Shown here: in pieces, positions 1 to 64,000 of the stretch
Numbering within the stretch: position 1 is the first letter of the stretch
Layout of the letters: each line of letters opens with the position of its first letter
Assembly (NCBI GenBank): GCA_017999985.1
Contig: JAGNKU010000001.1
Coordinates: 797,276-861,275 of the forward strand
Length of the DNA: 64,000 nt
Direction of reading: 5' to 3'
Source of the DNA: Phycisphaerae bacterium
GTDB taxonomy: Bacteria; Planctomycetota; Phycisphaerae; UBA1845; Fen-1342
The notes under the pieces: generated by a model
What the model was told of the DNA's origin: nothing
The model's input: only the letters and a program-made list of their open reading frames with translations
Database searches by the model: none
Position numbers and translations under genes: made by a program

Positions 1-773
1 AGAATCGTGATGACCGTCGAGGGCGTGACATCGCCTGCTGCCAGACGATACAGTTCAATCTCCCGAGGGAACCACACCCCGTCCATTTCCTCGAGCGCAT
101 AGCGAGTTTCACCGATTTGCTTCCCGTCCAACCAAACGGCCGTGCGAACGATGCCGTTGTCCTTTTGTGGGTCAATCCACCACACAACCCTGCTGCTGCC
201 GGTGGATGCGGTGACGACTGTCAGCTCGTTCTCCGAAGCCGTGGTGTAGTCGGGCGCGGGGTACGCGCATCGCCCGACCTCGCTCTCGAAGTCCTTCCCG
301 AAAACAACAGGGTTGAGCCCCATCGTGCGCAAGTCCCACAGGCGCCAGAAAGTAGTTCGCTCATCGGGGAGTATGTCGGCCGTCACATCGTCTTCCACAT
401 GCTGCCAAATCTCCCCCCCCTGCACGAGGAAGTGCATCGGGCCGTGGTAAGTCAGGTCATCGCGTGGCTGCCCGTCCAACCCGCGCATGACCACCCCCTC
501 GTCGTCACCTCGGTAGACCGTAGTGTAATCATCGCCAGCGCAGCGCCAAGTGTAGTATTGGACACGCGGGGGCACCGAGGGTGGGTCGGTATCACGAGGC
601 ACGGTGCGTTGTTCAGAAAACTCGATATGTGCCGTGCGCAGCCATGCTCGATCTCGGGCTTGCTCTGCCGCGACGAGCGCCGCTGGTTTCTCGCTGCCAG
701 CAAAGGCCGGAGTAGTGGAAGAGAAAGCCGCGACGAAGCACGATATCGCAAATGCGGAATACGGGGTGCGCAT
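1..773 (-). CDS. exported protein of unknown function, 3' end outside window
   Basis: The frame is open from an ATG at 773 to the left edge, giving 257 residues with no stop. An upstream GCGGAGG lies at a good distance and supports this start. The first 23 or so residues are a Sec signal peptide (MRTPYSAFAI start, cleavage near AFA-GS), so the protein is exported. The rest is a mixed beta-rich sequence with VVWWIDPQKDNG and GVWFPREIELY near the visible end. That pattern recalls the LolA-like fold common in planctomycete exported proteins; this is inference from pattern only. It lies 35 nt downstream of the small cysteine-rich gene at 809-1195 on the same strand and is probably co-transcribed with it. 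No specific function can be given. Confidence 0.75.
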   Translation of the reverse strand, partial: MRTPYSAFAISCFVAAFSSTTPAFAGSEKPAALVAAEQARDRAWLRTAHIEFSEQRTVPRDTDPPSVPPRVQYYTWRCAGDDYTTVYRGDDEGVVMRGLDGQPRDDLTYHGPMHFLVQGGEIWQHVEDDVTADILPDERTTFWRLWDLRTMGLNPVVFGKDFESEVGRCAYPAPDYTTASENELTVVTASTGSSRVVWWIDPQKDNGIVRTAVWLDGKQIGETRYALEEMDGVWFPREIELYRLAAGDVTPSTVITI

Positions 774-808
774 GCGTGGCCTCCGCACAACTCGGCCCCA
801 CGCCGTCG

Positions 809-1195
809 CTACTTCGCGCAACCCAGCCCGCTGGCGCTGTAGCGATCCATTTCGCCCGCAGTTCCCCATACATCGTCGGGCACGCAGGGGTTGTAGACAG
901 GGTCACACGGTCCGCCGTACTGAGATGCGCATCCACGAACGGAGTAGCACGCTACGCGAATGACGTCCATGTCATAGAGGCCGGTCTCGACCTTGGGGCG
1001 GGTGTTACAGACGATATCATCAAGGCAAGGTGCGTTTGTATAGAAACAGAGGCAGACTTGTTCACCCGGGCAGCCAGGACAGATTTCCTGACCGTTGTAA
1101 CGCAGGCAGAACCAACTCACCTGCGACACGCCGAACGAGGCAGCGCACCAGAGCATCAGTCCACCAACAGCAAATACTTTGCACGCACGCGCCAT
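809..1195 (-). CDS. small cysteine-rich exported protein
   Basis: A 128-residue protein starting MARACKVFAV with a short hydrophobic signal peptide (residues about 1-24). The mature part contains about a dozen cysteines in short spacings (for example CPGCPGEQVCLC), which suggests disulfides or metal binding outside the cytoplasm. There is no family I recognise. The Shine-Dalgarno is weak. The gene is followed after 35 nt by the exported protein running off the left edge, so the two probably form an operon. The reverse-frame ORFs covering this stretch lack signal peptides and have arginine-rich shadow composition. Confidence 0.65.
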   Translation of the reverse strand: MARACKVFAVGGLMLWCAASFGVSQVSWFCLRYNGQEICPGCPGEQVCLCFYTNAPCLDDIVCNTRPKVETGLYDMDVIRVACYSVRGCASQYGGPCDPVYNPCVPDDVWGTAGEMDRYSASGLGCAK

Positions 1196-1983
1196 GATTA
1201 GAACACCGCATTTTTCCAGTTTGGAGATATGCTCGAGTCTCTACACCGTCGCGCATCGAGCGGCGCGCAGTCAACTTGCAACAACCAAACTATCGCGAGT
1301 GTAGTGTATGCGCTTCGTGCTTTACTTTTCAACACGGGCTGGGGGAGACTGGTGATGAAATCGCCCCAAGGGCAGCGCCCCAAGTCTCCGGGTCGGCCCG
1401 GGAACGCACTCGTGTCGCCCCGCACAGGGATCGAGAGCGCGCACAATCAACGAGATCCTCAGAGGACCCTCCGATCGAGTTTCCAACGGGATCGGGAGTC
1501 GCCTGCCTACGCAGCGTCTTCCGGTCCGGTTGCAGCCGCCCGGCTGCGCGACAGGGGGCGTTTATGTTGCTCGCGCAGTAAAGTGCAACCCCGCATCGGC
1601 GCGAACCCAACCCCGGGTCCACGCTCAACCATGCGCAGCGGGAGTTCGCTGACCTTCTCGTGGTATTGGCGGCGTCACACCCCCGGGGATGACTGAGTGC
1701 GTCAAACGATGGCCAATCCGCCGGCGTATCGCGGCCGCCGGCCCGCTGCTGTCGGTGCAGCCACGGAGTCTCATCGCCCGCAAGCTCGAGGGCTTCCTGG
1801 AGGCGATGAAGAGCGGCAGCGCGGCGCCGAGCGAGATGGAATAGCTCACCCGCCGCAGCGCAGTTTCCCGCCGATTCACAGCGGCCCCGTGGCGCGCAAG
1901 GCGTGCCGGCGGGGCCGCTTTTCACTTGGCGAATCCGGGCCGCTCCTATAGCATGGACGGCGTACCTACTCCGGAGGTGGCCC
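1196..1983. other. 788-nt stretch without a convincing gene; possible coding remnant
   Basis: No ORF here has a credible start, composition and family together. On the plus strand 1689-1844 encodes 51 residues ending RSLIARKLEGFLEAMKSG, which looks protein-like, and it is followed by a strong terminator at 1880-1922. Just upstream, in another frame, about 1600-1692 encodes another plausible C-terminal segment (LNHAQREFADLL). I read these as possible decayed gene ends rather than as a functional gene. The rest appears to be the leader of the divergent gene at 809-1195 plus non-coding DNA. Confidence 0.4.
1880..1922 (+). terminator. rho-independent terminator
   Basis: Two 9-nt arms form a perfect stem, AGCGGCCCC at 1880-1888 and GGGGCCGCT at 1911-1919, followed by a T run at 1919-1922. 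The T-run side shows plus-strand orientation. It sits 36 nt after the stop of the small ORF at 1689-1844 and before the start of the gene at 1984. It therefore seems to belong to a former gene to the left. Confidence 0.7.
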
Positions 1984-2832
1984 ATGAAACAACTCTCTCG
2001 ACCATTCGCTTCTGTGTCACTTGTGCTCATCGTTGTCGGCCCGGTGCTGGCGGCAGCGCCCACCGCGGCCTTTCTCACACCGAGCAAGTACACGGCGTCC
2101 ATCGGCGAAGCTGTGAACGTGCGCTTCGACGTCGGCGCCGCGAAGGACGCCCGGCCCGGGGCGTGGCCCGCGGAGGGCGTGCGGTGGCTGTTCGTGCGCG
2201 GCGGGCCGGCACAGGAAAACCGGCACGATGTGCGCCCAGCGCGCGATTCGGACAACTTCACCTCTGCGACGATTGAGCACCCGGGCGTCACGCTGGTCGG
2301 CACGGATCAGGTGCCGGCCGTCACCGAGGCCCCCGCCGCCGAGTGGCGTGCGTTCCTCACGCTGAATGCGGCGGACCCCGCGAAAGTGTCTGCCGGCCTG
2401 ACCGACCGGCCGGTGCGCGTACGGCAAGTCATCTCGACCAAGACGCTGATTCGTGCAGCCGCGGATAACCAGCGCATCACACCCTCGGCGATCGCGACCA
2501 GCAAGTCCGGGCAGGTCGTCGAGATTCGCGTGCATTTCGATCCGACGGCGGCGCAGCCCGGCAGCGACATCCCGCTCACGTTCTACGTCGATGGCGACAA
2601 GCGCTCCGACGCGAAGGTACAGGCGACGAATGTCACCACGGGTAAGTCCGAGGAGTTCGTCACCGATGGCGGCGGCTCCGGCCACTTCTGTGTAACGGAC
2701 GCCGGCGTGTGGCGCGTCGAGGGTCATTACGTTCAAGCGCTCGACAACGACCCATCCGCCGACTGGGTCGTCTACACCGCCACCTTGACCTTTGAGGTTG
2801 GCGCACCCGTCGCGAAAGGGGGTGCGCAATGA
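1984..2832 (+). CDS. exported DUF4198-like protein
   Basis: 282 residues from the ATG at 1984, chosen because GGAGGTGG precedes it by 4 nt and it begins a clear signal peptide (MKQLSRPFASVSLVLIVV, cleavage near VLAAA). The reading frame extends upstream to 1903 but without a ribosome site. The mature protein is beta-rich, with RVHFDP, DIPLTFYVDGDK and a late GVWRVEGHY segment. This layout resembles the DUF4198/GlpM-like periplasmic family, whose members often accompany metal or surface-protein genes. The assignment is by pattern only. Its stop overlaps the ATG of the next gene by 4 nt, so translation of the propeller-dockerin protein is probably coupled to it. Confidence 0.75.
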   Translation: MKQLSRPFASVSLVLIVVGPVLAAAPTAAFLTPSKYTASIGEAVNVRFDVGAAKDARPGAWPAEGVRWLFVRGGPAQENRHDVRPARDSDNFTSATIEHPGVTLVGTDQVPAVTEAPAAEWRAFLTLNAADPAKVSAGLTDRPVRVRQVISTKTLIRAAADNQRITPSAIATSKSGQVVEIRVHFDPTAAQPGSDIPLTFYVDGDKRSDAKVQATNVTTGKSEEFVTDGGGSGHFCVTDAGVWRVEGHYVQALDNDPSADWVVYTATLTFEVGAPVAKGGAQ

Positions 2833-5114
2833 AGCCGATGCCACGACGAGTTGTCGCGCTGCTTTTCAGCTCGGCGCTCGCGCCGCTCGCCTTCGCCGCG
2901 GACTGGCAGGAACTTGGTCCCGCGCCGATCACCAACGGCGACTACACGGGCCGCGTATCCGCCATCGTCTGCAGCGCCACCGATGCGAATCGCTACTTCG
3001 TCGCCGGCTGCGACGGCGGCGTGTGGCGCACCACCGACGGCGGCGTGACCTGGACACCCCTCACGGACCACATGCCAACGACGTCCATGGGCGCTCTCGC
3101 ACTCGACCCGACGAACGAGAACATCGTGTACGCCGGCACCGGCGAAGCCAATTACGCCAACCACTGCCGCTACGGTCTCGGCCTGTTCAAGAGCATCGAC
3201 GGCGGCGAGACTTGGGTGCATCTGGCCGAGGACACGTTCGGCGGCCGATGTTTCTCCCGGATCATCGTCAACCCGCAGAACCCACAGGTGCTCTACGCCG
3301 CGATTACGCGCGCCGGCGGCTTCCCCGAAATGGCCGCGGCCAAGGGACATCCTGGAGCGACCGGCCCGGTCGGCGTGTTTCGTTCCGTTGACGGCGGGAC
3401 AACCTGGGCGCAGTTGACCAACGGCCTGCCCAATCTCGATGCGACCGACCTGGCCATCACGCCCGGCAACCCGAGTGTGCTGTACGCTGCCATCGGCCGC
3501 ATCTTCGGCCACGCCGCCAACGGCATCTACAAGACCACTGACGGCGGCGACTCGTGGACCAAGCTGGGCGGCCTTGGCTGGCCGACCGCGACCGTCGGCC
3601 GCATCAGTCTCGCCATTGCCCCCACGCAACCCAGCCGCATTTACGCCCTGGTCACCAACCCGGCCACGGCCACCGGCGGCAACGCCTCCACGCTCGGCGC
3701 CTATCGCAGCGATAACGGTGGCGTGGCATGGGCGACTCTACCACTCGGCAACATCCAGTCGAGCTATGGCTGGTATCTTTCGTTCGTGTCCGTGCGGCCG
3801 TCCGATGCCAACACGGTGTTCATGGGCGGGCTCGATCTCTCGCGCTCCACCAACGCCGGTTCGAGCTGGAATACGGTCACGCCGCCGCACGTGGACATGC
3901 ACGCGGCGGCGTGGGATGCGGCGGGGCGGCTGGTGGTCGGTGACGACGGCGGCGTGCATCGGACCACGAACCTGGGCGATAGCTGGATCGCGCTCAACGA
4001 CGGGCTCGGCCTCGTGCAGTTCTACGCCGGCCTTTCGACCCACCCGACCGACGCGGACTATCTGCTCGGCGGGACACAGGACAACGGCTCCAACATCCGT
4101 ACCACGGGAACACCGGAATGGACGCAGGTGTTCGGCGGCGACGGCGGCTGGACACAGCTCGACCAGGTGACGCCGACGCGCCTGTTCATCGAATACCAGG
4201 GCAGCGGAAACCTCTACCGCTCGACCAACGGGGGCGCGAGTTTCAACTTCAGCGGCTCGGGGATCTCCTCGTCCGACCGCAACTGCTTCCTGCCCCCCTA
4301 CCTGATCGACCCGACGAATTCCATGCGCATGCTCTATGCCACCCACCGCATCTATCGCAGCACCAACGGCGGCACGAGTTGGACGGCCATTTCCGGCGAT
4401 CTCACCGGCGGCGGCACGGCAGCCATTCGGACGCTGGCGCAGGCGCCGTCCGATCCGAACACCGTCTATGCCGCCACCAATGACGGACGGGTCCTGCGGT
4501 CCAGCAACGGCGGTTCGAGCTTCGCGCTGATCGCGAGCAACCTCGCGGGCTGGCCGCGCGTGACGCGCGAGATCTTCGTGCATCCCGACGAGCCACTGAC
4601 GGTGTATCTCGCGGTCGGGACCTTTGGGCAGGATCAGGTCCGCCGCAGCACCGATGGCGGCCAGAACTGGATGTCGCTGGTCGGCAACTTGCCCGACGTC
4701 CCGGTCAACACGATTGCGGTGGACGTGCGGGGCAAGTTCCCCGTGTTATACGCCGGTGCCGATGACGGACTGTATTGCTCGATCAATGACGGCGTGGCGT
4801 GGCATCGCTACGGCAACGGCTTGCCGAACGCGGCGGTGATTGATTTGCGGATCGAGCCGGACCGCGCGCGGCTGATTGCCGCCACGCAGGGCCGAGGCGC
4901 GTGGAGCATAGCCGTCGCCGTGCCCGCGGACATGAACGGCGATGGACAAGTCAACTTCGGCGACATCAACCCGTTCGTGCTGGCGCTGAGCAATCCGGAT
5001 ACCTACGCGCAACAGTATCCGACGGTGGATGCCGACCTGGCGGGTGACATGAACGGCGATGGCCAGCTCGACTTCCGCGACATCAACGGGTTTGTCGCGC
5101 TGCTGGCCAGCTGA
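2829..5114 (+). CDS. exported Asp-box (BNR/VPS10-like) beta-propeller with C-terminal dockerin
   Basis: 761 residues. A signal peptide spans residues 1-23. Residues about 25-690 contain roughly eleven Asp-box motifs of the form S/T-x-D/N-G-G-x-T/S-W (TTDGGVTWTP, SIDGGETWVH, STDGGQNWMS), the mark of sialidase/sortilin-type propellers. The catalytic residues of sialidases are not evident, so a binding or structural role is as likely as an enzymatic one. Residues about 700-761 hold two EF-hand calcium loops, DMNGDGQVNFGD and DMNGDGQLDFRD, each followed by the DIN(P/G)FV helix start: a type I dockerin-like tail. It overlaps the DUF4198-like gene upstream by 4 nt and the hydrolase gene downstream by 1 nt. 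It is presumably secreted and held by a calcium-dependent partner not present in this window. Confidence 0.88.
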   Translation: MKPMPRRVVALLFSSALAPLAFAADWQELGPAPITNGDYTGRVSAIVCSATDANRYFVAGCDGGVWRTTDGGVTWTPLTDHMPTTSMGALALDPTNENIVYAGTGEANYANHCRYGLGLFKSIDGGETWVHLAEDTFGGRCFSRIIVNPQNPQVLYAAITRAGGFPEMAAAKGHPGATGPVGVFRSVDGGTTWAQLTNGLPNLDATDLAITPGNPSVLYAAIGRIFGHAANGIYKTTDGGDSWTKLGGLGWPTATVGRISLAIAPTQPSRIYALVTNPATATGGNASTLGAYRSDNGGVAWATLPLGNIQSSYGWYLSFVSVRPSDANTVFMGGLDLSRSTNAGSSWNTVTPPHVDMHAAAWDAAGRLVVGDDGGVHRTTNLGDSWIALNDGLGLVQFYAGLSTHPTDADYLLGGTQDNGSNIRTTGTPEWTQVFGGDGGWTQLDQVTPTRLFIEYQGSGNLYRSTNGGASFNFSGSGISSSDRNCFLPPYLIDPTNSMRMLYATHRIYRSTNGGTSWTAISGDLTGGGTAAIRTLAQAPSDPNTVYAATNDGRVLRSSNGGSSFALIASNLAGWPRVTREIFVHPDEPLTVYLAVGTFGQDQVRRSTDGGQNWMSLVGNLPDVPVNTIAVDVRGKFPVLYAGADDGLYCSINDGVAWHRYGNGLPNAAVIDLRIEPDRARLIAATQGRGAWSIAVAVPADMNGDGQVNFGDINPFVLALSNPDTYAQQYPTVDADLAGDMNGDGQLDFRDINGFVALLAS

Positions 5115-6007
5115 TGGCGGCTGAGATCAACAAGGCTGCGCGGCAGCGCCGGTGGCGGCGCATCAAGTGGAGTGTGCGGGCCGGTGCGCTGCTGTTTGTG
5201 ATTGGATACCTGAAGTTTGTGGGCCTCGACGGCAAGTTCTACTATCCGGATCAAAAGCAGTACGACCGGCCCGCGGACTACGGCCTGGTCCACGAGGACG
5301 TCTGGTTCACCACGCGCGACGGGCTGAAGCTGCACGGCTGGTTCCTGCCGGCCGTCGGCACACCGCGCGGGATCGTTGTTCACTTTCATGGCAACGCGGC
5401 GAACGTCACGGCCCACATTGGACTGATCGAATGGCTGCCGCGCGCGGGCTACCACGTGCTCATGTTTGACTACCGCGGGTTCGGGCAGTCGCAGGGCCGC
5501 GTGACGCGCGCCGGCACGATCGCGGATGGCCATGCCGCCGTGGACTGCGCCCTGGCGCGCCCCGAGGCGCAGGGGCTGCCGCTCTGCGCGTACGGCCAGT
5601 CGCTCGGTGGGGCGGTCGCGATCGTGGTGGCGGCGGAGCGGCCGGAGGTGCGGGCCGTGGTGGCGGAGTCGCCGTTCAGCGCGTATCGCAGCGTTGCGGC
5701 GCGGCACGCGCGCCGGCTGGTGCCGGTGGACTGGCTCGCGCGCTTCCTCGCGACGATCACGGTGTCGGACGGCGACGATCCCATCGCTGTCGTCGCGCGA
5801 CTGGCGCCGCGCCCCCTGTTGGTGATCGCGGCGGAGCAGGACGAGATCTGTTTCCCGGACGAGGCCCGTGCGCTGTACGACGCGGCGGGCAGCCCGAAGG
5901 ACTTCTGGCTGGTCCCCGGCGCCGAGCACCTGGCGATCGCGCTGGAAGCCCAGTCCGAGCTGACCGCGCGGGTGCGCGCGCTGTTCGATCAGGCCGCGCT
6001 GCGCTAG
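5114..6007 (+). CDS. membrane-anchored alpha/beta hydrolase
   Basis: 297 residues; the ATG overlaps the stop of the preceding gene by one base. An N-terminal membrane segment (about residues 17-36, GALLFVIGYLKFVG) anchors it. Domain features in order: the HFHGNAAN oxyanion segment, the nucleophile elbow G-Q-S-L-G-G (serine near residue 160), an acidic residue in AAEQDEICFPD, and the catalytic histidine in GAEHLAIA near the end. The pattern matches the BAAT/FrsA/YghX-like S9-related hydrolases often annotated as alpha/beta hydrolases of unknown substrate. It forms the third gene of a tight three-gene unit with two exported proteins, so it probably acts at the cell envelope. The substrate cannot be deduced. 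Confidence 0.88.
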   Translation: MAAEINKAARQRRWRRIKWSVRAGALLFVIGYLKFVGLDGKFYYPDQKQYDRPADYGLVHEDVWFTTRDGLKLHGWFLPAVGTPRGIVVHFHGNAANVTAHIGLIEWLPRAGYHVLMFDYRGFGQSQGRVTRAGTIADGHAAVDCALARPEAQGLPLCAYGQSLGGAVAIVVAAERPEVRAVVAESPFSAYRSVAARHARRLVPVDWLARFLATITVSDGDDPIAVVARLAPRPLLVIAAEQDEICFPDEARALYDAAGSPKDFWLVPGAEHLAIALEAQSELTARVRALFDQAALR

Positions 6008-6038
6008 GAATTCTATGTAGCATAGACGCAGTTCTGGC

Positions 6039-6689
6039 TCAGCGGGTCGTGGCGTGTGCGAGCCGGAACACGCGCCCCTGCTGGTGCTGTGTAATCTCGA
6101 CGGTCAACTCGCAGGCCCGTGCCACATCGCAAAAATCGTCTGCCGTCGAGCGATGCGCGTCACTGATCAGCGCAAAACCTGTCGGCGACAAATGCTGCCG
6201 GACAAACCGCGCGATCGGCTCCAGGTGCCGCTTCTCGTACAGCACGTCCGCGGCCAGAATCCGCTCCGGGCGCAGGTCGGCGTACGTCTCGCGCCAATCG
6301 ACATAGCGCGTCGCCGGCGGCGGCAGTTCGTTTCGCTGCGCGTTCGCCGCCGCAAACGCCAGCGCGTCTTCGTCATAATCCGAGATCGTCACGCGGTACC
6401 CGCGCGCGGCGGCGACGAGCCCGACCAGGCCGATGCCGCCGCCCAGCTCGAGCACCTGCGGCGCGTCCGCGGAGTCGACCGGCTCCCAGGTCGCAACGAC
6501 GTCGGCCAGCACGCGCGCCGCGGGCCAGAGGGTTGCCCAGTACGGCATGTACTCGTCGCGCGCAAAACGCGCCGCGACGCGCGCGTCGTCAAGCAGCGTG
6601 TTGCTGTCGGCGGGCATGATGAGCTCGTAGATGCGCCCGCCGACCACGATGGATTCACGTCGCAGCGGATAGCCGCGCAGCTCGTCCAT
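6039..6689 (-). CDS. class I SAM-dependent methyltransferase (METTL21-like)
   Basis: 216 residues. Motif I is VLELGGGIGLVGLVAA (residues about 81-96), followed by the acidic end of beta-2 in TISDYDEDAL and a motif IV region AADVLYEKRHL. The N-terminal YMPYWATLWPAA is typical of the methyltransferase 16 group, which in other organisms modifies lysines of elongation factors or electron-transfer flavoprotein. The protein target here is unknown. It is convergent with the hydrolase gene (31 nt apart) and divergent from the GNAT gene at 6771. No clear Shine-Dalgarno precedes the ATG. Confidence 0.85.
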   Translation of the reverse strand: MDELRGYPLRRESIVVGGRIYELIMPADSNTLLDDARVAARFARDEYMPYWATLWPAARVLADVVATWEPVDSADAPQVLELGGGIGLVGLVAAARGYRVTISDYDEDALAFAAANAQRNELPPPATRYVDWRETYADLRPERILAADVLYEKRHLEPIARFVRQHLSPTGFALISDAHRSTADDFCDVARACELTVEITQHQQGRVFRLAHATTR

Positions 6690-6703
6690 GTCGTCACCGC
6701 TCT

Positions 6704-6732
6704 ATCACACCCCCCCGGCCGACGGCTATTAT
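6704..6732 (+). promoter_or_regulatory. possible sigma70-type promoter of the GNAT gene
   Basis: ATCACA (6704-6709) and TATTAT (6727-6732) are separated by 17 nt, and the downstream ATG is at 6771. Four of six -35 bases match consensus and the -10 box is good. It is in the divergent region between the methyltransferase and GNAT genes. Confidence 0.35.
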
Positions 6733-6770
6733 GGTTGCGCCCGCACCCTGGGCAACACGGACGCAGCGCC

Positions 6771-7307
6771 ATGACCGTCAATCCGCGCACGCGCGATGAT
6801 GCCACGCCGGCCTGCCGACTGACGCCGTTCACGCCGGACTGGGCGCCGACCGTCGTCCGTTGGGTGCGCGATGCACAAGAGGCTTACTGGCTGGCGCCGA
6901 AGACACCGCCGCCGCTGACGGCCGCCCAGATCCTCGGTTGGCGCAAGCCGGAGCACTGCCCGTACCTGCTGTTCGCGGCGGACCACGCGTTGCCAGTGGC
7001 GTATGGCGAGTTGAACCGGCTGCACGGCGTGCGGCGGCAGTACTGGCTGGGGCACCTGATCGTGGACGCGGCGCGGCGGCGGCGTGGTTACGGTGTGCAG
7101 CTTACCCGGCACTTGCTGCACGAGGCGTTTGTGCAGCGGGGCGCGCACCGCGTGACTTTGGTCGTGTTCACGGAGAACACGGCGGCGCTGGCCTGCTACC
7201 GCGCGGCGGGGATGCGGGATGACGGCTTTGAATGGCACACCTTCCCAGCATACGGCCGGCGGGAATGCCTGCTGCGGCTGGCCGCCAGCGCCCCGCCCGT
7301 GAGCTAA
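6771..7307 (+). CDS. GNAT-family N-acetyltransferase
   Basis: 178 residues from the ATG at 6771. The frame is open far upstream to 6054, but that part is antisense to the methyltransferase and has no start signal, so I exclude it. The acetyl-CoA binding signature is seen as LGHLIVDAARRRRGYGVQL, with the R/QxxGxG/A-like loop, and the C-terminal ENTAALACYRAAGM pattern is typical of GNAT proteins. The family transfers an acetyl group from acetyl-CoA to an amine of a small molecule or protein N-terminus; the substrate is not visible. It is followed by a short AT-rich tract and parS site 1. Confidence 0.85.
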   Translation: MTVNPRTRDDATPACRLTPFTPDWAPTVVRWVRDAQEAYWLAPKTPPPLTAAQILGWRKPEHCPYLLFAADHALPVAYGELNRLHGVRRQYWLGHLIVDAARRRRGYGVQLTRHLLHEAFVQRGAHRVTLVVFTENTAALACYRAAGMRDDGFEWHTFPAYGRRECLLRLAASAPPVS

Positions 7308-7368
7308 TTTCTAGTTACTATAGTAATCCTAGTTACATCGTCCTGGCGGGGGTCGCACCGGGCGGTCG

Positions 7369-7384
7369 TGTTTCACGTGAAACG
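7369..7384. promoter_or_regulatory. parS site 1 (ParB binding)
   Basis: TGTTTCACGTGAAACG matches 15 of 16 bases of the known chromosomal parS TGTTTCACGTGAAACA. It lies 21 nt beyond the stop of the MEMO-family gene, in the gap to the GNAT gene, and pairs with site 2 on the other side of parB. Confidence 0.9.
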
Positions 7385-7404
7385 TCGCAGTGACGTCGCG
7401 CACG

Positions 7405-8268
7405 TCAGGATTCGGTCACAAACACCCCGGCCTCGTATCCCACGGAATTCCAGGGATCGCGGTCCATGACGGTCTGGCATTCCGCACTGCACGTGTGTCG
7501 CAGCTCACGGTAAGTCAGCCCCCCTAACTCATTCATCGCGCCGATCAGAGCCGCGATCGCCCCGGGTCCGCAGGCATTGTGGTTCGCGACGGCCTCCGGC
7601 ACGATCCCGGCTGCATCGCCCGCCTGGATCCGATCAATCATCCGACGATCATTCACTTCCTTCGCCCAGCGAACACCAGCCTCGCCGCGCCCGTGCGGCT
7701 CAAACCCGAATGCCGGGCCGTAGTGCGTCAGGTCCGTCGATCCCACGAAAGCCACCGTGCGTCCCATGCTGCGCGCCGCGGCAGCACAGAAACGACCGAT
7801 TTCCGGAGCCTCTAGGCTGGGACGCACGCCGATGGGTATAAAACGCACGTCCGGCAGCAGGTACTTTGCCAGTGGCAACTGAACCTCGATGGAATGCTCG
7901 CGCCGATGTGCTCCCGGGTTATCCTTGATGAGGGGATGCTGCGTCAATGCGTGTGCCAGCTCTTCATCGATGAAAAGCGGTCCGAGCGGGGTGTCCCATC
8001 CGCCCCGCGTGCAGGCGCTGGCCACGTTCGCGTCCGGTCCGTGCACGGCGCCAAAGACGATGATCGTGTCCGGCTCGCCGGCCGCAATGGCTGACCATCC
8101 CAGGGCGGCGGTGGCACCGCTGTAGACCCAGCCCGCGTGCGGCACAACGGCGCCGACCGCGCGCCGAGCGGCCGGCTCCTGGAAGTACTGCGCCGCCAAC
8201 TCGCGACAGCCCGCTTCTGTCCCCGGGTAGAACCGTCCGGCAACGGCGGTGGGTCGCACGGCAGGCAT
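7405..8268 (-). CDS. amrB: MEMO1 family protein (AmmeMemoRadiSam system protein B)
   Basis: 287 residues from the ATG at 8268, with TGGAG about 8 nt upstream and only 4 nt after the parB stop. A longer in-frame start at 8391 would sit inside parB and is rejected. Conserved MEMO features are seen: VPHAGWVYSG near the start, GAVHGPDA, REHSIEVQLP and GSTDLTHYGP, with the histidines that form the metal-like pocket related to extradiol dioxygenases. The family's usual genetic partners are an AMMECR1 protein and a radical SAM enzyme; neither is in this window. Here it is translationally close to parB and bracketed by parS sites, a context worth noting. The cellular role of bacterial MEMO proteins is not established. 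Confidence 0.88.
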   Translation of the reverse strand: MPAVRPTAVAGRFYPGTEAGCRELAAQYFQEPAARRAVGAVVPHAGWVYSGATAALGWSAIAAGEPDTIIVFGAVHGPDANVASACTRGGWDTPLGPLFIDEELAHALTQHPLIKDNPGAHRREHSIEVQLPLAKYLLPDVRFIPIGVRPSLEAPEIGRFCAAAARSMGRTVAFVGSTDLTHYGPAFGFEPHGRGEAGVRWAKEVNDRRMIDRIQAGDAAGIVPEAVANHNACGPGAIAALIGAMNELGGLTYRELRHTCSAECQTVMDRDPWNSVGYEAGVFVTES

Positions 8269-8272
8269 GGCA

Positions 8273-9190
8273 TCACTCCAGGTGAACCTTGCCCCCCAAG
8301 TGTTCGGCGAGGTGGTCGAACTCTTCCAGTGTGCCATAGTTGATGACGACGCGTCCGGAGTTCTTCTTCCGGCCAGGGAAGAGGCGCACACGCAGGCCCA
8401 ATGACTTGCTCAGCGCGTCGGCCACGGCGGACAGATGACGCCGCTGAGAATCCAGCTCGGGTGTGGGCTCGGGTGGCATATGTGCCGGTTCGCTCGCAGC
8501 CCGGGCGAGCTCCTCGACTTGACGTACCGACAAGTTTCTCCGGGCGACCATTTTGGCGATGGCGAGCTGGCGCTTTGGATCGTCGATGCCCGCGATAGCA
8601 CGGGCATGGCCCATGCTGAGTTCGCCGCTGCCGAGGAGGTAGCAGACCTCTGGCTGTAATTTCAGTAATCGTAGATAGTTCGAGATGTTAGCCCGGCTCT
8701 CAGACACGCGCGTGGCTAGGTCTTCGATGGTGCCGCCGAACGTGTCGAGATAGTGCTGGTAGGCGGCAGCGCGTTCCAGCGGCGCGAGGTCCTCGCGCTG
8801 GAGGTTCTCCACCAGGGCGGTCTCAAATGCCTGGGCGTCGGTGAACTCGCGGACGATGGCGGGGACGGCTTCCAGGCCGGCGGACCGCGCCGCGCGCCAG
8901 CGTCGTTCGCCGGCGACGATTTCGAACTGCCCGTCCTCGGTGCCACGCACAACGATCGGCTGCAGCATGCCGCGGTCGCGAATCGAGTCCGCGAGGTCTT
9001 TGAGCGTCTGCTCGTCGAAGGTGGTGCGCGGTTGACGCGGGTTGGGCTTGATGCGGTTGATGGCGAGCGTCTGGATTTGCCCGGCGCTTGGTTGCGTGGA
9101 GACGTGATGGGGCGAGCTGCGCGGCTGCGTCTCGCGCGGAGTGATCAAAGCATTGAGGCCGCGGCCGAGTCGATTGGGTGTCTTGGCCAT
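8273..9190 (-). CDS. parB: chromosome-partitioning protein ParB
   Basis: 305 residues. The N-terminus carries the LGRGLNALI box, which in other ParB proteins contacts the ParA/Soj ATPase. The central CTPase/ParB-N domain shows NPRQPR and the GERRWRAA motif, followed by the ENLQREDL segment. A helix-turn-helix follows (LATRVSESRANISNYLRLL) and then a C-terminal dimerisation domain. Length and layout are those of chromosomal ParB/Spo0J. The ATG is preceded by AGGAG and by a TTGACA/TACTAG promoter. Two parS sites flank the parB-MEMO unit, which is direct support for function. No parA is present in this window, although the ParA-contact box is intact. Confidence 0.96.
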   Translation of the reverse strand: MAKTPNRLGRGLNALITPRETQPRSSPHHVSTQPSAGQIQTLAINRIKPNPRQPRTTFDEQTLKDLADSIRDRGMLQPIVVRGTEDGQFEIVAGERRWRAARSAGLEAVPAIVREFTDAQAFETALVENLQREDLAPLERAAAYQHYLDTFGGTIEDLATRVSESRANISNYLRLLKLQPEVCYLLGSGELSMGHARAIAGIDDPKRQLAIAKMVARRNLSVRQVEELARAASEPAHMPPEPTPELDSQRRHLSAVADALSKSLGLRVRLFPGRKKNSGRVVINYGTLEEFDHLAEHLGGKVHLE

Positions 9191-9212
9191 AGTGTACTCC
9201 TGAGAGCCGCGT

Positions 9213-9242
9213 CTAGTATGACTGGCACCCCGGGAGTGTCAA
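9213..9242 (-). promoter_or_regulatory. promoter of parB
   Basis: On the minus strand TTGACA (9242-9237) is followed after 18 nt by TACTAG (9218-9213). The parB ATG is at 9190 with AGGAG in between. parS site 2 lies 16 nt upstream of the -35 box, so bound ParB could influence this promoter. Confidence 0.65.
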
Positions 9243-9258
9243 CGGAATCCGTGGCGGG

Positions 9259-9274
9259 CGTTTCACGTGAAACG
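9259..9274. promoter_or_regulatory. parS site 2 (ParB binding)
   Basis: CGTTTCACGTGAAACG is a perfect 16-nt palindrome matching 14 of 16 bases of consensus parS; the 14-nt core is identical to consensus. It is directly upstream of the parB promoter, 1.9 kb from site 1. Confidence 0.9.
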
Positions 9275-9373
9275 CGGGTCCGGCGGTAAAGCGGCATACA
9301 ACACAAAAACAATATACACAGGTGTAACACCGTAATGGCGCACCAACACGACCCGTGTGTGAGAGATTCTATT

Positions 9374-9922
9374 CTATCTAGATAATAGCGGCGCCGGCGC
9401 GTCGGCCGGGCGCGCCAGGGCGCGAAAGGCCGCGAGCAGTTTCCGGTGGCGGCGCTTGCGCGCCCCGAAGCCCAGCGCGTCCATCTCGCGCTCCGCGACC
9501 TCCGGCGCGAGGCCGTCGATGTGCACGCGATACAGCGCGCAAAACAGCAGCGTGCGCTGCTGGCCCAGGCGGCAATGCACGAGCACCGGGCGCCGGGCCG
9601 GGTCGCGACAGACGCCCAGAAATTGCTCGGCCTGGGCGGAATTGGGCGGGTTTTTGTGATTGCAGGGGATCGTCACGAATTCCACGCCCTGCGCCGCGCA
9701 CACCGCGCGCTCGTCGCGCTCCCACGCGTCGGGATCGTCTTCATCGCGCTGCCCGCGCAGACTGACCACCGTGCGCAGCCCATAGCGCGCAATCAGGTCC
9801 GTCAACTCGGCCGGCGTGGGCTGGCCACAGCGGTACAGCGTGCCCGCGGCGACCACGCCGAAGTGTTGCAGGCCGTCATACGGCGCACGGAACAGCCGAC
9901 GAACGAAGCGGGGGACATTCAC
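9374..9922 (-). CDS. dual-specificity / tyrosine phosphatase-like protein
   Basis: 182 residues from a GTG at 9922, chosen because GGGAGG lies 6 nt upstream. The P-loop is VHCRLGQQRT (the CX5R signature, cysteine near residue 118), and the upstream TLYRCGQPTPAELTDLIARYG matches the Siw14/DSP-like group (YRSGQP...). This family hydrolyses phosphate from phosphotyrosine or from small phosphoesters such as inositol phosphates. A general acid aspartate is likely in the RDEDDPDAWERDE stretch. It lies 44 nt downstream of a lipoprotein gene on the same strand, in the long minus-strand block with holA and parB. Confidence 0.85.
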   Translation of the reverse strand: MNVPRFVRRLFRAPYDGLQHFGVVAAGTLYRCGQPTPAELTDLIARYGLRTVVSLRGQRDEDDPDAWERDERAVCAAQGVEFVTIPCNHKNPPNSAQAEQFLGVCRDPARRPVLVHCRLGQQRTLLFCALYRVHIDGLAPEVAEREMDALGFGARKRRHRKLLAAFRALARPADAPAPLLSR

Positions 9923-9966
9923 GTCCCGCCTCCCAAGCCACCCACGGATCCCGGTGTGGCCGGTCC

Positions 9967-11166
9967 TTACGGCCGCGCCACCAGTTGGAACGGAGCACGG
10001 CCCTCGGCCACTTTCTGTCCGAGTTTATCAATGACCGTGACTTTTGCCACATACTGGCCGGGGGGAAGTGTCTCCGGCAGGCGGACGAGACGAGGAATGA
10101 AGCAATCGTGCCGGCGGTTGCGGCAGCGATCGACGATTTCTGTGTCCTTGATCTCCAGCACGGTATCGCCGATGCGATTGAGGATCGTGGTGGTCATGTC
10201 GAAGCGGGTCGTGTAGAGCTCGTTCTCGGGTTCGCTGACGAAGTCGCTGACCTCGCAATAGAGCACGAACTCGGCCCCGCTGCCGGCCGGGAAACGCGCC
10301 GGCTCGATGGCGTCATACTGCCCGTAGCTCCGTACGGCGCTGCACAGTTTGACTGTAGGAATGCTCAGCTCACTGACGCGCTGGAGCGACTTCTGCAGGG
10401 CTTCCAGCTCGCGCGCGGCGACCGTGGCGGCCCGCGTCGGATCGCCCATGTGACACTCGCGTATCACCACCCAGGCCTCGACGAACCGACTGGCAAGCTC
10501 CTGTTGCTCGGCGGTAACCAGGCTCAGCGGCTGTCGCGCCCGTTCGTAATCGCCGGCAACCACCCACAAAATGCGGCGATCTAGCTGCTCGCGGAATGAG
10601 CCCTCCTCGCTGGGCAGCGACTGCTCGAGAAAATCGCGCAATGAAGCAGGGCCGCCGCGGGCGACCGCCGGCTTATTGATGCCGGGCGCCGCGGTGTCGG
10701 TGGTTGCGACCGGCATGTTGGGGGCAGCGTGCACGGTAACGGTGTCCAGTGTCGGGGGGACCATTGTCACTTCGAATGCGGGCTCCGGGCCGGGGGTCGC
10801 CGGGGACGGTGTCGCGAGCGCGACCGGGGGCGGGGGCGGCTGGGGGACGGGTTCGATATTGGGGTCGGGGTCGGCGATCAGGGTCACGAACTCCGCGGAG
10901 GATGGCGGCGGGCCAGACGGGGCGGCCGTATCCGCCGGGCGGATCTGCTCGGCCTTATCCAGCCGCTGCATCCACGCGCCCACGTCCTGCTGAACCGGGT
11001 CGGCGTTCTCAACTTCCTTTGCGACAACGACTTGTGGCGGCTCGGCTGGCGCAGCCGGTTCGGCGGTCTCGCGCCGTGCCGCAGGGTCCGGTTGCAGCCA
11101 CGCGCAACCGCCGACCATGAGCAGACTACAACCCCACACCGTCCAGGGCGTGCATTTCGCATCCAT
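9967..11166 (-). CDS. lipoprotein of unknown function with proline-rich linker
   Basis: 399 residues. A lipoprotein signal (LLMVGGC, cysteine at about residue 21) points to a lipid-anchored envelope protein. Residues about 30-150 are rich in Pro, Ala and acidic residues (linker), followed by a predicted helical middle (residues 170-260) and a beta-rich C-terminal domain with SDFVSEPENELYTTRFDM and LPPGQYVAKVTVIDK. I do not recognise the family. GGAG lies a few bases before the ATG. It sits directly after holA (21 nt gap) and before the phosphatase gene. Confidence 0.75.
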   Translation of the reverse strand: MDAKCTPWTVWGCSLLMVGGCAWLQPDPAARRETAEPAAPAEPPQVVVAKEVENADPVQQDVGAWMQRLDKAEQIRPADTAAPSGPPPSSAEFVTLIADPDPNIEPVPQPPPPPVALATPSPATPGPEPAFEVTMVPPTLDTVTVHAAPNMPVATTDTAAPGINKPAVARGGPASLRDFLEQSLPSEEGSFREQLDRRILWVVAGDYERARQPLSLVTAEQQELASRFVEAWVVIRECHMGDPTRAATVAARELEALQKSLQRVSELSIPTVKLCSAVRSYGQYDAIEPARFPAGSGAEFVLYCEVSDFVSEPENELYTTRFDMTTTILNRIGDTVLEIKDTEIVDRCRNRRHDCFIPRLVRLPETLPPGQYVAKVTVIDKLGQKVAEGRAPFQLVARP

Positions 11167-11187
11167 GCGCGACTCCGACGATGCCGG

Positions 11188-12186
11188 TCAGCGCGCCGGG
11201 GCGGCGAGCCTCACGAGCATCAGCTCCACGCCCGTTTCTATCGACCGCGCCCCCGACTTGGCTTGTGAGTCCAGGTTGCCGATTGCCGCCAGGAAACGGC
11301 GGAGGAAGGCTGCCGGCAGGCGGCGGAGCAGGATCTCCAGCTCGCGTTCACGCCGCCACATCATGAGCTTCGAGGCGACCTCGGACAGTGTGGCCCCGCC
11401 GGCGACCGCGCGGTGGGCGGCCAGCCATTGGCGGATCTTATAGGCCATGCCGCCGAGGACCTTGAAAACCGCGCCACGATCGGTCGCCAGCACGTCGTGC
11501 CACAGGCGCAGCGCGTCGGGCAGGCGCCCGGCGGCGGCGGCGTCCATGACCGCGAAGATCTTCTCCTCGCGGCTTTGTCCGACCAGCGCACTCACGTCCT
11601 CATCGGTGATAGCCTTGCGGCCGGCGGCGTACAGACACAGCTTCTCGATCTCGGAGATTAGGAGCCCGGCCTCCAGTCCGACCAGGTCAACGAGGCGCGC
11701 CGCCGCCGCGGGCTCGATGCGCAGGCCCTGCGCGCCGGCCTGGGCGAGCACGAAATCGACGGCGGCGCGGCCGACGAGCTTGCGGCATTCGGTCAGTTGC
11801 CCGCCGGCCGCCAGGGCCGCCTTCGCCAGGCGCGTGGTGCGCGGGAAGCTGCGGCATTCGAGCACGAGCGTGCCGGTCGGCGCAGGCTTGGCGACATATT
11901 GCTCCAGTCGCGCACGGTGCGCGGTGATGAACTCGTCCGCGTCGCGGATCAGCACGACGCGTCGATCAGCCAGGAATGGCAGCGTGCCGAGGTCTTCGAG
12001 CACGGCGGACAACACCGGGCCACCATCGTCGGGGTCGCGCGCGCCGTCGTACTCGGTGAGGGCGAGGCTGCGATCGACGCCGGGGGGAAGGAGCTTGTTG
12101 AGCGCCGCGATCAGGGCCGTGGATTTCTGGTGTGTATCGTCCCCGTAGATGACGACGAGGGCGGGATTGGCGGGTCGTTGGGGCAT
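11188..12186 (-). CDS. holA: DNA polymerase III subunit delta
   Basis: 332 residues. The order fits HolA: an N-terminal AAA+-like domain with VVIYGDDTHQ, the LGTLPFLADRRVVLIRDAD segment, a middle LISEIEKLCLYA helix typical of delta subunits, and a C-terminal helical collar domain (VLGGMAYKIRQWL...). The delta subunit of the clamp loader opens the beta clamp during replication. Its start lies inside the 3' end of the upstream TPR gene (overlap 76 nt), suggesting translational coupling. The N-terminus is more divergent than in proteobacterial HolA, as expected for this phylum. Confidence 0.87.
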   Translation of the reverse strand: MPQRPANPALVVIYGDDTHQKSTALIAALNKLLPPGVDRSLALTEYDGARDPDDGGPVLSAVLEDLGTLPFLADRRVVLIRDADEFITAHRARLEQYVAKPAPTGTLVLECRSFPRTTRLAKAALAAGGQLTECRKLVGRAAVDFVLAQAGAQGLRIEPAAAARLVDLVGLEAGLLISEIEKLCLYAAGRKAITDEDVSALVGQSREEKIFAVMDAAAAGRLPDALRLWHDVLATDRGAVFKVLGGMAYKIRQWLAAHRAVAGGATLSEVASKLMMWRRERELEILLRRLPAAFLRRFLAAIGNLDSQAKSGARSIETGVELMLVRLAAPAR

Positions 12187-13430
12187 TTTTCATCCGTCGG
12201 CGCCGTGCCGGGAGTGGCAGCGTGCTCCGGGTCAAAGTACTCGAGCCGGCGCTGGGCCTTCGCGCGCAGGTCCGCGTCCGCGTCGGCGGCGGTGAGCACC
12301 CTGCGCCACGCGGCCAGCGCCTGGGCGGTATTGCCCAGCCGGTGTTCGACGTCGCCCGCCCGCAGCCACACCAGCCCGGAATCGGGTCGCAGGCGCTGCA
12401 GCTGCTGCAGGTGCGCGCGGGCTTGAGCGTAGCGTCTTTCGGTGGCGGCGACCAGTGCCAGGCCTTCGATGGCGCCGGCGTGCTCGGGCAGCGCGCTGCG
12501 CGCGGCGTCGAAGCGCGTGTTGGCCTCAGTCAGACGGCCCGCGCGGTAGAGCGCGCCGCCCAGTTCCACCAGCAGATCGGCATCGTGGGGTGCCAGCGCC
12601 ACGGCGTCCTCATAGCGTGCCGCCGCCAGGTCGTAGCGCCCCTCGGACATGAAGCGTGCGGCCAGCGTGCGCAGATGTTGCAGTTGAGTGGCGTCGGCTA
12701 GCAGCGGCCCGTCGGGTGCCAGTTCCGCCGGGGCGGAGGTCAGCGCCGGCTGTGTCGCAGCCGGTTGGCTGGCCGGGGCGTCGGCGCGCGGGCTGGGGAG
12801 GGCGATGCCCACGGCTTGTGCCGCGCAGTGATTTCCCGCGAGATCGGTGGCGACGCAACGGACGTCCAGCTCGGCGCTGTGCACGCTCGCGGGTGGCGCC
12901 CAGCGCAGCGCGCCGTTGTCGACGGTGGCGGTGCCGCCATCCTGCCACTGGCCGGGCGTTGTCCTATAAAAGACGCGCAGGCCACCGTCCGCGAGGTGTT
13001 CCTCGACCAGGCTGACCTTCAACCGGATGACCGCCTCGCCGTCGATGGTTTCAACCTGCGCGCTGTGAATTTGCAGCAGCGGCGGTGTCGTGTCCACGAT
13101 GATCGAGACGGTGGGTGTGGTCCCGGGCACGGGCGGGTCGGCCGAGGTGCCGGCCGCATTGCGCAGCACCACGTAAAAATCGTAGCGCCCGTCCGCGGCC
13201 GCGGTGTAGCGTAGGGAGCGCTGACCCGCCGGCTCGGCGTCGGCGCCGCGCCAGGTGCGTCCCCGGTCCGTGGACACCCACAGGTCGGCGCCGCCCACGG
13301 CGACCGCGTTCGCGGTGCGGTACTCGAGCACGATCTCGCGCGCCGCGACGTAGCTGGGGAGCGGGTCGGCGTGCGCACTGGGGCGCGGCAGAGCCAGCAC
13401 CAGCAGGGGGATCAGGACCAAGCGCTTCAT
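12111..13430 (-). CDS. exported TPR protein with an Ig/FN3-like domain
   Basis: 439 residues from the ATG at 13430, which starts a signal peptide (MKRLVLIPLLVLALPRPSAHA) and has GGAG upstream; the open frame beyond it (to 13574) lacks these. Residues about 22-110 contain STDRGRTW, an Asp-box-like motif. Residues 115-230 form a beta-sandwich-like segment (VDTTPPLLQI...). Residues about 275-400 form three to four TPR units (RYDLAAARYEDAVALAPHDADL, LGNTAQALAAWRRVL). The last about 25 codons overlap the start of holA in another frame. It is probably periplasmic and a scaffold for protein contacts. Divergent from the M61 peptidase gene. Confidence 0.8.
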   Translation of the reverse strand: MKRLVLIPLLVLALPRPSAHADPLPSYVAAREIVLEYRTANAVAVGGADLWVSTDRGRTWRGADAEPAGQRSLRYTAAADGRYDFYVVLRNAAGTSADPPVPGTTPTVSIIVDTTPPLLQIHSAQVETIDGEAVIRLKVSLVEEHLADGGLRVFYRTTPGQWQDGGTATVDNGALRWAPPASVHSAELDVRCVATDLAGNHCAAQAVGIALPSPRADAPASQPAATQPALTSAPAELAPDGPLLADATQLQHLRTLAARFMSEGRYDLAAARYEDAVALAPHDADLLVELGGALYRAGRLTEANTRFDAARSALPEHAGAIEGLALVAATERRYAQARAHLQQLQRLRPDSGLVWLRAGDVEHRLGNTAQALAAWRRVLTAADADADLRAKAQRRLEYFDPEHAATPGTAPTDEKCPNDPPIPPSSSSTGTIHTRNPRP

Positions 13431-13577
13431 CGTGTCTCCACACGGTGTGCGTCCAGAGCGTCTATCGGTGGCGAAGCCGGTGGTTCTCCCTGGGCTGGCC
13501 AGCGATGCGCGAGGGGTGCGCGGCGGTCGGGGCGCCTTAGAATGTGTTGGCGACCGTGGCCTGAACGGAGGCACGCG

Positions 13578-15251
13578 ATGTTGGTTTTATTGGGCGAAGC
13601 GGTCTGGCGCCGCGCCGGGTGCGCGATTTGCGCGTGCCTGTCGGCAGCGGCAGCGGTGCACGCCGAAACGCTCACCTACGTGCTCACGCCGGCGCCGCAG
13701 CAGGGACACCTGCACGTCGAGTTGAGCTGGCAGACGGCGGGGCGGACGGAATCGCGGCTGTGCGCGGTGCCGCGCTGCGGGACGGTGTCGGACGTGCCGG
13801 CGCTGTTCAAGGACCTGCGCATCGACGGGGCGACCAGCGTGCGGCGCGACAAGGCGTGCTGGCAGATTGAGCATCGGAGCGGTGCGGCGCTGCGCTGCCG
13901 GTACACGGTCGATCCTGGCCGGCGCGAGTTCGACTGGGAGCACACGCATCATCCGATCACGACGAAGCAGTTCTTTCACGGACTGGGCAATGCGTTTCTG
14001 GTGACGCCGGTGGCGGGCGGCGGCCAGCCGGACGAGTACGAGGTGCTGGTGCGCTGGAAACTGCCGGATGGTTGGCGGGCGGTGTGCTCGTGGGGCAGCG
14101 GCCCGAGCGTTGGGGCGCGGATGAAGCCTGACGACGTGCGGCAGTCAGTATATCTTGCGGGCCGGATCGTGACGGAGCGGACGCCGGTCGCGGGCGGCGG
14201 CGAAGTGACGGTGGCGATGCTGGACGAGTTCGGGTTCGACGTCGCGGCGCTGGGCCAGTTGTCGGCCGAAGTGATTGCGGAGCAGTGCGCGTTTATGCGC
14301 GAGACGGCGTTTCCGCCGTTTGTCGTGACCGCGATTCCGGTGGGGCCGGCGGTGGTTGGCGGTGACCTGCGGATTGCGGGCATGGGGCTGTATCAGAGCT
14401 TTGCGTTGTGCATCTCGCCGCGTGCGGAGCTGACGGACGGCGTCGAGCACCTGTTCGCGCACGAGCTTTTTCACACGTGGAATGGGCGGCTGGTGCAGGG
14501 CGAAAACCCGGAGGAGCTGGTGTACTGGTTTACGGAGGGGTTCACGGACTATTACGCGCTGCGGATCCTGTTCGAGTCGGGGCGCTGGACGGCGGGGGTG
14601 TACGCGGGCTGGCTGAACCGCCATCTGCGCGAGTACGCCGCCAACCCGGCGCGCAACGCGACGAACGAGGAGATCCAGGCGGGGTACTGGAAGCAGCGGG
14701 CGACCGTGGGTGAGGTCGCGTATCAGCGCGGCCTGCTGCTAGGGCTGCGCTGGCACCGGCTGGCGCGGCAGAAGGGCGTGACCGAGGGCATCGATCGGCT
14801 GTTTCACGCGCTGGTGGCGCGGGCGCGCGACGGCCAGCCGACGATTTCCAATGCGCTGTTGCGCCGCGAGGGTTGTCGTGTGCTGGGCGACTGGTTCGGG
14901 CCGGAGTTCGACCGCTATGTGACGCGGGCCGAGACGATCGAGGTGCCGTCGGACGCGCTGGCCCCGGAACTGCGCGGGCGCGTCCGGACAGTGTACGAGT
15001 TCGAACTGGGCTTTGAGCGCGAGCGCTCGCTGCGCGCCGAGCGCGTCCACGGTCTGAAGAAGGACTCGGCGGCGGCGAAGGCCGGCCTGCGCGAAGGCGA
15101 CGACCTGATCGGGTGGCGCATTCCGACCGACGCGGATGACCAGGTGCAGCTCCAGGTCAAGCGCGGCGACACGCTCAAGACGATCACGTACCGCCCGCGC
15201 GGCGCGCGGCGCGATTTGCTGCAATTCGCGGCGGGCGGCAAGGATGATTAA
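13578..15251 (+). CDS. exported M61-family metallopeptidase with C-terminal PDZ
   Basis: 557 residues from the ATG at 13578, with CGGAGG upstream; in-frame sequence before it is antisense to the TPR gene. There is a signal peptide to about residue 31 (AAAAVHAE). The zinc site is HELFHTWN (HExxH, residues about 295-299), with the third ligand glutamate about 20 residues on in YWFTEGFTDYYA, as in the gluzincin M61 (glycyl aminopeptidase) family. A PDZ-like domain at residues about 475-550 (VHGLKKDSAAAKAGLREGDDL) is also typical. It probably cleaves peptides outside the cytoplasm. Convergent with the thioredoxin-like gene, with a hairpin terminator between. Confidence 0.9.
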   Translation: MLVLLGEAVWRRAGCAICACLSAAAAVHAETLTYVLTPAPQQGHLHVELSWQTAGRTESRLCAVPRCGTVSDVPALFKDLRIDGATSVRRDKACWQIEHRSGAALRCRYTVDPGRREFDWEHTHHPITTKQFFHGLGNAFLVTPVAGGGQPDEYEVLVRWKLPDGWRAVCSWGSGPSVGARMKPDDVRQSVYLAGRIVTERTPVAGGGEVTVAMLDEFGFDVAALGQLSAEVIAEQCAFMRETAFPPFVVTAIPVGPAVVGGDLRIAGMGLYQSFALCISPRAELTDGVEHLFAHELFHTWNGRLVQGENPEELVYWFTEGFTDYYALRILFESGRWTAGVYAGWLNRHLREYAANPARNATNEEIQAGYWKQRATVGEVAYQRGLLLGLRWHRLARQKGVTEGIDRLFHALVARARDGQPTISNALLRREGCRVLGDWFGPEFDRYVTRAETIEVPSDALAPELRGRVRTVYEFELGFERERSLRAERVHGLKKDSAAAKAGLREGDDLIGWRIPTDADDQVQLQVKRGDTLKTITYRPRGARRDLLQFAAGGKDD

Positions 15252-15265
15252 CCCGCGCAAAACGA

Positions 15266-15297
15266 AAGGCAGGTCGCATGGTCGCGCGACCTGCCTT
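15266..15297. terminator. bidirectional hairpin terminator
   Basis: A perfect 12-nt stem (AAGGCAGGTCGC at 15266-15277 and its complement at 15286-15297) has an 8-nt loop. The stem starts with AA and ends with TT, which suits termination in both directions. It lies between the convergent genes ending at 15251 and 15321. Confidence 0.75.
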
Positions 15298-15320
15298 ACA
15301 TCGCTAAACAGTTCCCGCTG

Positions 15321-16790
15321 CTACTGCGGAGCCGGCGCGGGCGGCGCTTCCGCGGGCTTCTCTTCCGCCTTGGGCTTGGTCGGGTCGTACACCTGCTCGC
15401 CCTTCAGCAGCTTCTCGATCTCGCCGCCGATCGTCGTCTCCAGGTCCTGCGCCATCCCGACGTGCACCGCCTGCACCACGCCCTGCTTGTCCAGTACGAA
15501 CGTGCACGGGATCGCGGCGACCTTGAACTTGCGACCAAGCTTGCCCGCCGGATCGAGGAACTGCCGGAACGTGATCTTCTTATCCGCGAGGAACTCCCTG
15601 ATCTTCTTGTCCTTGCCGCGCTCGTCCTGGTTCAGGCCGATGACCGTGACCGGCTGATCGGCGTACTTGTCCGCCAGCTTTTGGATCTGCGGCATCGACT
15701 GCACGCAGGGCATGCACCAGGTCGCCCAGAAATCCAGCACGACCACGCGGCCGCGCAGACTCTCCAGCGACAGCGGCTTCTCATCCACGCCGTCGCCCGC
15801 GAACGCCGGCGCGGGCTTGCCCAGCAGGCTCTGCGGGTCCGGCGGCTGCATGAGCGAATCCCAGTCGAACTTGTCGACCTTCGGCGTGCCGGGCTCGGGC
15901 TTGAACACGAAGCGCTCGGCGGGGATGTCGCCGTCGAGCTTGACGCCCTTGAACGTCGCGGTCGCCACGGCCTTGTCCAGTTTCTTCGGCATGCCGGGGA
16001 CATCCAGGTCTTCGTCGCCGCCGTCCTCCCGCGCCCCTTCTTCCAGGCCGAGCACCTTGCGGAGCACCGTGGTCAACTCCAGGCGCAGCTCGCCCGCCAG
16101 CCCGGTTTTCTCATCGAGCCACAGGCTGAACGGCACCAGTTCGTCGCCGAACTCGAACGGCGTCTGGGAGGCGTCGAAGATCCCCGCCAGGCGCGTCCCC
16201 GGGCGGCCGTCGAATTCCTCGCGCGTCACCGCGGTGAATTCGCGCACCATCGGGAACAGCTCCTGGAATTTCTTGTCAGGCTGGCTGAGGACGAACAGGA
16301 TCGGGTGCGGCGGGTCGTTGACCAGCAGGTCCTCCGTCAGCTTGTCATAGTCGACGCGCTCTGGGGCGGCGGTCTCGGTATACGCGTCCAGCGCGGCGGT
16401 GTAGAGCCAGAGCTGCTTGCCGTCGCAGTGGATCGAAAAACTGTCGGTCGACAGGGCGAGGCGGTTCGCGCCACCGTAGAGCAGTCCGGCGAGGTAGTCG
16501 TTCGACTGGCCGACGTCCTTGCCGTCCTTGTCGGTGGCGACGACTTCCATGTGGCCGGCGAATTCGTCCTGGTACGACCTGGCCGCGCGGTACTTGGCGA
16601 GTGCGGTGTCGAGCAGGGCCAGGGCCTTCTGGTGCGTTTCGGGGTTGCTGGGTTGGACGGCCGGCTGCGATGCCGGCTGCGACTGGGCTTCCTGGGCGCG
16701 CGCCACCGGCAGCGCCAGCAGGAATACGGCGGCGCTCCACGCGAGCGCAAGCTTGAACGACGATGCGGCCCGGCGAGTCACGGTCAACAT
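15321..16790 (-). CDS. exported DUF2092/LolA-like domain fused to TlpA-type thioredoxin
   Basis: 489 residues from the ATG at 16790, with GGGAGAT upstream. A signal peptide ends near ARAQ (residue about 32). Residues 45-275 form a LolA-like domain of the DUF2092 type (SYQDEFAGHMEVVATDKDGK ... FDGRPGTRLAGIF). Residues about 320-465 form a redoxin/TlpA domain with the active site WATWCMPC (CxxC near residue 360) and the cis-proline loop AAIPCTFVLD. An acidic, proline-rich tail follows. TlpA-like proteins reduce disulfides in the periplasm; the fused lipid-binding-like domain is a combination repeatedly seen in planctomycetes. It is monocistronic, with a terminator downstream. Confidence 0.87.
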   Translation of the reverse strand: MLTVTRRAASSFKLALAWSAAVFLLALPVARAQEAQSQPASQPAVQPSNPETHQKALALLDTALAKYRAARSYQDEFAGHMEVVATDKDGKDVGQSNDYLAGLLYGGANRLALSTDSFSIHCDGKQLWLYTAALDAYTETAAPERVDYDKLTEDLLVNDPPHPILFVLSQPDKKFQELFPMVREFTAVTREEFDGRPGTRLAGIFDASQTPFEFGDELVPFSLWLDEKTGLAGELRLELTTVLRKVLGLEEGAREDGGDEDLDVPGMPKKLDKAVATATFKGVKLDGDIPAERFVFKPEPGTPKVDKFDWDSLMQPPDPQSLLGKPAPAFAGDGVDEKPLSLESLRGRVVVLDFWATWCMPCVQSMPQIQKLADKYADQPVTVIGLNQDERGKDKKIREFLADKKITFRQFLDPAGKLGRKFKVAAIPCTFVLDKQGVVQAVHVGMAQDLETTIGGEIEKLLKGEQVYDPTKPKAEEKPAEAPPAPAPQ

Positions 16791-16976
16791 GGATTCAATC
16801 TCCCTGCACCGGACCCTGGGCGCCGGCGCGCGCCGCCTGACAATTACACACTGGAACAGGGCTGGGGATGCGGCCTCGCGGCGAGGAAGGGCGGTCACCC
16901 GCAGCCGGGACGGCACATCATACCCGTTCTCCCGGCCGCAAGGGAAACGGGATTCCAGCCCGCGGGGCGGGCGCGG

Positions 16977-17405
16977 TCAGCCCGGCAGGCCGATCACGAG
17001 CTGGGCGGCGCGGTCGGCGTCTGCCGCGCACTCAAAGCGCACATAGATGACCGCCTGGCCGGCCAGCGACGCCGCGGACAGGCCCGCGATGTTGAGCCCG
17101 GCGCTGGCGAAGGCCCGTGACAGGTCGGCGACCAGGCCCGGGTGATCGGGGCCAACCAGCCGCAACGCGTGGATGCTCTCGGCCTTCCGCAGGCCGGCCT
17201 CCGTCGCGGCGCGCTCCTGGGCAGTGCCGGCGATCGGGGCGACGAACAGCACGCCGAGATGGGACATCGGAGCTGTCGGGCGCAGGATAACGAATTCCAG
17301 GTTCACCCCGGCGCGCTGCAGGCCCCCGAGCGCCTCCGCCAAGGCCCCCGGGTGGTCCTGCAACTCGCCGGCCCAGACGCTGGCGCGGTTGATCTCGAAC
17401 GGCAT
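16977..17405 (-). CDS. tandem ACT-domain protein (GcvR-like)
   Basis: 142 residues from the ATG at 17405, which has GGGAG upstream. Two ACT repeats are visible: residues about 5-70 (WAGELQDHPGALAEALGGLQRAGVNLEFVIL) and 78-142 (LRLVGPDHPGLVADLSRAFASAGLNIAGLS). The HPGxxA/DHPGL turns are characteristic. Proteins of two ACT domains only, like GcvR, bind amino acids and regulate by protein contact; they lack a DNA-binding domain. Which amino acid is sensed cannot be told. It is divergent from the zinc-ribbon membrane protein at 17504. Confidence 0.8.
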   Translation of the reverse strand: MPFEINRASVWAGELQDHPGALAEALGGLQRAGVNLEFVILRPTAPMSHLGVLFVAPIAGTAQERAATEAGLRKAESIHALRLVGPDHPGLVADLSRAFASAGLNIAGLSAASLAGQAVIYVRFECAADADRAAQLVIGLPG

Positions 17406-17489
17406 GGTGCGGTCTCCCAATCGGCTTACCGCGTGTGGCTTACCGCCCCGGCGGCGCGGCGTCAATGCGCTGGTGTTGGGGCCGCCGGG

Positions 17490-17495
17490 TATACT
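17490..17495 (+). promoter_or_regulatory. -10 box next to the start codon (possible leaderless transcript)
   Basis: TATACT at 17490-17495 is 8 nt before the ATG at 17504. There is no Shine-Dalgarno in between and the -35 region is poor. Transcription from this box would start at or within a base or two of the ATG. Confidence 0.4.
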
Positions 17496-17503
17496 GCCGG
17501 CCG

Positions 17504-18202
17504 ATGACCCGATCCCACGCTGACTTGGATCGCTTGCGGCCCGGTGTGCTCTTGGCGCTGCTGGTGAGCGGGGCCGTGCTCGGCGCGCTACTCGGCGGCG
17601 TGACGAACGCGCTGAGTGCCGCGGTCAGCCCGGAGTATTTTCGCACGGTGCTGGGGTGGGAGAACGTGAACAACGTGTGGCGGGCCAGCGTGGCCCAGGG
17701 GGTCTTCGAGGGGATCCTGTTCGGGCTTGGCTGCGCCGTGGTCTTCGTGGTGGTCGTCGGCGTTGTTTCGCGCGGGTGCAGTCCGTATGGACTGGCGGCG
17801 CGGCACCTGCTCTGGATCCTGGTTGGCGCGCTGGGGGCGTGGCTGGCCGGCGGGGTAGTCGCGGTGCTCCTGGCCACGCTGAGCCCGGAGTTCTTCCGGC
17901 ATGCGTTCCACGATGTGCCGACGACCTTGGGTGCGATGCTGCGGTACGCCTGGGTGGGCGGGTCGATCTGGGGACTGGAACTCGGCGGGCTGGCGGCCCT
18001 GGTCGTGGGCTGCGTCGCTTTTGGCACACACTGGCGACGCCTGACGCGCACGCGCCCCTGGCGGCCGGGCCTCGAGACCGAGGTCCACTGCGGCCAGTGC
18101 GGGTACATCGTCAAGGGTCTGTATGAGCCGCGCTGTCCGGAGTGCGGCGCGAACCTGCACGCGGTCGGCGTGCGCGGGGATTCAAGCGAAGGTCAGCCGT
18201 AG
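17504..18202 (+). CDS. integral membrane protein with C-terminal zinc ribbon
   Basis: 232 residues from the ATG at 17504. Four to five membrane segments are evident (VLLALLVSGAVLGALLG, FEGILFGLGCAVVFVVVVGVV, LLWILVGALGAWLAGGVVAV, LELGGLAALVVGCVAF). The C-terminus carries a ribbon with CxxC twice (CGQCGYIVKG then PRCPECG), a form very common in planctomycete membrane proteins. The middle of the protein repeats a motif, EYFRTVLG and EFFRHAF, suggesting an internal duplication. Function unknown. Its 3' end overlaps the convergent GIY-YIG gene by 21 nt. Confidence 0.8.
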   Translation: MTRSHADLDRLRPGVLLALLVSGAVLGALLGGVTNALSAAVSPEYFRTVLGWENVNNVWRASVAQGVFEGILFGLGCAVVFVVVVGVVSRGCSPYGLAARHLLWILVGALGAWLAGGVVAVLLATLSPEFFRHAFHDVPTTLGAMLRYAWVGGSIWGLELGGLAALVVGCVAFGTHWRRLTRTRPWRPGLETEVHCGQCGYIVKGLYEPRCPECGANLHAVGVRGDSSEGQP

Positions 18203-18601
18203 CAAGTGCGCGCCGCAGCCGCGACGACAATCGGACGCGCCGAAGCCGGGAATGACGACGCGGCCCTCCGTTCGCTGGTTGACAGCGCACTCATCGGCGG
18301 CGCAGCGCGACGCCAGCGTCACATCCGTGATCTGCACTCCGTGCCGCGCGAGCAGGTAGTCGATGTGCCAGTGCCGGCAGCGGCCGCCGCAGATGTGCCG
18401 GCGGACGCGGGCGCGCAGCCCGCGCGTCGCCCGCCCGGTGTACACGTATTCGCCCGCCGGCAGCGCCCAGCGGCCCAGCCGGCCGACGGTCAGCCGCAGC
18501 GCAACTGACACGCGCAGACGAAGCTGATACACTCCGGCATCCGGCCAGTCGGCGAGTGCCGGCTGGAGCCGGGCCAATACCCGCTGCGCATCGGTTCGCA
18601 C
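18182..18601 (-). CDS. GIY-YIG domain protein (DUF123 type)
   Basis: 139 residues if the GTG at 18601 is the start; an ATG at 18658 in the same frame would add 19 residues but would reach across the start of the divergent MazG-like gene. Family features: VYQLRLRVS, GEYVYTGRATRGLRARVRRH and HWHIDYLL, matching DUF123/GIY-YIG proteins (in archaea sometimes fused to endonuclease III). Cysteines near the end (SRCAADEC, SDCRRGCGAHL) are typical of this subgroup. Nuclease activity is uncertain, since DUF123 members diverge from classical GIY-YIG nucleases. Convergent overlap with the membrane-protein gene. Confidence 0.78.
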   Translation of the reverse strand: MRTDAQRVLARLQPALADWPDAGVYQLRLRVSVALRLTVGRLGRWALPAGEYVYTGRATRGLRARVRRHICGGRCRHWHIDYLLARHGVQITDVTLASRCAADECAVNQRTEGRVVIPGFGASDCRRGCGAHLLRLTFA

Positions 18602-18634
18602 TGCGGAGAATGTAACACAGCGAGGGTTCCTGCG

Positions 18635-18931
18635 GTGCAGATTCGCGAATTTCAGCAATTGATTGACCGGATGTACTCGGACAAGGACCGGGCGCGCGGG
18701 GCGGCGAAGACGTTCCTCTGGTTTGCGGAGGAGGTGGGCGAGCTCGCCAGCGCGATCGCGGGCAAGGGCGACCGGGCGAATCTGGCGGGCGAGTTTGCGG
18801 ATGTGCTGGCGTGGCTTGTCACGCTCGCGAACGTCGAGGGTGTCGACCTTGAAGAGGCGATTCGCAAGTTCACGGCGGGCTGCCCGGGCTGCGGCCAGGT
18901 CGTGTGCCGATGTAATTCAAAACTCACGTGA
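18635..18931 (+). CDS. MazG-like nucleotide pyrophosphohydrolase
   Basis: 98 residues from a GTG at 18635 preceded by GAGGG. The core shows FLWFAEEVGELASAIA (EExxE metal-binding motif) and the second metal motif in EFADVLAWLVTLAN (E-x-x-D), as in all-alpha NTP pyrophosphatases of the MazG family. Such enzymes hydrolyse non-canonical or excess NTPs to NMP and PPi. The C-terminal CPGCGQVVCRC tail is an extra metal-binding-like cluster. It is divergent from the GIY-YIG gene and upstream of the nfnA promoter. Confidence 0.87.
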   Translation: MQIREFQQLIDRMYSDKDRARGAAKTFLWFAEEVGELASAIAGKGDRANLAGEFADVLAWLVTLANVEGVDLEEAIRKFTAGCPGCGQVVCRCNSKLT

Positions 18932-18964
18932 TCCGTGTCGCGGCCGCGGGCCCGGCCCGTTGAT

Positions 18965-18993
18965 TTGCGTTTCGGGGCCGTTTTCGCCATAAT
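18965..18993 (+). promoter_or_regulatory. promoter of the nfnA-like gene
   Basis: TTGCGT (18965-18970) and CATAAT (18988-18993) are separated by exactly 17 nt, upstream of the ATG at 19042. Confidence 0.55.
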
Positions 18994-19041
18994 CGTCGTA
19001 TCGGCATACCGGATGCGATTATCCACATAGCGAGTACGTGC

Positions 19042-19893
19042 ATGTTCCGGATTCTCGACACGAAGCAACTGGCGTCCGACGTGAAGTGGTTCAAGATCGC
19101 GGCCCCCCTGGTCGCCAAACACCGCCAGCCCGGGCAGTTCGTTATTCTGCGGCTGGACGAGACCGGCGAACGCATCCCGCTCACGATGGCCGACGCCGAC
19201 CCCCGGGCCGGCACCATCGAGCTGATCGTGAAGGCGATCGGCAAGACCACGAAGCTCCTGTTTGCCAAGAACGCCGGTGACACCATCAGCGATGTCATGG
19301 GCCCGCTTGGCCGGCCGACCGAGATCGAAGCCGTCGGCCACGCGGTGCTCGTGGGCGGCGGCGTGGGGACCGCGGTCATCTACCCGCTCGCCAAGGCCCT
19401 GCGCGCCGCAGGCTGCTACGTTAGCTCGATCACGGGCGGGCGCACGAAAGAGCTGGTCGTGCTGGAGGACGAGCTAAAAAAGGTCTCCGATGTCGTCTAT
19501 GCCTGCACGGACGACGGCAGCTACGGCTTCAAGGGCACGGTCGCGGACAAGCTCAAAGAGCTGATGAATGACCAGGCGCGCCCGATCGGCGCCGTCTACG
19601 CCGCCGGCCCGGTGATCATGATGAAAGTGATTTCGGACCTCACGCGCCCGGCGGGGATCAAGACGATCGTGTCGCTGAATCCGATCATGGTGGACGGCAC
19701 GGGCATGTGTGGCGGCTGCCGCGTGACGGTGGGCGGCAAGACGCAGTTCGCCTGTGTCGACGGCCCGGAATTCGACGGCCACGCCGTGGATTACGCGGAG
19801 CTCTCGGACCGCCTGACGGCGTACCGGGCGCAGGAAAAGACCGCGCTGGAGCGGATGGAACACGAATGCAAGCTGGGAGGAGTGACAAAGTAA
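19042..19893 (+). CDS. nfnA: sulfide dehydrogenase/NfnA-type FAD- and NAD-binding subunit
   Basis: 283 residues. An N-terminal ferredoxin-reductase FAD domain (PGQFVILRLDETGERIPLTMAD) is followed by an NAD-binding domain (HAVLVGGGVGTAVIYPLAKAL) and a C-terminal cysteine cluster (GTGMCGGCRVTV ... FACVDGPEF) that binds a [2Fe-2S] centre in NfnA and dihydroorotate dehydrogenase B-type subunits. With the glutamate-synthase-like gene that follows, it fits the NfnAB complex (NADH-dependent reduced ferredoxin:NADP oxidoreductase) or SudBA. Its last codons lie inside an inverted repeat element that fills the gap to the next gene. Confidence 0.88.
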   Translation: MFRILDTKQLASDVKWFKIAAPLVAKHRQPGQFVILRLDETGERIPLTMADADPRAGTIELIVKAIGKTTKLLFAKNAGDTISDVMGPLGRPTEIEAVGHAVLVGGGVGTAVIYPLAKALRAAGCYVSSITGGRTKELVVLEDELKKVSDVVYACTDDGSYGFKGTVADKLKELMNDQARPIGAVYAAGPVIMMKVISDLTRPAGIKTIVSLNPIMVDGTGMCGGCRVTVGGKTQFACVDGPEFDGHAVDYAELSDRLTAYRAQEKTALERMEHECKLGGVTK

Positions 19894-19973
19894 CCCAGGT
19901 AACAAGGTGACAATGTGAGTCTGGACAGCGTCAACACTCCCATGGTTACCTTGTTACTTTGTCACCTTGTCAC
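19882..19973. repeat. inverted array of 8-nt repeats (GTNACAAN)
   Basis: Left half (about 19882-19914): 8-nt units GTGACAAA, GTAACCCA, GTAACAAG, GTGACAAT. Right half (19945-19973): the same kind of unit in reverse complement (CTTGTTAC, TTTGTCAC, CTTGTCAC). The spacer between the halves is about 30 nt. The first units encode the last residues and the stop codon of the nfnA-like gene. The RNA would fold into a long imperfect hairpin between the two cistrons. Confidence 0.85.
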
Positions 19974-20021
19974 ATCGGCCCGGTAGACGATGGCGTTGTT
20001 GTCTGACAGAAGGTGTCTGCA

Positions 20022-21470
20022 ATGGCTTTAACCCCTAAAGAGCGCATGGCGATCGAGCGGCAACAGATGCCGGAGCGCGCCCCGGACGTGCGGAATCGGG
20101 ATTTCAAGGAGGTCAACCTGGGTTTCCGGGAAGAACTGGCGCGGCTGGAGGCCAGCCGCTGCCTCCAGTGCAAGGACAGCAAGTGCGTGATCGGCTGTCC
20201 GGTGGGCATCGACATTCCCGGCTTCCTTGATCGCGTCGTCGCCGGCGATCTGAAGGGCGCCGCCGAACTGCTGCTCAGCGCCAACGCCCTGCCTGGCATC
20301 ACCGGCCGGGTCTGCCCGCAGGAGGAGCAGTGCGAGCAGGTATGCATCCGCGCGAAGGGCAAGAACGGTAAGCCCGTCGCCGTCGGCCACCTCGAACGCT
20401 TCGTCGCCGACTGGGCCCGCGAGAACCTGGACATGAAAACGCTGCTCGCCAAGCCGACCGGGATCAAGATCGCGATCGTCGGCTCCGGGCCGGCGGGCCT
20501 CACCGCCGCGGGCGAGCTTGCCAAGAAGGGCCACGACGTGACCGTCTTCGAGGCGTTGCACAACCCCGGCGGTGTCCTGCTCTACGGCATCCCCGAGTTC
20601 CGCCTGCCGAAGAAGATCATTGCCGCCGAGGTGAACCGCCTGCGTGAGATGGGCGTGAAGATCGTCTGCAATGTGGTCGTGGGCCGCACGTTCACGATCC
20701 ACGAGCTGCTGAATGAGGAAGGCTTCTCGGCGATCTTCATCGCCAACGGCGCGGGCCTGCCGGTGTTCATGAACGTCCCCGGCGAGAACCTCAAGGGCGT
20801 GTATTCCGCCAACGAGTACCTGACGCGCTCGAACCTGATGCGCGCGTACGAATTCCCGGAGTACGACACGCCGATCATCCGCGCCGAGCGCGTCGTCGTC
20901 GTGGGCGGCGGCAACGTTGCGATGGATTCCGTCCGCACGGCGAAGCGGCTGGGCGCGAAAGAGGCCACACTGGTCTATCGCCGCAGCCGGGCGGAGATGC
21001 CCGCGCGTGTGGAGGAGGTCCATCACGCCGAAGAGGAAGGCATCATCTTCAAGCTGCTGTGCAACCCGACGCGCGTGCTGGGCACGTCGGACGGCTGGGT
21101 GAAGGGCATCGAGTGCATCCGGATGGAGCTGGGCGAGCCGGACGAATCCGGGCGTCGGCGGCCGGTGCCGGTGAAGGGGTCGGAGTTCGTCATTGACTGC
21201 GACGTGGTGATCCCGGCGATTGGCACGCGGGCGAATCCGCTGCTGACGTCGGCGACGCCGGAGCTGAAGCTGAACAAGTGGGGCTACATCATCGCGGACG
21301 AGAGCGGCGCGACGAGCATGCCCGGCGTGTACGCGGGCGGCGACATCGTGCGCGGGGCGGCGACGGTGATTCTCGCGATGGGCGACGGCAAGAAATCCGC
21401 GGCGGCGATCGACCAGTACGTGCGAGCCAAGCACAACCTGCCGCCGGCCGTGGCCCCCTCTCCCTTGTAG
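20022..21470 (+). CDS. gltA: NADPH-dependent glutamate synthase-like flavoprotein (NfnB/GltA, homotetrameric type)
   Basis: 482 residues from the ATG at 20022, preceded by AGAAGG; the in-frame GTG at 20013 overlaps that site and is less likely. An N-terminal cysteine domain has two clusters, CLQCKDSKC..GCPVGIDIP (residues about 49-65) and CPQEEQCEQVC (about 100-110), for two [4Fe-4S] centres. Two Rossmann folds follow: IAIVGSGPAGLTAAGELAKKG for FAD and VVVVGGGNVAMDSVRTAKRLG for NADPH. The C-terminal GVYAGGDIVRGAATVILAMGDGKK is diagnostic of the family. It pairs with the upstream subunit for electron bifurcation or sulfide/polysulfide reduction. The last residues (VAPSPL) come from a palindromic repeat that supplies the stop codon. 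Confidence 0.92.
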   Translation: MALTPKERMAIERQQMPERAPDVRNRDFKEVNLGFREELARLEASRCLQCKDSKCVIGCPVGIDIPGFLDRVVAGDLKGAAELLLSANALPGITGRVCPQEEQCEQVCIRAKGKNGKPVAVGHLERFVADWARENLDMKTLLAKPTGIKIAIVGSGPAGLTAAGELAKKGHDVTVFEALHNPGGVLLYGIPEFRLPKKIIAAEVNRLREMGVKIVCNVVVGRTFTIHELLNEEGFSAIFIANGAGLPVFMNVPGENLKGVYSANEYLTRSNLMRAYEFPEYDTPIIRAERVVVVGGGNVAMDSVRTAKRLGAKEATLVYRRSRAEMPARVEEVHHAEEEGIIFKLLCNPTRVLGTSDGWVKGIECIRMELGEPDESGRRRPVPVKGSEFVIDCDVVIPAIGTRANPLLTSATPELKLNKWGYIIADESGATSMPGVYAGGDIVRGAATVILAMGDGKKSAAAIDQYVRAKHNLPPAVAPSPL

Positions 21471-21495
21471 AGAGAAGGCCGGGGGGAGGGTCTAC
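21450..21495. repeat. CCCTCTCCC-type palindromic repeat at the 3' end of gltA
   Basis: GGCCCCCTCTCCC (about 21452-21464) faces GGGGGGAGGGTC (about 21483-21494) across a short interior that is itself partly self-complementary (TTGTAGAGAGAA). The gltA stop TAG is in the loop. Palindromes built on CCCTCTCCC/GGGAGAGGG are scattered in many bacterial genomes. Here it could act as a weak terminator or 3' stabiliser. Confidence 0.55.
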
Positions 21496-21583
21496 TGCGG
21501 CCAGCGCGCCTGTCGGTCCGGCCACACGGTTACTTTCCCGCGCACCGCGGTGCTATCGCGCGCCGCGACCCCCAGATTGAAGC

Positions 21584-22993
21584 TCAGTCCTCCCCCATCC
21601 CGAACCGCTGGCGGGCCTCGTCGCGGCGAGCCGCGTATTTCTTCTCAATCTCCGCGCGCGGTGCGCGGGTCAGTGTGACCTCGCCCGCCTCCAGCCGCAG
21701 CAGGCTCCCGCGCTCGTCGCAGTAGCACACGCTCGGTCGATCGACGAATCCGTCGCGCACCTCGAATGCGTACGCCGTCCCGTCGTACCCCGCCAGCGGC
21801 TTGGGCCCGAGCGGCTGAATCGTGTGACTGATCAGCGCGCGGACCTCCGGGTTGTACACCGCGAAGGCGTGCTGCTCGTCTGAGTTGCCTAGCAACAGCC
21901 CAGGCAGCAACCGCACCCACGCCTGATCGAGATACACGGGGCCGACGCTGATCGGCTTGCCCGGGTCGGGCAGCGCGCGATCCCGATTCGTCGTGAAGCT
22001 GGAGAACAGCACGTCCTCCTCGCGCACCACCGAGTCCGTCCGCACCAACAGCTCCTGCGGCTGCGCGTCCGGCGGCGGGATCTGTGTCTGCTGGTTTTCG
22101 CTCAACTCGCTGCGCAGATCAAAACTGCTGAACAAATCCAGCCGCACGTGCCACGCCGTCCCGTCGTCCGCGAAACGCCACGAACGCTCGCGCACGCGTA
22201 CCCCCTCTTTCGCGTACCGGCGTTTCGCGGTCGGGCTGCTGAACACGTATTCCTCGCGCGTGATGCGGCGCAGGACGTAGCCGACGGACTTGCCGCCGAT
22301 CGCCATGTCGTACGCGTATTCCTCTTCGTCAAGCTGGACGCGGCTGGCGTGCGTCCGCAAGCGCTCGATCAGCGCCTTGCCGCGGTCGAGAGCCGGCGCC
22401 AGGCGCTCCACCGCCTGCGGGTCGTAATACACGTGCAGCGAAGCCGCCACATGGTCGAATTCCTGGCGAATCTGCGCGTCCTCATCCGGCCGCCGCACCG
22501 TGCCCGTGTAGATCAGCACCCACACCGTGCTCGGGTCGAACGGCACGCAGAGGTAGTGCGAGCGTGTCGTGGCCGCGCCGAGCTTCGACGAGTAGCTGAG
22601 AATCGCCCCGGCCCGCGGCGGCAGCTTCCACGGCTCCCAATCCACGCGCGGCGAGTTCGTCAGCTCCGCCGACGCCCGACCGAAATCGGCGATCCACTCC
22701 TCGAACGGCTTCATCGGAATGCTGCGGAAGACCATGACCTGCAGGCCGCGATTGCCGTCCGGGCTGCGCCCGCGCAGCAGGCCAATCGAGTCCTTGAATT
22801 GCTGAAAACGCGTCCGGTCATAGTCCCAGCCCGCGGGTAAGTCCAGCTCGAACCCGAAGGCCGGATCGGCGAGCTTGACGGTCGGCACACTCGTGGGCAC
22901 CGGCTGCGTGGTCTGCGCGCCGGCCGACCCGGCGCTCCAGACAACCAGGACGCACAAGACCAGGGCGGCCGCGTGGGCGATCGGCGGCTTCAT
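21584..22993 (-). CDS. exported protein with PsbP/DUF1795-like N-terminal domain
   Basis: 469 residues from the ATG at 22993, preceded by GGAGG; a TTG 6 nt upstream is possible but poorly placed. A signal peptide ends near AGAQ (residue about 27). Residues 38-195 begin DPAFGFELDLPAGWDYDR and resemble the DxxxGFxxxxPxGW fold of PsbP/DUF1795 proteins. Residues about 200-465 are a separate beta-rich domain (SRVQLDEEEYAYDMAIGGKS, VGYVLRRITREEY) of unknown family. Probably periplasmic. It is convergent with gltA and divergent from the GT2 gene. No enzymatic motif is visible. Confidence 0.72.
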   Translation of the reverse strand: MKPPIAHAAALVLCVLVVWSAGSAGAQTTQPVPTSVPTVKLADPAFGFELDLPAGWDYDRTRFQQFKDSIGLLRGRSPDGNRGLQVMVFRSIPMKPFEEWIADFGRASAELTNSPRVDWEPWKLPPRAGAILSYSSKLGAATTRSHYLCVPFDPSTVWVLIYTGTVRRPDEDAQIRQEFDHVAASLHVYYDPQAVERLAPALDRGKALIERLRTHASRVQLDEEEYAYDMAIGGKSVGYVLRRITREEYVFSSPTAKRRYAKEGVRVRERSWRFADDGTAWHVRLDLFSSFDLRSELSENQQTQIPPPDAQPQELLVRTDSVVREEDVLFSSFTTNRDRALPDPGKPISVGPVYLDQAWVRLLPGLLLGNSDEQHAFAVYNPEVRALISHTIQPLGPKPLAGYDGTAYAFEVRDGFVDRPSVCYCDERGSLLRLEAGEVTLTRAPRAEIEKKYAARRDEARQRFGMGED

Positions 22994-23074
22994 CGGCAAA
23001 ACCTCCGCGCTGCGATTGGCGGCATTGTCGCAGATTCGGTACGCTGCTCAACCTGTCAACCAGGAGACCCTGCT

Positions 23075-24265
23075 TTGCCGCTGGCCTTTCTCAGTTTCAC
23101 CCTCGAATTATCGTGGGCGTCGGTGTGGTTCTGGGTGCTATGTCTGATCGCCCTCGTCTGGGCCCGCCGGCACCTGCAGATCAACGCCGCCGGCGCGGAT
23201 CCCGTGCTGAGCCCCGCGGATGCCGAGCGCAGCAGCGGGCCGCTCCCCCGGCTCTCCGTGCTCGTGGCCGGCAAGGATGAAGAGGCCAACATCGAGCGGT
23301 GCCTCACCGGACTGCTCGCGCTCGACTATCCCGACCTGGAAGTCATTGCCGTCAACGACCGCAGCAGCGACCGCACCGGCGAGATCATCGACCGCCTTGC
23401 CGCGCGCGATGCGCGGCTGAAAGCCGTGCACATCCGCGACTTGCCGACCGGCTGGGGCGGCAAGAGCCACGCGATGCACGTCGGCGTCAGCCGTGCCACG
23501 GGTGACTGGCTGTGCTTCACGGACGCCGACTGCCGGTTCCATGAGCCGCGCCTGCTGGCGGCGGCGGTGCGGTTCTCTCAGGCGGAAGAGGTGGAGTTCC
23601 TGTCGGTGCTGCCGGAGCTGGAAGCGCACACGTTCTGGGAGCGGATCGTGCAGCCGCCCGCCGGTGCGATTATGGTCTTCTGGTTCCCGCCCACGAAGGT
23701 CAATGATCCGCGTTCGCCGCGGGCGTACGCGAACGGCGCGTTCATGCTGATGTCGCGGGAGGTCTATGCACGATTGGGCGGACACGAGCAGGTTCGGACG
23801 GTTCTGAATGAGGACATGCACTTCGCACGGCAGGCGAAGCAGCATGGTATCCGGCTGCGCGTGGTGCGCGGGTCGCGGATGTACAGCGTGCGGATGTATG
23901 TCGGCCTGCGGCAGATCTGGAACGGCTGGAGCCGGATCTTCTACGGGTGCTTCGGGACCTGGCCGCGGCTGATTGTTAGTGCGTTGTTTCTGTCGGTATT
24001 CAGTGTGTTTCCCTGGCTCAGCCTGCTGATCTCGCCCGTCCTTGGGGCGGTGGGGCCCGGAATCGCCGTCGCGGCGGGGCTCGCGGTGGTTGCGCAGCAA
24101 TCGGTGCTGTGGCGGTTTTACGGGCTGTGTGCCGTGTCGCGGCCCTGGGCGCTGACTTACCCGCTGGGCGCTGGGATGTGCCTGGCGATGACATGCAACG
24201 CAATGACGCGGCTGGCGGGCGTGCGGACACGGTGGCGGGGAACCGCCTACCAGGGTGGGGCGTAA
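23075..24265 (+). CDS. membrane glycosyltransferase family 2
   Basis: 396 residues from a TTG at 23075, chosen because AGGAGA lies 8 nt upstream and the frame before it is antisense to the divergent gene. One N-terminal membrane segment (ASVWFWVLCLIALVWA), then the GT-A domain: PRLSVLVAGKDEEANIE, VIAVNDRSSDRT, the DxD-like CFTDADCRF, and the acceptor-side NEDMHFARQAKQ. About three C-terminal membrane segments follow. The layout matches HpnI/CruC-like GT2 enzymes that glycosylate lipids or carotenoids at the inner membrane; the acceptor is not deducible. Confidence 0.87.
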   Translation: MPLAFLSFTLELSWASVWFWVLCLIALVWARRHLQINAAGADPVLSPADAERSSGPLPRLSVLVAGKDEEANIERCLTGLLALDYPDLEVIAVNDRSSDRTGEIIDRLAARDARLKAVHIRDLPTGWGGKSHAMHVGVSRATGDWLCFTDADCRFHEPRLLAAAVRFSQAEEVEFLSVLPELEAHTFWERIVQPPAGAIMVFWFPPTKVNDPRSPRAYANGAFMLMSREVYARLGGHEQVRTVLNEDMHFARQAKQHGIRLRVVRGSRMYSVRMYVGLRQIWNGWSRIFYGCFGTWPRLIVSALFLSVFSVFPWLSLLISPVLGAVGPGIAVAAGLAVVAQQSVLWRFYGLCAVSRPWALTYPLGAGMCLAMTCNAMTRLAGVRTRWRGTAYQGGA

Positions 24266-24500
24266 GCTTGGCGCATTGTGCCGTGTGGTCTGATCGGGCC
24301 GGGTCAATCCATAAAGTATTGACTGCAAAAGCTTTGCGCGTTTTATTGGGCGTTCGGATTCGGTATGGGGAATGCAAAAAATCCACGGCGATCGACCGAG
24401 GTATGGACCGGGGCGGATACGCAAGCTATAGTTGTACCTATGGTGGCTGGCACCACCATGTTGCGCCTGATGCGCAAAGTGTCTGGAGGCTGTGTTCGAC
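24266..24500. other. intergenic stretch before the lexA promoter; nothing recognised
   Basis: Between the GT2 stop and the lexA-region promoter there is AT-richer DNA with no ORF of credible composition. A GT2 terminator with a T run was not found. The antisense frame is a shadow. Confidence 0.5.
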
Positions 24501-24529
24501 TTGACATCCGGAAAATGTTAGGTTACTAT
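24501..24529 (+). promoter_or_regulatory. strong sigma70-type promoter of the lexA unit
   Basis: TTGACA (24501-24506) and TACTAT (24524-24529) with an ideal 17-nt spacer, the best promoter match seen in the window. It drives the ORF at 24594 and lexA. The predicted start site (about 24536) is inside the palindrome listed next. Confidence 0.75.
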
Positions 24530-24544
24530 TCATACGAATAAGTA
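24524..24544. promoter_or_regulatory. candidate LexA operator
   Basis: An imperfect palindrome centred at 24533/24534 with core ATTCATACGAAT (24528-24539) and outer arms TACT/AAGTA overlaps the -10 box and start point. LexA usually represses its own gene from such a position. The sequence differs from the well-known boxes (GAACNNNNGTTC, CTGT-N8-ACAG), so the assignment rests on position and symmetry. Confidence 0.45.
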
Positions 24545-24593
24545 GCAAACATGAGTACGGGTGCAGTGGAGCAGGAACGCAAAGGAGTGCGTT

Positions 24594-25118
24594 GTGGCCA
24601 CGAGGCACAATCCGCAGGGTCGCCTGTTGTGCGTGCTCGGTCCTGGTGGGGACTACCGCGACGAAGTGCGTGACGCCGGTGACGGGCTGTTCGCGCTGGA
24701 AGTCGCCCCGCTGGATCGGGAGTCGGCTGACGACCTGAATGCGCCCCTGGCGGAGCCGACGCGCCGCTTGTTGGCGGCCACGCCTGCCAGTGCGGTCGCC
24801 GCGGCGCGGGATGCCCGCGTGTGGGCTGTTGCGAACCGTCCTCTGCCTCCCGTGATTTTCGGGTCTCTGAGTGCCTATCTCGCGGAGGAATACGATGACT
24901 CGCAACCGGAAACGCCTCGCGGCGCTGACGCCCAAGCAGCTCCGCGTACTCACGTTCATTCGGGACTACAGCAACGCCCGCGGGTACGCACCCACCATGC
25001 AGGAGTTGGCGGACGAGTTCGGCGTCAGCAAGGTGACCGTATTCGAGCATATCGCCGCCTTGCAGAAGAAGGGGTATCTCAAGCGAGCCCGACACAAGGC
25101 ACGCTCTTTGCAACTTAA
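24594..25118 (+). CDS. hypothetical protein upstream of and overlapping lexA
   Basis: 174 codons from a GTG at 24594, with AAAGGAG 6 nt upstream. The first about 100 codons lie before lexA and encode an alanine/leucine-rich sequence (GRLLCVLGPGGDYRDEV, FALEVAPLDRES, RRLLAATPASAVAAARD). The last 75 codons overlap lexA out of frame, which is unusual. Either the true stop lies earlier and a frameshift hides it, or the ORF really overlaps. It is the first cistron after the lexA promoter, so it would be SOS-regulated if translated. No family is recognised. Confidence 0.45.
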   Translation: MATRHNPQGRLLCVLGPGGDYRDEVRDAGDGLFALEVAPLDRESADDLNAPLAEPTRRLLAATPASAVAAARDARVWAVANRPLPPVIFGSLSAYLAEEYDDSQPETPRGADAQAAPRTHVHSGLQQRPRVRTHHAGVGGRVRRQQGDRIRAYRRLAEEGVSQASPTQGTLFAT

Positions 25119-25518
25119 CGAGGCGATCGACTTCCCGGACGAGCGCCCCACCCGCCTGCCCCTGGTCGGCACCATCGCGGCCGGCCGGCCAATCGAAGCC
25201 ATCGAGGATCGTGAGGTGCTCGACCTGGAGGAGCTGTTCGTCTCTCCCCATGAAACGTTCGTCCTCCGCGTTCGCGGCGACAGCATGGTTGATGACCAGA
25301 TCTGCGACGGTGACTTCGTCGTCGTCGAGAAACGCGACACCGCCCGCGACGGCGAGACGGTCGTCGCGCTGCTCGAAGGCGGCGAGGCGACGCTGAAGCG
25401 GCTGTATCGCGAATCAGACGGCGTCCGTCTACAGCCGGCAAACCCGGCCTACGCGCCTATTCGCACAAAGGACGTGCGGATCCAGGGTGTCGTCGTGGGC
25501 GTGGTCCGGCGCTGTTGA
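24895..25518 (+). CDS. lexA: SOS repressor LexA
   Basis: 207 residues from the ATG at 24895, preceded by GCGGAGG; an in-frame GTG at 24871 lacks this. N-terminal winged HTH: LTPKQLRVLTFIRDY, then TMQELADEFGVSKVTVFEHI. The autocleavage Ala-Gly is in VGTIAAGRP (about residues 95-97); the catalytic serine is in RGDSMVDDQI (about 129) and the lysine in EATLKRLY (about 167). Length matches LexA. RecA filament-stimulated self-cleavage relieves repression of DNA-repair genes. It is preceded by a promoter-operator region and a possible overlapping cistron. Confidence 0.96.
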   Translation: MTRNRKRLAALTPKQLRVLTFIRDYSNARGYAPTMQELADEFGVSKVTVFEHIAALQKKGYLKRARHKARSLQLNEAIDFPDERPTRLPLVGTIAAGRPIEAIEDREVLDLEELFVSPHETFVLRVRGDSMVDDQICDGDFVVVEKRDTARDGETVVALLEGGEATLKRLYRESDGVRLQPANPAYAPIRTKDVRIQGVVVGVVRRC

Positions 25519-25525
25519 GCGCCGG
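25506..25525. terminator. hairpin over the lexA stop codon
   Basis: CCGGCGCT (25506-25513) and AGCGCCGG (25518-25525) form a perfect 8-nt stem with loop GTTG. The lexA TGA is in the loop and right arm. There is no T run after it, so termination is uncertain. Confidence 0.3.
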
Positions 25526-25672
25526 CCGCGGAGGTCGTGCGCGCTGTTCGCATGAGCGCCTCGAGCCGTGCGCGGGGTGGTCGTCTGCCCTCGGGCGCGG
25601 ATTCCCCCAGCGACCAATTGGCGCGATAGTCGGGGGGCGAGTCAGCCGCGACGTGACACTTGGGGACGGCGT

Positions 25673-26527
25673 TCAGAACGCGAACGCGTCCGGGGCGAAG
25701 CTGGGATTGATCTCGATCTGTGTGAACACGTAGCTGCCCAGCAGGGTCTTCTGCGCGTGGTCCGCGTACGAGTACACCGCCACCGGCAGCAACCACTCTT
25801 GGTCCAGGTGCAGGACCATGCGGGCATCGGGGTACGGCCCCGTCGGCCCGGTGTAGGGCAGATCGCGCAGCAAGATGTAAGTCGGGCGCCCGCCAATCTC
25901 ACCGATACCGCCGTAGCGGAGGTCGAGTACGCCACGCTCGGCCGCCACCGCGTTATACGCTTCGAGCAGCCGGAATGTGGCCCGGAAGCCGGCCTCGTCG
26001 ATGGCGCGGCGGCTGGCCTTGCGCGCATCCGGGCCGTGGATCGGCATGAAGATGTCCTTGACGAACAGGCGGGCGATCGCGCCGGCGGGCTCGACGCGGG
26101 CCAACTCCTCGCCGTTTTGGCTCGTGTATGCGCTGTCCTCCGGCAGATAAAGAGCGCGGCGGGCCTGATCGGCATTGGCCTTCCAGATCATGTACACGGA
26201 GCGCGGCGACTCGCGGTAGCGCAGCTCGATCTCCTGCACTTCAGTCAGTTCGTCGCCGAGCCGCTCCTGCTTCGTGAGTACGCACCGGTACTGGCGGATG
26301 GTTTTGTCATAGCGCTCGATCCCCAGGCGCACCAGCGCCATGGGATCGCGCTGCGCCAGACTCACCAGGGCACTGCCGCTCGGCGCAGCTGCATCGGCGG
26401 CCAATGTCACCGGCGTAAGGCTCGACGTGCTGGGGGTGACTGGAATGGTCGAAACCAGCCAGAAGGCTGGTGGACCGATGATGAGCAGGGCGCCGGTGAT
26501 ATACAGCACTCCGCGGCGATTAGCCAT
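25673..26527 (-). CDS. membrane-anchored/exported DUF1571 protein
   Basis: 284 residues. An N-terminal hydrophobic segment (VLYITGALLIIGPPAFWLV, residues about 7-25) serves as signal or anchor. The remainder matches DUF1571 (LolA-like fold): RYDKTIRQYRCVLTKQERL, YRESPRSVYMIWKA, and the C-terminal PDARMVLHLDQEWLLPVAVYSY. DUF1571 proteins are abundant in planctomycetes and have no assigned function. The ATG is 1 nt after the stop of the 33-codon ORF at 26529-26630, suggesting translation coupled to that ORF. Confidence 0.88.
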   Translation of the reverse strand: MANRRGVLYITGALLIIGPPAFWLVSTIPVTPSTSSLTPVTLAADAAAPSGSALVSLAQRDPMALVRLGIERYDKTIRQYRCVLTKQERLGDELTEVQEIELRYRESPRSVYMIWKANADQARRALYLPEDSAYTSQNGEELARVEPAGAIARLFVKDIFMPIHGPDARKASRRAIDEAGFRATFRLLEAYNAVAAERGVLDLRYGGIGEIGGRPTYILLRDLPYTGPTGPYPDARMVLHLDQEWLLPVAVYSYADHAQKTLLGSYVFTQIEINPSFAPDAFAF

Positions 26528-26528
26528 G

Positions 26529-26630
26529 TTACTTTTCCAGCCTAGTAGGTTTACGCGACCGCGTGAACTCGCCCGCGGCCGCTATACGTAAAATCGACTC
26601 AGTCAGACCGCGTAGTTCAAACTTTTCCAT
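26529..26630 (-). CDS. 33-residue ORF directly upstream of the DUF1571 gene
   Basis: ATG at 26630 to TAA at 26531-26529; protein begins MEKFELRGLTESILRIAAAG and ends KPTRLEK. One base separates its stop from the DUF1571 ATG. It lies downstream of a good promoter (26678-26705) and looks like an amphipathic helix followed by a basic tail. It could be a leader peptide or a small protein. No classical Shine-Dalgarno is evident before it. Confidence 0.5.
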   Translation of the reverse strand: MEKFELRGLTESILRIAAAGEFTRSRKPTRLEK

Positions 26631-26677
26631 AACCCACTGACTGATAGTCCCTTGTGCGCCGCACGCCGGTCGCCCGA

Positions 26678-26705
26678 ATTATAGCGGTGCATATCTGCGA
26701 CGCAA
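26678..26705 (-). promoter_or_regulatory. promoter of the small ORF-DUF1571 unit
   Basis: Minus strand TTGCGT (26705-26700) and a perfect TATAAT (26683-26678) with a 16-nt spacer. The first ATG downstream is at 26630. Confidence 0.65.
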
Positions 26706-26763
26706 GTGCCGATTGACCATCCGCCGCCCGAAACGGCACATATCCCATGATAGCGCAAGGAGT

Positions 26764-27615
26764 TCACATCGCCAGCCAGTGCGTTAATTGCTCTTCCAGC
26801 GTCGTGCGCTCCACTTCGAACTCGAGCGTGTGGGCCGCGTCGGAATCGATGTGAATCTCCGGCGGCTGGGCCGCGATCCGCCGCAGCCAGGCCACCGTGG
26901 GCTCGTTGCGAATGATGCGATCCCGGCCGGCGAGGAGGAGCCGCACGGGTGGCTGGAGCGTGCCTGCCGGCGTGCGCGCGAGCTGTCGGTCCAGGCGTGC
27001 AGACTCGTAGAAGAACCGGGCGGTCGCGTGCGTGAGCTTCAGCGGGTCACCGGCAATGAAGGCGCGGCCCTCCGGCGAGTCTGTGAACAGGGCCGGGTCA
27101 TTCAGGGGAATGCCGAAGGGGCGCTGCGGCGCGGTGAGCAGTGCCAGCCCGATGCGCAAGCGGGTAAACAGGGTCACATCGACTGCCGGAAACAGGCCCG
27201 GCGCGATGAGCAGCACGCGACTGACGCGCTGGGGGCGCTGTAGCGCCCACGCCAGCGCCAGCTTGCCGCCCCAACTCACGCCGACGACGGCGCAGCGCCG
27301 GACGCCGAACTCGGCGGCCGCCCAGTCGGCCAACTCGTTGAGGTCATCAAGCCAGCGCTGCGCTGCAGGTGTGTCGCCGCGCGCGGCGGTGTTGAGCCCG
27401 CTGCCGCGCCGGTCCGGCAGGAGCACGGGGGGGCCGGCGCCAGCGAGCAGGCTGGCCGACCACTCGAACCAGCCGCCGTGCGATTGAATGCCGTGGAGAT
27501 AGACGATGGCGGTATCCGATGCGGGTTGGCTGGGGGGCCAGAGGCGGCCGCGCAATTCGTATCCGTCGCTGACTTTCCAGGTGTGCGGCTTGGGGGGTTG
27601 GCGCGGAGAGCGCAT
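26764..27615 (-). CDS. alpha/beta hydrolase (serine lysophospholipase-like)
   Basis: 283 residues, no signal peptide. Features in order: VYLHGIQSHGGWF near residue 40 (oxyanion region), DRRGSGLN, the nucleophile elbow VGVSWGG (serine about residue 115), the acid residue in LLLAGRDRIIRN, and the histidine in SDAAHTLEFE near the C-terminus. This is the Hydrolase_4/monoglyceride-lipase-like branch of the alpha/beta fold. Probably cytoplasmic, acting on a lipid or ester. It follows the tandem ACT gene by 9 nt, so the two are likely one operon. Confidence 0.87.
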   Translation of the reverse strand: MRSPRQPPKPHTWKVSDGYELRGRLWPPSQPASDTAIVYLHGIQSHGGWFEWSASLLAGAGPPVLLPDRRGSGLNTAARGDTPAAQRWLDDLNELADWAAAEFGVRRCAVVGVSWGGKLALAWALQRPQRVSRVLLIAPGLFPAVDVTLFTRLRIGLALLTAPQRPFGIPLNDPALFTDSPEGRAFIAGDPLKLTHATARFFYESARLDRQLARTPAGTLQPPVRLLLAGRDRIIRNEPTVAWLRRIAAQPPEIHIDSDAAHTLEFEVERTTLEEQLTHWLAM

Positions 27616-27624
27616 TCGTCGGGG

Positions 27625-28089
27625 CTACAGTTCGCTTTGGTCGAGGACGCGGAACTTCTTGCCCACCAGGACCCGGATGGCGCCCTGAATGTCGTCCACG
27701 CGGATGGCCAGGCACGGTAACTGCTCGCGCGTGGCCCAGACGGTGTAAACGTAGTTGATGTTGACCTCGCCGGCGATCAGCGCGCTGCAAACCGTCAGGA
27801 TGCCGCGCTTGCCGTCGGGAAGCGGAATGACCAGGACTTCGCTTTCGCTCAGGGCAAAGTGGGCGTCGGTGAGGATCTGATGCGCCAGGTCAGGGTCATC
27901 GACGAGCAGGCGCACGATGGCGCAGTCCGCGGCGGCGTCCACCGACAGTCCCAGGATGTGGACCGGCTCATCCTCGAGCAGCCGCGCGATGCGCAGGAGC
28001 TGGCCGACGCGGTTCTCCAGAAACACGGACAGCTGGCGACAGTAGGGGTGGTCGCTGCCTTCCGCAGTCTTGAATGGCTCAACGCTCAT
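27625..28089 (-). CDS. tandem ACT-domain protein
   Basis: 154 residues from the ATG at 28089. The open frame extends 48 codons further upstream, but without start signals or conserved sequence. First ACT: residues about 17-80 (QLSVFLENRVGQLLRIARLLEDEPVHILG). Second: residues about 90-150 (ILTVCSALIAGEVNINYVYTVW). The pattern is that of the free-standing ACT proteins that bind amino acids, often found near acetolactate synthase or aspartokinase genes; none is near here. Upstream of and 9 nt from the hydrolase gene. Confidence 0.8.
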   Translation of the reverse strand: MSVEPFKTAEGSDHPYCRQLSVFLENRVGQLLRIARLLEDEPVHILGLSVDAAADCAIVRLLVDDPDLAHQILTDAHFALSESEVLVIPLPDGKRGILTVCSALIAGEVNINYVYTVWATREQLPCLAIRVDDIQGAIRVLVGKKFRVLDQSEL

Positions 28090-28760
28090 GATCGCCCGAG
28101 ACGCTATCGGGGGCCAGGACACGCACTCCAATTCCGGTTCTAGGTTAGCTTTATGAGCAAGGCCTGTACAGCCCTCAATGCGGGTTTTCGCGCGGAACTC
28201 GGCGCGGCCGGCCGGGCTCGCGTTTTTCTCCACGGGCGTCTCGGTGCTGGTGTGCAGCAGATGCGCCGCTGTGCGCTCCTTTGCCGCCGTGGCAACAACG
28301 CCGGCGGCCGCGCTTCTCCACCGCTTTCCAGCTTCATGGCACGCTGGCCCTCGGGCAAAGGACCGGCCCCGTGCGTGACCGGTCGCGGGCGGCCCGAGAG
28401 CAGTAGGTGCCGACGGCCGCGTTGCCCGACGTGCCGCTCTGTCCGATCAGCGTCGCCGCGGCGATCCATTTCGTCGCGCGTCGGGTCGTGCGCATTACAT
28501 CCGCCGCGCGGAGTTCGTCGGGCCGACGGACGCGTACGGGGATCGCGCTGGTCGGCGCGCTGCGAACGGCACTGCGTCGCCGCCGGCGCGCGCGGTGCTG
28601 ATCGCGGGTCATCCACGTCGCGCTTGAACGGTTCACCCCGGGGGGATACGATGGAAACGTTCGGAGATAGAACTGGTTGGGATTTATGGAGTTATGAGCT
28701 GATGCGGACGCGGATGCCGGCCGCGCAGCAACCGGGCTGCGGCGCGCACTGTCAAACTCC
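28090..28760. other. 671-nt stretch without a convincing gene
   Basis: All six frames were inspected. A minus-strand ORF 28334-28612 (92 codons, with MRTTRRATKWIAAATLIG in the middle) starts with ATG and overlaps a following ATG by ATGA, but its arginine-rich composition looks like a shadow. A third minus frame continuous with the ACT gene also reads as protein-like for about 50 codons (HLLHTSTETPVEKN). I see decayed or non-coding DNA; the upstream control region of the kinase gene must lie at its right end. Confidence 0.35.
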
Positions 28761-31700
28761 ATGCGCCAAGGTCTATTCTCCGATGACGGCGTGTCTCCGT
28801 GCGCGTGTGCGCCCCGTCCTGTGAAGTGCTTGTTACGTAGTGCCTGTGCGAGTCAGCGCGTGGTCAGCAGCGGCGGTCATCCCGAAGACGGTGGTGTGGG
28901 GGCTGCGGATCTGCATCCGAACGAGCCGGACGCAGTTGAGGAGTTGCTGATAGCCGACCTGCGGGAGGCCTTTGGTGGGGAGGGCCGGCCGGCTTCGCTG
29001 GGCGCGACCTTGTCTAGTAGCGTCGGCGCTGGTCCGCTGCACGCCGCCGACGCGCTGCCCGCGCACAGCCGGCTGGGCGATTTCGAGATTCTGCATGAAC
29101 TCGGGCGCGGAGGGATGGGTGTCGTTTACCGCGCGCGGCAGATTTCGCTGGGGCGCGAGGTGGCCCTCAAGGTGCTGCCTTCGTACGCCCGACATGGGCA
29201 GATCGCCGTCGAGCGGTTCCGCTCCGAAGCGCAGGCCGCGGCCCGGCTGCATCACACGAACATCGTGTCGATTTACGCACAAGGCGAGTACCAGGGCCAT
29301 TACTTCTACGCGATGGAACTCGTGGACGGCATCAGCCTCGACGTGGTCATCCGCGCGCGCCCGGACCTGCTGAGCACCACCGCGGGGCGATCCACGCGAC
29401 CGCGCGCTGCGGAGGCATCCTCCGCGGCCGGCCTGGGTGAACAGCGCGGCGCGGCGACAATCACCGCGCCGTACGATGTTGCCACGGGGCGCACCGCGCT
29501 GCTGCCGCAGGCACCCGAGACCGTGGACCGTACGGCCCTGCCGGCTTGGACGCGCGCCGACTATCGCCACCTGGCCGCGCTCTTCGCGGAGGTGGCCGAG
29601 GCCCTGGCCTGCGCGCACCGACATGGCGTGATTCACCGCGACGTGAAGCCGCACAACCTGCTGCTGGGGACCGGGGAAGCGGAGGGGCCTGGTGCGCCGG
29701 GGGCCGCGCCTGTGCAGCGCCTGCACCTGACCGACTTCGGCCTGGCGCGGCTGACGGACGCACCGCACCTGACCGTGAGCGGCGAAGTGATGGGAACGCC
29801 CGCGTACTTGTCTCCAGAACAGGTACGTGGCCACCCCGCGGGGATTGATCATCGGACCGACATCTACTCACTCGGCGTGACGCTCTACGAAGTGTTGACG
29901 CGCCGCAAGCCGTTCGAGGGTGATTCGCGCGACCTGATCATGTCAGGCATCGCCACGCGCGAGCCGGTGGCGCCGCGCCAGTTGAACCCACACATCCCGC
30001 TCGATCTGGAAACGATCTGTCTGCGGGCGATGGAGAAGGATCCGGCACGTCGCCATTCAACCGCGGCCCTGCTGGCGGACGACCTGCGCCGCTTCGCCGA
30101 GGGCCGGCCGATCCTGTCGCGGCGCACCAGCCGGTTCGAGAAGTCCGCAAAGTGGGTGCGGCGGCACCAGCCGCTGACGTTGGCCCTGGCGGCGACGGGG
30201 GCGGTGGTCGCGCTCGCCGCCGGCTGGGCCTGGAGCTGGGGTGCCGCGCGGCAGGCCGAGGCCGAGCGCCTGCTGGACCGGGCGTACGAGCAATTAGCCT
30301 ACTTCGACTATCGCAAACCTGAGCTGGTGGCACGCGAGGTGGCGCGGGCCGCTGACCTCGGCGCCGACCCGGAGCGGCTCGCGCTGGTCCAGGGACTCAT
30401 GGCAATGGGCGCCAACGATCCGGCGACGGCGGCGGCGCGGTTCCAGGCCGCGCTACAGCGCGATGACACAAACATCGGTGCCTGGTACCTCTTGGCGTGG
30501 GCGCAGGCGCGCAATCGCCAGGAGGATGCCGCGCGGGCCACGCTCGCCGAGGTGCAGCGCCGCGGCCTGCCCACCGCGGCGGATGCGTGGTTTTTCCGCG
30601 GGCTGGCGATCCACGCGCGCGAGCCGCAGGCCGCGGCCGAAGCGTACGCCGCGGCGAACGCGGCCCGGGCGCGCGAGCACGCGTTTTACCCGCAGGCGGT
30701 GTTGCACCTGGCGCGGGCGCGGAACCAGCAGCTCTATGCCACCCGACGGCTGGAGGTATTCCCGCAGGTCGAGGCGAGCCTGCGCCAACTGATCGCCGAG
30801 CGCTACTACGAGGCTTACCCGTACTACCTGCTGTCGATCGCGCACCGGCTGGCGGCGGAGATTTACCAGGGCGCCGGAACACGTGACGATGCGCCGGTAC
30901 AGGAGCACTACGCCCAGGCGCTAGCGCTGTCGCAGGAAGGGCAAGCGGTGGATCCGCGGGACGATCGCCCGATCGCCGCCGAGGCAGAATGTCTGGAAAG
31001 CATGGGCCGGTTCGCCGAGGCCATCGCGGCGCGCACGCGGGCGCTAGCCGTGGCCGACGCCGACGTGAAGCGTTGTGAGAGCTACCACTATCGTTGGCGT
31101 CTGTATTACTGGACCGGTGACCTGGATGCGGCGGCGGCGGACCTGGCGGCACACGCCGCGTGCGACCCGCAGAGCCGCTTCTACGCGCACGTGTACCCGG
31201 CCCTGCTCGCGGCGGAACGTGGCGACGTGAGTGCGGCGCGGGCGCACGCCCGGGCGCTGGCGCACGAGGCCCCGCGGGACGCGCAGGCGGTGGTCTGGTC
31301 GGCGACCTGCCTGCGCCTGCTCGGCGCACCGGACGAAGCTGCGGCGCTCCTCACCGAGCGGCGCGACGGCGTCGACTTCGGTGCCGGGCTGACGCCGCCG
31401 CAGACCGCGGAGTGGGTGCAAGCACTTTACGCGTATTGTGAGGCCGGCGGAGCGCTGGATGCGCTGGAGATGCTGGCTGCGTCGTCGTCATCGCCCTGGA
31501 AGCTCTGGGGCGAGGCGTATTTTCACGCCGCGGCGCTGCGGCTGGCGCAGGGCGACCGGTCGGGAGCCGAAGAGTGGTTCCGGCACGCTTATCGGGCTTC
31601 GGACGGCGAGGAGCGCTATACGTACCACGCCAAGCTGATCGTTGTGCAGATGGAGAAAAGCCTCGCTTGGCCGGCCTGGCTTCAGGTATCATGGGAAGAA

Positions 31701-31784
31701 GCGCCGGGCCGCTCCCAGAACGACAAGCTTGATCGGCCGGTTGCGCCGGCGCCGCAAGGCGAGGAGAGGGCCAATGATGACTAG
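28761..31784 (+). CDS. Hanks-type serine/threonine protein kinase with TPR-rich C-terminus
   Basis: 1007 residues from the ATG at 28761; no Shine-Dalgarno is seen and the true start could be a later GTG. Kinase domain at residues about 108-450: glycine loop LGRGGMGVVYRA, lysine in VALKVLP, a long Ala/Arg-rich insert at about 200-265, the catalytic HRDVKPHN, DFG as LTDFGLARL, and GTPAYLSPEQ. One membrane segment at about 475-493 (PLTLALAATGAVVALAAGWAW). The extracytoplasmic C-terminal half consists of TPR-like helices (AAARFQAALQRDDTNIGAWYLLAWAQA). This is the common planctomycete STPK-TPR sensor layout. Its stop overlaps the start of the dockerin gene by 11 nt, so the two are translated together. 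Confidence 0.92.
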   Translation: MRQGLFSDDGVSPCACAPRPVKCLLRSACASQRVVSSGGHPEDGGVGAADLHPNEPDAVEELLIADLREAFGGEGRPASLGATLSSSVGAGPLHAADALPAHSRLGDFEILHELGRGGMGVVYRARQISLGREVALKVLPSYARHGQIAVERFRSEAQAAARLHHTNIVSIYAQGEYQGHYFYAMELVDGISLDVVIRARPDLLSTTAGRSTRPRAAEASSAAGLGEQRGAATITAPYDVATGRTALLPQAPETVDRTALPAWTRADYRHLAALFAEVAEALACAHRHGVIHRDVKPHNLLLGTGEAEGPGAPGAAPVQRLHLTDFGLARLTDAPHLTVSGEVMGTPAYLSPEQVRGHPAGIDHRTDIYSLGVTLYEVLTRRKPFEGDSRDLIMSGIATREPVAPRQLNPHIPLDLETICLRAMEKDPARRHSTAALLADDLRRFAEGRPILSRRTSRFEKSAKWVRRHQPLTLALAATGAVVALAAGWAWSWGAARQAEAERLLDRAYEQLAYFDYRKPELVAREVARAADLGADPERLALVQGLMAMGANDPATAAARFQAALQRDDTNIGAWYLLAWAQARNRQEDAARATLAEVQRRGLPTAADAWFFRGLAIHAREPQAAAEAYAAANAARAREHAFYPQAVLHLARARNQQLYATRRLEVFPQVEASLRQLIAERYYEAYPYYLLSIAHRLAAEIYQGAGTRDDAPVQEHYAQALALSQEGQAVDPRDDRPIAAEAECLESMGRFAEAIAARTRALAVADADVKRCESYHYRWRLYYWTGDLDAAAADLAAHAACDPQSRFYAHVYPALLAAERGDVSAARAHARALAHEAPRDAQAVVWSATCLRLLGAPDEAAALLTERRDGVDFGAGLTPPQTAEWVQALYAYCEAGGALDALEMLAASSSSPWKLWGEAYFHAAALRLAQGDRSGAEEWFRHAYRASDGEERYTYHAKLIVVQMEKSLAWPAWLQVSWEEAPGRSQNDKLDRPVAPAPQGEERANDD

Positions 31785-33096
31785 GGTCACAATTGACGCA
31801 GCGCGCCGGGCACCGCGGGTCGCTTTTGTCAGTGGGTTCCTGCTCACGTTGCTCGGCGTGCCGGCCGGTCGCGCCGCGCCGCCCATCGAGCCGCTGCCCG
31901 CGCCGGCGTTTTCCTTCGACCTCGGCTCGCCATCCGTGGAGAACGGGCTCTTTTTCGCCGCGGATATCCTGTCGATGGCCGACACGGTCCCGGACGTCGT
32001 CATTCCCGGGCCCGGCCTGCAGTTGCTGTCGCCCTTCGACGATCTCGACGCGCTCTCGGGGAACAAAGCCCAGAGCACGCCGGCGGGGCCGTTCCAGTTG
32101 TTGTTCTCCGTGGATCGGGCCACGGTCGGCATCGCGGCGCCCGATCCGGACTTTGTACTGCTGGGCGTGCCGTTCAACGTGGCCGACCAGGCCGCGCGCG
32201 GGCAGGCGGCGGGCGACCAATACGCATCTTCAATGCTCTTCGTGCGCGGCGGGACCGCGCGCGCCGCGGCCCGCGGCCTGAACAGCGTGCTGGTCCGGAA
32301 CAACTATGACGAGGGCGGCACGGACTTCGGCGCCGTGCCGGCGGTTGATGCCTACGGCAACGCGGCCCGCGGCCTGCAGGACAACGTGGACGCCACGGCG
32401 TACCTCCAGCGCACGGGGCCCACGCAGGCCATTCTGAACGTGTTCTTCTCGCTCAGCGAGGGCTCGCCGTCGCTGACCACGCTCCCGCACGGCGGGCCGC
32501 CGAGCGGGGCGACCATCTACATCAATCCCGACCCGCTCAACATGGGCGTGTCGAGCGTGTATGCGGAGTTCTACCAGCTCGGGCTCACGCCGCTGGACGA
32601 CATCGATGCCCTGCTGGTTCTCGACATGAACATGAATGGGATCTACGATGGGCCCGACAGCGTGCTGTTCTCGCTGACGCCGGAGTCGCCCTCGCTGCAG
32701 ACGATCATGGGGGCCAGTATCGAAGGCGCCGGGGCGGACGTGTTCACCGTTGCGCCGGGCCTGGCGCCGGCCGTCTTCGCGCCGGCCAGTGCGTTCGGGC
32801 TGGGCGCGCCACTGGACAACATCGACGCGCTGGAGCTGGTGCCGTGCGATAACTCGCTGGCGTGCGGGCAACTGCACGGGATTCGCGCCTTGCGGGGCGA
32901 TCTCAACTGCGACAACGCGGTGAATTTCCGCGATATCAACCCGTTCGTGCTCGCGCTAAGCAACCCGGCCGCGTATCATGCCAATTTCCCGGGCTGCTTC
33001 ATCATGAATGGCGACATCAATTTCAGCGGGACGGTCGACTTCGCCGACATCAACCCGTTCGTGATGTTGCTCTCCACCGGTGGCGACGGACACTGA
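31774..33096 (+). CDS. exported protein with DDIDAL repeats and C-terminal dockerin
   Basis: 440 residues from the ATG at 31774, preceded by GAGGAG; it overlaps the kinase stop by 11 nt. A signal peptide ends near GRAAPP (residue about 34). The body contains three copies of a motif D-D/N-L/I-D-A-L (PFDDLDALSG, PLDDIDALLV, PLDNIDALEL), twice with VLFS(V/L) beside them, indicating repeated beta domains. Residues about 376-436 form a dockerin-like tail: DLNCDNAVNFRD followed by INPFVLALSNP, then DINFSGTVDFAD followed by INPFVMLLS. The calcium-binding positions of the second loop are partly replaced (Ser at position 5). Function unknown; probably secreted. Confidence 0.85.
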   Translation: MMTRVTIDAARRAPRVAFVSGFLLTLLGVPAGRAAPPIEPLPAPAFSFDLGSPSVENGLFFAADILSMADTVPDVVIPGPGLQLLSPFDDLDALSGNKAQSTPAGPFQLLFSVDRATVGIAAPDPDFVLLGVPFNVADQAARGQAAGDQYASSMLFVRGGTARAAARGLNSVLVRNNYDEGGTDFGAVPAVDAYGNAARGLQDNVDATAYLQRTGPTQAILNVFFSLSEGSPSLTTLPHGGPPSGATIYINPDPLNMGVSSVYAEFYQLGLTPLDDIDALLVLDMNMNGIYDGPDSVLFSLTPESPSLQTIMGASIEGAGADVFTVAPGLAPAVFAPASAFGLGAPLDNIDALELVPCDNSLACGQLHGIRALRGDLNCDNAVNFRDINPFVLALSNPAAYHANFPGCFIMNGDINFSGTVDFADINPFVMLLSTGGDGH

Positions 33097-33234
33097 GCAC
33101 GCGGCGTATCCCGCGGCGGCCGCGAGCCCGATAAGTGACATTCCGCGCTGCAGAGCCGGATTGCAGTTGAATGGAGACGTGGGGGGTGCAAGAATGAAAT
33201 GCACGAACAACTCTGTGTTATTCGGAGACCGTCT

Positions 33235-34578
33235 ATGTGGACCTGGAACAGAAACGTGCCCCTGGTGTACGCGACGCTGGCGTTGATCGCGCTGGCCGCC
33301 CCGGCGTTGGGCGTCGAGCAGGTGGTCAAGAATGACTCGATCGTCGACAGCGGCACCGCGGTGATCGTGGGTGATTTTGTCGCGGGTGAAGTCGCCGGCG
33401 CACGGCTGACGTCCCCGTGCAACGGCACGCTGGTTGCGGTCCAGATCCTGTGGTTGGAGGGCACGGCAGGCCACGGCCAGAGCCTCGAAGAGGCCATCTA
33501 CATCTGGAATGGCAACACCTTCCCGACGCCGGGGACCGAGCTGGCCTTCCTCGAAGCTCCGGTCATGACACCCGGGTTCTGGAACGAATTCCGCTACCTC
33601 GACGAAGCCAACACGATTCCGCTGAACGTCCCGGTCAGCGCCGGCCAGCAGTTCTACGTGGCGCTGCAGTTCGCCAACCCCACCAATGTCGGCAACGGCG
33701 GCCCGAGCGTCGTGCGCGACACGGATGGCTGCCAGTCGGGTAAAAACGTCCTCTATGCCATCCCCGGCGGCTGGTTGAACTTCTGCCTGTTCCTGCAGGG
33801 TGATCTCGCCATCCGCGCCGTCATCGACTGCCCGGGCGCGACCGGCGCGTGCTGCCACGCCACTGGGATCTGCGAGAGCGGCGTGGAGCAGGAGGACTGC
33901 CAGGCCTATGGTGATGTCTGGACACAGGGGCAGACCTGTGCCCAGGTTTCGTGTATCGCGCGCGGGGCGTGCTGTCGCCAGGGTGGCTGCCTGCAGCTCA
34001 CGCAACAGGCGCAGTGTCAGTCCATCGGCGGCGTGTGGGCCGGGCCGGGCACGAACTGCAACGACAGCGTGTGCGTCGCCGGCGCGTGCTGCCTGCCGGA
34101 CACCGGCGAGTGTGTGCAGAATTTCGAGTTCCAATGCGTCGCGCTGGGCGGGACGTTCCTCGGGCATGGTGTGAGCTGCGGCCCGTCGAACCCGTGTCCG
34201 CAGCCGACCGGGGCGTGCTGCTTCGGCACGTTCTGCATTGAAGGCCAGGTTGAGGCCGACTGTCTGGCGGCCGGCGGCACGTGGGCGGGCGCCGGCCGGG
34301 ATTGCCGCGACGACGACAGCAACAGCATTCCGGACGTCTGCGAGGGCGGCCCGGCGGTCTGCACGGGCGACTGCAACTGCGACGGCGTCGTGAACTTCGG
34401 CGACATCAACGCGTTCGTCCTGTACCTGTCGAACAACGCGCAATGGCTGGCAACCTACGCCGATTGCCCAGCGGCCAACGGCGACATCGACGGTAATGGC
34501 GTCTATCCGTCGTTCGGCGACATCAACCCATTCGTGACGCTGTTGAGTACGTCGTCGCTGCCGCTGAACTGCCCATAG
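33235..34578 (+). CDS. exported protein with four cysteine repeats and C-terminal dockerin
   Basis: 447 residues from the ATG at 33235, with CGGAGA upstream. A signal peptide ends near APALGV (residue about 26). Residues 27-200 are a beta-sandwich-like domain. Residues about 202-370 contain four repeats of the form GACC-x-C...C-x-GG-x-W/F...G-x-x-C-x-x-x-x-C, each with six or so cysteines (GACCHATGIC, GACCRQGGC, GACCLPDTGEC, GACCFGTFC). The C-terminal dockerin-like tail has DCNCDGVVNFGD then INAFVLYLSNN, and a second loop followed by GDINPFVTLLS. The repeats are typical of planctomycete surface proteins; disulfides or metal binding are likely. A strong hairpin terminator follows. Confidence 0.85.
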   Translation: MWTWNRNVPLVYATLALIALAAPALGVEQVVKNDSIVDSGTAVIVGDFVAGEVAGARLTSPCNGTLVAVQILWLEGTAGHGQSLEEAIYIWNGNTFPTPGTELAFLEAPVMTPGFWNEFRYLDEANTIPLNVPVSAGQQFYVALQFANPTNVGNGGPSVVRDTDGCQSGKNVLYAIPGGWLNFCLFLQGDLAIRAVIDCPGATGACCHATGICESGVEQEDCQAYGDVWTQGQTCAQVSCIARGACCRQGGCLQLTQQAQCQSIGGVWAGPGTNCNDSVCVAGACCLPDTGECVQNFEFQCVALGGTFLGHGVSCGPSNPCPQPTGACCFGTFCIEGQVEADCLAAGGTWAGAGRDCRDDDSNSIPDVCEGGPAVCTGDCNCDGVVNFGDINAFVLYLSNNAQWLATYADCPAANGDIDGNGVYPSFGDINPFVTLLSTSSLPLNCP

Positions 34579-34616
34579 CGCGGCTACAAGAGAGTAGAAA
34601 TCAGAAGGAGGAGGAA

Positions 34617-34650
34617 GCGGCCGGCACGCAAGTGCCGGCCGCGTTGTTGG
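34617..34650 (+). terminator. hairpin terminator after the dockerin gene
   Basis: A perfect 11-nt stem, GCGGCCGGCAC (34617-34627) with GTGCCGGCCGC (34632-34642), tetraloop GCAA, followed by GTTGTTGG. The T content of the tail is moderate. Confidence 0.65.
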
Positions 34651-34703
34651 TGCGCCGGGTGCATGTCGGCGCGTCCCCGGGGGACGCTGCGGCCTCGGCG
34701 GGC

Positions 34704-34709
34704 TATGAT
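34704..34709 (+). promoter_or_regulatory. -10 box next to the uvrA start (possible leaderless transcript)
   Basis: TATGAT at 34704-34709 ends 7 nt before the ATG at 34717, with only a weak -35 (GGGACG at 34681). No Shine-Dalgarno precedes the ATG. Confidence 0.4.
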
Positions 34710-34716
34710 TACGGGC

Positions 34717-37700
34717 ATGGCTGGGCGTACGTTGAACCCCCAAAAACGCGCGCGCGTCGCCGACCCGGCGCCGCCGGTCCGCGCTGGCAACGGGACCGTC
34801 CCGTGGCTCACCGTGCGCCGCGCCGCGCATAACAACCTGAAGAACATCGACGTGCGGTTCCCGCTCGGCCGGTTCACGTGCGTCACCGGCGTGTCCGGCT
34901 CGGGCAAGAGTTCACTCGTCAACGACATCCTCTACAAGGCCCTCGCACGCGACCTCAACGGCGCGACCACCCTGGAGCCCGGCCCGCACGCCGGCATCGA
35001 CGGCCGCGAACACCTCGACAAGGTCATCGCAATCGACCAGACGCCGATCGGGCGCACGCCGCGCAGCAACCCGGCCACGTACATCAAGGTCTTCGACGAG
35101 ATCCGCGCCCTGTTCACGAAGCTGCCCGACGCCAAGCTGCGCGGCTACAAGCCCGGGCGGTTCAGTTTCAATGTGCCGAGTCGCCGCGGCGGCGGGCGCT
35201 GCGAGGCCTGCGAGGGCAACGGCTCGAACCGCATGGAGATGGATTTCCTCGCGGACGTGTGGGTGACCTGCCCGGTCTGCGAGGGGCATCGTTTCGCCCA
35301 TGCCACGTTGCAGGTGCTCTACAAGGGCCGCTCCATCGCGGACGTGCTGGAGATGGAAGTGCGGGACGCGCTCGCGCTCTTCGAGAACGTGCCGCGCATC
35401 CGCGCCATGCTCCAGACATTGCACGACGTGGGCCTTGACTACATCCAGCTCGGCCAGCCCAGCACGACGCTCTCGGGCGGCGAGGCGCAGCGCATCAAGC
35501 TGGCGCGCGAGCTGGTGAAGAAAAGCACAGGCCGAACGCTGTACGTGCTGGACGAGCCGACTACTGGCCTGCACTTCGACGACATCCGCAAGCTGCTCGC
35601 CGTCCTGCACGGCTTCGTCGATGCCGGCAACACCGTCGTCGTGATCGAGCACAACCTGGACGTGCTCAAGACCGCCGACTGGCTCATCGACCTCGGCCCC
35701 GAAGGCGGCGAGGGCGGCGGCTACATCGTCGCGGAAGGCACGCCGGAGGAAGTGGCGGCGTGTGCAGAGTCGTTCACCGGCCAGGCTTTGGCGCAAGTAC
35801 TAAGTCAGAAGTCAGAAGTCATAAGTAGTAAGTCAGAAGTATTGAGTCAGAAGCCAGAGGCGGCCGCGGTCGCACGGCGCGTGGGCGCTCCCACTTCTGA
35901 CTTCGTCACGGTGGTCGGCGCGCGTCAACACAACCTGAAGGACCTCACCGTCTCGTTCCCGCGCGACCGCATGACCGTCTGTACCGGCGTTTCCGGCTCC
36001 GGCAAGACCAGCTTCGCCATCGACACCGTCTTCACTGAGGGCTACCGGCGCTATGTCGAGTCGCTGTCGGCGTACGCCCGGCAGTTCCTCGGCCAGCTCG
36101 CCAAACCGCGCGTCGATCACGTCGACGGCCTTTCGCCGGCGATCTGTATCGAGCAGCGCTCGGCCGGCAAGAGCCCGCGCTCGACTGTCGGCACCGTGAC
36201 CGAGATCTATGACTACATGCGCGTGCTCTGGGCGCGGCTCGGCGTGCGCTACTGCCCGCGCTGCCAGGTGCCGATTGGCACGCAGACCGCCGACGAGATC
36301 GTGGACCGCGTGCTGGGCCTGGAGCCCGGAGCGCCGATCGTCATCCTGGCGCCGGTCAGCCTCGGCGATGGTGAGACTTACGGCAGCCTGTTCAACCGGC
36401 TCAAGAACTCGGGCTACATGCGCGTGCGGATCGACGGCGCAATCCGCGCCACCGTCGAGGCGACCACGCTCGACGCGCGCCAGCGGCACCGCGTCGAAGT
36501 TGTGATCGACCGAACAATCGTCCGCGCCAAGGCACGGGCGCGCATCGCCGAGAGCATCGAACACGCGCTTGCGCTCGGCAACGGCGTAATGACTCTGTTG
36601 GTCGAAGCGGTCGAAACCGTCGAGGAAAACCATGCGGCCGATGTCGCAGCGGCCGACCTGCCGGTCGGCCGTCCTGGCACCGGAGCGGCCGAAGCCGGGG
36701 CGCCCGGGCCTGAACCTGTGGCCCCCGCCGCGCCCGCTCTCCACGTCACGCCGGCCCGCGAGTTCATGTATTCACAGAAGCTCGTCTGCACGAAATGCGG
36801 CACCAGCTACGAGGAGCTCGGCCCGAACCACTTCAGCTTCAACAGCCAGCTTGGCTGGTGCGAAACGTGTGAAGGGCTCGGCGTGCAGCGCGGCGCGCCG
36901 GCGGCCGCCATCATCGATCGTCCGCAGCGCAGCCTGTTCGATGGCGCGGTGGCCGGCTGGCGGCGCATCGAACGCCGCACCCCGCTGGGGCGCATGCTGA
37001 CCGCGCTCTGCGCGCATCTGGGCGTCGCGCCCGACATGCCGCTGCGCGACTGGTCGCCGGAGCAGAAGCGCACGCTCATGTTCGGCAGTGGCAACTGGAT
37101 CGACGGCGGCGCCGCGTTCACCGGCGTGCGGTTTCAGTGGCGCGGCTTCTTCCCTGCGATCGACCACGCCACCCGCAACTCGTGGCTCTACCGCTACAAG
37201 CTCCGCAACGTCGTCTCGGACATCCCCTGCGTGACGTGTCGCGGCGGCCGGCTGCGACCGGAGCCGGCCGCCGTGCGGCTGGGGCACGGGCGCGCCCGGA
37301 CCATCGTCGAGGCGTGCGAACTGCCGCTCAGTGAATGTGCGGCCTTCTTCCGGGACCTGCAACTCGATGCGCGCGAACGCAAGATCGCCGGCGAGCTGCT
37401 CAAGGAAATCCGCGACCGCCTCCAGTTCCTGGTCGATGTCGGCCTCGACTACCTCACGCTGCACCGCGCGGCCCCGACGCTCTCCGGCGGCGAAGCCCAG
37501 CGCATCCGCCTCGCCAGCCAGATCGGCAGCGGTCTGTCCGGCGTGCTCTACGTGCTGGACGAGCCGACGATCGGCCTGCACCCGCGCGACACGGCGCGCC
37601 TCATCGCCGCCCTCGCGCGCCTGCGCGACCTCGGCAACACGCTGCTGCTGGTCGAGCATGACCGCGACGTGATCCGCCAGGCGGATGAAGTGCTCGATTT

Positions 37701-39672
37701 CGGCCCGCGGGCCGGCAGCGGCGGCGGACAGATCGTCGCCTCCGGTCCGCCGGCGAAGCTGCTCGCCCAGACAGCAGACACCGGCGATGAGTCACTGACG
37801 CGCGCGTACCTGTCGGGCACCACCGCGATTCCGATTCCGACGAACCGCAGGCCGGTGGATCGTGAGCTGGCGTTGCGACTCGCCGCGCCGGCGCCCGTTC
37901 CTGAGCCGGATGAGACCGAGCCGCGCGTCGTCCTGGACGAAGAAGCGCAGGCCCCCCCGCGCCGGCCGCGCGGCCGCCGCACGAAGTCGGATACGCCAGG
38001 CTGGCTCGTCGTCCGCGGCGCACGGCAGCACAACCTGAAGGACCTCACCGTTCCGATCCCGCTCGGCCGGCTCGTGTGCGTCACCGGCGTGTCCGGCTCC
38101 GGGAAGAGTTCGCTCGTCAACGACATCCTCTGGCCCGCCCTCGCCAACGCCTTGCAGCGCGCGAACCAGACCGTCGGCGAGCATGACGCCATCGACGGCG
38201 TCTCGCAGCTCGACAAGGTCATCAACGTCGATCAATCGCCGATCGGCAGCACACCGTCGAGCAACCCGGCGACCTACACCGGCGCGTTCGACGGCGTCCG
38301 CGAGCTGTTCGCCCGCCTGCCCGACTCAAAGATCCGCGGCTACAACGCCAATCGCTTCAGCTTCAACCGCCCCGGCGGGCGCTGCGAGGCGTGCGAGGGC
38401 TACGGGCAACGCTGCATCGAGATGCACTTCATGCCCGACGTATGGGTCGAATGCGAAACGTGCCAGGGTCGCCGCTACAACCCCGAGACCCTCGCCGTGC
38501 GCTTCAAGGGCAAGAGCATCGCCGACGTGCTTGAAATGCGCGTCGCCGACGCCCTCACGCTGTTCGAGAATGTGCCCAAGGTGCGACGCATGCTGCAGAC
38601 GCTGGCGGACGTCGGCCTTGAGTACGTCCAGCTTGGCCAGCCGGCGCCGACGCTCTCCGGCGGCGAGGCGCAGCGGGTGAAGCTGGCGGCGGAGCTGGGT
38701 AAGCCCGATACCGGCCGGACGTTCTACATTCTGGACGAGCCGACGACGGGCCTGCACTTCGACGACATCCGCAAGCTGCTCGCGGTCATGCACCGCCTCG
38801 TCGACTTGGGCAACACGGTGCTGGTCGTCGAGCACAATCTCGATGTGCTGAAATGCGCCGACTGGATCATCGATCTCGGCCCCGAGGCGGGCGATGCCGG
38901 CGGACACATCGTGGCGATCGGTACACCTGAAGAAATAAGTCATAAGTCAGAAGTCAGAAGTCATAAGTCAGAGGTGCGCGCAGTGCCGCGCGATGCGCAT
39001 GCACCAACCACTCATGACTTATTACTCAATGCTTCTGGCTTCGTGTCCCATACCGCCGTCGCGCTCGCACCGGTCCTCGCCGCCGGCCCGTATGCCGCGC
39101 GGACGCCCTACGATCCCGCCGCGCATGCGGCGCGCGAGTTGGCGGTGGAGAAGGCCGGCTTTGGCGACGTCGGTCGCGACGTGAAGATGCCATGGCAGGT
39201 CGATGGGCGCAAGTGGCACCTGGAGCAGCGCAGCAGCCGCGACGAATCGCCGCGCCGCTGGGAGCCGGAGGCGCTGGAGTATGTGCTGGAGCTGGTGCAC
39301 AAGGCCGGCGACTTCGCGGCCACCAACTGGAACAATCGCGCGAGTGTCGAGGTCACCGCGCCCGACGCGGAGAACTGGTTCCTGCATGCGCTCACCGGCG
39401 GCGAATGGCTGCTGGAGCTGTGCTTCATGGTGCCGCCGGGCACGTTCAAGTGGCGCGCGCTCGACGAGCAGCTCGGGCTGAAGACGCTCGACGAGCGTGA
39501 CGACCTGGAAACCTACGGCGACTGGGCCCGCGTGGACGTGCGCCCCCGCGCCGTCGGCCTGGAAGCGGTCATGATCTTCGTGCACGACCGGGCCGAAATC
39601 GACACGCCGGCGTTCCGGCGCTTCATCAAGCAGGCCGTGAAAGCGTATCGAACGACGCTGCGGACTACGTAA
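34717..39672 (+). CDS. uvrA: excinuclease ABC subunit A with three ABC modules and an extra C-terminal domain
   Basis: 1651 residues from the ATG at 34717 (34705 and 34663 are alternative in-frame ATGs). Normal UvrA is about 940 residues with two ABC modules. Here residues about 25-360 form a complete C-terminal-half module (Walker A GVSGSGKSSLVND, zinc site CEACEGNG...CPVCEG, LSGGEAQRIKLA, LDEPTTGLH). Residues about 395-1060 form the N-terminal half (GVSGSGKTSFAID, YVESLSAYARQFLGQ, CTKCG...CETCEG, LSGGEAQRIRLA). Residues about 1095-1400 form a second C-terminal half. Each module keeps its ATPase motifs. In-frame 7-nt repeat arrays form the linkers at about 360-395 and 1407-1441. The last 210 residues are a separate domain I do not recognise. 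Chlamydial UvrA is also oversized, so enlargement fits the PVC group. It acts in damage recognition with UvrB. Confidence 0.93.
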   Translation: MAGRTLNPQKRARVADPAPPVRAGNGTVPWLTVRRAAHNNLKNIDVRFPLGRFTCVTGVSGSGKSSLVNDILYKALARDLNGATTLEPGPHAGIDGREHLDKVIAIDQTPIGRTPRSNPATYIKVFDEIRALFTKLPDAKLRGYKPGRFSFNVPSRRGGGRCEACEGNGSNRMEMDFLADVWVTCPVCEGHRFAHATLQVLYKGRSIADVLEMEVRDALALFENVPRIRAMLQTLHDVGLDYIQLGQPSTTLSGGEAQRIKLARELVKKSTGRTLYVLDEPTTGLHFDDIRKLLAVLHGFVDAGNTVVVIEHNLDVLKTADWLIDLGPEGGEGGGYIVAEGTPEEVAACAESFTGQALAQVLSQKSEVISSKSEVLSQKPEAAAVARRVGAPTSDFVTVVGARQHNLKDLTVSFPRDRMTVCTGVSGSGKTSFAIDTVFTEGYRRYVESLSAYARQFLGQLAKPRVDHVDGLSPAICIEQRSAGKSPRSTVGTVTEIYDYMRVLWARLGVRYCPRCQVPIGTQTADEIVDRVLGLEPGAPIVILAPVSLGDGETYGSLFNRLKNSGYMRVRIDGAIRATVEATTLDARQRHRVEVVIDRTIVRAKARARIAESIEHALALGNGVMTLLVEAVETVEENHAADVAAADLPVGRPGTGAAEAGAPGPEPVAPAAPALHVTPAREFMYSQKLVCTKCGTSYEELGPNHFSFNSQLGWCETCEGLGVQRGAPAAAIIDRPQRSLFDGAVAGWRRIERRTPLGRMLTALCAHLGVAPDMPLRDWSPEQKRTLMFGSGNWIDGGAAFTGVRFQWRGFFPAIDHATRNSWLYRYKLRNVVSDIPCVTCRGGRLRPEPAAVRLGHGRARTIVEACELPLSECAAFFRDLQLDARERKIAGELLKEIRDRLQFLVDVGLDYLTLHRAAPTLSGGEAQRIRLASQIGSGLSGVLYVLDEPTIGLHPRDTARLIAALARLRDLGNTLLLVEHDRDVIRQADEVLDFGPRAGSGGGQIVASGPPAKLLAQTADTGDESLTRAYLSGTTAIPIPTNRRPVDRELALRLAAPAPVPEPDETEPRVVLDEEAQAPPRRPRGRRTKSDTPGWLVVRGARQHNLKDLTVPIPLGRLVCVTGVSGSGKSSLVNDILWPALANALQRANQTVGEHDAIDGVSQLDKVINVDQSPIGSTPSSNPATYTGAFDGVRELFARLPDSKIRGYNANRFSFNRPGGRCEACEGYGQRCIEMHFMPDVWVECETCQGRRYNPETLAVRFKGKSIADVLEMRVADALTLFENVPKVRRMLQTLADVGLEYVQLGQPAPTLSGGEAQRVKLAAELGKPDTGRTFYILDEPTTGLHFDDIRKLLAVMHRLVDLGNTVLVVEHNLDVLKCADWIIDLGPEAGDAGGHIVAIGTPEEISHKSEVRSHKSEVRAVPRDAHAPTTHDLLLNASGFVSHTAVALAPVLAAGPYAARTPYDPAAHAARELAVEKAGFGDVGRDVKMPWQVDGRKWHLEQRSSRDESPRRWEPEALEYVLELVHKAGDFAATNWNNRASVEVTAPDAENWFLHALTGGEWLLELCFMVPPGTFKWRALDEQLGLKTLDERDDLETYGDWARVDVRPRAVGLEAVMIFVHDRAEIDTPAFRRFIKQAVKAYRTTLRTT
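35795..35903. repeat. in-frame inverted 7-nt repeat array in uvrA, copy 1
   Basis: Nine consecutive 7-nt units (consensus AAGTCAG, variants AAGTCAT, AAGTAGT, AAGTATT, AAGCCAG) run from 35795 to 35857. After about 35 nt, ACTTCTGACTT (35893-35903) is the exact reverse complement of AAGTCAGAAGT. Because 7 x 3 = 21, translation gives a 7-residue period (KSEVISS KSEVLSQ), and no stop codon arises in this frame. It fills the linker between ABC modules 1 and 2. Confidence 0.9.
38937..39041. repeat. in-frame inverted 7-nt repeat array in uvrA, copy 2
   Basis: Five direct units (AAGTCAT, AAGTCAG...) at 38937-38971 and five inverted units at 39007-39041 (ATGACTT, ATTACTC, AATGCTT, CTGGCTT) flank a GC-rich spacer of about 35 nt. 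It follows the GTPEE end of ABC module 3, the same relative place as copy 1 after module 1. It translates as HKSEVRSHKSEV and further on THDLLLNASGF. Confidence 0.9.
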
Positions 39673-39674
39673 CC

Positions 39675-40331
39675 ATGCTCGACATCCTCCCCAAGCGGGC
39701 GCTCTTCCAGTTCGAAATTCCGATCCACCACATCGCGCGCCCGCCGCGCGTCGATGGCGACATCAGCAAGTGGAACCGCAAGTATCTCGTGCCGCCGCTC
39801 ATCGAGCTGGAGGATGAGCCGGCGGTTGCGGATGTCTACTGGGCCTGGCACGCGGACGGCTTCTACGCCGCGTTCGACGTCCCCAACCGCAACGGTCGGC
39901 TGCACTGCGACGCCAAAGAATGGTGGAAGCACGACGGCCTGCGCCTGTGCCTCGACACGCGCGACGCCCGCGACATCAAACGCGCCACGCGCTTCTGCCA
40001 CTTCTTCTACCTGCTCCCGACCGGCGGCGGCAAGGACGGCAAGCGCCCCGTCGTCGGCACGCACCGCATGAGCCGCGCGAAAGAGCCCCCGCCGGACGTG
40101 GACGTGTCGCTCGTGAAGGTCGCCGCGCACGTCGAGCGGCAGCGCTACAGCGTCGAGGTGGCGATTCCAGGGGCGTGCCTCAGCGGTTGGGACCCGGTCG
40201 AGCATGCCCGCATCGGCGTGTTCTACAAAGTGAAGGATACGCACCTTGGCAGTCAGCATCTCACAGCGGATGACGAACTCGGCTGGAACGTCGACCCCAG
40301 CACTTGGGCAACCGGCGTGTTGGTGAAGTGA
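39675..40331 (+). CDS. intracellular CBM9-like domain protein
   Basis: 218 residues; the ATG is 2 nt after the uvrA stop. No signal peptide. The sequence follows the carbohydrate-binding module 9-like/DOMON-like pattern: RVDGDISKWN at the start, VYWAWHADGFYAAFDVPN, the WWKHDGLRLCLDTRD segment, then YSVEVAIPGACLSGW and IGVFYKVKD. CBM9-like domains usually bind sugars in secreted proteins, so a cytoplasmic single-domain form coupled to a DNA-repair gene is unexpected. It may bind a different ligand or the C-terminal domain of this UvrA. Co-translation with uvrA is very likely. Confidence 0.8.
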   Translation: MLDILPKRALFQFEIPIHHIARPPRVDGDISKWNRKYLVPPLIELEDEPAVADVYWAWHADGFYAAFDVPNRNGRLHCDAKEWWKHDGLRLCLDTRDARDIKRATRFCHFFYLLPTGGGKDGKRPVVGTHRMSRAKEPPPDVDVSLVKVAAHVERQRYSVEVAIPGACLSGWDPVEHARIGVFYKVKDTHLGSQHLTADDELGWNVDPSTWATGVLVK

Positions 40332-40410
40332 GCCTCTTGTGCCACAGCTCTCGAGCAGTGCTCGCAGATGGTACGATCGCCCTGGTGCAACGGTGCCCGC
40401 CGCTGCCCGT

Positions 40411-41424
40411 TCAGTAGGCTAGCACGCGCCCGATGATCTGGACCATTCCGGGCCACAGGTCGTTCAACGCCCCCACATAGTGATTGTCTGTCCGGCCGAA
40501 AAGCACGGTCATCGCGGGTACCGGCGCCACCAGCGCCAGCAGCACAATGAACACGCTCAGGATGCCCATCGCCCAGCCGCGCCGCACCTGCAAATAGCGG
40601 CTCAGGCCGGTTGCCACTGCAAGCACGAACACACCCATCGACACAGGATCGATCAATAGCTCCCGCCAGTCCGAGTATGCCGACCATGCCACGGTGATGC
40701 CTGACCAGCGCCACACAGGGGCATTGATCGCGTACTGGACGTAAAGCAGCAGGACCAGAACTGCGCGCCACAGCAGCAGGCTGGTGCCGGCCAGCAGCAT
40801 CACCCGTGCGAAGTGCTGCCAACGGATCCGGTAACGGTTGATGGTCTGCTGAAAGATCTGCAAGACCACGCCGGTCAGGATCAGCAGCGCATACACGCCC
40901 AGCACGCGTCGCAACTCAAGCTCGCCCAGCACCTCTACTATCCCACTAGTGCGGAATATGTACCAGCCGGCGGCTGGAGCGCGAGTCAGCCAGTCCACGG
41001 CACATGCGGCGCCCACACAGATGCCGACGTACAGCGCTCCCGTGAGTAGCACGAGTACGAGCAGAGGCACCAAGCGTGGCTCGATCGTCATCCGCGTCGC
41101 CCGCCACAGCGTCCACGGCAGCAGCGCCCGGCCGAGCGTCCCGAAGAACGAGCGCACCGGACGGTGCCGCCAGTGATACTCGAACAACGGGCATGAGAGG
41201 CGCTGCTGGACCGCGGCGATCAGCTCGCCCCACGAAAACTGCAACCCGCACTCCGGGCAGCGCGGCTGCGGCAAGCGCCGCACGTCATACCTGCACCGCG
41301 GACAGCGCAGCTCGATCGTCAGCGCATCCCAGTCTGGCGTCTCAGCGCGCGTGTCTGACAAGACGTCCCCTCTTTCCTCGGCAAGGGCAGCGGGAAGGTC
41401 GTTGCTCTGCGTGCCCAAGCCCAT
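40411..41424 (-). CDS. multi-pass membrane protein with N-terminal zinc ribbon
   Basis: 337 residues from the ATG at 41424 (a GTG at 41466 would start against the fabF stop). Residues about 40-62 form a ribbon with CPRCRYDVRRLPQPRCPECG. About five to six membrane helices follow (LVPLLVLVLLTGALYVGICVGAACAV, VYALLILTGVVLQIF, RAVLVLLLYVQYAI, and others). This is the mirror layout of the protein at 17504, where the ribbon is C-terminal. Function unknown. It lies downstream of fabF on the same strand and may be co-transcribed. Confidence 0.8.
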   Translation of the reverse strand: MGLGTQSNDLPAALAEERGDVLSDTRAETPDWDALTIELRCPRCRYDVRRLPQPRCPECGLQFSWGELIAAVQQRLSCPLFEYHWRHRPVRSFFGTLGRALLPWTLWRATRMTIEPRLVPLLVLVLLTGALYVGICVGAACAVDWLTRAPAAGWYIFRTSGIVEVLGELELRRVLGVYALLILTGVVLQIFQQTINRYRIRWQHFARVMLLAGTSLLLWRAVLVLLLYVQYAINAPVWRWSGITVAWSAYSDWRELLIDPVSMGVFVLAVATGLSRYLQVRRGWAMGILSVFIVLLALVAPVPAMTVLFGRTDNHYVGALNDLWPGMVQIIGRVLAY

Positions 41425-41466
41425 GCGGCGCTCTTCCCGAAGGCGGGCGACCTGGGAGTGTGGCAC

Positions 41467-42705
41467 TCAAACGGCGCGGAAGATCACACAGGTATTATGT
41501 CCGCCGAAGCCGAACGAGTTGTTCACGGCGACGCGGACCGCGGCATCGCGGGCGGTGTTCGGGACGTAGTCGAGGTCGCACTCCGGATCGGGTTCGGCCA
41601 GGTTGATCGTCGGCGGCAACGTGTTGGCGCGCATCGCCATGATGCAGGCGATCGCTTCGACACCGCCGCTGGCGCCAAGCAGGTGGCCGATCGCGCTCTT
41701 CGTGCTGCTGACCGGGATCTTGCGCGCCGCGGGACCAAACACGGCCTTGATGGCCTTGGTCTCGGCGATGTCGCCGAGCAGCGTGGCGGTGCCGTGAGCG
41801 TTGATGTAGTGCACTTCCGCGGGATTCAGCCGGGCGCTCGCCAGAGCGAGTGACATGGCCCGCGCCGCGCCGTGGCCGTCGGGCTCGGGCTGCACGATGT
41901 CGCTGGCGTCCGACGAGGCCCCGAAACCGATGACCTCGCACAGGATGGGCGCCCCGCGCCGCCGGGCATGTTCGTATTCCTCGAACATGAGCAGGCCAGC
42001 CCCCTCGCTGAGCACAAAGCCGTCGCGGTCCTTGTCGAACGGGCGCGAAGCGCCCGCGGGATCGTCGTTACGCGTGCTGAGCGCCTTCATGGCGGCAAAC
42101 GCGGCGACACCCAGCGGCGTGCAGGCCGCCTCCGTACCGCCGGTCATGACGATGTCGACCTCGTTACGCTGAATGGCGTGGATCGCCGCCCCCATGGCGC
42201 TGCCAGCCGACGCACACGCCGTCGCGACAGAAGCCGACGGACCCTGGAAGTTCAGCGCGATCGAGATGTGGCCCGGGGCGGCGTTGGCCATCAGCTTGGG
42301 GATTGTGAAGGCGGAGATCTTGCCGGGCCCCTTGTCCAGCATCCGCAGGTGCTGCTCTTCGATCTCGCGCAGGCCACCGATACCGGTACCGAGAATCACG
42401 CCGGCCCGTTGCGGATCATACTTTCCATCCTGCAGGCCGGACTGGGCGAAGGCCATCTTGGCGGCGGCGTAGGCGAACAGGGTGAAGCGGTCCATCCGCT
42501 TGGCGGCCCGGCCGTCGATGTACTGGCTGGCATCGAAGTCGAGGCACTCGCCGCCGATATGGACATCCTGGGCGGTGTGATCGAAGCGGGACAGCGTGCG
42601 GATGCCGCTGCGGCCCGCGATGAGACCATCCCAGTACGGCTCGACCGCAGGCCCGAGCGGGGTAACGGCCCCCAGGCCGGTGACGACGACGCGCCGGTGC
42701 TCCAC
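41467..42705 (-). CDS. fabF: beta-ketoacyl-ACP synthase II
   Basis: 412 residues from a GTG at 42705, with GGGAGAG upstream. The catalytic triad of condensing enzymes is seen: cysteine in ATACASAGSAMGA (about residue 163), histidine in INAHGTATLLGD (about 303) and histidine in SAIGHLLGASGG (about 340), plus the C-terminal NNSFGFGGHN. The N-terminal VVVTGLGAVTPLG is typical of FabF. It condenses malonyl-ACP with the growing acyl-ACP in fatty-acid elongation. It directly follows acpP (21 nt), the common acpP-fabF order. Confidence 0.95.
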   Translation of the reverse strand: MEHRRVVVTGLGAVTPLGPAVEPYWDGLIAGRSGIRTLSRFDHTAQDVHIGGECLDFDASQYIDGRAAKRMDRFTLFAYAAAKMAFAQSGLQDGKYDPQRAGVILGTGIGGLREIEEQHLRMLDKGPGKISAFTIPKLMANAAPGHISIALNFQGPSASVATACASAGSAMGAAIHAIQRNEVDIVMTGGTEAACTPLGVAAFAAMKALSTRNDDPAGASRPFDKDRDGFVLSEGAGLLMFEEYEHARRRGAPILCEVIGFGASSDASDIVQPEPDGHGAARAMSLALASARLNPAEVHYINAHGTATLLGDIAETKAIKAVFGPAARKIPVSSTKSAIGHLLGASGGVEAIACIMAMRANTLPPTINLAEPDPECDLDYVPNTARDAAVRVAVNNSFGFGGHNTCVIFRAV

Positions 42706-42726
42706 GACGGCTCTCCCGGTGCGAAC

Positions 42727-42987
42727 CTATTGCTTGTTGGCGCTTTCCAGATGCTTCAGGATGTAGTCGATGGCCATCCCGACGGTCTGGATTTTCTCGG
42801 CCTCCTCGTCGGGGATGCTCATCTCGAACGCGTCCTCGAACTCCATCACCAGCTCCACCGTGTCGAGGGAGTCGGCGTTGAGGTCGTTGACGAACGAGGT
42901 CTCGCGGGTGATTTCCGCTTCGGCCACGCCCATCTGGTCCGCAACGATCTTCTTGACCTTGGCTTCAATCTCAGACGCTTGAGGCAC
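42727..42987 (-). CDS. acpP: acyl carrier protein
   Basis: 86 residues from a GTG at 42987 with AGGAGAG 6 nt upstream. The phosphopantetheine attachment serine is in [17 protein letters not shown] (DSL motif, about residue 40), and the protein is acidic with four helices as expected. It carries acyl intermediates for FabF and other Fab enzymes. First gene of the acpP-fabF pair. Confidence 0.96.
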
Positions 42988-43284
42988 GAGAGTCTCTCCT
43001 CACGATCCCGCGGCTTCCGCAACGGTTGCCTGTCTGTATGTAACGGGGCCGGGCGGGCCGTGCAAGTGCCACCGACGCGCCGAACGCCCTTGAACACTAT
43101 CGAATAGCCGCTCGGCGACCCCAGCGGCCGCGGCAGCAAGCCCTTCGCCCAGAGGCGGTGGCATCCCAAAGTGGAGGGATCATAAGCGCTGGGAGCGAAA
43201 TTGCCAAGGCGCCTTCGGCCGGCCAGCCGCAGCCGCGCCCGTGCCCGGCCCGGTCGCTATCCGCGCCCGCCCCCCCGTGCTACG
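42988..43284. other. divergent intergenic region; no gene seen
   Basis: The 297 nt between acpP (minus) and the aldolase (plus) hold no credible ORF. Control signals for both directions must be here; only the TACGAT box at 43281-43286 stands out. Confidence 0.4.
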
Positions 43285-43932
43285 ATGGCCCACATGGAAG
43301 AACTCGCGCGGCAGATGTGTGCCATCGGGCGGCGGGCGTACGAACGCGAACTCGTCGATGGCACGGGCGGCAATTTCTCGTGTCGGCTGGACGGCGAGCG
43401 GGTGCTTTGCACCCCCACGCTCTTCTGCAAGGGGCTTCTGACGCCGGCGGACCTGTGCATTGTCGGCCTGGACGGGCACCAGCTCGGTGGCACTCGGAAG
43501 GCCAGCAGCGAAATCCGCATGCACTTGGAGATCTATGCCGCCGATCCAGCGACGCGGGCCGTCATCCACTGCCATCCGCCGTTCGCGACGACATTCGCCG
43601 TGCTGGGGGAGACGATCCCGCTAGGTATCTTGCCCGAGGGAGACGTGTTCCTGGGGTCGGTGCCACTGATCCCGTACCAGACGCCGGGGACGACGGAAAT
43701 GGGGACGGCCCTACGGCAATTCGTGCGGGATGGCTCTGCGGCGATCCTCCAGAACCACGGGACGGTGACGTGGGGGCGCGATCTCGAAACCGCTTACGAT
43801 CTCACAGAAACGTTGGAGGCGGTTTGCCGGGTACTCCACCAAGCCAGACAGATCGGTGAGCCAAAGCTGATTTCGCAGGAGCGGCGTCGAGAACTAGCGG
43901 GTCTTCGTGCGCGGTTGCGATCCGGTGGGTGA
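43285..43932 (+). CDS. class II aldolase (L-fuculose/rhamnulose phosphate aldolase-like)
   Basis: 215 residues from the ATG at 43285; the second ATG at 43294 (MEELARQM) is equally likely, because TACGAT ends 7 nt before it. Zinc ligands are seen as HCHPPFATTF (His-x-His) and QNHGTVTWG (third His), and the catalytic glutamate in KASSEIRMHLEIY. GTGGNFSCRL is the phosphate-binding start. Length matches FucA (about 215) rather than RhaD (about 270). It would split a ketose-1-phosphate into DHAP and lactaldehyde. A rhamnose isomerase and rhamnulokinase pair lies 16 kb away, so this could be the missing aldolase step. Confidence 0.87.
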   Translation: MAHMEELARQMCAIGRRAYERELVDGTGGNFSCRLDGERVLCTPTLFCKGLLTPADLCIVGLDGHQLGGTRKASSEIRMHLEIYAADPATRAVIHCHPPFATTFAVLGETIPLGILPEGDVFLGSVPLIPYQTPGTTEMGTALRQFVRDGSAAILQNHGTVTWGRDLETAYDLTETLEAVCRVLHQARQIGEPKLISQERRRELAGLRARLRSGG

Positions 43933-43990
43933 TCGCACCCTCGGCACATGGTGCCCAGCGGATAGGGTTCAGGGAGTATTCTGCGGTCTT

Positions 43991-44455
43991 TCAGGTGCAC
44001 AGGTCCGCCGGACGGGCGTCCAGCAGGCGCACGACATCCTCAGTCTTGAGTTCGACCAGCACGCCGCGGCGACCGCCGTTCACGATGATCGTATCCAAGG
44101 CGAGGAGGGATTCCTCGATCACCACTGGCAGCCGGCGGCGCTGCGCGAACGGTGAGATGCCGCCGACCTTGTAGCCGGTGAGCTTTTCCGCCTCCGCCGC
44201 CTCGGCGAGGTCCGCGCGCGGGGCGCCCACCGCGGCGGCCATGCGGCGGGTGTCAAAACGTTGGTCGCCGGGCACGATCGCCAGCCAGAACGCGTTGGCC
44301 GCCGTGCGGACGACGAGCGTCTTACAGACCATCTCTGCGGGCCGGCCCACGGCTTCGGCGGCGTGGTCGGCACCGATCTCGGTGAACTCGTACTCGAGCA
44401 CGTTGAGCGTCACGCCCTGGGCATGTAACCACTTGATCGCGTTCGTATCGGACAT
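43991..44455 (-). CDS. ybaK: YbaK/EbsC-type aminoacyl-tRNA deacylase
   Basis: 154 residues from the ATG at 44455. The fold is recognised by KTLVVRTAANAFWLAIVPGDQRFD, the KLTGYKVGGISPF motif (the GGISPxG-like loop that shapes the active site), and ESLLALDTIIVNGGRRG at the C-terminus. This family hydrolyses misacylated Cys-tRNA(Pro) and relatives. Start uncertainty is small: the upstream frame to 44488 has no ribosome site. Its 3' end converges with the aldolase gene (58 nt). Confidence 0.9.
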   Translation of the reverse strand: MSDTNAIKWLHAQGVTLNVLEYEFTEIGADHAAEAVGRPAEMVCKTLVVRTAANAFWLAIVPGDQRFDTRRMAAAVGAPRADLAEAAEAEKLTGYKVGGISPFAQRRRLPVVIEESLLALDTIIVNGGRRGVLVELKTEDVVRLLDARPADLCT

Positions 44456-44518
44456 GTGCAGCCTGCCAGCGAGGACCGGCAGAACCATACCAGAACTGAG
44501 CGTAATGGCCAGCGGGTG

Positions 44519-45343
44519 TCAACGGCCGCGAATGCGCGCGCTGAGTTCGGCGAGCGTGGCGATGTCGAGCGGCTGGGCGTAGCCGCGGCGACGCTCCGGC
44601 GTGTTGCCGCGCATCGCGACGTGCAGCCCGAGCAGGTGCCCATGCTGATCCAGCAGCGGGCCGCCGCTGAACCCCGGCTCCAGCGCTGCGGTCGTCTCGA
44701 TCAGTTTCGTGAAATCGCAAGCGCCCGCCGGATCGAGCTGATGCTGCAGCGACGCGCACGGCTTGCTGACCCGGCCGAAGCGCCGGGCGGCGACGGCGGG
44801 GTCCGGACAGCCGAGCGCGACGATGGGAGTTCCATGCGGCGCGGCAGCCGTTTCCGGTGGGAGCGTCGGGAGGTCATGGGCGTCGATGGACACTATTGCC
44901 ACGTCGCGGTGCGGATCGAACTCGACCGCGTGGGCCGGGTACGAGGTCCCGTCGGCGAGCACGACGCGGACGGCCTGGGCGCCGCGCACTACATGCGCGG
45001 CGGTGACAATCAGCCCGTCGGCGCCGACGATCACGCCCGTGCCGCCTGAGCGGCGTCCCAGTCGTGCGGCGTCGCCCTCGGTGGCGGGCGCGGCGGCCTC
45101 GACCATGATCGTGTGGATGTGCACGACCGCGGGTCGCGCGCGGGTGGCCGCAGCTTCCAGCGCGCGGCCCTGGGCCGTGTCCTGCGGGCCGGCCGCGGAC
45201 GGGGCGGGGTTTTCCGGCGCCGGCTGCATGTGCGCGCACAGACGCTGCCAGGCGAGCTGATCGGCGGCCGGCCGGCTGCGGGGGGCGGTGCAGCCCGCGA
45301 GCGCGAGAGTGAATATCGTCAGCCAGGACAGCGCGCGGCGCAT
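44519..45343 (-). CDS. trypsin-like serine protease lipoprotein (DegP-like catalytic domain)
   Basis: 274 residues. Lipoprotein signal LALAGC (cysteine about residue 18). The S1 catalytic domain shows histidine in TAAHVVRGA, aspartate in HRDVAIVSID and serine in EPGFSGGPLLDQHG, the GFSGGP motif of HtrA/S1C proteases. No PDZ domain follows, so it is a lone protease domain of about 200 residues. Probably an envelope quality-control or processing protease anchored by lipid. It is followed at 44455 by ybaK with 63 nt between. Confidence 0.9.
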   Translation of the reverse strand: MRRALSWLTIFTLALAGCTAPRSRPAADQLAWQRLCAHMQPAPENPAPSAAGPQDTAQGRALEAAATRARPAVVHIHTIMVEAAAPATEGDAARLGRRSGGTGVIVGADGLIVTAAHVVRGAQAVRVVLADGTSYPAHAVEFDPHRDVAIVSIDAHDLPTLPPETAAAPHGTPIVALGCPDPAVAARRFGRVSKPCASLQHQLDPAGACDFTKLIETTAALEPGFSGGPLLDQHGHLLGLHVAMRGNTPERRRGYAQPLDIATLAELSARIRGR

Positions 45344-45435
45344 GACATCAGTTCGTCGGCCAAGGCGCGACGCGTCGTCAGCCGGGTGCGCGAATTTGTC
45401 GGATCCGGTGGGAGAGACGCCGCGGAGGTGAGGCC

Positions 45436-45885
45436 TCAGTCGAGTGGGCCGACCACGGCACGCAAGTCACGATAAGCGGCCATAGCATGCGCGAATTCGG
45501 CGCGAACCGCCGTCACGTCCGAATTGGTGGCCGCCCGCCGCAACTGCTCCAACGCGACCTGCAGCTCACCGGTCGCGTCCTGCGCAGCGCTGCGGCGGTC
45601 GTCGGCCAGCGACACGAACCGCGCGTCCTGGTCCCAGCTCAAGGTGTCGGCCAGCAGTTCGCGGGCCTGGCGTGCGAGCATCCGCATCGCGAAGGCCCGC
45701 TCGTCGCGCACGGGTTTTCGGACGGCACGCCGCTGTGGCGCGGTCGCACGCTCGTAATACGTGGTCAGGCCCGGCAGTTCGCCGCGACAGGGCACGCAGA
45801 TCGGCTCAGGCGCGCCGGGCGCGGCGCAGCCCGCCAGCCCCGCGGCCAGCAGCGCCAGACCCGAAATCAGCAGTGCACGCCTCAT
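45436..45885 (-). CDS. small lipoprotein of unknown function
   Basis: 149 residues from the ATG at 45885, preceded by GAGG. Lipoprotein signal LAAGLAGC (cysteine about residue 20). Mature part: CVPC pair, then long alpha-helical sequence rich in Ala, Arg and Leu (RAFAMRMLARQARELLADTL, LQVALEQLRRAATNSDVTAV). Likely an envelope helical bundle; no family recognised. Sits between the protease lipoprotein gene and the small lipoprotein upstream. Confidence 0.65.
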   Translation of the reverse strand: MRRALLISGLALLAAGLAGCAAPGAPEPICVPCRGELPGLTTYYERATAPQRRAVRKPVRDERAFAMRMLARQARELLADTLSWDQDARFVSLADDRRSAAQDATGELQVALEQLRRAATNSDVTAVRAEFAHAMAAYRDLRAVVGPLD

Positions 45886-46007
45886 AACAGTCGTCCTCGC
45901 GACTCGGCGGCGACACGCCGGCGCGCTGCGCCGCCAATGAGTCCTAGGGGCGCCGGCGGCGCGAGTCAACGTCCGTTAACGTGACCCGCCCGGCCCGGGC
46001 CATCTCG

Positions 46008-46193
46008 TCACGCCGCCCCGAGCGCCTCGACGACGGGCAGGAGGAGCGTCAGGAGCTCGGTGACGGTGCCGGCGACGAAGTCGAACGCACCGGCGCGGAC
46101 GGCATCGCGGAACTCCGCGGTGCAGCCGCCGGCGAGCAGGGGCAGCAACAGGCTCCACTTCAACAGCGTTTTCCAGCGGGCAGCAGTGGTCAC
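46008..46193 (-). CDS. 61-residue lipoprotein
   Basis: GTG at 46193 with AGGAGA 8 nt upstream. Lipoprotein signal (WSLLLPLLAGGC, cysteine about residue 20), then CTAEFRDAVRAGAFDFVAGTVTE and a hydrophobic end (LLTLLLPVVEALGAA). Short lipoproteins of this type occur repeatedly in planctomycete genomes. It follows the OprB-like porin gene by 23 nt and is probably co-transcribed with it. Confidence 0.65.
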   Translation of the reverse strand: MTTAARWKTLLKWSLLLPLLAGGCTAEFRDAVRAGAFDFVAGTVTELLTLLLPVVEALGAA

Positions 46194-46216
46194 GGTCGGG
46201 TCTCCTGGTGGCCGGC

Positions 46217-47530
46217 TCAGAACGCGACCTGCAGTCGCACGCCGGCCACGAACGCGTCGCGGCCGCCTTCTCCGCCGGGCCGCAGAATCCACTGCAAGTC
46301 CGGCGTGATCGCGAGCCACGGGAACACCTGGCACCGGTAGTACAGCTCGAGCGCGGTCTCGCGGTGCGGCTCCGCACCGGTCAGACGCAAGTTCTGGCTG
46401 AGCACGCCTTGCGCGACGCCGCAGGCCAGCACGTCATCATCACGAGTGGGGAGCAGGCCCTGGTACTGCCCGCCAACGCTCCAGAAATGCTCGATCGCAT
46501 TCACGTCGGCGTGGGCATACGCGTAGCGGCAGAACAGCCCGAGGCCCTGCTCGTCACCGGGCCGCCCCGGGTTCTCGCACCACACGGCCTGATCACAGTT
46601 GACATAGAAACCCACGTCGTCACGCCGCAGCGGCGCGGTGCGCAGCCGGCCGCCGAGGTCATTGAAGAACTGCTCCTTCGGCTGCGGGTCGTACCATAGC
46701 CCCGCAGCGTACCGTCCCGGCAAGACACCCCAGCCGGTCTCGAACGCCGGGGTGAGGCCAAACTCGTAGGTGCTAAACGTATTGTCCGCGCCGTGATAGG
46801 CGGTGCGAAAGCCCGTGGTGCGCGCGTCGGCCTCGGCATCCACGAGACCGGCGCCGAGGTAGAGCCACTCGGTCGGCGTCGCCACGAATTGAATGCCGTG
46901 CCCGCGGTCCGGGAAGGGGATGTTCGGGGCGATGATCAGCGCGCTGTTGAGGAATTGCGCGGTTTCGTCGTTCGCGTACGCGTTCGTGTCGAAATCGTTG
47001 GTCAAGTCGAGCTTGCCAAAGCGGATGCGCAGCCGATTGTTGAGCAGCGCGTGCTCATACCACAGCTCGGCGACCTGCATTTCCACCGCGCCGAACACAT
47101 CGCCGTTGACGCCGAAGAGATCGCCAACGTAACCGGCGTTGCTGATCCCCTCGTCCCACTCGCCTTCGGTGAGCATGTACAGCGTGCCGCCGTCCCACAG
47201 CTTGAGGGCCGCGCAGTCGAGCGTGAGTTCCAGGTCGTAGCTGGCGCTGACGCGATGTCCGTGCCGGGTCTGCACGCCGCCGTGGGCATTGTGCTGGTAG
47301 ATCGTGGTGAAGCTGAGACCGAGCGCGATGCCGCGCTCCTCCAGCCACCGGCGAGCCCCTAGCCAGTCACCCGTGAGTCGCCGGTTCCGCAGCACGTCGA
47401 AGGGGCGTTCGAGCGCGCTATCCTCCCCCGGTTCGGCCGTGGGGGCGGACGTGGGCGCATTTTGTGTCTGGCCGCAGGCCAGCCAGCCGCTCATGAGCGC
47501 TGTCATCATCGCCGTGCCGCGAGGTGCCAT
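46217..47530 (-). CDS. OprB-like carbohydrate-selective porin
   Basis: 437 residues from the ATG at 47530; ATGs at 47590 and 47629 are alternatives, and none has a good ribosome site. Signal-like start (MAPRGTAMMTALMSGWLACG). OprB family features: LTGDWLGARRWLEERGIALGLSFTTIYQHN near the start, alternating beta-strand pattern, ELWYEHALLNNRLRIRFGKLDL, the YHGADNTFSTYEFGLTPAF segment and the terminal aromatic-ended strand (GVRLQVAF), as expected for an outer-membrane barrel. It would admit sugars. Its presence supports a didermic envelope. Confidence 0.85.
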   Translation of the reverse strand: MAPRGTAMMTALMSGWLACGQTQNAPTSAPTAEPGEDSALERPFDVLRNRRLTGDWLGARRWLEERGIALGLSFTTIYQHNAHGGVQTRHGHRVSASYDLELTLDCAALKLWDGGTLYMLTEGEWDEGISNAGYVGDLFGVNGDVFGAVEMQVAELWYEHALLNNRLRIRFGKLDLTNDFDTNAYANDETAQFLNSALIIAPNIPFPDRGHGIQFVATPTEWLYLGAGLVDAEADARTTGFRTAYHGADNTFSTYEFGLTPAFETGWGVLPGRYAAGLWYDPQPKEQFFNDLGGRLRTAPLRRDDVGFYVNCDQAVWCENPGRPGDEQGLGLFCRYAYAHADVNAIEHFWSVGGQYQGLLPTRDDDVLACGVAQGVLSQNLRLTGAEPHRETALELYYRCQVFPWLAITPDLQWILRPGGEGGRDAFVAGVRLQVAF

Positions 47531-47748
47531 GTATCTGCCGATCGCGGGCCGGCGTTCGGAATTGTGGAACACGGCTCGCGTCCGTTGCATCGCTTCGGGC
47601 TGCGCGCTGCACACTTCAGGCCGTATCATAGTGTGGCAGCCCGGGCCCTCAAGCCATCCACGTCGAAGCGGCACCGCTTGGACGTGCTGTAACGCTTGTG
47701 ATACCCTGCGCGGCACGTCACCGCCGGCCAGTCGGAGGACCGTCCGTC

Positions 47749-48921
47749 TTGAGCACAGTGCCCGCATTCCCACCCAGCGCTGGACGCCCGCTCGTTGCGT
47801 CCCTCGCGGCGGTGACGTGGGATTTCCGGCTCGTGGGCCGGACACGCATGCTCACCGAGGCATGGGTGCGTCTGGGGCAGCCGACGGTCTTTGTGCAGGT
47901 GCCGTCGCTGCGCACCGCTGTCGAGCGGCTGCTGACGCCACTGCGGGGTCGCGAGACGGCGCCGGTGGTCCGGCCCTGGCCCAGCTATCCTGCGCGCTGG
48001 TGGCGGGCGTTGGGGCCGGAGCGTTTGTCCCGCGCCCTGCGTCGCCGCGCCGTGGCCCTGCGACGACAACTGGATCGCTGCCTGGATTGGCAAGAAACTG
48101 TGGCGCTCGTTGTCTCGCCGGTGTGGACGCCGTGGCTGGCGGAACTGCCTTTTCGAAACGTTGTCTACGACTGTATCGATGAGCTGGCGGTGCAGGTGCC
48201 GCGCCCGGAGTTGAGCGCGCTCTATCGCGCCTGGGAGGATGAGCTGATCGCGCGCGCGGCGGGGGCCGTTGTGACGGCGTCCGGACTGGGGGCGGGGCTG
48301 CGCGCGCGGCGGCCGGATTTGCCGCTGGCGCTGATTCGCAACGGCGTTGATGTCGAGCGTTTCGCGCGACTGGCAGCGCAGACGCCCCGGCCGGCGGACG
48401 TGCCCGCGCGCGGCCGCCCGGTCATCGGCTTCGTGGGGGCGCTCTACGAGTGGATCGACTGGGAACTGATGCGGGCCACGGCGGTCGCGCTGCCCGATCG
48501 CGACTTTGTGCTGGTCGGGCCGGTTGACGGGCGCGGTGACGTGGCCCGGGTGGCAGACCTGCCCAACGTGCGGCTGCTCGGCCCGCGGCCCTACGACCGT
48601 GTGCCGGCGTACGTGCAGGCGTTCGACGTCTGCTGGGTGCCGTTCAAACAGGATGCAATCGGCCAGGCGGCGAACCCCGTCAAAATCTACGAGTACCTCG
48701 CACTGGGTAAGCCGGTAGTGACGACACCGGTCGCGGACACCGAGTCGTTTGGCGACTTGGTGTATGTAGCGCACGACGCGGCAGAGATGATCGCGCACCT
48801 GCGCGCAGCGCAGACCAGCGCGGCAGCGCGGGCCGCGGCCCGGATCGCCTTCGCGCAACAGAACTCGTGGGACGTTCGGGCGCGCGAGTACCTCGATTTC
48901 CTGCGCACGTTACCGGCGTGA
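47749..48921 (+). CDS. glycosyltransferase (GT-B fold, GT1/GT4-like)
   Basis: 390 residues from a TTG at 47749, selected because GGAGG lies 10 nt upstream; a GTG at 47758 is also possible. Residues about 1-175 form an N-terminal domain, ending in VVYDCIDELA; the C-terminal nucleotide-sugar domain shows PVIGFVGALYEWIDWELM, FVLVGPVDGRGD and the EYLALGKPVVTTPVAD motif, where the E-x7-E-type signature partly survives. Related proteins build cell-surface polysaccharides. The 3' end overlaps the convergent GT gene by 12 nt. Confidence 0.85.
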   Translation: MSTVPAFPPSAGRPLVASLAAVTWDFRLVGRTRMLTEAWVRLGQPTVFVQVPSLRTAVERLLTPLRGRETAPVVRPWPSYPARWWRALGPERLSRALRRRAVALRRQLDRCLDWQETVALVVSPVWTPWLAELPFRNVVYDCIDELAVQVPRPELSALYRAWEDELIARAAGAVVTASGLGAGLRARRPDLPLALIRNGVDVERFARLAAQTPRPADVPARGRPVIGFVGALYEWIDWELMRATAVALPDRDFVLVGPVDGRGDVARVADLPNVRLLGPRPYDRVPAYVQAFDVCWVPFKQDAIGQAANPVKIYEYLALGKPVVTTPVADTESFGDLVYVAHDAAEMIAHLRAAQTSAAARAAARIAFAQQNSWDVRAREYLDFLRTLPA

Positions 48922-50007
48922 TGCCAGCGCCAAGTCGTACGCGGCGGCCGTCTGGGCCGCGGCGGCGTCCCAGGTGTATTCGCGGGCCACACGTTGCGCA
49001 AGCTGTGCGGACGGCCCGCGCTGCAGGGCCTGCTCGAGCGCCGCACGGATCGACGCGGGGTCCTGCGGCTGCGCATAGCCGGCGTCATCGCCGAAGTACT
49101 CGCGCGTGCAGCCGCCAGGGGTCACCACCAGGGCACAGCCGCAGAGCGCCGCCTCAAGGCTGGCCAGACCGGGCGTCTCGTACCAACTCACACACGCGTG
49201 CACGGCGGCGGCGTGATAGAACCGGCGCAACTCGGCCGGCGGCTGCGCGTCCACGAACTGCACGTTGGCGTCTGCCGCGCGCTGACAGCGGCGCGCGTAC
49301 GAGCCACTGAAACGCCCGGCCTGTCCGACGAGGGTCAACGGAATGCCGCTGCCGCGGAGGGCTGCGATGAGCGCGAACTGGTTCTTGCGCGGCTCAATGC
49401 GGCCCACACACAGCACGCCGCGCCGGGTTGGCAGTGCGCCGGTCGGCGGCCCGAACAGCGTTGCGTCGACCGCGTTCGGCACGATCACCGCCGGCCGCGC
49501 GATCCCGAAGCAGGCTTCGATCTGCTGCTGTTCGGCGCGGCTGTTCGGCAGGAGCACGGCGACCGCGTCGAGCAACTCCAGCACGCGCCGGCGAAAGCTC
49601 AGGCTGGCCAGGAGCTGGCGGGGCCACATCCGGCGTTCGCGGCAGTACATCAGGTAGCGCTGGAACAGGCGCAGGTCCTGGTACGTCCGGCTGCCGAGTG
49701 TGCGGGCGAGCCAGCCCTGAAAGCCGGCCCGGCCGCCGCGGTCAAACTCGTCGCTCGGCCAGTAGATGGTGCTGAGAACGGCCGGCAGACCGGCCTGGCG
49801 GATGCGGTGCGCGTGGCCGACGTTTTCCCACAGGCGGTCCAGGTGGAAGAGGTGCACGAGGTCATAGCCGGCCAGGTCGTCGCGGTCGTGTGCGAGGTCA
49901 ACGGTTATGCCGCGGCGCCGCAACGCCTCCGCCGTCTGGAGAATCTGCACGGTGTCGCCACCGGGGTGGCGGGTGAGGTTCTTGCGGACGAGCCAGAGGA
50001 CCCGCAT
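48910..50007 (-). CDS. glycosyltransferase family 4
   Basis: 365 residues from the ATG at 50007. N-terminal GT-B domain: VRKNLTRHPGGDTVQILQTAEAL (GGDTVQ is the typical acceptor-side loop), DLVHLFHLDR, LLPNSRAEQQQI, VIVPNAVDATLF. C-terminal domain: VLCVGRIEPRKNQFALIAAL, then SWYETPGLASLEAALCGCALVVT (the E-x7-E signature). The start is 7 nt after the UDP-GlcNAc epimerase stop, so it is in an operon with it and the decarboxylase. Probably adds a sugar to a surface glycan. Confidence 0.9.
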   Translation of the reverse strand: MRVLWLVRKNLTRHPGGDTVQILQTAEALRRRGITVDLAHDRDDLAGYDLVHLFHLDRLWENVGHAHRIRQAGLPAVLSTIYWPSDEFDRGGRAGFQGWLARTLGSRTYQDLRLFQRYLMYCRERRMWPRQLLASLSFRRRVLELLDAVAVLLPNSRAEQQQIEACFGIARPAVIVPNAVDATLFGPPTGALPTRRGVLCVGRIEPRKNQFALIAALRGSGIPLTLVGQAGRFSGSYARRCQRAADANVQFVDAQPPAELRRFYHAAAVHACVSWYETPGLASLEAALCGCALVVTPGGCTREYFGDDAGYAQPQDPASIRAALEQALQRGPSAQLAQRVAREYTWDAAAAQTAAAYDLALASRR

Positions 50008-50014
50008 CGCGTGC

Positions 50015-51166
50015 TCACTGTGGGCTGGGGACGGGGGGCTCAAACGGCGGCGTGGACATCTGTCCCGTGACGATGACTTCGCCGATGCGCGCCGCGGCGC
50101 GCCCATCGCCGTAGATGCACGCCGGGCGGGCCATGGCGGCGTAGGCCGCGGGATCCGTGAGGAGCGTGTCGGCCTCGGCGACGATCCGCGCGCGATCGGT
50201 GCCGACGAGCTTGACCGCGCCGGCGGTCACGGCTTCGGGGCGCTCCGTTTTTTCGCGCAGCACCAGCACGGGCTTGCCGAGCGCGGGGGCCTCTTCCTGG
50301 ATGCCGCCGGAGTCGGTCAGGACGAGGTGCGCGCGGGCGAGCAGCGCGACGAACGTGGCGTAGTCGAGCGGTTCCACCAGGCGTAGACGCGGGCAATTGC
50401 CCAACAGCTCGTGCACCGGGCCGCGCACGCGCGGATTCAGATGCACGGGGTAAATGAGGCAGACGTCCGTGTGGCGCATGGCGATCTCGCGCAGCGCAGC
50501 ACACAATTCGCGAAACGGCTGCCCGAAGCTCTCGCGCCGATGGGCCGTGACGAGGACCAGCCGCGCCGCGCCTGGATCGAGCGCGGGCGGCAGCGGCCGG
50601 CCGGAGACGCGCGCCCGCATCCACAGCAGCGCATCGACGATCGTGTTGCCGGTGAGGAAGATGCGCCGCGAATCGACGCCCTCGGCCAGCAGGTTCGCGC
50701 GCGCCTGGGCGGTCGGCGCGAAATGATCGTCCGCGACGACACCGGCCACGCGGCGGTTGATCTCTTCGGGGAACGGGGCGCGCTTGTCGCGCGTCCGCAG
50801 CCCGGCCTCGACGTGGCCTACGCGCACGCCGTGCAGATACCCCGCGAGCGCGCCGGCCATCACGGTCGTCGTGTCGCCCTGCACGATCAGCACGTCGGGG
50901 CGCAGCTCGTCGAGCACCGGCCGCAGCGCTGCCAGCAGGCGGCCAAGCAAGTCCGTCGGATGCTGCCCGGCCTGCATGACGTGCAGGTCCATGTCCGGCC
51001 GCATTCCGAAGGCGGCCAGCGTCTGGTCGAGCATCTCGCGGTGCTGGCCGGTCGCGCACAACCGCAACTCGACGGTGTCATTTCGGCGGCGCAGCTCATG
51101 AATCACGGGGGCCAGCTTGATGACCTCGGGTCGCGTGCCGAAGACCGCGAGGACGCGCTGTTTCAC
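50015..51166 (-). CDS. wecB: UDP-N-acetylglucosamine 2-epimerase (non-hydrolysing)
   Basis: 383 residues from a GTG at 51166, overlapping the decarboxylase stop by 4 nt. Motifs of the family in order: VFGTRPEVIKLAPVI, GQHREMLDQ, VQGDTTTVMAG, HVEAGLRTRDKRAPFPEE, VTAHRRESFG, IYPVHLNPRVR and LTDSGGIQEEAP. It converts UDP-GlcNAc to UDP-ManNAc for surface polysaccharides. The glycosyltransferase gene follows within 8 nt. Confidence 0.95.
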   Translation of the reverse strand: MKQRVLAVFGTRPEVIKLAPVIHELRRRNDTVELRLCATGQHREMLDQTLAAFGMRPDMDLHVMQAGQHPTDLLGRLLAALRPVLDELRPDVLIVQGDTTTVMAGALAGYLHGVRVGHVEAGLRTRDKRAPFPEEINRRVAGVVADDHFAPTAQARANLLAEGVDSRRIFLTGNTIVDALLWMRARVSGRPLPPALDPGAARLVLVTAHRRESFGQPFRELCAALREIAMRHTDVCLIYPVHLNPRVRGPVHELLGNCPRLRLVEPLDYATFVALLARAHLVLTDSGGIQEEAPALGKPVLVLREKTERPEAVTAGAVKLVGTDRARIVAEADTLLTDPAAYAAMARPACIYGDGRAAARIGEVIVTGQMSTPPFEPPVPSPQ

Positions 51167-52638
51167 GATGCGCTCCCATCCGACAGCCGGCGATGCGCCG
51201 CGGAGATCAGGTCCTGGGCCTGCTCCAGGGTCGCGCGCGTCGTGCGCAGGTTTCCGACCGACAAACGCAACACGTGCCGGCCGTGCAGCCGCGTGTGCGA
51301 GATCAACACCGGCCCGGCGCTATTCACCTCCGCCAGCAGCCGCTCATTGAACGCATCCTGCTCTTCCGGCGACACCGGTGGCACGGCGCGGAAGCAGACC
51401 GTGCTGAAGGGCACCGGCGCGCAGAGTTCGAAGCCGGGTTGGCGCTGCACCCAGTCCGCGAAGCCGCGCGCGAGCGCGCAGTGGTTCCGGATGCGCTCCT
51501 GCAGGCCGTGCACGCCGAAGCGGCGCAGCACCATCCAGAGCTTCAGCGCCCGGAAGCGCCGTCCGAGCTGCACGCCATAATCCATCAGGTTGGTGACACC
51601 GGTCTCGGTCGTCGTCAAGTACGCGGGGACAATGGAGAACGCCCGGCGGAGCAGCACGGGGTCGCGGACGAAGAGGAGCGAGCAGTCCACGGGGACAAAG
51701 AGCCACTTGTGCGGGTTGGTGACGATTGAATCGGCCAGCTCCACGCCGTCGAACAGCGGGCGATACTCCGGGCAGATGCCGGCGGCCAGCGCGTAGGCGC
51801 CGTCGACGTGCAGCCACATGTCCTCGCGCCGTGCAATCGCGGCGATCTCACGCACCGGATCGACGGACGTGGTCGACGTCGTGCCCAGCGTGGCCACGAC
51901 CGCGACCGGCCGGCGCCCGGCGCGCTTGTCCGTGGCGATCGCGGCCTCCAGCGCGTCGGTCCGCATCCGGAACTCATCGTCCGTTTCGATGTGCCGCAAA
52001 TTTTCGAGCCCGAAGCCGAGCGTGACCGCGGCCTTGTCGATCGAGGAATGCGCCTGGTCGCTGCAGTACAGCGTCAGCGGCGGCAGATCGGCGCGGCCGG
52101 CCATGCCGCGGCGGCGAATATCCAGCCCGGCGGCGTGCTCGCGTGCGGTCGCCAGCGCGAGCAGTGAGCTCATCGACGCCGTGTCGTTGATGTGGCCGCG
52201 GAACTCGGCCGGCAGGTCCAGCATCTGCCGGACCCAGTCGCAGGCGTGCTCTTCCAGCTCCGTCGCCGCCGGTCCGGTGCGCCAGAGCATGGCGTTGACA
52301 TCGAGCGCGGCGGCGAGGGCCTCGCCGATGATGCCGGGGCCGGAGCCGGTGACGGCGAAGTACGCCATGAAGCCCGGGTGATTCCAGTGCGTGGTATTGG
52401 GCTCGATGAGCGTGCGATAGTCGTCGAGAATGCGTTCGAGCGTTTCGGGTTCAGCGGGCGGCGCGGGCGGCAATTGGCGGCGCACGTCGCCCGGCGTGAT
52501 CGGTGGCACGACCGGGTACTCGTGGACGTGCGCGAGGTAGTCGGCGATCAGGTCGGCCGCGCGGTGCATGGCCTGGCGGAATTCGACAGCGGGAATATCG
52601 CCAGGATGACTGGCGGAGCGGTGGTTGGTCGGAGTCAT
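51163..52638 (-). CDS. group II PLP-dependent decarboxylase (aromatic amino acid type)
   Basis: 491 residues from the ATG at 52638; the frame runs upstream to 52734 without a start site. PLP-binding lysine is in TNPHKWLFVPVDCS (about residue 305); the cofactor aspartate/alanine region is in WLHVDGAYALAA; the N-terminal HWNHPGFMAYFAVTGS and NAMLWRTGPAATELE are typical of the aromatic-L-amino-acid decarboxylase/tyrosine decarboxylase branch. It would make amines such as tyramine or tryptamine. It overlaps wecB by 4 nt; an amine donor or modifier for the surface glycan is possible but not shown. Confidence 0.92.
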   Translation of the reverse strand: MTPTNHRSASHPGDIPAVEFRQAMHRAADLIADYLAHVHEYPVVPPITPGDVRRQLPPAPPAEPETLERILDDYRTLIEPNTTHWNHPGFMAYFAVTGSGPGIIGEALAAALDVNAMLWRTGPAATELEEHACDWVRQMLDLPAEFRGHINDTASMSSLLALATAREHAAGLDIRRRGMAGRADLPPLTLYCSDQAHSSIDKAAVTLGFGLENLRHIETDDEFRMRTDALEAAIATDKRAGRRPVAVVATLGTTSTTSVDPVREIAAIARREDMWLHVDGAYALAAGICPEYRPLFDGVELADSIVTNPHKWLFVPVDCSLLFVRDPVLLRRAFSIVPAYLTTTETGVTNLMDYGVQLGRRFRALKLWMVLRRFGVHGLQERIRNHCALARGFADWVQRQPGFELCAPVPFSTVCFRAVPPVSPEEQDAFNERLLAEVNSAGPVLISHTRLHGRHVLRLSVGNLRTTRATLEQAQDLISAAHRRLSDGSAS

Positions 52639-52803
52639 GGTACAAACCGTACACAGGGGCAATGCCGGTCCGGCGCGGGCTGCGTCGGCGCGGGCGAAGC
52701 CGTGATTATTGGTGCACGCCGCGAGCGCGTCCACAGCGCACCGGTGGAAGTTGTCCGGCGCGACGGCCGGGGACAGGCGATTCAGGGGTTGGCAACGGGG
52801 CCG

Positions 52804-54051
52804 TCAGCGCGTGGCGAAGAGGATGGCGTTGACGAGCAGGCTTACGCCGGCGATGACGCCGAGGACGATCGCCAGCGTGGGCGGCGACTCCTCATCCGAG
52901 GTGCGGGGGACGACGGCGCCGTTGCCATTGGTGGGCTCGGGGGCCAGCGGCTGGCCGGAGGACAGCGTCTCGAAGACGTCGGCGCCGACGGTCTGCTGGG
53001 CGTACTCGGGGGGCTGCTTGCGTGCCAGGCGTCCCAGGTCGACGAGCAGTTCGCGGGCACTGGGGTAGCGGTCGTCGCGGTTCTTGGCCAGCAGCATCTC
53101 GATCATCGCGCCGCAGCCGGAAGTGAGCTTCGTATTCAGGTGGTCAGGCGGCGTGAGGGGCTCTTTGAGGTGCTTGTGCATGACGGCGGAGGGCGTGGGG
53201 CCTTCGAATGGCACGCGCCCGGTGACCATGTGATAGAAGGTCGCGCCGAGCGAATACAGGTCGGCCCGGTGGTCGATGTCCACCTCGCCGCGGATCTGCT
53301 CGGGGGCGATGTAGTAGGGCGTGCCGTAGGCGCGGCCGGCCTCCGCCATGGCGGCCTGCACGTCCGTGGTCTCGCGCGCCAGACCCATGTCCGCCAGCTT
53401 TGCGACGCGCTCTCTGGTCAGCATGATGTTCTTGGGCTTGACGTCCCGGTGGATGAAGCCGCGCTCGTGGGCGTGCAGGAGGGCGCGGGCGATCTGCGTG
53501 ATGATGTCGACCGCCTCTTCCTCGCTGTAGACCTTGCCGTCGGCCAGCTCGTCGTAGACCGTGCAGCCCTCGACGAACTCCATCACGAAATAGTGGTAGC
53601 CGTTGGCCTCGGCCACGTCGATGGCCTGCACAATGTTGGCGTGATTGAGCTGCGCCGCCGCCCGCCCCTCGCGGTAGAAGCGCTCGACGAACTCGGCGTT
53701 CCGGCTGAGCCGCTTGGGCAGGACTTTGACGGCCACGACGCGGTCCAGGCTGAGCTGCTTGGCCTTGTAGACCACCGCCATCGCCCCGGCGCCGCACTTG
53801 TTAAGTATCTGGTAGCCGGGGAGTTGCTGGGCGGGCCGGCCGCCCGAGTCTTCGTTGGATCCATGCAGCCGCTGGAGCTGGGTCCGGGTCAGGAAACCGA
53901 GGTCCACCAGAATTTCGGCCAGGGGGCGTTCGCGACCGGTCACGGCCAGTTGCCGCTGCTGGTCCCCCGCCGCGCGCACCTCTTCCGGGGTGACCAGTTG
54001 GCGCTCTATGAGCGTTCGGCAGATTTGGCTATCTTCTGATCCGTCTGCCAC
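52804..54051 (-). CDS. serine/threonine kinase with GspE-N-like regulatory domain and C-terminal membrane anchor
   Basis: 415 residues from a GTG at 54051 (VADGSEDSQ), chosen because GGGAG lies 8 nt upstream and a promoter lies behind; the longer frame to 54399 crosses the divergent gene. Residues about 10-75 (RTLIERQLVTPEEVRAAGDQQ, AEILVDLGFLTRTQLQRL) resemble the MshEN/GspE N-terminal domain. Kinase domain about 90-340: CGAGAMAVVYKAKQL, VAVKVLPK, HRDVKPKN, then DMG instead of DFG (KLADMGLARE), and GTPYYIAPEQ. One C-terminal membrane segment (LAIVLGVIAGVSLLVNAILFA). The whole kinase faces the cytoplasm. Divergent from the DUF4159 gene. Confidence 0.9.
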   Translation of the reverse strand: MADGSEDSQICRTLIERQLVTPEEVRAAGDQQRQLAVTGRERPLAEILVDLGFLTRTQLQRLHGSNEDSGGRPAQQLPGYQILNKCGAGAMAVVYKAKQLSLDRVVAVKVLPKRLSRNAEFVERFYREGRAAAQLNHANIVQAIDVAEANGYHYFVMEFVEGCTVYDELADGKVYSEEEAVDIITQIARALLHAHERGFIHRDVKPKNIMLTRERVAKLADMGLARETTDVQAAMAEAGRAYGTPYYIAPEQIRGEVDIDHRADLYSLGATFYHMVTGRVPFEGPTPSAVMHKHLKEPLTPPDHLNTKLTSGCGAMIEMLLAKNRDDRYPSARELLVDLGRLARKQPPEYAQQTVGADVFETLSSGQPLAPEPTNGNGAVVPRTSDEESPPTLAIVLGVIAGVSLLVNAILFATR

Positions 54052-54109
54052 CCGCAGTGCTCCCGACGATGTAGGTAGACGCGACGAACATGAAACGATT
54101 AATCTTTCA

Positions 54110-54138
54110 ATTGTACGCGGTCCCAGGATGAGAGGCAA
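54110..54138 (-). promoter_or_regulatory. promoter of the kinase gene
   Basis: Minus strand TTGCCT (54138-54133) and TACAAT (54115-54110), spacer 17 nt. The GTG start at 54051 with GGGAG follows. Confidence 0.6.
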
Positions 54139-54141
54139 ACC

Positions 54142-56478
54142 TTGCGCATGATGTCGGCCAGCGTTCCCGGACCGTCCGCCCCCACTCTCCCCATTCTCGG
54201 ACGGTCCCGCCGCGGACGCGGCGGCGTGTGCGTGGCTGTGCTGGGGCTGCTCCTGGGCAGTCCCGGGCTCGCGGCCGCCCAGGTACCGGTGGTCACGGAT
54301 GAGAGCGTTGATGCGGCGATCCAGCGCGCGGTCACGTGGATTGAAGGACGCCGCAACGCCGACGGCCACTGGGAATCCAAGGCCGCCGTGCAGGAGCATA
54401 TCCGGGCCGGCGACACGGGGCTGGCGGTGTTATCGCTGCTATACGCCGGCCGCGACCCGCGTGAGACGGCGCTGGACCGGGCGTTGACGTGGTTCGCCGA
54501 GCAGGCGCTGCAAGGCACGTACACGCACGGACTGCGGGCGCATGTGCTGGGGCTGGTGCCGGGCAAGAAATTCCGCGGCCGTCTGGAAGAGGATCTGGCC
54601 TGGCTGCTGCGGGCGGTGGGTCCGCGCGGCACGCCCTGGGCCGGCTCGTATGACTACGACGCGCCGCCCGATGGCGGATTACCGTCCAGGTGGGATAACT
54701 CGAACAGCCAGTTCGGTGTTCTGGGTGCGTGGCTCGCGGCCGACGCGGGCCTGCCGGTGCCCGAGACGTACTGGGAGGCGGTCGCCGAACACTGGATTCG
54801 CGTGCAGAACACTGACGGGGGCTGGGGTTATGAGCAGGGCGATACGCAGTCGCGCGGCAGCATGACCGCGGCAGGGCTGGCAGCCCTGTTCGTCGTGCTC
54901 GACCAGCGCTACGCCGCCCAGCCGCGCGAGGCGGTCGGGTTGCTGACGGCGATCGAGCTGGGGCTCGACTGGTTCGGCCGTGAATACACGCCGGAGAACC
55001 CGCGCGGCGACGTGGGCTGGACCTATTACTACCTCTACGGCGTCGAGCGGGTGGGGGCGGCCAGCGGGTACAAAGCCTTCCGCAACAAGGAGTGGTTCCG
55101 GAGTGGGGCGGCCTACCTGCTCGCACATCAGCAGGCTGACGGCTCGTGGCCCATGACCGGTGACCAGGCGACCGCCCTGCGCAACACGGCCTTCGCGGTC
55201 ATGTTTCTATGCCACGGGCGCGCCCCGCTGATGTTCAACAAGCTCGCGCACGGCCCCGACTGGGATCGCAAGCTGCGTGACCTGTCCGGGCTCACGCGCT
55301 ATGCCGGCCACACCTTCGAGAAGGTGTTGAACTGGCAGATTGTCCGGCTCGATGGCCCGCTGGACGACCTGCTGGAGGCCCCGGTTTTGTATCTCTATGG
55401 CGAGCAGCGCCCCGAGTTCAATGCCGTCGAGATCCAGAAGCTCCGCGAGTATTGCCAGCGCGGCGGGCTCCTGTTCGGCGTCGCGGGCCGCTCAGGGGAG
55501 GCCTTTCGCGAGGGGTTCGAGGACCTAGCCCGCCGGGTGCTGCCCGATTGTCCCCTGCGCCCGCTGGAGTCCAGTCACCCGTTGCTTTCGGGCGAGGTGC
55601 AGTTCCGCATCGAGGACCCGCCGCTGTTGCTGGAGGCCCACAACGGTGTGCGCACGCTGATGCTGCTGTCGACGCGCGACTTGGCCGACGCCTGGAACCG
55701 CTACGTGCCACGTGGCGCGCTTGAACGGGACTTCCAACTGGCGGCGAACGTGTACCACTACGCCACTGACAAGACTTCGATTCGCAGCCGGCTGCAGACG
55801 GCGACGATTGTCGAGCGCGATGTGGATCCCACGCGGACGATTCGCGTTGCCCGCATCAAGTACAACGGCCGCTGGGACGTCGAGCCGTACGGCTGGACAC
55901 GCCTACGGCTCCACCTGAACAACGAGGCCGCCACGCGCCTGCTCGTGACCTCCGGTATCACGCTGGACTCGCCCGAACTTAAGAGCTTCAGCATCGCCTA
56001 CCTGACCGGCACCGACGCGTTTGAGCTCGGCCCGAGCGAGTTGCGCGGCCTGCGCGAATTTCTCAGCGGTGGCGGAACGCTGCTGGCCGATGCGGCTGGC
56101 GGGTCGCGCGCCTTCACCCGCAGCCTGCAGGAGCAGGTGCAACTGGCCACCTACAGCGCGCCGGAGACAATCCCGGCCGAGTCGTACATCCTGACCGGGC
56201 GCGGCATTCCGGACGCGCAGGATCTCGCGGGTGCGACCTACCGGCGCGCGGCGCGTGCCGAGGCCCGGGGCCAGTCGTACCCGCGTTTGGTGGGAGTGCG
56301 GGCGGGTCGGCGTCTGAGCGTGATTCACTCCCCGCTGGACCTGAGCACAGGGCTGCTGGGCACGCCGGTATATAACGTCCGCGGCTACGAGCCCGAGACA
56401 GCCCTGCGGATCATGCGCAACTTGCTGCTGTACGCCGCGCTGCCGTCGGCCGAAAAGGCGCGGCTGGAGCGCGAATGA
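54142..56478 (+). CDS. exported DUF4159 protein with prenyltransferase-like alpha-toroid domain
   Basis: 778 residues from a TTG at 54142 (AGAGG 6 nt upstream); ATGs at 54148 and 54151 are alternatives. A signal peptide ends near LAAAQ (residue about 47). Residues about 50-370 carry repeated terpenoid-cyclase-like motifs (DGHWESKAAVQEHI, NTDGGWGYEQGD, QADGSWPMTGD). Residues about 395-775 are DUF4159 (RIKYNGRWDVEP, RLRLHLNNEA, GGGTLLADAAGG), with a glutamine-amidotransferase-like fold. This pairing is common in planctomycetes and other bacteria with large secretomes; activity is unknown. Divergent from a Ser/Thr kinase gene. Confidence 0.9.
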   Translation: MRMMSASVPGPSAPTLPILGRSRRGRGGVCVAVLGLLLGSPGLAAAQVPVVTDESVDAAIQRAVTWIEGRRNADGHWESKAAVQEHIRAGDTGLAVLSLLYAGRDPRETALDRALTWFAEQALQGTYTHGLRAHVLGLVPGKKFRGRLEEDLAWLLRAVGPRGTPWAGSYDYDAPPDGGLPSRWDNSNSQFGVLGAWLAADAGLPVPETYWEAVAEHWIRVQNTDGGWGYEQGDTQSRGSMTAAGLAALFVVLDQRYAAQPREAVGLLTAIELGLDWFGREYTPENPRGDVGWTYYYLYGVERVGAASGYKAFRNKEWFRSGAAYLLAHQQADGSWPMTGDQATALRNTAFAVMFLCHGRAPLMFNKLAHGPDWDRKLRDLSGLTRYAGHTFEKVLNWQIVRLDGPLDDLLEAPVLYLYGEQRPEFNAVEIQKLREYCQRGGLLFGVAGRSGEAFREGFEDLARRVLPDCPLRPLESSHPLLSGEVQFRIEDPPLLLEAHNGVRTLMLLSTRDLADAWNRYVPRGALERDFQLAANVYHYATDKTSIRSRLQTATIVERDVDPTRTIRVARIKYNGRWDVEPYGWTRLRLHLNNEAATRLLVTSGITLDSPELKSFSIAYLTGTDAFELGPSELRGLREFLSGGGTLLADAAGGSRAFTRSLQEQVQLATYSAPETIPAESYILTGRGIPDAQDLAGATYRRAARAEARGQSYPRLVGVRAGRRLSVIHSPLDLSTGLLGTPVYNVRGYEPETALRIMRNLLLYAALPSAEKARLERE

Positions 56479-56727
56479 GCGGAGGCGCCCACCGCGGCGT
56501 GCGACTGTGGATCGAGTCGTCGCTCAAGGGGTGGAGAATGGCTCGGCGGGTTTGCCTTCGGCAGCGGGCAGGTGCCCGCGCGCCTGTGCGTAGGCGCGTA
56601 GCCGGCGACGCAGTTTCAGAATGACGGCAGGGCTGAGCGGTCAGGCGGGGGGAGCTATCGCGCGTGCTCGCGAGCGCCGCGCCGGACACGCCAGCGCGAA
56701 TCCGGCGCGCAGGACACGGTGTCTGGG

Positions 56728-56946
56728 TCAAGGTTTGCCGAGCAGGGCCATCCGCGCGCGGAGCTCAAGTTCGGCTTGCTGCCAATCCCATTCGGGATTG
56801 CCCGGTGTCCCTCCACGCGACTGGTAGATCTCGAATGCGCGCTGACGAATCTGCTCTTCGGTCGGGTTGGCGACGACAGGAATCTCTAGGGCGGCCTTGG
56901 ATCGCGGGCGGGTCCGCAGGCCTTTGGCGGTGCTACCAGTGGGCAT
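56728..56946 (-). CDS. DUF2934 protein
   Basis: 72 residues; ATG at 56946 preceded by GGAGG. The conserved core EEQIRQRAFEIYQSRGGTPGNPEWDWQQAELEL is the DUF2934 signature, preceded by a basic N-terminus (TAKGLRTRPRSKAAL). These short proteins are widespread and have no proven role; the basic tail suggests nucleic-acid contact. Flanked by gaps of 249 and 190 nt in which I see no genes. Confidence 0.87.
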   Translation of the reverse strand: MPTGSTAKGLRTRPRSKAALEIPVVANPTEEQIRQRAFEIYQSRGGTPGNPEWDWQQAELELRARMALLGKP

Positions 56947-57136
56947 GGGAAGCCTCCATCGCGGGGCCCGGCCGAGAGCACAATCGTCGCCGGGGCCACG
57001 TTGGTTTCAATCGGATGAACGACGAGAAAACCTGAGCGCAGTGCTCACACCTGGAGTGTAGCGCGCAGCGTCGGCGCTATCTGCCCGCCGGCTGCAAGCC
57101 CTTTCAGCCACAGAGCTTCGCGCGCGCCGCCGGCCG

Positions 57137-58966
57137 CTATGCATCGTCGGCGGGCGGCGGCGCGGCGGGCGCGGGCTGGTCCTTGACCAGGCTGATGAGC
57201 GTCTGGCCGGCAACGGGCAGGAGCGGCTGTCCGGCGGTGATGACGCTCAGCCGTCCGCTCTCGGTAATGACGAACATGGGCACGGCCGTCGGCCCGTAGC
57301 GGGAGGTGAAAGCGGCGTAATCGAACGACTCCGACAGTCGCGTGGCCTTGATCGTGTGGCCCTCGCCGAAGCGGCGCGCGAGCTCGGAGTACGTGACGCC
57401 TTCGCCAAACAGCCAGCGCCCGTGCAGGTGCTTGTAGGTCGCCGGCTTGTCTTGCGGATCGGCCCGCGGCGGAAGCTGGTAGCAGTGTGCGCTGCCCAGG
57501 ATGCGGGTGAAGCGCTGCACGGCCAGGGCGTTGACCCAGTCGTTGGGCGTGACGGCTAGCAACCGGCCGATGCCGCCGAGGTTGATCTCGTCGATCGCGT
57601 AGTCCGCCAGGATGCTGCCGGAGTACGTTGGCAGACCTTCCATGCGCGCGGCGGCGGCGTGATAGCGGTTGTTGTCGACCAGCAGCACCGGGAAGCCCTT
57701 GTCGCGCAGCACGACGGCCAGCGCGCGCGTCCACGCCGGCGCGCCGACCAGGATCACGCCCTGCGGGTTAGGCACGGCTACGCCGAGCCGGCGCGCGACG
57801 AGCGGCGCGGTCAGGCCATAGATACCCACGGTGCCGATGATCACGAGGAACACGATCGGCACCAGCAGGTGGGCGCCGCTGTGGCCGGCATCTTCCAGGC
57901 GCAACGCGAACAGCGAGGAGACGGCGGCCGCGACGATGCCGCGCGGCGCCATCCACGCCAGGAAATGCCGCTCGCGCTGTGCCAGGCCGGAGCGCACCGT
58001 CGCGACCCAGACGGCGAGCGGACGGCCGATGAAAATCAGCAGGGCCACGAACACGGCCCCGCCCACGCCCACTTGTTTCAGGTTGGCCGGGTCCAGCCGC
58101 GCTGCCAGGAGGATAAACAGGGCCGAGATGAGCAGGACGCGCAGGTTCTCCTTGAACTCGACGATGTGGCGCACGTCCGCGAGCTTCTGGTTGGCCAGTA
58201 CGAAGCCCATCACGGTGACCGTCAGCAGCCCGGACTCGTCCTGCAGGGCGTTCGCGCCCGCGAAGGCCGCGATCACGAACATGAGCGAGACGGAGTTCTG
58301 GAGGAAGTCCGGAATCCAGTAGCGCTGCAGCAGCAGCGCCAGCAGGTACGCCGCCGCCACCCCCAAGCCGCCCCCGATCATGATTGTCCTGAGCAGGCTG
58401 AGCGCGACGTGCGCGGCCGCGACGTCGGGGCTGCGTCCGCTGGCGATGACCTCGAACACGAGCACCGCGAGAGTAGCGCCGAGCGGGTCGACGGCGATGC
58501 CTTCCCACTTCAGGATCGGGCCGACCGGCCCCGTCGGGCGAATGTGGTGCAACAGGGGACCGATGACCGTGGGGCCGGTCACCACCAGGATCGCCCCCAG
58601 CAGCGCCGCGACGCCCAGGCTGAGTTCGTCGAAGATCAGGTACGCCGCCGCCGTGCTCACGGCCCACGTCAGCAGCGCTCCGATCGAGCACAGATACGTG
58701 ACCACGCGGCCGGCCCCGCGCAGCTCGGCGAGCTTGAGGGTCAGGCCGCCTTCGTACAGGATCAGCGCGACCGCGAGCGAGACAAACGGAAACAGCACCT
58801 CGTCGAACTGGGGATTGAACTGCAGCAGCCCGGTCACCGGGCCGGCAATGAAGCCGAACGTCAGCAGGAGCAGGATCGACGGCAGCCCGATGCGCGCAGC
58901 CAGCCACTGGGCGCCAACGCCGAGGACAACGACGCACGCCACCTGAAACAAGGCCTGCTCAGGCAC
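57137..58966 (-). CDS. CPA-family cation/proton antiporter with TrkA-N domain
   Basis: 609 residues from a GTG at 58966 with GGAGA 6 nt upstream (the ORF runs to 58999 without a site). About twelve membrane segments occupy residues 1-390 (ILLLLTFGFIAGPVTG, VLFPFVSLAVALILYEGGLTLK, GAILVVTGPTVIGPLL, the MAPRGIVAAAVSSLFAL segment). Residues about 400-530 contain a Rossmann-like TrkA-N segment (GVILVGAPAWTRALAVVL). A TrkA-C-like C-terminal domain follows. Proteins of this layout exchange Na+ or K+ for protons, controlled by nucleotides. The nearest described family is the NhaP/CPA1 or KefB-like CPA2 type. Confidence 0.9.
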   Translation of the reverse strand: MPEQALFQVACVVVLGVGAQWLAARIGLPSILLLLTFGFIAGPVTGLLQFNPQFDEVLFPFVSLAVALILYEGGLTLKLAELRGAGRVVTYLCSIGALLTWAVSTAAAYLIFDELSLGVAALLGAILVVTGPTVIGPLLHHIRPTGPVGPILKWEGIAVDPLGATLAVLVFEVIASGRSPDVAAAHVALSLLRTIMIGGGLGVAAAYLLALLLQRYWIPDFLQNSVSLMFVIAAFAGANALQDESGLLTVTVMGFVLANQKLADVRHIVEFKENLRVLLISALFILLAARLDPANLKQVGVGGAVFVALLIFIGRPLAVWVATVRSGLAQRERHFLAWMAPRGIVAAAVSSLFALRLEDAGHSGAHLLVPIVFLVIIGTVGIYGLTAPLVARRLGVAVPNPQGVILVGAPAWTRALAVVLRDKGFPVLLVDNNRYHAAAARMEGLPTYSGSILADYAIDEINLGGIGRLLAVTPNDWVNALAVQRFTRILGSAHCYQLPPRADPQDKPATYKHLHGRWLFGEGVTYSELARRFGEGHTIKATRLSESFDYAAFTSRYGPTAVPMFVITESGRLSVITAGQPLLPVAGQTLISLVKDQPAPAAPPPADDA

Positions 58967-59063
58967 ACCCGGTCTCCAGTCGTGACAGCAAGGTCGCACC
59001 GCGCGCGACCCGGCCCGGGGTCGGCATTCTAGTGCGCGGCCTCATTCAAGGTAACTCATGACG

Positions 59064-59172
59064 GGGGTGGTACGCGCAACAGGGGCGGTACAGGCAACAG
59101 CGGTGGTACGGGCACCGGGCGTGCTACGGGCGTCCCGCCCGTCGTCGGCACGGACAAGATGCCCGTACCACC
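59064..59172. repeat. GGTACGGGCA-type tandem and inverted repeat array
   Basis: Roughly 17-nt units containing GGTGGTACGGGCA or variants (GGTACGCGCAACAG, GGTACAGGCAACAG, GCTACGGGCGTC) occur four times from 59066 to 59134. A facing inverted copy lies at 59160-59172 (TGCCCGTACCACC), an exact 13-nt complement of 59102-59114. It fills most of the gap between the antiporter and rhaI genes. Same plan as the arrays at 19882-19973 and in uvrA. Confidence 0.8.
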
Positions 59173-59195
59173 CGGTTGCGCGCGGTCGGCGGAGT

Positions 59196-59225
59196 TTGGG
59201 TGCGGTGAGCGACTCCGGGTAACAT
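59196..59225 (+). promoter_or_regulatory. possible promoter of the rhamnose genes
   Basis: TTGGGT (59196-59201) and TAACAT (59220-59225) with an 18-nt spacer lie 33 nt before the rhaI ATG. Confidence 0.35.
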
Positions 59226-59258
59226 GGCGGGCTGCGGATTCGCTGTCTGGAGACCACG

Positions 59259-60455
59259 ATGCATCTACCGCGACATCTCGACGAAACGGCGCTGGTCACG
59301 CGTCTGGACCGCTTCCAGATCGAAACGCCTTCCTGGGGCTACGCCGACACGGGCACGCGCTTCGGCAAGTTCCTCCAGGACGCCGCCGCGTCAACGATCG
59401 CGGAGAAACTGGCCGACGCCGCCCAGGTCCACCAGTTCACCGGCTGCTGCCCGAGTGTCGCCGTGCACGTGCTGTGGGATTTCCCCACGGGCACCGATCC
59501 GGCCGCGATCGCCGCGCAGGCCGCGCAGCTCGGCGTGCGCATCGGGGCGATCAACCCCAACGTGTTCCAGGACCAGTGCTACAAGTGGGGCTCAGTGACC
59601 AATCGCGATCCGGCGATTCGCCGGCGGGCGCTCGAGCACATGCTCGACAGCGTCGCGATCGGCCGGCGCGTTGGGTCGCAGCTTCTGAGCCTGTGGTTCG
59701 CGGACGGCACGAACTATCCGGGGCAAGGCCACATCCGGCAACGCAAACACTGGATGACCGAGGCGCTGCGCGAGGTGCACGCGGCCATGCCCAGCGACTG
59801 GACGATGCTGGTCGAATACAAGCCGTTCGAGCCGGCCTCGTATCATACGGATATCGCCGACTGGGGGATGGCATGTGCCTTCGCGCGGCACGCCGGCCCG
59901 CGGGCCAAGGTGCTCGTCGACACGGGTCACCATCTGCTGGGCTGCAACATCGAGCACATCGTCGCGTTCCTGATCGACGAGGACATGCTCGGCGGCTTCC
60001 ACTTCAACGACCGCAAGTACGCGGATGATGACCTGACGATGGGCAGCATTGACCCGTATCAGCTCTTCCGCATCTTCCACGAGATCACGGCGGCGGAGCA
60101 TGAACGCGGCAAAGATCTGCCGATCGCGTACATGGTGGACCAGTCGCACAACCTCAAGCCGAAGATCGAGGCAATGATCCAGACGGTGATGACGGCGCAG
60201 GAGCATTTCGCGAAGGCGCTGCTCGTCGATCATGCGGCGTTGCAGAAAGCGCGCGAACGCGACGACCTCGTGATGGCGGAGTCGCTCCTGCGCGACGCGT
60301 ACGCGACGGACGTCCGCCCGCTGCTGGCTGAGTTCCGGCAGAGTCGGAAGCTGCCGCCGGACCCGCTGCAGGCCTTCCGCGAGAGCGGCTACGCCGCGCG
60401 GGTGGCGAAAGAGCGCGGCCCACGGAAGCAGAGTGGTGGCCAGAGCTATGCCTGA
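59259..60455 (+). CDS. rhaI: L-rhamnose isomerase (RhaI type)
   Basis: 398 residues from the ATG at 59259 with GGAGA upstream. TIM-barrel sugar isomerase: FQIETPSWGYADTGTRFGKF at the start is typical of the Pseudomonas/actinobacterial RhaI group. Metal site residues are seen in MLVEYKPFEP (Glu), VDTGHH (Asp, His) and FHFNDRKYADDDL (Asp). The MVDQSHNLKPK segment is also conserved. It converts L-rhamnose to L-rhamnulose. Rhamnulokinase follows after 32 nt, so the two are one operon. Confidence 0.92.
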   Translation: MHLPRHLDETALVTRLDRFQIETPSWGYADTGTRFGKFLQDAAASTIAEKLADAAQVHQFTGCCPSVAVHVLWDFPTGTDPAAIAAQAAQLGVRIGAINPNVFQDQCYKWGSVTNRDPAIRRRALEHMLDSVAIGRRVGSQLLSLWFADGTNYPGQGHIRQRKHWMTEALREVHAAMPSDWTMLVEYKPFEPASYHTDIADWGMACAFARHAGPRAKVLVDTGHHLLGCNIEHIVAFLIDEDMLGGFHFNDRKYADDDLTMGSIDPYQLFRIFHEITAAEHERGKDLPIAYMVDQSHNLKPKIEAMIQTVMTAQEHFAKALLVDHAALQKARERDDLVMAESLLRDAYATDVRPLLAEFRQSRKLPPDPLQAFRESGYAARVAKERGPRKQSGGQSYA

Positions 60456-60487
60456 CGCGCATCGCGGTCCTGGTCATGGAGCGGCAC

Positions 60488-61969
60488 ATGACAGCAACGG
60501 CCCACTATCTCGCTTTCGATCTGGGTGCCTCCTCCGGCCGCGCGATGCTGGGAGTGTTCGACGGGGCGCGACTGACGCTGGAGGAGGTGCACCGCTTCGC
60601 GAACGGCCCGGTGCGCATTCATGGTCACTTGTATTGGGATGCCCTCCGGCTCTTCGATGAGCTGAAGGCCGGGATTGCCGCCTGCACCCAGCGCGGCGTG
60701 CATCTGGACGCCATTGGCATCGATACCTGGGGCGTCGATTTCGGTCTGCTTGCCCGCGGCGGCGAACTGCTCGCCATGCCGCGGCACTACCGCGACCCGC
60801 GCAATCAGGGCGTCATGGAGCGCGTCTTCCAGACCGTGCCGCGCGCCGAAATCTACCAGCGCACCGGCATCCAGTTCCTGCCGTTCAACTCGCTGTATCA
60901 GCTCGTCGCGCTGCAAAGTGCCGCCCCCACCATGCTGGACGCGGCCGAGCGTTTGCTCTTCATGCCGGACCTGTTCGCCTATTGGCTGACCGGCACGCTG
61001 GGCACCGAGCGGACCATCGCCAGCACGTCGCAGATGCTCGATCCGCGCGCCGGCGCGTGGGACGTCGAGTTGCTCCGCCGCCTCGGACTGCCCGCACACA
61101 TTCTGCCGACCATCGCCGCGACGGCGACGCCGGCCGGCCCGCTGTTGGCAGAGGTCAGCGACGAGGTCGGCCAGGCCGGCACGCCGGTCATTCGCTGCGC
61201 CGGGCACGACACGGCTGCCGCGGTGGCCGCGGTCCCCGCGCAGGGCGACGACTGGGCGTACATCAGCTCCGGCACGTGGTCGCTCGTCGGCGTCGAGCTG
61301 CCTGCCCCGCGAATTACGCCGGAAACGCGCGGGGCCGATTTCACAAACGAGGCCGGCGTCGCCGGCACGACCCGCTTTCTGCGGAACGTGACCGGGCTCT
61401 GGCTGGTGCAGGAATGCCAGCGCGCATGGGCCGCAGCCGGGCAGGACTACTCGTGGGAAGAGCTGGCGCGACTGGCCGAAGGCGCCCCGCCGTTCGTGGC
61501 GTTCGTCGATCCCGACGATCCGCGCTTTGCCGAGCCCGGCGATATGCCGGCCCGCATCCGCGCCGCCTGCAGCGAGACCGGCCAGCCGGTGCCGGCCGGA
61601 CCCGGGCCGATGGTGCGTTGTGCGCTGGAGAGCCTGGCGCTGAAATGCCGGCACGTGCTCGACACCCTGGAGCGCATCACCGGCCGGCGGATCGGCGTCC
61701 TTCACATCGTCGGCGGCGGCGTGCGCAACGCACTGCTCAACCAGTTCATCGCCGACGCGACCGGCAAGCCGGTGCGCGCCGGTCCTGCCGAAGCCACCGC
61801 GGCCGGGAACGTCATGGTGCAGGCCCTCGCGCAGGGGCGCGTGTCGTCGCTGGCGGAGCTGCGCCGCGTGATCCGCGCGTCGACGCCGGTGACGAACTAT
61901 GACCCCCGGAACTGCGCCGCGTGGGATGCTGCCTACGGCCGCTTCCGCGCGTCGGTGGCGGGCACGTGA
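60488..61969 (+). CDS. rhaB: rhamnulokinase
   Basis: 493 residues from the ATG at 60488, chosen because GGAG lies 6 nt upstream; an in-frame ATG at 60476 overlaps that site. FGGY kinase features: YLAFDLGASSGRAMLG (phosphate 1), IGIDTWGVDFGLL, GHDTAAAVAAVP, YISSGTWSLVGVE and the C-terminal HIVGGGVRNALLNQFIADATG (adenosine site), all typical of RhaB. It phosphorylates L-rhamnulose at C1. No rhaD or transporter is adjacent. The last 37 nt overlap the convergent CDF gene. Confidence 0.95.
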   Translation: MTATAHYLAFDLGASSGRAMLGVFDGARLTLEEVHRFANGPVRIHGHLYWDALRLFDELKAGIAACTQRGVHLDAIGIDTWGVDFGLLARGGELLAMPRHYRDPRNQGVMERVFQTVPRAEIYQRTGIQFLPFNSLYQLVALQSAAPTMLDAAERLLFMPDLFAYWLTGTLGTERTIASTSQMLDPRAGAWDVELLRRLGLPAHILPTIAATATPAGPLLAEVSDEVGQAGTPVIRCAGHDTAAAVAAVPAQGDDWAYISSGTWSLVGVELPAPRITPETRGADFTNEAGVAGTTRFLRNVTGLWLVQECQRAWAAAGQDYSWEELARLAEGAPPFVAFVDPDDPRFAEPGDMPARIRAACSETGQPVPAGPGPMVRCALESLALKCRHVLDTLERITGRRIGVLHIVGGGVRNALLNQFIADATGKPVRAGPAEATAAGNVMVQALAQGRVSSLAELRRVIRASTPVTNYDPRNCAAWDAAYGRFRASVAGT

Positions 61970-62826
61970 TGAATCGGGGCCATGTGCACGAACGCGCGGT
62001 CCACATGGCCGAGCGCTTCGACCGCGGCGCGCGTCGCTTCACACACGTCGTGTGAATCCGTCGTGGACAGATCCCCGTCGACGACCGCCGTCAGCTCGAC
62101 GTGCACGAACGTCCCCACGTAGTGCGCTTTCACGTCGCCGACGCCTTGCACGCCCGGCACGGCCGCCGCCGCCGTTTCGATCTGCTGCAGCAACTCACGC
62201 TCCGGCGCCCGGCCCATCAGGTAGCCGAGGTTCTCCATGCCGATACGGTGGCCGCTGTAGAGGATGTAGCCGCCCACGAGCAGCGAGGCCAGCACGTCGA
62301 GCAGCGGCAATTTCAGCTCGGCGACAATTACCGCAATCAGGCCTTGGAGCGCGATAAACACGTCGTTGCGGCAGTCGATCGCCGTCGCCCGCAAGGCCGG
62401 GCTGTTGAGCTCTCGGCCGCGCCGACGGAAGAACACCGACAGCAGGGTCTTGAACACCGCCGTCAGGCACAGGGCGGCAATCGGATATGGCCCGATCCGC
62501 TCCGGCAATTCGCCGTGCACGAGGTGCAGCACGCCCGTCTTGCAGACCTCGAACCCCAGGATGCCGGTGAAGATGGCGACGACCAGGCCGGCGATCGGCT
62601 CGGCCCGACGATGTCCGAAGGGGTGGTCCTCGTCGGGGCTCTGCCACGCCAGCCGGACGCAAATCAAAATGACCACCGAGGAAACGACGTCGGACAGCGA
62701 ATTCAATGTCTCGGAGAAGATCGTGAGGCTGTCGGACAGACTGGTGGCGCTGGCCTTCAGGCCCAGCAGCAGCGTGTTCGCTCCGATTGCCACCCAGGTG
62801 GCGCGCATGGCCGCAGCACGGGGCAT
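61933..62826 (-). CDS. cation diffusion facilitator (CDF) transporter
   Basis: 297 residues. Six membrane segments, with SDSLTIFSETLNSLSDVVSS in TM2 (the D/H-rich metal site is S-E-x-x-N-S-x-S-D here, so one ligand may be altered), the HPFGHRRAEP loop motif, TM5 with IDCRNDVFIAL (D-x-x-x-D site) and a cytoplasmic C-terminal domain (VKAHYVGTFVHVELTAVVDG). CDF proteins export Zn, Co, Fe or Mn. The altered ligand pattern leaves the metal open. Its 3' end overlaps rhaB. Confidence 0.9.
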   Translation of the reverse strand: MPRAAAMRATWVAIGANTLLLGLKASATSLSDSLTIFSETLNSLSDVVSSVVILICVRLAWQSPDEDHPFGHRRAEPIAGLVVAIFTGILGFEVCKTGVLHLVHGELPERIGPYPIAALCLTAVFKTLLSVFFRRRGRELNSPALRATAIDCRNDVFIALQGLIAVIVAELKLPLLDVLASLLVGGYILYSGHRIGMENLGYLMGRAPERELLQQIETAAAAVPGVQGVGDVKAHYVGTFVHVELTAVVDGDLSTTDSHDVCEATRAAVEALGHVDRAFVHMAPIHHVPATDARKRP

Positions 62827-62943
62827 ACGTTCCGCTCAACAACGGACCGCGTCATCCGCCGCGCCCGCCGAACGAATGCCGGGCGCGGCGGCGACGATTG
62901 CCACCATCCTAGATGATGCGCGCCAGAGTCGCCACGACCTCGC

Positions 62944-64000
62944 TTACGGGCTGGTCAGCAGCGCGACGAACGGATTGATGTCGCCGAAGCCGACCACGCC
63001 ATCCTCGTTGATGTCGCCATTGGACGCTGGGCAACCGGGGTACATTTTCTGCCAGGCGGTTGGATTGCTGAGGAGCAGCACGAACGGATTGATGTCACCA
63101 AAACCGACCACGCCGTCGCAGTTCACATCGCCGCGGCCGGCGGAGGGCGGGACTTCATCCGCGCCAATGTCCACGCCGCTGCGCATCACGCGCGCCTGGC
63201 CGTCGATGTCGGTCTCACCCGGCAGCGGCACAAGGCCCGGATTGCCCGCGTCGATGCAAGGTGAATCCATCGTGAGGTGATAGTCGTCAGCGCTTGCGTC
63301 GGCGAACGCCGGGTCCAGTGCGAAGTTGCCCGTGCCACCGAGGGCGCCGGTCCAGCCTTCCACGTCACAGTAGTTGATCGCGGTCGGCGTGCCGGCGATT
63401 TGCTGGGTTTCAACGCTCGGTGCGTCACCGATGTTGCCCCACAGGATCGTGTTTTCGATGGTCGCCGTGCCGCCGGTCACGAGCTCGAGCCCGCCGGCCA
63501 GGGCGAGGGCGCTGTTCGGATCGCCCGGCTCGCCCACCTCGTTGTATGCAATCGTGCAGTTCCGGAGCGTGAGCTGTGCCTCCGAGCACACACCAGCACT
63601 GCGCCCGGCGCTGCCACCGACGCCCCAGGTGTCACCCAGTTGCCCCGCGCCACCGCTACCCGTGGCGTTGCCACCGACGATGCAGTCGATGAAGGTAGTG
63701 TTGGTCTGCATACCGGCCACGAACAGCCCCGCGCCGTCACCGCCGGCGCCACCGCTGCCGCCCACACCTACAGGCCATTCGGGCGTGCTGCCATTCTCGC
63801 CGCCGTCACCGCCGTCGCCGGTCAGGTTTCCGATAAGCTGGCACGCTTGAACCGTCACGGTTGTCCCGCTGACGTGAAGTGCGCCGCCATCGCCGCCGTG
63901 GCCGCCCGGCCCGCCGTAGCCCCAGCAGGCGTAGTCACAGCCGGTCGAGCCACCCAGGCCACCACCGCCAGTCGAATTGCCGGCGAGGTGGCAATTGCGT
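62944..64000 (-). CDS. exported beta-helix-like protein with C-terminal dockerin, 5' end outside window
   Basis: The frame is open from the right edge to the stop at 62944, 352 residues visible; the GTG at 63858 is internal. The visible start is Gly-rich (GGPGGHGGDGGALHVSG). Parallel beta-helix-like rungs follow (CQLIGNLTG, CTIAYNEVGE, IENTILWGNIG, INYCDVEGWTG, DYHLTMDSPCIDAGNPG), ending in the DIDGQARVMRSGVDIGADEV signature of right-handed beta-helix proteins. The tail has two EF-hand loops, DVNCDGVVGFGD and DINEDGVVGFGD, each with INPFV (LLLSNP and ALLTSP). It probably is a secreted adhesin or matrix protein of the dockerin set. Confidence 0.88.
   Translation of the reverse strand, partial: RNCHLAGNSTGGGGLGGSTGCDYACWGYGGPGGHGGDGGALHVSGTTVTVQACQLIGNLTGDGGDGGENGSTPEWPVGVGGSGGAGGDGAGLFVAGMQTNTTFIDCIVGGNATGSGGAGQLGDTWGVGGSAGRSAGVCSEAQLTLRNCTIAYNEVGEPGDPNSALALAGGLELVTGGTATIENTILWGNIGDAPSVETQQIAGTPTAINYCDVEGWTGALGGTGNFALDPAFADASADDYHLTMDSPCIDAGNPGLVPLPGETDIDGQARVMRSGVDIGADEVPPSAGRGDVNCDGVVGFGDINPFVLLLSNPTAWQKMYPGCPASNGDINEDGVVGFGDINPFVALLTSP

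Follow-up and report, generated by a model that had tools for sequence, protein, structure and literature searches.

RAYT transposases (Y1, HUH) are thought to recognise a REP, folded as single-stranded DNA, by its GT(A/G)G head and its stem-loop, to cut beside it and to rejoin it elsewhere. A REPIN is a mobile but non-autonomous element made of two REP palindromes in inverted orientation. The closest described systems are the REPINs and REP singlets of Pseudomonas fluorescens SBW25, in which hairpin-forming, RAYT-linked REPs are dispersed as inverted doublets of fixed spacing, and in which tandem REP arrays also occur (PMC3116915). The GT(A/G)G head of REP elements was described in the definition of RAYTs (PMC2817692), and GTAG-tagged families with a short GC stem and REPtrons have been reported, including from Planctomycetes and Opitutus (PMC3733652, PMC2817692); short REPs lying in frame have already been described from genes for DNA repair and for tRNA synthetases (PMC3733652). 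For TnpA_REP of E. coli, Stenotrophomonas and Marinomonas, head and hairpin were found to be recognised on the single strand, GTGG moving the cleavage site in one system (PMC8266576).

The locus described here resembles the SBW25 doublets in spacing, hairpins, dispersal and RAYT linkage, and differs from them in its GTGG head, its ACGGGC-RTCYY-GCCCGT stem-loop and, in the copy present in the window (the whole stretch of DNA that was analysed, 64 kb long), its 18-nt half-REP head units. It has head, short GC stem and REPtrons in common with the GTAG-tagged families; unlike what the accessible text on those families describes (PMC3733652, PMC2817692), whole RAYT genes here lie in frame in housekeeping genes. 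In sequence, its head and hairpin architecture is like that of the TnpA_REP systems (PMC8266576). As with the palindromic elements of Rickettsia, repeats are tolerated in frame in genes likely encoding functional proteins, but the Rickettsia elements (cited in PMC3733652) carry a CGTC tag and have no associated transposase.

Structure of the array

The array lies in an intergenic stretch (59000-59258, 259 nt) between a Na+/H+ (potassium/proton) antiporter gene on the minus strand (57137-58999) and genes for L-rhamnose isomerase and rhamnulokinase on the plus strand (from 59259), thus between two divergent genes, where the preliminary description had placed it. TRF run on the 64-kb window gave 59064-59131 as its top-scoring row (period 18, 3.8 copies, 78% matches, score 80), with units starting at 59066, 59084, 59102 and 59120; the fourfold repetition described earlier is real, and its period is 18 nt, not about 17 nt. 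At a lag of 18, 41 of 54 positions matched within the intergenic stretch, a periodicity attained at any lag from 12 to 30 by none of 1000 dinucleotide shuffles. The perfect 13-nt inverted copy was also found as described, GGTGGTACGGGCA at 59102-59114 being complementary to 59160-59172; taken alone it is weaker evidence, being equalled by 14 of 300 shuffles, but this very inverted pair was met again at dozens of places in the genome. Motif scoring within the window alone was discarded, since 13-mers at up to three mismatches (34, with 26 expected) were near chance and genome-wide data were needed. The following features were assigned by alignment with other copies and by a covariance model.

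59030..59063, plus strand: left flank common to other REPIN copies, TAGTGCGCGGCCTCATTCAAGGTAACTCATGACG (alignment with other copies)
59066..59119, plus strand: tandem run of three additional 18-nt units, each composed of a REP head (GTGGTAC or a variant) and a spacer, e.g. GCGCAACAGG
59121..59142, plus strand: left REP, GTGC-T-ACGGGC-GTCCC-GCCCGT (alignment A2, covariance-model match)
59150..59171, minus strand: right inverted REP, read on the minus strand as GTGG-T-ACGGGC-ATCTT-GTCCGT
59118..59174, plus strand: whole 57-nt REPIN core, an inverted REP pair with a 7-nt spacer (covariance model)

The array at 59064-59172 forms the edge of a 57-nt REPIN that is dispersed through the genome, a point missed in the preliminary description. 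Its core (59121-59171) consists of two inverted REPs, in family form GTGG-T-ACGGGC-GTCCC-GCCCGT and ACGGGC-AAGAT-GCCCGTACCAC, and was matched by the covariance model at C1:856393-856449 (71.1 bits, E 1.2e-13). In the window copy the left head is mutated from GTGG to GTGC and a single stem position of the right REP is altered (stem CGGAC). GTGYGCCGCCTCATTGAAAGTAACTC, at up to three mismatches, matched only the window site and C18:35628.

Dispersed copies and tandem heads

The consensus REP of the window's genome was GTGG-T-ACGGGC-GTCCC-GCCCGT, with the GT(A/G)G head of REP elements, and the aligned doublet was GG-GTGGTACGGGC-GTCCC-GCCCGT-N7-ACGGGC-AAGAT-GCCCGTACCAC-CC (57 nt including flanking bases), a nearly fixed spacing found in most copies. 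In the 5.23-Mb genome GGTGGTACGGGCA occurred 70 times at up to one mismatch, compared with 16 for the reversed control, and the REP query GTGGTACGGGCRTCYYGCCCGT occurred 86 times at up to two mismatches, compared with 0 for the reversed pattern. The covariance model, built from 22 copies, gave 88 matches over both strands, counted as about 46 distinct places, so that the family is high-copy and dispersed. No covariation was detected among the copies in this genome; they decay without compensatory change, which fits mobile copies and not a selected structure, and the lack of covariation was taken as a sign of decay that does not count against the palindrome. With the window array, itself intergenic, the Phycisphaerae gain a new member of the REPIN family, unusual in its arrays of half-REP heads.

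An 18-nt unit comprises a REP head and its spacer but lacks the 3' half of the hairpin. Besides the three extra heads of the window copy, further ones were found as follows.

C6:155665: two extra heads, 18 nt
C6:38995: two extra heads, 21 nt
C2:225955: two extra heads, 23 nt
C18:50056: one extra head, 18 nt

Such arrays stood at 8 of 60 REP ends in the window's genome, against 4 of 660 control windows; none was seen among the best 24 REPINs examined from the related genomes G015 and G019, and two further heads with the spacer CGACCATTYCG lay upstream of the ileS-RAYT of G019. The spacer is common to the units of one array and differs from array to array, a pattern better explained by duplication on the spot than by the transposition of units already made.

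About half of 30 copies were embedded, as judged by eye, in a longer element, TAGTGYGCCGCCTCATTGAAAGTAACTCATCACA ... TGTTGGAATAATTCTGAGGCRCTA, whose ends are imperfect inverted repeats with TA termini. In the window copy 59030..59063 is the left half of this element, and the right half, with its end, is unrecognisable. The REPINs of G015 carry different outer arms of their own, GAGCCTGTGAAC / GTTCACAGGCTC. No autonomous element, and no second place bearing the outer inverted repeats without a REPIN, was found at up to three mismatches.

Cognate RAYTs

RAYTs flanked by inverted copies of the window's REP were found in three genomes of the same family (G015, G017 and G019). The flanking REP was GTGGGACGGGC (GTGGGAC) in G015, where almost all REPINs examined were the same variant, and GTGGTACGGGC (GTGGTAC) in G017 and G019, with which most genome-wide copies listed or examined there agreed. 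REP counts, which depend on draft assemblies, were 471, 53 and 188 in G015, G017 and G019, respectively. Only three to four copies were present in G010, G011 and G016, in which another REP flanks the ileS-RAYT; G007 and G030 carried 31 and 120 copies, yet no RAYT close to that of G015. The pairing of RAYT and REP is thus strong, not exclusive. Across 80 named loci (320 kb), 18 REPs were matched at up to three mismatches, compared with 0 for the reversed pattern. A planctomycete valS-RAYT (L149) was flanked by REPs with unlike loops, GTCTC in one and ATCTT in the other, and in this asymmetry resembled the window core. At a verrucomicrobial RAYT (L223) an identical stem was combined with a GTAG head. 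H73, H75, Y143, N147 and P148 were invariant in the RAYT alignment (A1), the HUH motif, the catalytic Tyr and YxxxNP all being present; against NCBIfam REP_Tyr_transpos (cut-off 80) the RAYT of G019 scored above (84.1 bits) and those of G015 and G017 below (72.5 and 71.2 bits).

The window's genome (98.65% complete, 31 contigs) contained seven PF01797 genes and one RAYT in purH, none of which was flanked by the window's REP. The seven were rejected as cognates, at least five of them having other palindromes, and most RAYTs of this genome were flanked by palindromes of other kinds, several of them GTAG- or GTGG-headed. Among 91 Y1 loci of this genome and its relatives, some of them overlapping, no further locus was flanked by the window's REP, apart from a Y1 gene in G049 with a single REP at a distance of about 670 nt. 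Since no cognate was found in the window's genome, the family there may be an orphan or may depend on a RAYT acting in trans; loss of REPtrons with REPs remaining has been reported in other genomes (PMC3733652). The REP-associated tyrosine transposase that the preliminary description proposed to look for was thus encountered with this REP in three relatives and not in the genome itself. For this array the suggested RAYT-like mobiliser is upheld by the GT(A/G)G head, the dispersed inverted pairs and the same REP flanking RAYTs in relatives, and judged from these sequences the mobiliser of the family is very probably a RAYT (Y1/HUH transposase).

Three Y1 transposase matches at G015:C1:2614693, 2616271 and 2617849, spaced by 1578 nt, form an apparent tandem duplication of a RAYT-containing unit.

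Origin of the array

We consider it quite likely that the core is a REPIN mobilised by a RAYT, and that the window copy landed between genes, had its head duplicated locally and has since decayed. The single-stranded substrate of a cognate RAYT (e.g. the domain in the ileS of G019) would be GTGGTACGGGCGTCCCGCCCGT. The copy would have been inserted in the divergent antiporter/rhamnose region, probably within the longer element with inverted-repeat ends, and its head region may then have been duplicated, 18 nt at a time, through replication slippage or through aberrant cutting and joining at repeated heads; both the mobilisation and this origin of the tandem units are inferred. The GTGC head and the altered stem position would be later decay. 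In Stenotrophomonas a change of the fourth head base abolished cleavage by TnpA_REP (PMC8266576), which suggests that the window copy is probably immobile now. In the relatives, translation of the cassette embedded in ileS, if it occurs, would yield a mobiliser built into IleRS.

The outer arms, inverted ends and TA termini common to about half of the copies, together with the separate arms of the G015 REPINs, would also suit MITEs of a DDE transposase (IS630/Tc1-like) recognising the outer repeats TAGTGYGCCGCCTCA...TGAGGCRCTA, with the REPIN merely at the centre. This origin is unlikely, as the remaining half of the copies are armless, the arms vary between genera while the REP is constant, the REP flanks RAYTs, and these ends occur at no REPIN-free second place at up to three mismatches; composites of REPs and unrelated stem-loops are, moreover, already known in Pseudomonas (PMC3733652). 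Replication slippage with template switching, which the preliminary description had put forward as a common mechanism, is likely for the 18-nt units only, whose spacers are shared within and differ between arrays. That these events alone produced both the array and its inverted mate is very improbable, because local events cannot yield an identically spaced inverted pair at about 46 places and in other genera; for the core this dispersal already refutes it. Equally little credence can be given to selection for a hairpin that would serve as regulator or terminator between the antiporter and rhamnose genes: the 119-nt stretch does fold better than shuffles (z -2.9), but the core alone barely does so (z -1.1), the copies lack covariation, and the position is between two divergent 5' ends and not after a gene.

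Cassettes in housekeeping genes

The three cognate cassettes (G015, G017 and G019) lay inside ileS, REPs and RAYT being read through in the IleRS frame without stops. In G019 a run of N stands at the downstream junction and the continuation is in another frame, so that the upstream junction alone supports reading-through there. Pfam and NCBIfam showed a single IleRS into which a REP tyrosine transposase is inserted. Across six genera RAYT-REP cassettes occupied two sites of ileS, site A (L131, L133, L134 and L135) and site B (L132 and L136); the site-A copy of G011 fell among site-B copies in the RAYT tree, which suggests movement or recombination between the sites. The REPIN consensus is free of stop codons in all six frames, which helps to account for its tolerance in frame.

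Similar cassettes interrupted purH in the window's genome, G012, G015 and G019. The RAYT of the first of these has VMRDHVHA as its HUH region and NV at the NP motif, and with these altered motifs it may be decaying. This RAYT and the cassettes in other genes are given below.

G000:C15:59683-60114: purH RAYT of the window's genome (L128), in frame in an 859-codon open frame, flanking REPs of another kind, GTAGCAAAGCGGAGCTTTGCT
gcvPB: L144/L145
rarA: L138
thrS: L178
alaS: L194/L206
recG: L162/L195
valS: L148/L149
rdgB: L154
carB: L210
xseA: L201
SNF2 helicase gene: L223

In most cases other than ileS and purH, Pfam domains of the host were found on both sides of the insert, or one domain spanned it. 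Embedded cassettes were found in Planctomycetota and Verrucomicrobiota and made up roughly 37 of the 80 best named loci, a fraction biased upward because the query was seeded with embedded RAYTs. Third codon positions differed most in all eight pairwise comparisons, as expected under purifying selection, the excess being least clear in the most diverged pair (purH of the window's genome and of G012). In a tree of 91 RAYTs the embedded ones grouped largely by host gene, host labels having been assigned partly by eye from conserved motifs, and switches between the embedded and the free state occurred, with good support, at least five times.

There is an even chance, on our reading of these sequences, that essential enzymes of Planctomycetota and Verrucomicrobiota (IleRS, PurH, GcvPB, AlaRS, ThrRS, ValRS, RecG, CarB and others) have long harboured RAYT-REP cassettes in frame, and that the transposase, made as a domain within its host enzyme, mobilises REPINs like that of the window; translation, tolerance and activity of such RAYT-enzyme fusions would follow from the open frames and retained motifs only by inference. 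No account of whole RAYT genes in frame inside housekeeping genes was found in the accessible text of the open-access literature. If this is true, internal translation would keep the transposase expressed and hard to lose. The presence inside housekeeping enzymes of RAYTs with intact catalytic residues, open frames and fastest change at third codon positions bears on why bacteria long retain apparently domesticated RAYTs. For annotators, peptides like GGTGVPPV, GRDARTT and VPQPPSAA in planctomycete proteins are to be read as translated REPs.

The ileS of the window's genome (G000:C14, L227) was considered as a missed cognate home and rejected; it is without a RAYT and has at site A a short in-frame insert, PEKGSRDPGIKGSSEGRPPPHLDPSIPGSLDPSQ, which resembles another palindromic repeat. 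Tandem REP arrays in frame were seen in the ileS of G011 (L135, 14 PGSIGVPPV-type repeats) and the purH of G012 (L137, nine DHRRDACAT-type repeats). GGAACAG heptamer arrays, encoding GNREQGT peptides, also lay in frame in ileS and purH (L131, L135, L139 and L227, the last being the ileS just mentioned).

Other arrays in the window

The preliminary description had joined the present array in one class with a 7-nt (AAGTCAG) and an 8-nt (GGTGACA) type; this grouping is not sustained, those arrays having neither a GT(A/G)G head nor a GC-rich stem-loop. The 8-nt array (19892-19973, GGTGACA/GTAACAAG) has a long inverted mate and no REP head. The AAGTCAG arrays (35795-35858 and 38935-38970) have inverted mates, likewise without a REP head, and look like a separate dispersed class. 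An AAGTCAG heptamer array was also found in frame, encoding KSEVRSQKSEV, in the gcvPB of G015 (L120/L144).
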